Made by a program: the position numbers and the translations under genes. A model generated the notes under the pieces. The model made no database searches. It was not told the origin of the DNA and saw only the letters and a program-made list of their open reading frames with translations. This document shows, piece after piece, positions 1 to 19,721 of a stretch of 19,721 nucleotides of DNA (position 1 is its first letter; every line of letters begins with the position of its first letter). Source of the stretch: an uncultured Polyangiaceae bacterium (GTDB lineage: Bacteria; Myxococcota_A; Polyangia; Polyangiales; Houyiibacteriaceae); NCBI GenBank assembly GCA_947258625.1, contig CAMYJN010000004.1, forward strand, positions 1 to 19,721, in the 5' to 3' direction.

Positions 1-62
1 ACCCCTCGCGAAAACCTCGGCACGAGGCGGAGCGCGGAGCCCCCAACTGACTGGAACGCACT

Positions 63-614
63 TTGACCCGCCCCCTCATCGCCTCGTTTCTGAGCCACAT
101 CGACGGCGACGCTTCACGCGAGGTCGCGCTCCAAGCCTACCGCGAGGCGGAAGAGAAACATGGCGTTCGAATCTACGACGACCACGACGCACGCGTCGCG
201 CCGGGCGCGTTCAAGCCCCACATGCCGATCTCCGAAGAGCGTGTCCGAACCCTGACACGGAGTTGGGAGCAATTCGACCGCGCCCTCGAGCCCCTAGGGA
301 GGGCCGCCGAGCGCGACCTCGTCATTCAATCCCTCGGGCCGTTCGTTTCCGACACTGGCCTTTGGGTCGCCGGAACCGATCTCGCCGACGATCACTTGTT
401 CATTTTCGGCTCGGGCGAAGTGGGCTCGTGGACGGCAGACCAATGGGATCAGCACCTCGCCAACTGGGCCGCGGTCAAGCAGTACAACGGGCGCGACGAC
501 TGGACCGCAGAGCGCCTGGTCGAACAAATGCGCCGAGCCCCTCGCTACAATGAATGGACCAAGCTGCTGCGCAGCCTCATCGCAGAGGCTCGTGGGACTG
601 CTATTCGGAGCTAG
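63..614 (+). CDS. Hypothetical protein, 183 aa, no recognised family
   Basis: I do not recognise this protein and assign no function. It is a soluble-looking, acidic polypeptide of about 183 residues with many Trp and Asp/Glu. It has no signal peptide, no clear membrane segment and no metal- or nucleotide-binding motif that I can see. Balanced amino-acid composition and G/C-ending codons suggest a real gene; the opposite strand here has only an Arg/Gly/Pro-rich shadow. An in-frame stop at 48-50 limits the start. I chose TTG at 63, the first usual start codon after that stop, although the ribosome-binding site is weak (an internal start is possible). The TAG stop at 612-614 directly abuts the stop of the convergent yciO-like gene, so the two transcripts must run into each other or share a termination zone. 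Confidence 0.6.
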   Translation: MTRPLIASFLSHIDGDASREVALQAYREAEEKHGVRIYDDHDARVAPGAFKPHMPISEERVRTLTRSWEQFDRALEPLGRAAERDLVIQSLGPFVSDTGLWVAGTDLADDHLFIFGSGEVGSWTADQWDQHLANWAAVKQYNGRDDWTAERLVEQMRRAPRYNEWTKLLRSLIAEARGTAIRS

Positions 615-1214
615 TCACAGAACGTCGACCGGACCGGCGCCTTCGCGTAGGACCACCGCCTCATCGCCGCTGAGGTCTACGACCGTCGATGGCTCGATGC
701 CGCCCCAGCCTCCATCGACGAACGCGTCGACATGCGAGAACCGGGCGTTGAGCTCGTCCGGGTCGTTCAGCACGTCTCCGTCGAGGGTCGCCGAGGTCGA
801 CACAATCGGGCTTCCGAGCTCGTCGAGCAGCGCGAGCGCAACGGCATCATCGGGCACGCGAATCCCGACGGTCTTCTGCTTGCGCACCAGGAGCTTCGGC
901 ACCTCGCGGGTGGCCCGCAGCACGAAGGTGTACGGCCCCGGCACGAGGCGTTTCATGATCCGATACGCGAAATCGTCCACGTGAGCGTAGCGGGCGATCT
1001 TGCTGAGGTCCGGGCACATGAAGCTGAGGGGGTGGTCCTTTTTGAGCTGGCGAATCTGATAGATGCGCTCGATCGCCTTCTTCTGGTGGATGTCGCAGCC
1101 GAGTCCGTAGACCGTCCCCGTCGGGTACACGATGACGCCGCCGCGGCGGAGTACATCCACCGCTTGGTGCACCCGTCGAGCCTGTGGGTGAGTGGGGTGA
1201 ATCTCGATACGCAT
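615..1214 (-). CDS. yciO: YciO/TsaC/Sua5-family protein (putative L-threonylcarbamoyladenylate synthase)
   Basis: This 199-residue protein belongs to the YrdC/YciO/Sua5 fold family. TsaC and Sua5 make threonylcarbamoyl-AMP from threonine, bicarbonate and ATP for the t6A37 tRNA modification. It resembles E. coli YciO from end to end: an N-terminal IHP..P element (residues 5-10), the GGVIVYPTGTVYGLGC strand-loop (25-40), the IRQL region (54-57), the PGPYTFVLR strand (92-100), GIRVP (117-121) and STSA (139-142). The position after IRQL reads KKDHPLS rather than the canonical TsaC KxR motif. Membership of the YciO branch, where t6A activity is uncertain in the best-studied member, is therefore more likely than true TsaC. 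The ATG at 1214 was chosen over an upstream in-frame start (1274) because a GGAG lies 9 bases before it and because the family's N-terminus begins there. It converges on the gene at 63-614 with abutting stop codons. Confidence 0.88.
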   Translation of the reverse strand: MRIEIHPTHPQARRVHQAVDVLRRGGVIVYPTGTVYGLGCDIHQKKAIERIYQIRQLKKDHPLSFMCPDLSKIARYAHVDDFAYRIMKRLVPGPYTFVLRATREVPKLLVRKQKTVGIRVPDDAVALALLDELGSPIVSTSATLDGDVLNDPDELNARFSHVDAFVDGGWGGIEPSTVVDLSGDEAVVLREGAGPVDVL

Positions 1215-1307
1215 CGGCCGCCGCTCCAGGTAGCGATGGGGCCCGTCGTCGTCAAGGCGACGAGGACTACCCAAGCGCTCGCAAATGCGCTAACTAGTCG
1301 CGCGTCA

Positions 1308-1814
1308 ATGAACGATGAGCGAGACCCGCGCCCGTATCTTCTGATCACGGTGCTTTTAGACAGCTCGGCACGCCCTGCCGACATCAGCCGCAGCCACGGC
1401 GACGCCTACGAACGCTCGCTGAACGCGAGCCAAGGGCAGGAGATCGCGGGGCTCGAGCTGGTCGAGCTGCCCATCGCCGCGCCGGTGTTCAAAGCGCTGC
1501 GCCAGCCGCTTGCGGTGCCGGGAGATGCCGTCGGGCTCTACGACGTGTTCCCCTTGGCCAGCCACCTCAAACCCGAATACCGAAAAATCGCCGGTCAGTT
1601 TCTCGCAGCCGAAGCGCTCTGGACGATGGAAGAGCAAGGCCTCCTTGGCGGCGTGCCCGTCAACGTGAAGCTCGAAGTGCCCAAGGGCTGGAAAACGGAC
1701 CCGAGAGACATCCATCAACACCTCGTCGGCGAAGGCGCCCTCGACCTCAGCCCAAGCGGCATCGAGACGTACAAGGCGATCAAGACAGCCTGGGACAGCG
1801 GCAACACCGCTTGA
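1308..1814 (+). CDS. Hypothetical protein, about 168 aa, no recognised family
   Basis: I cannot place this protein in a family. The frame is open from 732, but everything before about 1230 is antisense to the yciO-like gene, so I start it at the ATG at 1308. No strong ribosome-binding site precedes that codon. An in-frame ATG at 1236, with an AGG five bases upstream, is the main alternative and would add 24 residues. The body looks like a folded soluble protein, with mixed hydrophobic and charged segments, no signal peptide, no membrane helix and no obvious catalytic motif. It begins with a short hydrophobic strand (PYLLITVLLD). It diverges from yciO and converges on apaG, leaving 24 bases between the stop codons. 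Confidence that it is coding is moderate. Confidence 0.6.
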   Translation: MNDERDPRPYLLITVLLDSSARPADISRSHGDAYERSLNASQGQEIAGLELVELPIAAPVFKALRQPLAVPGDAVGLYDVFPLASHLKPEYRKIAGQFLAAEALWTMEEQGLLGGVPVNVKLEVPKGWKTDPRDIHQHLVGEGALDLSPSGIETYKAIKTAWDSGNTA

Positions 1815-1838
1815 CGAAGTCGGGACTGCCCCCCTTTT

Positions 1839-2240
1839 CTAGTTCAGGGAGTACGGGCGTTCTAACAAGAAGGGCGCGATCTCGGCGTCGAACTGGGCGC
1901 CGTCCGCGCGATGCATCTGGTAGGTGCCGTGCATCGTGCCGCGTTCGGTGGTTAGCACCGCCCCGCTGCTGTACCGAAAGCTTTCCCCTGGGCTTAGCAC
2001 GGGTTGCTCGCCGACGACGCCCGGGCCTTTCACCTCTTGGACGTCGCCGTGACCGTCGGTGATGACCCAGTGCCGGGTTTGAAGCTGGACGACCTCGCGC
2101 CCGTTGTTGGTGATGGTGATGGTGTAGGCGAAGACGAAGTGTCGCTGCCCCGGATGCGATTGCTCCTTGAGATAGTGGCTCTGGACTTCGACGAGGACGC
2201 CGTTGGTCTCAGCGCTCGAGCTGGTTGCGGGAGGGCTCAT
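1839..2240 (-). CDS. apaG: ApaG family protein
   Basis: ApaG is a small, single-domain, fibronectin-III-like beta-sandwich protein. In enterobacteria it was linked to Co2+/Mg2+ resistance, and the same domain occurs in some F-box proteins, but its biochemical role is unsettled. The 133-residue product covers the full family length (about 125 in E. coli). It has the FAYTITITNNG strand pair (36-47), the LQTRHWVITD segment (53-62), the glycine-rich GPGVVGEQP loop (72-80, the family's GxGxxG signature) and the MHGTYQM strand (103-109). I chose the ATG at 2240, with a GAGG nine bases upstream, over an upstream in-frame start at 2306. The first base pairs overlap the stop of the glycosylase gene (ATGA-type overlap, 2237-2240), so the two are almost certainly translationally coupled on one mRNA. 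Confidence 0.93.
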   Translation of the reverse strand: MSPPATSSSAETNGVLVEVQSHYLKEQSHPGQRHFVFAYTITITNNGREVVQLQTRHWVITDGHGDVQEVKGPGVVGEQPVLSPGESFRYSSGAVLTTERGTMHGTYQMHRADGAQFDAEIAPFLLERPYSLN

Positions 2241-2842
2241 CGCGGTGCACCTCGAAGATGACGCGCGTGGCTCACCCAAGGCGTGCCCGCGATCGCCAAG
2301 CGCCACTCGGCGTGCTGATGTGCGGGCTCCGCATAGCCGATGCCGATCCGCGAGCCGACGATGATCTCACTCGCGCGGGTTCCTTCGCGCACCTCGAGGC
2401 CGCCGCGGCGGTAGAGAGGGTGCCCGCTGAAGCTCGCGTCGAGGCCCAAGGCTTGACCGACCTTTCCGGGGCCGGTCAGCGACACCGGACCGTCCTTGCC
2501 ACCGCGCCTGCGTCGAATCGTGGCCGTGCCGGCAATCGGTTCGCAGGATCGAATCAAGACCGCAGCGCCCTCTCCCTCGCGATTCGCGACGAGATTCAAC
2601 ATCTGGTGCAAGCCGTAACACAAATAGACGTAGGCGTGACCCGGCGGACCCCACATCGGCGCGTTTCGCGCGGTGAGGCCGGCACGGCAGTGGTTCGCGC
2701 TGTCGTCGGGAAAGCGGTACGCCTCGACTTCGGTGATGCGAAGGCCGACGCGGCCATGCCATAGCTCTTGGCCGAGGAGGTCGCGGGCGACGGCGAGGGC
2801 ATCGCGCGCGTAGAACTGGCGTGGAAGGAGACGGCCCGGCAC
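2237..2842 (-). CDS. mpg: 3-methyladenine DNA glycosylase (AAG/MPG family)
   Basis: This is an alkyladenine DNA glycosylase of the mammalian AAG (MPG) family. It is a base-excision repair enzyme that flips out and removes alkylated or deaminated purines. The 201-residue length fits bacterial members. Visible family landmarks are RDLLGQELWHG (20-30), the catalytic Glu at residue 40 in TEVEAY, the base-stacking Tyr42 and His51, the GPPGHAYVYLCYGLHQMLN core (65-83), the VLIRSCEP strand and the GPGK/LGLD region near residue 125. The start is a GTG at 2842 that matches the family N-terminus; no good ribosome-binding site precedes it, so the exact start is uncertain. It overlaps apaG by 4 bases and lies 43 bases downstream of the DUF481 gene on the same strand, so one long minus-strand transcript (DUF481, glycosylase, apaG) is possible. 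No terminator is visible in the 43-base gap. Confidence 0.92.
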   Translation of the reverse strand: MPGRLLPRQFYARDALAVARDLLGQELWHGRVGLRITEVEAYRFPDDSANHCRAGLTARNAPMWGPPGHAYVYLCYGLHQMLNLVANREGEGAAVLIRSCEPIAGTATIRRRRGGKDGPVSLTGPGKVGQALGLDASFSGHPLYRRGGLEVREGTRASEIIVGSRIGIGYAEPAHQHAEWRLAIAGTPWVSHARHLRGAPR

Positions 2843-2885
2843 GGGGGGAGTTTGATCCAGCGCTAGCGCCAGTGCCAGCGGAGCG

Positions 2886-4097
2886 TTAGCCTATCTCTAA
2901 GGCCAGGCTCACGATCAACTGATAGTCGTTCCTCTTCGGAACCGAGCCGTCGGCTCGCGGCGGCGGGCGCTCCGTTCGGTAGAACTTGAAGGTGGTTTCC
3001 AAGTCGAAGATATCGGTAATTTCGACGCTGAACGTGGCGGTGCCGATGTGGTTGGTGAGGCCGATCTGGGTGTAGATTACGTTGGTAAGCCAGTCGATCT
3101 CCAGCTCTACATCGTCGGTGAAGTCGAAATCTGCATAGGTACGGAAACTGATGAAGCCGTCGTTTTGTGGATTCTCTACCCCCGTCGCCGTGCTCAGGAA
3201 TCGAGCGTACTGGTAGCCGAGTGCGCCCCCGAGATCCCACTCGACCTTTTTCGTATCAAAGACGTGTACACCGGCCCCGGCGCCCGGTGTGGCGCGGAGC
3301 TTGAGGTTCTGAAACCGGTCGTTGAGAAACTGCGCGCTTGCGGGTGAAAAGAATAGACGCTTCGAATAGTACACGGTCACGCCGGCTTCCCCGAGGTGCC
3401 GGTTCACGTTCTGTTCTCGATTGGAATAGCCAAACGTCCCGTCGTAGCTGATCGCGGAGCCGGTGCGCGGGTCGGTCCGCGCCAGATCCCAGTGCATGTT
3501 CAACTGGCCTTGATTGGTGTTGCCTGCATTTGCCGACAAACCCACCCCAAGCTTCGTCGACCACCAGTTTCGCTCTCTCCGCCCTCCTTCGAGGATCGCG
3601 AGAAGTTGATCGCGCGGGTAGCTCACCACTCCGTCCGCCGTCTCGATGATCACGTTCTCCTTCGTGACGACCGCTCGACCCGCCACGTCGATCTTGCCTT
3701 CGAACACGTAGGTGTTGACGCGAGGAGAATGAAGCTCGCTCACCTTGCTCCAAGAAAAGGTCAGGAGGTCGAGCTTGTCGCTGTCGAACTCGATGTCCTT
3801 CTCGCGCATCCAGTGCACTTCGCCCTTGAGCCACTCGCCCGAGGTCAACCGAAGCCAATCGTGTGTATCCCCAAACTTGATCGTGAACTCGGCGGGAAGC
3901 CCCGCTTCGGTGTCGTCCTCGACCTGTTCTATGGCCTTTTCGATCTCCGCGACGCCCTGGTCTGGCTCGACCGCCTCGTCGGGCACCCCGTCGTCGGTGG
4001 CGCCGGTTGGGACCGCGTCCTGAGCGAAGCCCCGCGGCGGACTACAGAACAGCCCTGTGCTCACCGCCAGAACCGTGGCAGCGATGAACTGCTTCAC
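2886..4097 (-). CDS. DUF481 family outer-membrane beta-barrel protein
   Basis: This 403-residue secreted protein has a signal peptide (residues 1 to about 25, hydrophobic core after MKQ, likely cleavage near GFA-QD; the Cys at 18 is not in a lipobox). An acidic linker follows (28-70). A small all-beta region at 75-170 has two repeat-like blocks around SGEWLKGEV and EGKIDVAGRAVV. The C-terminal half (about 178-403) shows the alternating amphipathic strands, aromatic girdle residues and Asn/Gly turns of a DUF481 (YdiY-like) outer-membrane barrel. Its function is unknown; some relatives are called salt-induced outer-membrane proteins. The chain ends in ALEIG rather than the usual terminal Phe/Trp recognised by the BAM machinery, which is unusual. 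It diverges from the RND efflux operon across a 169-base regulatory region, so coregulation with envelope transport is plausible but not shown. Confidence 0.87.
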   Translation of the reverse strand: MKQFIAATVLAVSTGLFCSPPRGFAQDAVPTGATDDGVPDEAVEPDQGVAEIEKAIEQVEDDTEAGLPAEFTIKFGDTHDWLRLTSGEWLKGEVHWMREKDIEFDSDKLDLLTFSWSKVSELHSPRVNTYVFEGKIDVAGRAVVTKENVIIETADGVVSYPRDQLLAILEGGRRERNWWSTKLGVGLSANAGNTNQGQLNMHWDLARTDPRTGSAISYDGTFGYSNREQNVNRHLGEAGVTVYYSKRLFFSPASAQFLNDRFQNLKLRATPGAGAGVHVFDTKKVEWDLGGALGYQYARFLSTATGVENPQNDGFISFRTYADFDFTDDVELEIDWLTNVIYTQIGLTNHIGTATFSVEITDIFDLETTFKFYRTERPPPRADGSVPKRNDYQLIVSLALEIG

Positions 4098-4266
4098 TGT
4101 CGCCGTCCCCCGTTCACATCAGGGCCGGTTTATCCGCAGCGCGCGGGAGCGACAAAAAAGCAGCGACGTCCGGTCCAGTCAGCCCAGGATTGACACGGGG
4201 GCTGTCGCCCGTATACGCGTGGCTTAGCCCTGCGAGGTCGCGCCCTAGCTCGACACGCGTGACGTC
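4098..4266. promoter_or_regulatory. Divergent regulatory region between the DUF481 and RND efflux genes
   Basis: This 169-base gap separates the start codons of the two divergent transcription units, so it should hold both promoters. Besides the plus-strand promoter listed separately, the sequence shows ACGCGTG twice (4215-4221 and 4255-4261, 40 bases apart, about four helical turns) and GACGTC twice (near 4165 and 4261). These could be operator elements, but no regulator gene is in view. On the minus strand only a weak promoter candidate is visible, TTGTCG followed 17 bases later by TAAACC. Confidence 0.5.
4190..4217 (+). promoter_or_regulatory. Sigma-70-like promoter for the RND efflux operon
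   Basis: A perfect -35 hexamer TTGACA (4190-4195) is followed after 16 bases by TATACG (4212-4217), which matches 4 of 6 consensus -10 positions. This predicts a transcript start near 4224 and a leader of about 43 bases before the adaptor start codon. Between the hexamers lies an imperfect inverted repeat (CGGGGG-CTGT-CGCCCG), well placed to act as a repressor site. Confidence 0.55.
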
Positions 4267-5406
4267 ATGAAGTCGAGAACGAAGCAAGTTTTGATCGCTC
4301 TGGCTGCGCTGCTGGCGGTGCTGCTCGTCCTGGGCGGGATCAAGGGCGCTCAGATCGGCGCGATGATCCGGGCCGGCGAGTCGTTCAAGCCTCCACCGGA
4401 GGCCGTAACCACCGCGCCCGTGGCGAGCGCACGCTGGGGGTCCTCCATCGTTGCCATCGGCTCGGTCCAGCCCGTCATGGGGGTGATGCTGACCGCAGAG
4501 ATTCCGGGAGCCGTTCGCGAGATTCGCTTCGAGTCGGGGCAGGAAGTCGAACAGGGCGCCTTGCTCCTGCGGATGGATACATCCACCGAGCGCGCCGAGC
4601 TCGCTGCGGCCCAAGCGGACGCCACGCTTGCGGAGGCAGAGCTTGGTCGCACCAGGAGCCTTCTCGAGAGGGATGCCCGAAGCCAGGCCGACCTCGACAT
4701 CGCGATCGCAAAAGCAGCACGGGCGCGTGCGGCCGTCCGCAATGTCTCTTCGGTCATTTCCAAAAAGACGATCCGCGCTCCATTTTCCGGCCGCCTCGGG
4801 ATCCGCAAGGTGGATGTCGGAGAGTTTCTTCAACCGGGCACGCAAATCGTGGCCCTCGACGCGTCAAATCCGGCCTACGTCGACTTTCGGGTCCCACAGC
4901 AAGCCTTAGCCGAGATTCAAGTCGGGCAAGAGGTCACGATCACCGGCGACACGTTCGGCGAGCGTGCCTGGATCGGCAAGGTCGACAGCATCGATGCCCG
5001 GATCGACCCGAGCACCCGAAACGTGCTGATCCGAGCCTTGGTGGACAACCCGGACGGACGGCTTCGGCCCGGCATGTTCGTCGATGTCAAAGTCTCGCTT
5101 CCGGATCTGCGGGACGTGTTGCTGATTCCGGAAACCGCACTGCTCTACGCGCCCTACGGCGACTCGGTTTTCCTCGTTCGCGGCGGTGAGAACGGCGCGG
5201 AAGGAGAAGACGACCTCACGGTCGAGCAGGTATTCGTCCGGGTGGGGGAGCGCCGAGGCGACCTGAGAGCCGTCGTTTCGGGGCTCGAGGCTGGGCAGAC
5301 CATCGTCTCGACCGGGGCCTTTAAGCTGCAAAACGGAACTGCGATCGTCGTGCACAACGCGCTTGCGCCCAGGGTGAGCGAGAACCCTACGCCCGACGAT
5401 CGGTGA
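4267..5406 (+). CDS. RND efflux periplasmic adaptor (membrane fusion protein)
   Basis: This 379-residue protein is an AcrA/MexE-class adaptor that links an RND pump to an outer-membrane channel. An N-terminal membrane anchor or uncleaved signal lies at about residues 8-28. It has no lipobox Cys, so it is probably anchored by the helix rather than by lipid. It is followed by the first half of the lipoyl domain (about 65-100, PGAVREIRFESGQEVEQGALL), a short alpha-hairpin (about 105-160, Ala/Glu/Arg-rich), the second lipoyl half (IRAPFSGRLGIRKVDVGEFL), the beta-barrel domain (about 195-275) and a membrane-proximal domain ending with the GLEAGQTIVSTGAFKLQNG segment. It starts at ATG 4267 with only a weak ribosome-binding site. 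It is followed after 21 bases by the cognate RND transporter, so the two form one operon. Substrate cannot be predicted from sequence. Confidence 0.93.
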   Translation: MKSRTKQVLIALAALLAVLLVLGGIKGAQIGAMIRAGESFKPPPEAVTTAPVASARWGSSIVAIGSVQPVMGVMLTAEIPGAVREIRFESGQEVEQGALLLRMDTSTERAELAAAQADATLAEAELGRTRSLLERDARSQADLDIAIAKAARARAAVRNVSSVISKKTIRAPFSGRLGIRKVDVGEFLQPGTQIVALDASNPAYVDFRVPQQALAEIQVGQEVTITGDTFGERAWIGKVDSIDARIDPSTRNVLIRALVDNPDGRLRPGMFVDVKVSLPDLRDVLLIPETALLYAPYGDSVFLVRGGENGAEGEDDLTVEQVFVRVGERRGDLRAVVSGLEAGQTIVSTGAFKLQNGTAIVVHNALAPRVSENPTPDDR

Positions 5407-5427
5407 ACGGGGACCGTTGAACGCGTC

Positions 5428-8400
5428 ATGAAGCTGACCGACCTCTTCATCCGCCGCCCCGTCATCGCGATCGTCGTGAACCTCGTGATCGTCATCGCCG
5501 GCCTTCAGGCGATGCGCTCACTCAACGTGCGACAGTATCCGCGCAACGAGAACGCCGCGATTACGGTCACAACCGCCTACGTGGGAGCCAACGCGGAGCT
5601 GGTGCGTGGCTTCATCACGACGCCGCTCGAACGCGCAATTTCGGCGGCCGATGGCATCGACTACATCGCGTCGCAAAGTACGCAGGGCGTTTCGACTATT
5701 CGCGCCAACCTGCGTCTCAACCAGGATTCGATTCGCGCGCTCTCCGAGATCAGCTCGAAGGTCGACCAGGTGCGCGGGGACCTGCCGCCCGAGGCCGAGG
5801 TTCCGATCCTGAACATCGAGTCGATCGAAAGTCAGTTCGCCTCGGCGTACCTGAGCTTTTCGTCGGAGTTCCTCGAGCAGAACGAGATCACGGACTACCT
5901 CGTCCGAATCGTTCAGCCCCGGTTGTCCGCGATTCGAGGGGTGCAGAAGGCGGAAATCCTAGGGGCGCGCACGTTCGCGATGCGGATTTGGCTCGATCCC
6001 GGCAGGCTCGCAGCGCACCGGGTCACCCCCACCGACGTCCAGCGTGCGCTCGCCGCAAACAACTACCTCGCAGCGGTCGGGCAGACCAAGGGCTCGTTGA
6101 TTCGGGTGAACCTGACCGCGAACACCGATCTGGCGTCGGTCGAGGAGTTCAAGAGGCTCGTGATCCGCGAAAAGGACGGGGCCATCATCCGGATCGAGGA
6201 CGTCGGCACCGTGGCGCTTGGGGCGGAGAGCTACGACGAACGGGTCAACTTCACCGGCCAGACCGCGGTCTTCATCGGCGCCTTCGTGCTGCCCAACGCC
6301 AATGCGCTCGATGTCATTCGGGACGTTCGCAAGGAGCTCGAAGACATCAAGAGGGACCTTCCGAGTCAGCTCGAGGCGACGGTCGCCTACGATGCGACCG
6401 CCTACATCGAGGACGCGATCAAAGAAGTCGTGACGACGCTATTGGAAACGCTTTTCATCGTGATCGTCGTCATCTTCTTCTTCCTCGGTTCGTTTCGGTC
6501 CGTCCTCGTCCCCGTGGTCGCGATCCCCGTTTCGCTTATCGGAGCTGTGTTCCTGATGCAGCTCTTCGGGTTCACGCTCAACCTTCTCACCTTGCTCGCC
6601 GTCGTGCTGTCCGTCGGGCTCGTAGTCGACGACGCAATCGTCATGGTCGAGAACGTCGAACGGCACCTTCGAGACGGCATGTCGCGGACCGAGGCCGCGA
6701 TCGTCGGCGCCCGAGAGCTCGTCACACCGATCATCGCGATGACCATCACGCTGGCGGCCGTGTACACGCCCATTGCATTTCAGGGGGGGCTCACCGGTTC
6801 GCTGTTTCGAGAGTTCGCGCTCACGCTCGCCGGGGCCGTGATGATTTCCGGAGTCGTGGCCTTGACCCTCTCACCCGTGATGTCCGCCCGATTCTTGAAC
6901 GAGCACAAGAGCGACCGAGGCCTCAGCGCGCGAATCGATCGGGGCTTCCAACGGCTTCGAACCAGGTACTCGCGTCACCTCGCGTTCGCGCTGGACAACC
7001 GAACCAGCGTCTATATCGTCTGGCTCGGCCTGAGCGCGCTCGGTCTTGTGATGTTCAGCATGTCGGCACGCGAGCTCGCACCCGCCGAGGACCAGGGCGT
7101 GATCTTTGGGATTCTCGAGACGCCGTCGAACGCAACCCTCGACCAGCTGGGTCCCTTCGTCGACGCCATCCATGACGAGGCGATGTCCACCCCCGAAGCA
7201 CAGTTCACCTTTCAGATCACGACGCCAGGCGGCGGGTTTTGGGGCGTAGGCCTCACCCCCTGGGCCCAGCGCGACCGAACGGTCTTCGAGGTCTTGCCCG
7301 AGCTCACCGAGAAGATGACAGCGCTTCCAGGTATCCGCACCTTTCCGGTCTTGCCGCCGGCGCTCCCCGGCGGTGGACAGTTTCCCGTCGAGGTCGTCAT
7401 CGCCTCTACCGCCGAGACGCCGCAGATACTCAGCCTCGTCGAGGAGCTTCAACGGAGGGCCACCGAAAGCGGGATGTTCGCGTTTCCGCCGATCATCGAC
7501 GTCAAGATCGACCAACCGGAATCCGAGATCGTGCTCGACCGAGACGCGGTGGCGGAGCTCGGCTTGGACCTTCGACAGGTCGGCCAGCAGCTGGCCGCGG
7601 CGGCTGGCGGCAACTACGTCAATCGGTTCAGTGTAGCTGGCCGCAGCTACAAGGTGATTCCCCAGCTGGCGCGCAAAGAGAGGCTCACCCCCGAGCAACT
7701 CGAGGACATTTACATCACCGGCCCCACCGGCGAGCTGATTCCGCTCGGCACCTTCGCGACCATCAAAGACAGCGTGACCCCTCGATCGCTCAATCGCTTC
7801 CAGCAGCTCAACGCCGTGACGCTCTCGGGCGTTGCGATTCGACCGCTCGACGAAGCGCTCGGCTTTCTCGAGACGGAGGCCGAGAAGCTTCTGCCCCAGG
7901 GCTACACCATCGACTACACCGGCGAATCACGTCAGCTCCGCAAGGAGGCGAACACCTTCGTTCCCGCCTTCGGCCTTGCGATCCTGTTGATCTTCTTGGT
8001 CCTGGCGGCCCAGTTCAACAGCTTTCGCGATCCCTTCGTGATTCTCGCGGGCTCGGTTCCACTGGCCATGTTTGGCGCGTCGATCTTTACGTTCTTGCAG
8101 ATGCCCGATCCGAACATGAGCTTTTTCACCGACGGCTGGACGACTACGCTGAACGTCTATTCGCAGGTGGGCCTCGTGACCCTGATCGGACTGATCTCGA
8201 AAAACGGCATCCTGATCGTGGAGTTCGCCAACGCGCTTCAGCGCGAGGGCCACAGCAAGCTCGATGCGATTAAGCAAGCCTCGGCTACGCGACTGCGGCC
8301 CATTTTGATGACCACTCTAGCAACCGTGTTTGGGCATTTCCCCCTCACGCTCGTCTCCGGGCCGGGCGCCGAGGCCCGGAACAGCATTGGCCTCGTCCTG

Positions 8401-8490
8401 GTCGGGGGCATGACCATCGGCACGATGTTCACGCTCTTCTTCGTTCCTGCGATCTATCTTTTGGTCTCGAAGTCGCTTCGTTCTGATTGA
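5428..8490 (+). CDS. RND multidrug efflux transporter, HAE1 family inner-membrane permease
   Basis: This is a 1020-residue proton-driven RND pump of the AcrB/MexF/MdtB type. It carries substrates from the periplasm or inner membrane into a tripartite efflux conduit. It begins with the signature FIRRPVIAIVVNL first helix, has two large periplasmic loops (about 30-330 and 550-855) and twelve expected transmembrane helices. The proton-relay residues are present: Asp401 and Asp402 in helix 4 (GLVVDDAIVMVEN) and Lys925 in LISKNGILIVEFAN, the equivalents of AcrB D407, D408 and K940. It lies 21 bases downstream of its adaptor. No outer-membrane channel gene is in the window, so it presumably uses one encoded elsewhere. 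Its last 37 bases overlap, in opposite orientation, the 3' end of atpA, so there is no room for a dedicated terminator after this operon. Confidence 0.96.
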   Translation: MKLTDLFIRRPVIAIVVNLVIVIAGLQAMRSLNVRQYPRNENAAITVTTAYVGANAELVRGFITTPLERAISAADGIDYIASQSTQGVSTIRANLRLNQDSIRALSEISSKVDQVRGDLPPEAEVPILNIESIESQFASAYLSFSSEFLEQNEITDYLVRIVQPRLSAIRGVQKAEILGARTFAMRIWLDPGRLAAHRVTPTDVQRALAANNYLAAVGQTKGSLIRVNLTANTDLASVEEFKRLVIREKDGAIIRIEDVGTVALGAESYDERVNFTGQTAVFIGAFVLPNANALDVIRDVRKELEDIKRDLPSQLEATVAYDATAYIEDAIKEVVTTLLETLFIVIVVIFFFLGSFRSVLVPVVAIPVSLIGAVFLMQLFGFTLNLLTLLAVVLSVGLVVDDAIVMVENVERHLRDGMSRTEAAIVGARELVTPIIAMTITLAAVYTPIAFQGGLTGSLFREFALTLAGAVMISGVVALTLSPVMSARFLNEHKSDRGLSARIDRGFQRLRTRYSRHLAFALDNRTSVYIVWLGLSALGLVMFSMSARELAPAEDQGVIFGILETPSNATLDQLGPFVDAIHDEAMSTPEAQFTFQITTPGGGFWGVGLTPWAQRDRTVFEVLPELTEKMTALPGIRTFPVLPPALPGGGQFPVEVVIASTAETPQILSLVEELQRRATESGMFAFPPIIDVKIDQPESEIVLDRDAVAELGLDLRQVGQQLAAAAGGNYVNRFSVAGRSYKVIPQLARKERLTPEQLEDIYITGPTGELIPLGTFATIKDSVTPRSLNRFQQLNAVTLSGVAIRPLDEALGFLETEAEKLLPQGYTIDYTGESRQLRKEANTFVPAFGLAILLIFLVLAAQFNSFRDPFVILAGSVPLAMFGASIFTFLQMPDPNMSFFTDGWTTTLNVYSQVGLVTLIGLISKNGILIVEFANALQREGHSKLDAIKQASATRLRPILMTTLATVFGHFPLTLVSGPGAEARNSIGLVLVGGMTIGTMFTLFFVPAIYLLVSKSLRSD

Positions 8491-10343
8491 ACGTTCGCTT
8501 CTTGCTCGGCGTCTGCGACCTTCATTCGCTTCGACCCCACGAGGTCCTCGAATTCCCTCAGGTACCGAGCGTATTCAGCGGAATCGTCCGGGCTATAGTT
8601 CAGGTTCTTGTAAAGGCTGTTCAGGCGTGTGAAGAAGTCCTGCGCCGTGTCGCGATCCTCGATGGCGAGGTCCGCCTCGATGACCTCCTTCACCAAGTCG
8701 AAGCTCCTCTTCTGACGAGCGAGAGGCGTGGACGAGTCCACCGGGTCGTAAGCGTCCTGCTGCAGGAAAACCATGTCGAAAAAGACAGATTTCTGCCAAG
8801 TCAGGAAGTCCGTCATCGTGGTCCCTTCCTCGCCTGTGACTTGCATCATCTGGTAGATCTCGTCGCCCCGATGGAGGAGCTCGTGGGCCGCCTTGACGTC
8901 CTCCACCCAGGTTGGGGACAGGTTCTTGGCGTACCAGTCGCTCATCTGGTCGAGGTAGCGCGACCACGAGATTAGCGGATCGATAGCTGGGTAGAAGCGC
9001 TTATATGCACGTTCGGCCGACAGGCCCAAGAAGGTCTTCACCGTGGCGAGAGTTGCTTGGGTCACCGGCTCCTCGAAGTTGCCGCCCGCTGGCGAAACGG
9101 TGCCGATGAGCGTGACGCTACCCGTCTGGCCATCAGGCCCTTGGATGAGCCCGGCCCGTTCGTAGAGGCTCTTGATGGAAGAGTCCAGATAGGCCGGGAA
9201 CGCTTCCTCCCCCGGGATCTCCTCCATACGGCCTGACGTTTCGCGCATGGCCTGGGCCCAACGTGAGGTCGAGTCGGCAATGCACAAAACGTCGTATCCC
9301 ATCTGCCGGTAGTACTCCCCCAGCGTGATCCCGGTGTAGATGGAGGATTCCCGTGCGGCAACGGGCATCGACGATGTGTTGCAGATGATGATCGTGCGAT
9401 CCATGAGCGAGCCCCCGGTCCGGGGGTCCCTCGTCTCCGGGTACTCGGTGATCGTCTCCACGACTTCGCCCGCTCGTTCGCCGCAAGCGATGACGATGAC
9501 GATGTCCACCGCAGAGTGTCGGGCGATCAGACTCTGAAGCACCGTCTTTCCAGAACCGAAGGGCCCCGGGATGCAGGCGGTGCCCCCACGCGCGATCGGG
9601 ATCATCGTGTCGATGATGCGCTGTGTCGTCGTCAGAGGTTCCGTCGGGTAGATGCGCTCGGCCACGCGCTGCCGGAGCATGCGTTCGGGCAACGGGCGGC
9701 GCACCGGCCAGCGCTGAGCCATCGTGAGTGTCCGCTCCGCACCGTTCGGTCGGACGATTCGCGCGACGGGGTCGTTGATCGTCAGGTTGCCCCGGTTGAT
9801 CCAGCTCAGCTCAACCGCCCCGGGCTCGTCGAAGGGCACCATGATCTTGTGTTCGAAGATCCCCTCGGGCGTCGTCCCCAAGATCTGTCCCGGCAGCACG
9901 ATCCTCCCCGTACTGACCGCCGGTGCGAATTCCCAGCGTCTCTCGGTGTCCACGGACTCCGCCTCGATGCCGCGGGGGAGCAGGAAGCCGTGTTCCTTCG
10001 CCAGCAAGGCCAACGGGTTCTGCAGCCCATCATACACCTTCCCTAGAAGACCGGGAGCGAGAGTCACCGACAGCATTTCACCGGTCAACTCGACCTGGTC
10101 CCCGACCTTCACCCCGGAGGTATCCTCGAAGACCTGCATGTCTGCGACTTGATTCTGGACGCGAAGCACCTCCGACTTGAGACGCCGCTCTCCGAGAAGA
10201 ACATAGCCGACCTCGTTCTTCATCACTCGAGTATCGCTGACGTTGATGCTGACCAGACTCTCCTGCACGGCCACGATGGGAGCGCGCCGAGACCCGTGCC
10301 CGCTCGCGTCGCCCCGATCAAGCGAAGAGGTTTTGGTGGTCAC
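8454..10343 (-). CDS. atpA: V/A-type ATPase catalytic subunit A
   Basis: This 629-residue protein is the catalytic nucleotide-binding subunit of the V1/A1 head. The beta-barrel domain starts near residue 22, followed by the 'bulge' insertion typical of A subunits (about 110-200). The Walker A P-loop is GPFGSGKT (260-267, Lys266). The CGERAGE segment (287-293) carries the catalytic Glu, and Walker B is DVLCIAD (351-357). SxSRW and the GRMEEIPGEEAFPAYL stretch (371-386) follow, then the helical C-terminal domain. The GTG start at 10343 is supported by a strong GGAGGT upstream. It gives a 20-residue polar N-terminal extension and overlaps the DUF2764 gene by 26 bases. A is the last gene of the operon rather than sitting directly upstream of B, and its 3' end overlaps the convergent RND gene by 37 bases. 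The C-terminal tail after about residue 612 is polar and may be an extension. Confidence 0.97.
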   Translation of the reverse strand: MTTKTSSLDRGDASGHGSRRAPIVAVQESLVSINVSDTRVMKNEVGYVLLGERRLKSEVLRVQNQVADMQVFEDTSGVKVGDQVELTGEMLSVTLAPGLLGKVYDGLQNPLALLAKEHGFLLPRGIEAESVDTERRWEFAPAVSTGRIVLPGQILGTTPEGIFEHKIMVPFDEPGAVELSWINRGNLTINDPVARIVRPNGAERTLTMAQRWPVRRPLPERMLRQRVAERIYPTEPLTTTQRIIDTMIPIARGGTACIPGPFGSGKTVLQSLIARHSAVDIVIVIACGERAGEVVETITEYPETRDPRTGGSLMDRTIIICNTSSMPVAARESSIYTGITLGEYYRQMGYDVLCIADSTSRWAQAMRETSGRMEEIPGEEAFPAYLDSSIKSLYERAGLIQGPDGQTGSVTLIGTVSPAGGNFEEPVTQATLATVKTFLGLSAERAYKRFYPAIDPLISWSRYLDQMSDWYAKNLSPTWVEDVKAAHELLHRGDEIYQMMQVTGEEGTTMTDFLTWQKSVFFDMVFLQQDAYDPVDSSTPLARQKRSFDLVKEVIEADLAIEDRDTAQDFFTRLNSLYKNLNYSPDDSAEYARYLREFEDLVGSKRMKVADAEQEANVQSERSDFETKR

Positions 10344-10989
10344 TTGTCACCTCCAGTATCAGTTCTTCAAAGCGCTCACGGGCCTGCTCGGCATCGTACG
10401 AAAGCCAGCGGTGGAGGATGTCCCACTTGTAGACGAAGGCGAAGACCTGCTCGAATCCAAATGGATGCGCGTCGGAAATCTGGCCCAGCTTCTTCCAAGA
10501 CTCACCCATCATCAAGGTCTCGAGCCCCAAGGCGTCGCCCCGGTCGAGGAACATCTGCGCCTCGGGGATCCATGGGAAGACGGCGCTTAGCCCAAACTCC
10601 GCGTCCGCCCAGCGAGACTCGATGATGCGCGTGTACGGACCGGTGCCCCATCGCCCCGGTGGCGCGGATTTCCCCTGGCGCCTCAGACGGAGCGCCACCA
10701 TCAAAGTCCGTATGTTCATCCGGAAATCCACGATGTTCAGAAGCTCCGGAGTGCGGTTGTTGGCCACAACTTCCTCGTACATGGCTGCGATCTGCTCGGT
10801 CGTTCGACTCACAGGTTGGCGATGCCAGCTGACCAGACGCTCGGTCCTCATGAGCTCGTCCAAGTCATCCGCGTGCAGGAGGGACAAGCGCTCCTCGAGC
10901 CGCCGGCGGCTCATCGGTAGCAGCTTGGTCTGCCTGAAGTCGGGAAGCGCCGGAAGACTCGCAACGAGCTGATAATAGCGTCGCTTCAC
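10318..10989 (-). CDS. DUF2764 family protein, candidate C-like subunit of the V/A-ATPase
   Basis: This 223-residue protein sits between subunits E and A, where Chlamydia- and Bacteroidetes-type V-ATPase clusters carry a DUF2764 gene. Its opening (RYYQLVASLPAL, residues 3-15) is the typical start of that family, and the rest is predicted to be largely helical, rich in Arg, Glu and Leu. No membrane segment or nucleotide-binding motif is visible. No classical subunit C gene is in the operon. The position suggests it may do C's job as the socket joining the central stalk to the c-ring, but this is inference. The start is a GTG at 10989 that overlaps the stop of subunit E in a GTGA junction, with GAGG upstream. 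The 3' end overlaps atpA by 26 bases. Translation of E, this gene and A should be tightly coupled. Confidence 0.82.
   Translation of the reverse strand: MKRRYYQLVASLPALPDFRQTKLLPMSRRRLEERLSLLHADDLDELMRTERLVSWHRQPVSRTTEQIAAMYEEVVANNRTPELLNIVDFRMNIRTLMVALRLRRQGKSAPPGRWGTGPYTRIIESRWADAEFGLSAVFPWIPEAQMFLDRGDALGLETLMMGESWKKLGQISDAHPFGFEQVFAFVYKWDILHRWLSYDAEQARERFEELILEVTSDHQNLFA
10349..10354 (-). promoter_or_regulatory. Strong Shine-Dalgarno for atpA inside the DUF2764 gene
   Basis: Read on the minus strand this is GGAGGT, 5 bases before the GTG start at 10343. It lies inside the coding sequence of the upstream gene. It decides the start of subunit A and supports independent high-level initiation on the catalytic subunit. 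Confidence 0.75.
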
Positions 10990-11645
10990 TGCCCTGCCTC
11001 GAGCAGAATCTTCCGATAACGAGGCAGAAGCAGCTTGAGCATCATCTCGGACAGAGCCTCGTCGCTCAAGTCGATCTCCAAGTCTTCGCCGACCAAACGA
11101 ATGCGCGCCCCGCCTTGAAACTCGCTCGACGGAATGAGCTCGATGCCCTTGCGTAGCAAATCGGCAGAGAACGATACGGCCGACTGCCGGAGGAATTCGT
11201 CGAGCTCTACGGAGACTTCATCGGCCAATCGCTTTGGAACGAGAATGACAGCTTCCTTGTCTTGGATGAAATCTTCGGCGGCCCTCCCCGCCAAGACCAA
11301 GATCATGTCCCGAAGCACGGCGCCGTCGGTGGTCACATCGGTCACGAGGCGGCGCACGTGCTCTTCGAAAGCGGACATGACGGCCGAGCGGAGCTCCAGG
11401 CCCGTGTCCCGTGCCGCCATGCGCAAGGCCTCGATGCTCGCGGTCTGCTCTCGCTCGGTTGCGGCCTGCGCTTCCTTCTTGATCGCCGCAGCCTTCGCTT
11501 TGGCGTCAGCCACAGTCCGGGCAGCTTTCGCTTTGGCCTCCGCGAGAATTCGATCTGCCTCTGCTCGCGCGGCACGGACTCCCTCGTCACGAATTCGGTC
11601 GATGAGGTCTTTGACTCCCGAGGATTTCAGATCTGGCTCGGTCAT
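10986..11645 (-). CDS. atpE: V/A-type ATPase peripheral-stalk subunit E
   Basis: Subunit E forms the peripheral stalk that holds the catalytic head against rotation. The 219-residue product has a short N-terminal segment, then a long Ala/Lys/Glu-rich coiled coil (about 20-90) of the kind that pairs with a G/H partner. It ends in a mixed alpha/beta C-terminal head domain (about 100-219) with VPKRLADEV and GGARIRL. The ATG at 11645 has a GAGGT six bases upstream that overlaps the stop of subunit K. Only 8 bases separate the two genes. The usual small helical partner (G/H) is not encoded in the operon, so it may be elsewhere, or E may assemble differently. E is fifth in this operon, whereas it is normally first in bacterial V-ATPase clusters of this class. 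Confidence 0.93.
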   Translation of the reverse strand: MTEPDLKSSGVKDLIDRIRDEGVRAARAEADRILAEAKAKAARTVADAKAKAAAIKKEAQAATEREQTASIEALRMAARDTGLELRSAVMSAFEEHVRRLVTDVTTDGAVLRDMILVLAGRAAEDFIQDKEAVILVPKRLADEVSVELDEFLRQSAVSFSADLLRKGIELIPSSEFQGGARIRLVGEDLEIDLSDEALSEMMLKLLLPRYRKILLEAGQ

Positions 11646-11653
11646 GCGTCACC

Positions 11654-12100
11654 TCATTTCGGAATGGCGCCTGCGAGCACCAGAGCGAATACGAAAACGA
11701 AGACCGCAAAGCCCTCGATCACAGCCGCAGGAGCGATGGAGATCCCGAACACTTCAGGCTTCGACTTTGAGGTATTGATGGCGGCAGCACACGCGCTTCC
11801 TTGAGCCATCGCGCTCATGAGCAGAGCCACGCCTGTGAGTGTCCCCAACACGAAAAGGCCCGGCGAGCTTCCCAGCGTCACAGTTCGGTTGAGCGTCAGC
11901 ATCACCACGATGCCGTAGATCGTTTGGGAGGAAGGCATGGCCGCCACCCCGACGAAGCGACCATAGCCGCCCTCCACTTCGAGCATCGCACCTGCGGCGG
12001 CCTGGCCGCCTCGGCCAACACCGATCATGCTGCCGATCGCACCCAAGGTCAGAGGGGCGAAGATCCCCAGCCAGCCCATGGTCAACACCAATGGTTCCAC
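11654..12100 (-). CDS. atpK: V/A-type ATPase proteolipid subunit K (c-ring)
   Basis: This 148-residue membrane protein is the double-hairpin c-ring subunit with four helices, at about residues 10-30, 50-72, 82-108 and 122-143. The essential carboxylate is Glu129 in helix 4 (AAVIEGFAVF). The first hairpin has Gln59 in place of a second carboxylate (MPSSQTIYG, 55-63), and helix 3 carries AQG with Gln100. Compared with Enterococcus hirae NtpK, the residues matching the Na+ ligands L61, T64, Q65, Q110 and E139 are Met55, Ser58, Gln59, Gln100 and Glu129. The ligand chemistry is thus largely kept, since Leu contributes through its backbone. The GTG start at 12100 has a good AAGGAG upstream and follows the stop of subunit I by 3 bases. 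Confidence 0.95.
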   Translation of the reverse strand: MEPLVLTMGWLGIFAPLTLGAIGSMIGVGRGGQAAAGAMLEVEGGYGRFVGVAAMPSSQTIYGIVVMLTLNRTVTLGSSPGLFVLGTLTGVALLMSAMAQGSACAAAINTSKSKPEVFGISIAPAAVIEGFAVFVFVFALVLAGAIPK

Positions 12101-12103
12101 GGA

Positions 12104-13867
12104 TCACGCTCCTTTCTTCTTGAACGGCCGGAAGAGCGGACCCTCTTCCGGAAGTCCCCAGTTGAAGAATTCGATGACATTCAATCGAAGCCCGTGGATC
12201 ACTCCGCTGGCAACGGCAAGTAGCAGGTTCAGGCTGTGTCCGATGACCAAGATGATGAGCGCCGCAAGGAGACCCACGCCCGGAATGGCCTCCCGAGCGC
12301 CGGCGGCCATGTCGTTGAAGGCGATCGCCAGTGATGCGGAGGCGAGGCCCAAGGCGAACAGCCTCAGGTAGCTCAAGACATCTCCAAACGCCGAGATGAT
12401 ACGGGTCAATCCGACCAACCCTTTCCCCAAGCGAGCCAAAGGACGCGCCCCGTATCCCGAAAACGCAAACACGAACACTAGGCCGACGATGGCCACGGAA
12501 ACGGCCGGCGCCTTTAACCAGTCGACTCCTACCTGAACCGCGAGGAACAGCGCGTAACCAGCTAGCACGAACAGGGCCCATCCGAGCGACGGCAAGGCAC
12601 GGGGGCTCCATCCATAGCGCCGGGCGTCCATGAGATTGCCCAGCATGACATGCATCGCTCCGATCGTGATCGACAAGGCCATCATGCCGCTCGCGTCGGT
12701 GATGTCCAAAACCGCCAGCCGTGAGAGGAAGGTGTCCGAGGCCGGCGCCACCCCGAAGAATGAGCCCACCAACACGCCGTACACGACCGTGGTCACCACC
12801 AGGGTAACCAGGACCCAACGCCACCGACGCGTTGCGGCAGAGCGCGACAGCCTCTTCCAGAAATACGCGGTGGCAAGTGCCAAGACCAGCCCGTAGCCAC
12901 CATCCGAAATGATCATCGCAAAGAAGATGGCGAACGAGTACAGGACCACCGACGAAGGGTCCCAGCTGCTGTAGCCGGGGGTCTTGTAGAAGTTGACGAG
13001 GTTCTCGCCGCCTTCGGTGCGCTCGGCGTTGTGAAGCAGCGTAGGCGGCTCGTCGTCGGGGCCGGGACCAGAGACCGCCATTGCGATGCCGTGCTTCGCG
13101 GCGTACCCGCGGAGCGCCTCCACGGCCTCGGTCGGTGCCCATGCCCGCAGCGCGAAGACCGGATTGGAATCGTAACATTGATCGGCGGCGACCTCGCGAG
13201 CGGCTCGGTCCTCGAGGGCCGCCAGGCTGCGTGACAGCAGGCGGCTCCAGCGGGTGAGGCGGATCCGCTCGAGCGATGCGTCCTCGAGCTCCAACTCCAC
13301 GTCCTCTAGCCTTCGCTCGAGCTTCTGCCGCGATACACTGCCGGTTCGAACTCGAGGAGCCGGTACGCCCTGCGGCTCGCGCTCCGACATCACGATCACA
13401 TAGGCGTCACGCCCATCGCGCTTGACCTCTTCCCACGTCAGGTCAGATGCTTCCAGGTCACGCAAGCGGTTCTGCGGCACCACATAAAACCAAAACCGCT
13501 GTCCCCCGAAGCCTTCGTCGGGCGGGAACTCGAAGTCGCCCCAGGGGGCCAGTGCCTCGATGTGGTGCATGAGGCCGTCGCGCTCGAGCTCTAGCTGGTG
13601 CGTATGATCTCGGAGCTCGAGGACGTCCTCTTCGACTCGTACCGCATCGAACTCTGCGGCGTGGGTCACGGGGCGCTGCTTTTGAGGACAACTCTCGAGG
13701 TAGTTCAACGCTTCGCGACTTCGTTTCGAGGGGTCCCCGACCGGCGCGACGTCCTGCGCAAGGGAGACGATCTCGAGAGTCCCGAGCTCCTGCAAGTCCT
13801 CGAGGACCCGTTCCTTCTCAGCGTGGTGGCCCACGAATGTGAGCTTGCTCAGTGGGACTATGGCCAC
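12104..13867 (-). CDS. atpI: V/A-type ATPase membrane stator subunit I
   Basis: Subunit I (homologous to eukaryotic subunit a) provides the two ion half-channels next to the c-ring. The 587-residue product has a cytoplasmic, partly coiled-coil N-terminal domain (about 1-295) starting with MAIVPLSKLTFVG. A C-terminal membrane domain with about seven or eight helices follows (from about 305). The essential arginine is Arg502 in the LSYLRLFALGLAS helix. The downstream GHSLNLLLAVASGVIHGLRLNVIEFFNW segment (split here for reading: GHSLNLLLA at about 543-551, VIHGLRLN at about 556-563) is the family's last-helix signature. It is slightly shorter than many homologues (about 600-660). The GTG start at 13867 has an AAGGT element upstream and overlaps the end of subunit D by 10 bases, showing translational coupling. 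Confidence 0.96.
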   Translation of the reverse strand: MAIVPLSKLTFVGHHAEKERVLEDLQELGTLEIVSLAQDVAPVGDPSKRSREALNYLESCPQKQRPVTHAAEFDAVRVEEDVLELRDHTHQLELERDGLMHHIEALAPWGDFEFPPDEGFGGQRFWFYVVPQNRLRDLEASDLTWEEVKRDGRDAYVIVMSEREPQGVPAPRVRTGSVSRQKLERRLEDVELELEDASLERIRLTRWSRLLSRSLAALEDRAAREVAADQCYDSNPVFALRAWAPTEAVEALRGYAAKHGIAMAVSGPGPDDEPPTLLHNAERTEGGENLVNFYKTPGYSSWDPSSVVLYSFAIFFAMIISDGGYGLVLALATAYFWKRLSRSAATRRWRWVLVTLVVTTVVYGVLVGSFFGVAPASDTFLSRLAVLDITDASGMMALSITIGAMHVMLGNLMDARRYGWSPRALPSLGWALFVLAGYALFLAVQVGVDWLKAPAVSVAIVGLVFVFAFSGYGARPLARLGKGLVGLTRIISAFGDVLSYLRLFALGLASASLAIAFNDMAAGAREAIPGVGLLAALIILVIGHSLNLLLAVASGVIHGLRLNVIEFFNWGLPEEGPLFRPFKKKGA

Positions 13868-14490
13868 GCTGCTACCTTCTGCTCTTCGAGACCCGGATCC
13901 GGCGCTTGCCGGGACTTCGCCAGCTTGGCCTGAACCACGGCCGCCCTGGCCATGTCGCCCAACCAGATCTGGATGCGCTCGATGTTGTTCCGAGTCCTCG
14001 GGATGAGAATCTTCTCGAACAAGTTCACTCGCTGCGTGATGCGCCGCTCCGCACGCGCAAGCACACGGACCCTCTGCGCGGCGACTTGGATGCGCGTTCG
14101 CGCCTCGGCCGCATCGCCGAGTCGGTCGGCCAGCGCGTCAACCCACGCGGGTTTTGCAAGCGGTGAGTATTCGGCCACCTGACACTCGACCTCCTTCAGC
14201 ACGGGGAGCCTCACCCCAACCACGTTTTCTTGTCCGAGGTCGAAGGCCGTCATCTTGACCAGACCTTTCAGATCGATCTCCGGGTTCGCCAGCATGGGCA
14301 GCTCCGCCCCCACCCGCGCCTCCAGACGCTCCACATCAGCCCGTGTCTCTGCGTACTCCCTGCGAGCTTTCTCTAGTTCGATGGTCAGCTGCCTGCGCTT
14401 GAGCTCGAGCGAAGGAAGGAGCTTCTCGTAGAGCTTGAGCTTGGTCAGCTCCTGCTGCAGTGCTGCCTTACTGAGCTTCAGCCGGGCCAT
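13858..14490 (-). CDS. atpD: V/A-type ATPase central-stalk subunit D
   Basis: Subunit D is the rotor shaft inside the A3B3 head, functionally like the gamma subunit of F-type enzymes. The 210-residue protein has the expected two long antiparallel helices: an N-terminal one (about 5-65, beginning with LKLSKAALQQELTKLK) and a C-terminal one (about 125-200) with the conserved RRITQRVNLFEKILIP and NIERIQIWLGD segments. A short alpha/beta insert lies between them. The ATG at 14490 comes 3 bases after the stop of subunit B. The 3' end overlaps subunit I by 10 bases. The rotor's second small subunit (F) is not encoded in this operon. Confidence 0.95.
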   Translation of the reverse strand: MARLKLSKAALQQELTKLKLYEKLLPSLELKRRQLTIELEKARREYAETRADVERLEARVGAELPMLANPEIDLKGLVKMTAFDLGQENVVGVRLPVLKEVECQVAEYSPLAKPAWVDALADRLGDAAEARTRIQVAAQRVRVLARAERRITQRVNLFEKILIPRTRNNIERIQIWLGDMARAAVVQAKLAKSRQAPDPGLEEQKVAAWP

Positions 14491-14493
14491 GGC

Positions 14494-15837
14494 TCAGCCG
14501 GCCGCTCCCGCGTCTTCGTTCCCCAAGTCCGGGAAGTAACGATCGACGAGGTCTTGCTTCATGAGAAGCTCGTGCGGCTCGAAGCACTCGGCCAGCGTGT
14601 GCCAACTCAGATCGAGCGCCTGCAACAGGGGCAACGAGACGTTGACGTCCATGAACCGGCGCCGAAACAGCTCCCCGAACTTGAGGAGCTTCATGTCGAA
14701 GTCCGATAGCTCGAACGCCATGGCCTGCTTTTGCTCTGCCTCCCGCGCAGCGGCGTAGAAGCGGACCATGGTGTTCATGATCTGACCGTGATCCTCCCGC
14801 GTGGCCTTCCCCACGACATGCTGTTTTAGGCGCGACAGCGAGCCGAACGGGTCGATGACCCGATCATGCAAATAGAACTGGCCCTCGGTGATGTACCCGG
14901 TGTTGTCCGGCACCGGATGGGTCACGTCGTTGCCCGGCATGGTGGTGACCGTGAGGATGGTGACCGAGCCCGCCCCTTTGAAGTCGCACGCTTTCTCGTA
15001 CCGCCGGGCGAGCTGTGTATAAAGGTCGCCCAAGTAGCCCCTGGTCGCCGGGATGCGGGCCTGAGACACGCCGATCTCCTTCATGGCATCGGCATAAGCC
15101 GTCATATCCGTCATCAGCACCAGGACGCGTTTGGACTGCTCCATGGCGAATCGCTCGGCAACCGCCAAAGCCATGTCCGGAACCAACAGCCGTTCGATGA
15201 TCGGATCGGAAGCCAAGTTCACGTACATGACAGTGCGGTGGGAGACCCCGTTTTCCTCGAAGGCGGTCTTGAAGAAGTGGAAATCGTCGAAGATCAGTCC
15301 CAAGCCCGCGAAGACCACGATGTCGGCGTCTGCCTGGAAGCCAATGCGCGCCAAAAGGGCATTGTAGGGCTCACCTGCCACCGAGAAGATCGGGATCTTT
15401 TGACTCTCCACCAAGCTGTTGAAGAGATCGATCATAGGGACTTCGGTCTCGATCATCTTCGATGGCATCACGCGCATCATGGGGTTCACGGTGGGGCCCG
15501 CCACCGGGATGGTCTCCTCTGCATCGAGCGGCGGCTTGCCGTCGATCACCTCGCCCGAGCCTCGGAAGATTCGACCTAAAATGTGGTTGGAGTAGACCAC
15601 CTGCTGGGGATGTCCGAGGAAACGAACTCGGGCATCGGTCGAGATACCCTTGCCGCCCGAGAACACCTGGAGGCTGGCGATGTCTTGCTTCAGCTCGACG
15701 ACACTGGCGCTGGACACCTCGCCACCGAGGTTCTCCACCACCGCAAGGTCCCCGAGAGCTACGCCTCTAGCGCGTACTCGGATGACGTCGCCAATGATGT
15801 CTAAAACGCTGGTGTGCCGGACGAGAGTGTCGAGCAT
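14494..15837 (-). CDS. atpB: V/A-type ATPase regulatory subunit B
   Basis: Subunit B is the non-catalytic nucleotide-site subunit that alternates with A in the head. The product is about 447 residues. It has the N-terminal barrel, the PMIDLFNSLVESQKIPIFS segment, SVAGEPYNALLARI in place of a Walker A loop (normal for B), VLVLMTDMTAYADAMKEI, and the highly conserved TMPGNDVTHPVPDNTGYITEG stretch (cited here as two parts: TMPGNDVTHP, then VPDNTGYITEG). I chose the ATG at 15837 over an in-frame ATG at 15882. A GAGGT lies five bases upstream of 15837, nothing comparable precedes 15882, and homologues of the Chlamydia class begin at this point. It is the first gene of the operon, 144 bases downstream of the aldehyde dehydrogenase stop. 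Confidence 0.95.
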   Translation of the reverse strand: MLDTLVRHTSVLDIIGDVIRVRARGVALGDLAVVENLGGEVSSASVVELKQDIASLQVFSGGKGISTDARVRFLGHPQQVVYSNHILGRIFRGSGEVIDGKPPLDAEETIPVAGPTVNPMMRVMPSKMIETEVPMIDLFNSLVESQKIPIFSVAGEPYNALLARIGFQADADIVVFAGLGLIFDDFHFFKTAFEENGVSHRTVMYVNLASDPIIERLLVPDMALAVAERFAMEQSKRVLVLMTDMTAYADAMKEIGVSQARIPATRGYLGDLYTQLARRYEKACDFKGAGSVTILTVTTMPGNDVTHPVPDNTGYITEGQFYLHDRVIDPFGSLSRLKQHVVGKATREDHGQIMNTMVRFYAAAREAEQKQAMAFELSDFDMKLLKFGELFRRRFMDVNVSLPLLQALDLSWHTLAECFEPHELLMKQDLVDRYFPDLGNEDAGAAG

Positions 15838-15842
15838 CGATG

Positions 15843-15847
15843 ACCTC
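15843..15847 (-). promoter_or_regulatory. Shine-Dalgarno that favours the inner atpB start
   Basis: On the minus strand this reads GAGGT, five bases before the ATG at 15837. The alternative ATG at 15882 has no such element, so this site decides the start of subunit B. Confidence 0.55.
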
Positions 15848-15981
15848 GTAAGGTAGGAAGGCTTGGGAGGAGTTGGGGCCATCTAAGCAGATGGGCGCCG
15901 CAGGGCAAGACGCATTCGAAGAACTTGGAGCATCCGACCGAGCCTGCCCGAAGCCACGACGCGTTTGGGAGCCTCGATGGC
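15848..15981 (-). promoter_or_regulatory. Leader region of the V-ATPase operon with a weak promoter candidate
   Basis: This gap lies between the aldehyde dehydrogenase stop and the first ATPase gene, and is the only sizeable non-coding stretch from which the operon could be driven. On the minus strand TTGCCC (about 15906-15911) is followed by TAGATG (about 15878-15883) at roughly 17-base or slightly larger spacing. This is a poor sigma-70 match that would put the transcript start between the two possible atpB start codons. No convincing hairpin-plus-T-run terminator for the upstream gene is visible, so read-through from the dehydrogenase is possible. Confidence 0.3.
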
Positions 15982-17430
15982 TCAGTCCAGCGCGACCGTG
16001 ACGCTCTTGAGCTCGGTCCAGTCCTCGAGCCCGTGCCGGCTTCCTTCTCTGCCGAGGCCGCTCTCCTTCCAACCGCCGAAGGGGACCTCGGCGGTACTGA
16101 CGAGCCCGGTGTTGACGCCGACCATGCCGGCCTCGAGCGCCTCGTATCCGCGAACGAGGCGACTGAAGTCGCGTCCGTAGAGGTATGCGATCAAACCCGC
16201 CGGCGTCCCGTTGGCCAGCGCCATCCCTTCCGCGTCGCTCCCGAAACGCGTGAGCGGCGCCACCGGTCCGAACACCTCCTCCCGGCTAATTCGCATGTCT
16301 GCGCTGACATCTTCGAGCAAGGTCGGCGTGAAGAACGTGCCCTCGGCTTCGGCTTGGCCGCCCCCGACCGTCGCGCGCGCACCGGCGTCGCCGGCGTCCG
16401 CGACGAGGCCCTGAACTTTCTCCAAGGCTCGGCGATCGATGAGTGGCCCGATTTGCACGCCGGGCTCGAGGCCTGGGCCGACCCGCAGTGCCACGATCGC
16501 CTCCGCGAGGGCGTCTCGAAAGCGCTCGTAGATGCCGTCCTGAACCAGGATGCGATTGGCGGCGACGCAGGTCTGACCCGCGTTTCGAAACTTTGCGATG
16601 AGGCAACCAGCCACCGCGGCATCCACATCCGCGTCGTCGAGCACCACGAAAGGCGCGTTTCCGCCGAGCTCTAGGCTCACCCGCTTCACCGTCGAGGCCG
16701 ACGCTTCGAGGAGCTTCTTTCCGACAGCGGTCGAACCGGTGAAGCTGAGCCTGCGCACCCTGGCGTCCGCGATCAGTGCGGCACCAAGGTCGGCAGCGTC
16801 GTCACGGTCCCCGGTCAAGACGCTGAACGCGCCGGCGGGGATGCCCGCTTGTTCCGCGATGGCTGCAAGGGCCAGTGCAGAGAGTGGGGTCGCCTCAGCC
16901 GGCTTGAGAATCACCGGGCAGCCCGCCGCGAGCGCGGGTCCGAGCTTTCTGGTGATCATCGCGCAGGGAAAGTTCCAGGGTGTGATCGCGACCCCGACTC
17001 CCACAGGCTGCCGGAGGACGAAGACGCGCCCGTGGGCCGATGGTGCAGGGATGGTCTCCCCATAGATTCGTCGAGCCTCCTCCGCGAACCAGGTCAAAAA
17101 CGATGCGGCGTAGCGGATTTCAGCGCGTGCCTCGGCAAGGGGTTTGCCCTGCTCACGGGTGAGCAACGTAGCCAGCTCTTCTTCACGGCGCTCCATACTG
17201 CACGCCATGCGGTGAAGAGGCGCGGCCCGGTCGATCGCGGATAGGCTCCGCCATTGCTCGAAAACGCCGGACGCGGCATCGACCGCGGCGCGCGCTTCTT
17301 CGGAGCCACAGCGAGGCACGCGGCCGACGCGCTCTCCCGTTGCAGGATCCAACACGTCCAGATGCGTCCCCGTCTCGACCCACTCGCCCGCGATGTAGGC
17401 GCGCCTGCGGATCAGCGCGACCTCGCTCAT
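15982..17430 (-). CDS. gabD: NAD(P)-dependent succinate-semialdehyde dehydrogenase (GabD-like)
   Basis: This aldehyde dehydrogenase oxidises succinate semialdehyde (or a similar short aldehyde acid) to succinate with NAD(P)+. The 482 residues equal the length of E. coli GabD. The catalytic positions coincide in number: Asn153 in ITPWNFP, Lys176 in LKPAEATP, Glu254 in LELGGNAP and the nucleophile Cys288 in FRNAGQTC. The C-terminal PFGGWKESGLGREG segment is also typical. The residue two after the nucleophile is Ala290, where E. coli and human SSADH have a second Cys, so no redox disulfide can form there. The ATG at 17430 was chosen because a perfect GGAGGT lies eight bases upstream. An earlier in-frame GTG at 17439 overlaps that site. 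It diverges from the haloalkane dehalogenase gene, which raises the possibility that its true substrate is an aldehyde from dehalogenated compounds. Confidence 0.92.
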   Translation of the reverse strand: MSEVALIRRRAYIAGEWVETGTHLDVLDPATGERVGRVPRCGSEEARAAVDAASGVFEQWRSLSAIDRAAPLHRMACSMERREEELATLLTREQGKPLAEARAEIRYAASFLTWFAEEARRIYGETIPAPSAHGRVFVLRQPVGVGVAITPWNFPCAMITRKLGPALAAGCPVILKPAEATPLSALALAAIAEQAGIPAGAFSVLTGDRDDAADLGAALIADARVRRLSFTGSTAVGKKLLEASASTVKRVSLELGGNAPFVVLDDADVDAAVAGCLIAKFRNAGQTCVAANRILVQDGIYERFRDALAEAIVALRVGPGLEPGVQIGPLIDRRALEKVQGLVADAGDAGARATVGGGQAEAEGTFFTPTLLEDVSADMRISREEVFGPVAPLTRFGSDAEGMALANGTPAGLIAYLYGRDFSRLVRGYEALEAGMVGVNTGLVSTAEVPFGGWKESGLGREGSRHGLEDWTELKSVTVALD

Positions 17431-17437
17431 TCGGCTC

Positions 17438-17443
17438 ACCTCC
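17438..17443 (-). promoter_or_regulatory. Perfect Shine-Dalgarno for the gabD-like gene
   Basis: Read on the minus strand this is GGAGGT, correctly spaced for the ATG at 17430. It overlaps the alternative GTG at 17439, which can therefore be excluded as a start. Confidence 0.75.
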
Positions 17444-17470
17444 TTTTGTCCTGGACGCTACCATAGGTGG

Positions 17471-17487
17471 CCCGGTCAAGGACCGGG
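17471..17487. promoter_or_regulatory. Perfect inverted repeat between divergent gabD and dehalogenase genes
   Basis: CCCGGTC and GACCGGG (7 bp each, perfect) flank a 3-base centre AAG. The site lies in the 99-base gap between the two divergent start codons, 41 bases from one and 43 from the other, and next to a possible minus-strand -10 (TATGGT). No T run follows on either strand, so a dimeric repressor operator is more likely than a terminator. No regulator gene is visible nearby. Confidence 0.45.
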
Positions 17488-17529
17488 ATGTGATGGATTC
17501 TTGCAGCGACCTGAGGTAACTGCTTGGCG

Positions 17530-18546
17530 ATGAAGGCACTGCGCACGCCCGACGATCGCTTCGGCGACCTTCCCGACTTTCCCTACGAGCCTCGGTACAC
17601 CGAGGTTCCTGACGGGGACGGTGGCGTACTCCGCATCCACCACATCGACGAAGGCCCAGCCGACGGTCCGATTGTCCTCTGCATGCACGGCCAACCGACG
17701 TGGAGCTTTCTCTATCGCCGCATGATCCCAACCCTGGTGGACGCCGGGCTCCGTGTCGTCGCTCCGGACCTCGTCGGGTTCGGTCGCTCGGACAAGCCTG
17801 CTGAGCGCGAGGACTTCAGCTACAACGGACAGGTCGCTTGGATGAACGCTTGGCTAATCGCCAACGAACTTCGAGGCATCACGTTCGTCGGGCAGGATTG
17901 GGGCGGGTTGATCGGATTGCGTCTCGTGGCCGAGAACCCCGAGCGCTTCGATCGGGTCGTCATCTCGAATACGGGGCTTCCTCTTCCTCGAGCCCTCCCC
18001 CAAGATCGTATCGACGCGGTGAAGGAGTTTCGGGCCAACGCACCGACGCCATCGATGTCCGAGATGCGCAGGGCCCTCAGCGGTCGTTTGTCCGTACCCA
18101 ACGAGCTCCGCTTCGCCTATTGGCAGAAGTGGACCTGGGAGACCGTCGACATCCCGGTCGCGATGATCATCGCGGGCACCATGCGAGACGCTCCCTTGTC
18201 TCCGAGAGAGCTGGCGGCCTACGACGCGCCATTCCCCGACGCCTCGTACAAGATGGGCCCGCGCGCAATGCCAAGCCTCGTCCCCACCCTCCCCGACGAC
18301 CCAGCGCTTCCCGCGCAGGCCGCGGCGTGGAAGGTGTTCTCCGAGTGGAGGAAGCCGTTCTTGTGCGCGTTCACCGACGATGATCCGGTCACCAAGGGTG
18401 GGGACGTCCCGTTTCGTGAGAAAGTACCGGGGGCGGCCGGGCAACCGCACACCACGATCGAGGGAGGCGGCCACTTCCTGCAAGAGACCCGAGCCGAGGA
18501 GTTCACCCGGGTGATCATCGAAGCGATCCATCGCTCGAACCCTTAA
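17530..18546 (+). CDS. dhmA: Haloalkane dehalogenase, subfamily I (DhmA/DhlA-like)
   Basis: This 338-residue alpha/beta-hydrolase cleaves carbon-halogen bonds hydrolytically, giving an alcohol, halide and a proton. Subfamily I features are all present. The HGQPTWSFLYRRMIP motif (53-67) supplies the oxyanion region. The nucleophile is Asp123 in GQDWGG. The halide-binding pair is Trp124 and Trp198 in the cap (FAYWQKW), equivalent to W125 and W175 of DhlA. The catalytic acid is Asp285 in FTDDDPVTKGG, after strand beta-7, and the base is His315 in GGGHFLQE. The YDAPFPDASY cap segment is also typical. The N-terminus KALRTPDDRF matches relatives starting at the ATG at 17530. A TTG at 17524 has a better-spaced GAGG and is an alternative that adds two residues. 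It is probably cytoplasmic, as no signal peptide is visible. It diverges from gabD and is followed by a flavoprotein on the same strand. Confidence 0.93.
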   Translation: MKALRTPDDRFGDLPDFPYEPRYTEVPDGDGGVLRIHHIDEGPADGPIVLCMHGQPTWSFLYRRMIPTLVDAGLRVVAPDLVGFGRSDKPAEREDFSYNGQVAWMNAWLIANELRGITFVGQDWGGLIGLRLVAENPERFDRVVISNTGLPLPRALPQDRIDAVKEFRANAPTPSMSEMRRALSGRLSVPNELRFAYWQKWTWETVDIPVAMIIAGTMRDAPLSPRELAAYDAPFPDASYKMGPRAMPSLVPTLPDDPALPAQAAAWKVFSEWRKPFLCAFTDDDPVTKGGDVPFREKVPGAAGQPHTTIEGGGHFLQETRAEEFTRVIIEAIHRSNP

Positions 18547-18566
18547 ACGGACGAAGCGAGTCCAAA

Positions 18567-18596
18567 TCTCCATGTGGTCTCCATGGCTTCTCCAAG
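18567..18596 (+). repeat. Three direct repeats at 11-bp spacing upstream of the flavoprotein gene
   Basis: TCTCCATG occurs at 18567 and 18578, and TCTCCAAG at 18589, each exactly 11 bases apart; a degenerate TCTCTTAG follows at 18599. Helically phased direct repeats of this period are how OmpR/PhoB-type response regulators bind. The array sits 20 bases after the dehalogenase stop and about 70 bases before the next start codon, where an activator site for the flavoprotein gene would lie. Confidence 0.4.
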
Positions 18597-18667
18597 TCTC
18601 TCTTAGCCATTTCCGCCAGCCTAGGAAGGTATCGAAGAAGAGCGCGAGCTCGGAACAGGAGGCGGAG

Positions 18668-19721
18668 ATGGAAAATGGCGGAGATAGATACGATGTCGTC
18701 GTCGTGGGGGGCCGGGTTGCGGGCGCATCCGTTGCAATGCTGCTGGCTAGGGCTGGCCACCGCGTGGCGATCGTGGATCGCGCGCGCCTTCCGAGCGATA
18801 CCCTCTCGACCCACAACATTTGGCAAGCCGGGAGCATCCAACTGAGACGCTGGGGCTTGCTCGAGAAGGTGATCGCCACGGGTGCGCCCGCATCCACAGA
18901 GGTTCACAATACGGTCGACGGGGCTTGCGTGACGATACCGCTCCCTCCCGTCGGCGGCGTACACGCACTGTACGGCCCTCGCCGTAACATCTTGGACCCC
19001 ATCGTACTGCATGCGGCAGAAGAAGCGGGCGCCTCTTTTTACGATCGGCTTGTCGTGACAGGAGTCAGCCGCGACTCGACTGGCCGAGTTGACGGAATCA
19101 TCGGTCACGACCCTATGGGCAAGCGCATTGGTTTGCGAGCTCGCTACGTCGTGGGCGCCGATGGATGGCGTTCGCGCATTGCAAGAGAGGTCGGTGCGCG
19201 CGATTACAACACCCGCCCGATCACCAACGCGATTCACTACGCCTACTGGAAGGGCCTCGACCACCGCGGGACGGAGTTCTGGTTTCGCACTTCGGGTGTC
19301 ATGGCAGGCGTGTTTCCCACCAACGGGGGCGCCTGCGTGTATGTGAACTGCCGATCCGATCGCGCCGACGCGTTGTGGGCGAATCTTCAAAGAGAGTATC
19401 TTTGCTTTCTCGACGAGGCGGCGCCGGAACTTCGGGAGCGTCTGCGGTCGGCCAGGCAAACGTGCCGAGTACGAGCTACCCGCGGGCTACCAGGTTTCTT
19501 TCGCAAGCCGTACGGGCCCGGGTGGGTGCTGGTCGGAGATGCAGGACACACCAAAGACCCGGTCAGCGCGAACGGCATCAGCAATGCGTTTCGCGATGCG
19601 GAGCTTGCCGCCCGTGCCATCGATCAGGCGCTTCGCGACGCACCGGAGAACGACGCGTTTGCGCACTACCACACCCAACGCGACTCCATGTCGAAAGACC
19701 TCTATGAGATCACATCAGAAA
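18668..19721 (+). CDS. FAD-dependent oxidoreductase, PHBH/geranylgeranyl-reductase-like (runs off the right edge)
   Basis: The reading frame stays open from the ATG at 18668 to the end of the window, giving at least 351 residues. An excellent GGAGG lies five bases before the start. The protein is a group-A-type flavoprotein: an N-terminal Rossmann motif at residues 9-21 (YDVVVVGGRVAGAS, with Arg16 replacing the middle Gly of GxGxxG, as is common in this branch), the ribose-binding acidic residue at Asp37 (VDR), the DG motif at 163-168 (GADGWR), and the GD motif at 288-300 (LVGDAGHTKDPVSANG). Such enzymes hydroxylate aromatic compounds or reduce double bonds; substrate cannot be told. No signal peptide is seen. 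It lies 121 bases downstream of the dehalogenase in the same direction. The C-terminus and stop codon are outside the window. Confidence 0.85.
   Translation, partial: MENGGDRYDVVVVGGRVAGASVAMLLARAGHRVAIVDRARLPSDTLSTHNIWQAGSIQLRRWGLLEKVIATGAPASTEVHNTVDGACVTIPLPPVGGVHALYGPRRNILDPIVLHAAEEAGASFYDRLVVTGVSRDSTGRVDGIIGHDPMGKRIGLRARYVVGADGWRSRIAREVGARDYNTRPITNAIHYAYWKGLDHRGTEFWFRTSGVMAGVFPTNGGACVYVNCRSDRADALWANLQREYLCFLDEAAPELRERLRSARQTCRVRATRGLPGFFRKPYGPGWVLVGDAGHTKDPVSANGISNAFRDAELAARAIDQALRDAPENDAFAHYHTQRDSMSKDLYEITSE

Follow-up and report, generated by a model that had tools for sequence, protein, structure and literature searches.

We identified, in a stretch of 19,721 nucleotides from an uncultured Polyangiaceae bacterium (the window), a complete V/A-type ATPase operon on the minus strand whose seven genes follow the transcription order B-D-I-K-E-DUF2764-A, as open reading frames, Pfam and NCBIfam agree. 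This order is an exact rotation of E-X-A-B-D-I-K (X in gene-order strings denotes the DUF2764 gene), which we read in Bacteroides (L117, L336), Planctomycetota and Chlamydiota. Judging from sequence comparison, we consider it quite likely that the operon encodes a complete minimal V/A rotary ATPase acting as an accessory ATP-driven pump, probably for sodium, that its gene order was rotated most likely once, and that the resulting clade spread laterally, partly on plasmids, the Myxococcota lineage having obtained or kept the operon as an exchangeable cassette. An earlier note on this DNA had described the seven-gene order and its rotation; that observation is correct, and the interpretation attached to it is partly supported.

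Gene content and predicted function

The operon and its two neighbouring genes comprise:

5428..8490, plus strand: RND efflux pump, neighbour (PF00873, E 1.4e-244)
8454..10343, minus strand: subunit A, catalytic, with P-loop, last gene of the operon (NF003220, E 6e-226, above cut-off)
10318..10989, minus strand: DUF2764 (X), possible diverged subunit C (PF10962, E 8.4e-7, weak, above the gathering score)
10986..11645, minus strand: subunit E, peripheral stalk (NCBIfam NF002424, V-type subunit E, E 2.5e-24, under the curated cut-off)
11646..11653, minus strand: K-E junction of 8 bases, ribosome-binding site of E over the K stop
11654..12100, minus strand: subunit K, rotor-ring proteolipid, NtpK-like (PF00137; NF007200 above cut-off; alignment to 2bl2)
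12104..13867, minus strand: subunit I, membrane stator, a-like (PF01496, E 5.9e-13; NF004431, E 3.4e-66, under cut-off)
13858..14490, minus strand: subunit D, central rotor shaft (PF01813, E 1.7e-34; NF002565, 190.2 against a cut-off of 189 bits, just above)
14494..15837, minus strand: subunit B, non-catalytic head, first gene of the operon (NCBIfam NF002555, E 8.5e-202, above cut-off)
15982..17439, minus strand: aldehyde dehydrogenase, neighbour (PF00171, E 1.2e-162)

The reading frames of all seven genes are open. Spacings are 3 bases between B and D and between I and K, and 8 bases between K and E, and there are overlaps of 10 bases between D and I, 4 between E and DUF2764, and 26 between DUF2764 and A if A starts at the GTG at 10343. 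At the K-E junction, the sequence AAATGAGGTGACGCATG places the ribosome-binding site of E over the stop of K, as previously claimed. For B, an alternative ATG lies at 15882; the ATG at 15837, preceded by GAGG and taken before as the end point of the operon, looks the better start. Scans for promoters and terminators gave no signal above shuffle level.

The A, B, D, I and K core of a V/A-type rotary ATPase is present together in the window operon, and in the translations the P-loop GPFGSGKT is found in A and is absent from B. The gene content is that of the DUF2764 type of V-ATPase, its B matching NF002555 and DUF2764 following E; the gene order E-X-A-B-D-I-K of that type is not the one found here. 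Subunit E had no match in a Pfam scan. No gene for C, F or G was found among the open reading frames of the window, an absence that weighs little since the F and G models derive from few seeds, and PF01992 (subunit C) had no match, X included, in the window's whole genome, which is 80% complete.

Among known systems, the chlamydial and Bacteroides V-ATPases (E-DUF2764-A-B-D-I-K) share with the window operon all seven families, including DUF2764, with F and G undetected, as well as a B that matches NF002555 above the cut-off, and they stand as its sister or parent in the A+B trees. However, the window operon is cut between A and B and theirs between K and E, and the two form separate clades. 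Borrelia-like and chlamydial clusters are described as having no C, F or G (PMC2936114). The Enterococcus-type V/A-ATPase has the K-E junction and an NtpK to which the window K is similar, and would have the same ring order if DUF2764 is subunit C; unlike the window operon, it possesses C (AC39), F and G, its A is about 40% identical, and its cut point is another. The N-ATPase offers a different kind of likeness, being an extra rotary ATPase that is laterally spread and whose operon is rotated relative to the common order. The N-ATPase operon begins with beta-epsilon (PMC11738941), and rotating the common F-type order (PMC5709465) reproduces its order, apart from two extra genes and a merged or missing delta. 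Nevertheless, the N-ATPase has F-type subunits, whereas the best models for the window's head genes are V-type A and B and its first genes are not beta-epsilon; the window operon is thus V/A-type and not a member. By analogy with the laterally spread N-ATPase, an accessory ATP-driven pump would be its likeliest role.

In the predicted complex, an A3B3 head would be combined with a D shaft, DUF2764 as the probable subunit C, a K ring, I as the stator and E as the stalk, and ATP hydrolysis in A would turn D and the K ring against I. The window K aligned to NtpK (2bl2) with an E of 9e-8. At the sodium ligands of Enterococcus hirae NtpK, which we take to be L61, T64, Q65, Q110 and E139, it carries M, S, Q, Q and E, the last four being S58, Q59, Q100 and E129, and the Ser in place of Thr keeps the hydroxyl. 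Because K is of the NtpK kind with Ser, two Gln and one Glu at the ligand positions, the ion pumped via the K ring is probably sodium. Among 79 relatives (from the best 80 of 280), the pattern S, Q, Q, E occurs in 50 and T, Q, Q, E in one; a ligand is changed in the other 28, where the first Gln is Met in 16 and Gly in 7 and five patterns occur once each, which suggests that the type of ion is not uniform across the clade. One ion-site carboxylate per K of the NtpK kind suits pumping. A rival reading is that the complex is an ATP synthase or a proton pump and not an accessory sodium pump: PMC12342949 states that V/A ATPases can run in both directions, and the full set of sodium ligands is missing in those 28 relatives. 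We regard this alternative as rather unlikely, given the S, Q, Q and E kept by the window K and its single carboxylate.

Soundness and distribution of the B-first order

The window belongs to a fragmented assembly (750 contigs, completeness 80%), and in one relative an A/B split proved false. This apparent split, in the Gemmatimonadota 'chromosome' CP070792 (L091/G482), was rejected as a scaffolding artefact, because A contains a run of N within its start and a second run follows shortly after K, where contigs had been joined. For the rotated operon itself, misassembly or a broken copy can be discounted almost entirely, since identical junctions recur in independent contigs of the same genus and in complete records; moreover, its seven frames are open, and the operons of L035 and L111 contain no N. 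Within the genus, L111, a separate contig, holds the whole rotated operon; L187 carries B-D-I-K and part of E, and L034 continues with the remainder of E, X and A; L135 spans part of I, K-E-X and part of A; L380 joins the B end to the aldehyde dehydrogenase; and in L134 the A end lies next to the RND pump seen in the window, the matches being separated by about 120 bases where the window has 33. Complete records agree: the chromosome of Labrenzia sp. THAF82 (L112) and the plasmids of Qingshengfaniella alkalisoli (L114) and Tateyamaria omphalii (L115) show the same order. The annotation of the Tateyamaria plasmid splits X in two. The earlier conclusion that the operon is intact and no assembly error is borne out by these repeated junctions, and a second cluster restoring the usual order was looked for and not found in the window genome, at its 80% completeness.

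A search of public genome contigs with the A subunit, from which we kept the best 80 of 280 confirmed relatives, returned 69 full B-D-I-K-E-X-A operons and 11 partial, consistent ones, with none contradicting the order. Ten of the partial loci start no more than 240 bases from a contig end, and the eleventh is the L091 scaffolding artefact. By record title, these best 80 of 280 belong to Myxococcota, Pseudomonadota, Cyanobacteriota, Planctomycetota, Nitrospirota, Chlamydiota, Thermodesulfobacteriota, Gemmatimonadota, Auribacterota and others. The rotated clade thus spans at least eight phyla by record title, a count that would be lower where titles of metagenome bins are wrong, and isolates are among the genomes that carry the operon. 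The rotated order is ordinary within a widespread clade and not peculiar to the window genome. This removes the special status that the case had been given: a survey finding the order to be the rule, which the earlier note had named as a refuting outcome, is what was obtained for its clade. What makes the operon interesting is a rotation that apparently took place a single time, the spread that followed, and the ring relation in which DUF2764 is the probable subunit C.

Order surveys, which used matches to the B model NF002555 over its cut-off, set this clade beside others. In the window's own class, 25 matches in 24 of 240 genomes comprised 5 B-first, 16 A-B and 4 A-B-E-(X)-D loci (one of the A-B clusters ends after B). 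The own phylum gave matches in 13 of 282 genomes, of which 3 were B-first and 10 A-B; the class set already included four of the 13. The contig of G007 ends a few bases before B, and its B-first state rests on a separate E-X-A contig. Planctomycetota had matches in 13 of 199 genomes (9 A-B, 4 B-first) and Gammaproteobacteria in 9 of 274 (8 B-first, 1 A-B). Chlamydiota matched in 88 of 92 genomes (89 matches); among the matches listed, 30 of 30 loci were A-B, with G475 additionally carrying one A-B and one B-first locus, and all 10 fetched clusters read E-(X)-A-B-D-I-K, X being detected in 4.

Our literature search found no account of the rotated B-first order or of V/A-ATPase operon rotation, most subscription papers lying outside its coverage, and the operon passages of PMC2359735, PMC10656485 and PMC5709465 contain nothing on a rotated V/A order. 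Two V/A-ATPase gene orders in Nitrospirales are noted in PMC12342949, according to which lineage IV differs from other Nitrospirales in gene order and sequence group, and a different donor is suggested. Its passages on this point neither spell out the lineage IV order nor call it a rotation. The Nitrospirales locus L047 (record NPIRA04, a name absent from the main text of that paper) reads B-D-I-K-E-X-A.

Common descent, lateral spread and sites within the genus

Concatenated A+B trees were rooted on V/A-ATPases with other subunit sets, mostly I-first, the outgroup including the D-first L118 and some partial clusters. The rotated rows form one clade in each: 29 rows with support 100 in a 67-row tree (which took 29 of the 44 rotated rows having both A and B), 16 rows with 100/99 in a 37-row tree of hand-picked rows without Bacteroides, and 17 rows with support 100 in a 50-row tree, also hand-picked. 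Separate FastTree trees, from which L038, L171, L173 and L178 were dropped because A or B is missing, likewise recovered the rotated operons as a single clade in A (0.916) and in B (0.979). Over 80 loci, the pairwise distances of A track those of B (correlation 0.87), and the shared history of the two subunits, a point raised in the earlier note, is thereby upheld. Correlations for all 21 subunit pairs range from 0.75 to 0.94, from which the operon appears to travel as a unit.

Branches inside the rotated clade mix phyla in the three A+B trees, and, outside its own genus, the window sits closest to a Gemmatimonadota record and to Gammaproteobacteria records. One clade that mixes phyla suggests that B-D-I-K-E-X-A arose most likely once, in the ancestor of the B-first clade, and lateral spread would then account for the mixing.

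Presence and site also vary within the window's genus, where the operon occurs in 4 of 19 genomes and at more than one site. A-subunit matches of at least 88% were found in 3 of the 18 other genomes, G005 (in two pieces), G007 and G011. In the window, the RND pump is convergent with A, their 3' ends overlapping by 37 bases, and the aldehyde dehydrogenase lies upstream of B on the same strand, 99 bases from 15882 and 144 from 15837; in G005, the operon adjoins the same two genes. The operon of G011 follows a 4.4-kb block with 2-oxoacid:ferredoxin oxidoreductase genes, and that of G007 precedes this block. Nine other members of the genus for which the block was fetched have no operon sequence beside it, some stretches ending close by. 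At the DNA level, the window resembles L111, which belongs to the same genus, and L035 within the operon only.

Two sister genomes, G010 and G012, retain the sequence that flanks the operon in the window, as far as 8469 on one side and from 15980 on the other, with just 14 bases in between and no operon, the 3' ends of the RND pump and of the aldehyde dehydrogenase forming the two edges of the operon-free site. The aldehyde dehydrogenase end is reduced to 49 and 38 bases, and the shortened pump gene runs into this remnant. Given this fusion, deletion of the operon is at least as likely as insertion, and we rejected the operon-free sites as proof of insertion. A fixed functional neighbour was also rejected, the commonest flank clusters occurring in 10 and 6 of 88 loci with side and strand mixed. 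The member read from the cluster of 10 loci is an ABC transporter, and the cluster of 6 includes the window's RND pump. A different V/A-ATPase, with an A about 40% identical, is present in 16 of the 19 genus genomes, the window's genome, G008 and G017 being the ones without it. Its clusters are I-first in the 10 that can be read from I to D, the other 6 being partial, and the three sister genomes with the rotated operon carry such a separate I-first V/A-ATPase in addition.

Direction of the rearrangement and the circular gene order

The earlier note took E-X-A-B-D-I-K as the parent and proposed a tandem duplication followed by loss of the first E-X-A and the last B-D-I-K, with K-E as a new junction. 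This route yields an exact rotation, and it fits the 50-row quick tree, in which Bacteroides-type rows are included and E-first is paraphyletic (93). However, E-first and B-first are sisters (95/90) in the careful 37-row tree, where Bacteroides-type rows are left out, and holding E-first together cost 1.26 log units, with a p-AU of 0.47 after 9 of 50 rows were dropped as long or redundant. The trees therefore do not settle the parent order. Nor is it supported that the K-E junction is new. Archaeal V/A-ATPases have the order I-K-E-C-F-A-B-D, and the operons of this order that we read in Enterococcus and Pusillibacter contain K-E. Since it stands in operons of the kind that root the trees, K-E may be ancestral and the A/B cut derived. 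Repeated genes were found in 7 of 80 loci, all of them small or split pieces inside the operon, and the short flanks of the 80 loci hold no extra A, E or X before B and no extra B-D-I-K after A. Altogether, we find the duplication-loss route hard to favour and consider it fairly unlikely; the order expected from duplication with reciprocal loss would equally result from moving a block or from passing through a circular intermediate.

Alternatively, B-first may have come directly from I-K-E-C-A-B-D, with B-D moved ahead of I (or the ring cut there) and the old K-E kept, and E-first separately by I-K moving behind D. We hold this derivation tentatively, as a possibility short of an even chance. 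It needs one block move per order, agrees with the sister relation in the careful tree and with the K-E retained in outgroup operons, and draws on DUF2764 being probably subunit C. Against it, the D-I junction common to both DUF2764 lineages must arise twice, no I-first DUF2764 operon was among the operons read, and the p-AU of 0.47 leaves the direction of the tree unsettled.

The identity of DUF2764 bears on this question. PF10962 matches 51 of 52 aligned DUF2764 members in a scan listing E up to 10 (best 1.9e-14), and in profile comparison the window X matches other DUF2764 at P 1.8e-23. The DUF2764 profile in turn matches subunit C at P 3e-5 (probability 73%) across most of both profiles, against P 0.18 for two reversed profiles and P 0.36 or worse for six other subunits. 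Compared directly, the window X does not match subunit C significantly (P 0.09; D 0.059, I 0.067), so that it is other DUF2764 proteins that provide the connection to subunit C. One DUF2764 from Bacteroides scores E 4.4e-6 against PF01992, narrowly missing the Pfam cut-off; the same model matches 2 of 5 members of the Bacteroides DUF2764 alignment and, weakly, 3 of 52 members of the rotated-clade alignment (best E 0.009), and precomputed annotation assigns it to 6 of the 120 homologues listed. These profiles suggest that DUF2764 is a diverged subunit C, which would sit between shaft and ring and couple them.

A Rubrobacter plasmid operon has the order D-(G)-I-K-E-C-F-A-B. If DUF2764 is subunit C, the I-first, E-first, B-first and Rubrobacter D-first orders are four cuts of one circle. 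Each of the four cuts misses a different adjacency. The idea that every rearrangement is a rotation was rejected, as A-B-E-X-D-I-K, read in L173-L175 and with X undetected in L176, is none. Of the 56 single block moves open to seven genes, 6 yield a rotation, so a lone rotation argues only weakly for a ring mechanism. A wider reading, which we put forward as speculative and somewhat improbable when taken as a whole, is that the four orders arose as cuts of one circular order through tandem or circular intermediates in lateral transfer, that the B-first clade plays among V/A-ATPases the part of the N-ATPase, being a mobile secondary pump, in part carried on plasmids, whose operon was rotated on becoming transferable, and that DUF2764 is a hidden subunit C.

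Should DUF2764 prove to be subunit C, chlamydial, Bacteroides and Borrelia-like V-ATPases would have their 'missing' coupling subunit, and the ring relation would join operon layouts usually treated as unrelated. The B-first clade represents an apparently monophyletic, laterally spreading branch of V/A-ATPases marked by the cut point of its operon. The rotated operon may also serve as a natural test of how gene order, with B first and A last for subunits needed at 3:3, relates to assembly, and of circular intermediates in operon transfer.

DUF2764 and subunit C

The DUF2764 protein (window 10318-10989; L117:1072-1914 in Bacteroides) appears, judging by sequence, to be a divergent form of subunit C (AC39) of V/A-ATPases. 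Comparing the profiles of DUF2764 and subunit C gave a P value of 3e-5, and the Bacteroides DUF2764 protein contains a PF01992 match with an E value of 4.4e-6. The match between the DUF2764 protein of the window (10318-10989) and subunit C was not significant.

Genomic surroundings of the rotated operon

The 3' end of the RND pump gene differs between the window (8454-8490), where the operon is present, and the corresponding site of two operon-free genomes of the same genus (G010 and G012; loci L377 and L378), in which the pump gene continues into an aldehyde dehydrogenase remnant.

Genes for 2-oxoacid:ferredoxin oxidoreductase adjoin the rotated, B-first operon in three genomes (L111:1-4400; L384:2771-7144; L179). 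Each genome has its own layout: the genes precede B in one, follow A in another, and in the third are located upstream on the opposite strand. Arginine deiminase pathway genes lie near the operon on both complete plasmids found to carry it; arginine deiminase is encoded about 3.3 kb before B in Qingshengfaniella alkalisoli (L114), and a carbamate kinase gene overlaps B in Tateyamaria omphalii (L115). A further gene family is found close to the operon in five loci (L059, L067, L086, L090, and L095); the member that was read, in L090, is polyphosphate kinase 2 (PF03976).

Operon copies and other gene orders

The Nitrospirales genome G478 harbors two complete B-D-I-K-E-X-A operons, X being DUF2764 (L047 and L215). 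The A/B split in the Gemmatimonadota record CP070792 (L091, L216, and L217) is an artefact, as this record, titled a chromosome, consists of contigs linked through 100-N gaps.

Genomes of the window's class also carry a non-rotational order, A-B-E-X-D-I-K (L173, L174, L175, and L176), with X not detected in L176. On a Rubrobacter radiotolerans plasmid (L118), the V-ATPase genes run D-(G)-I-K-E-C-F-A-B, which is a further rotation of the same V/A-ATPase gene ring.
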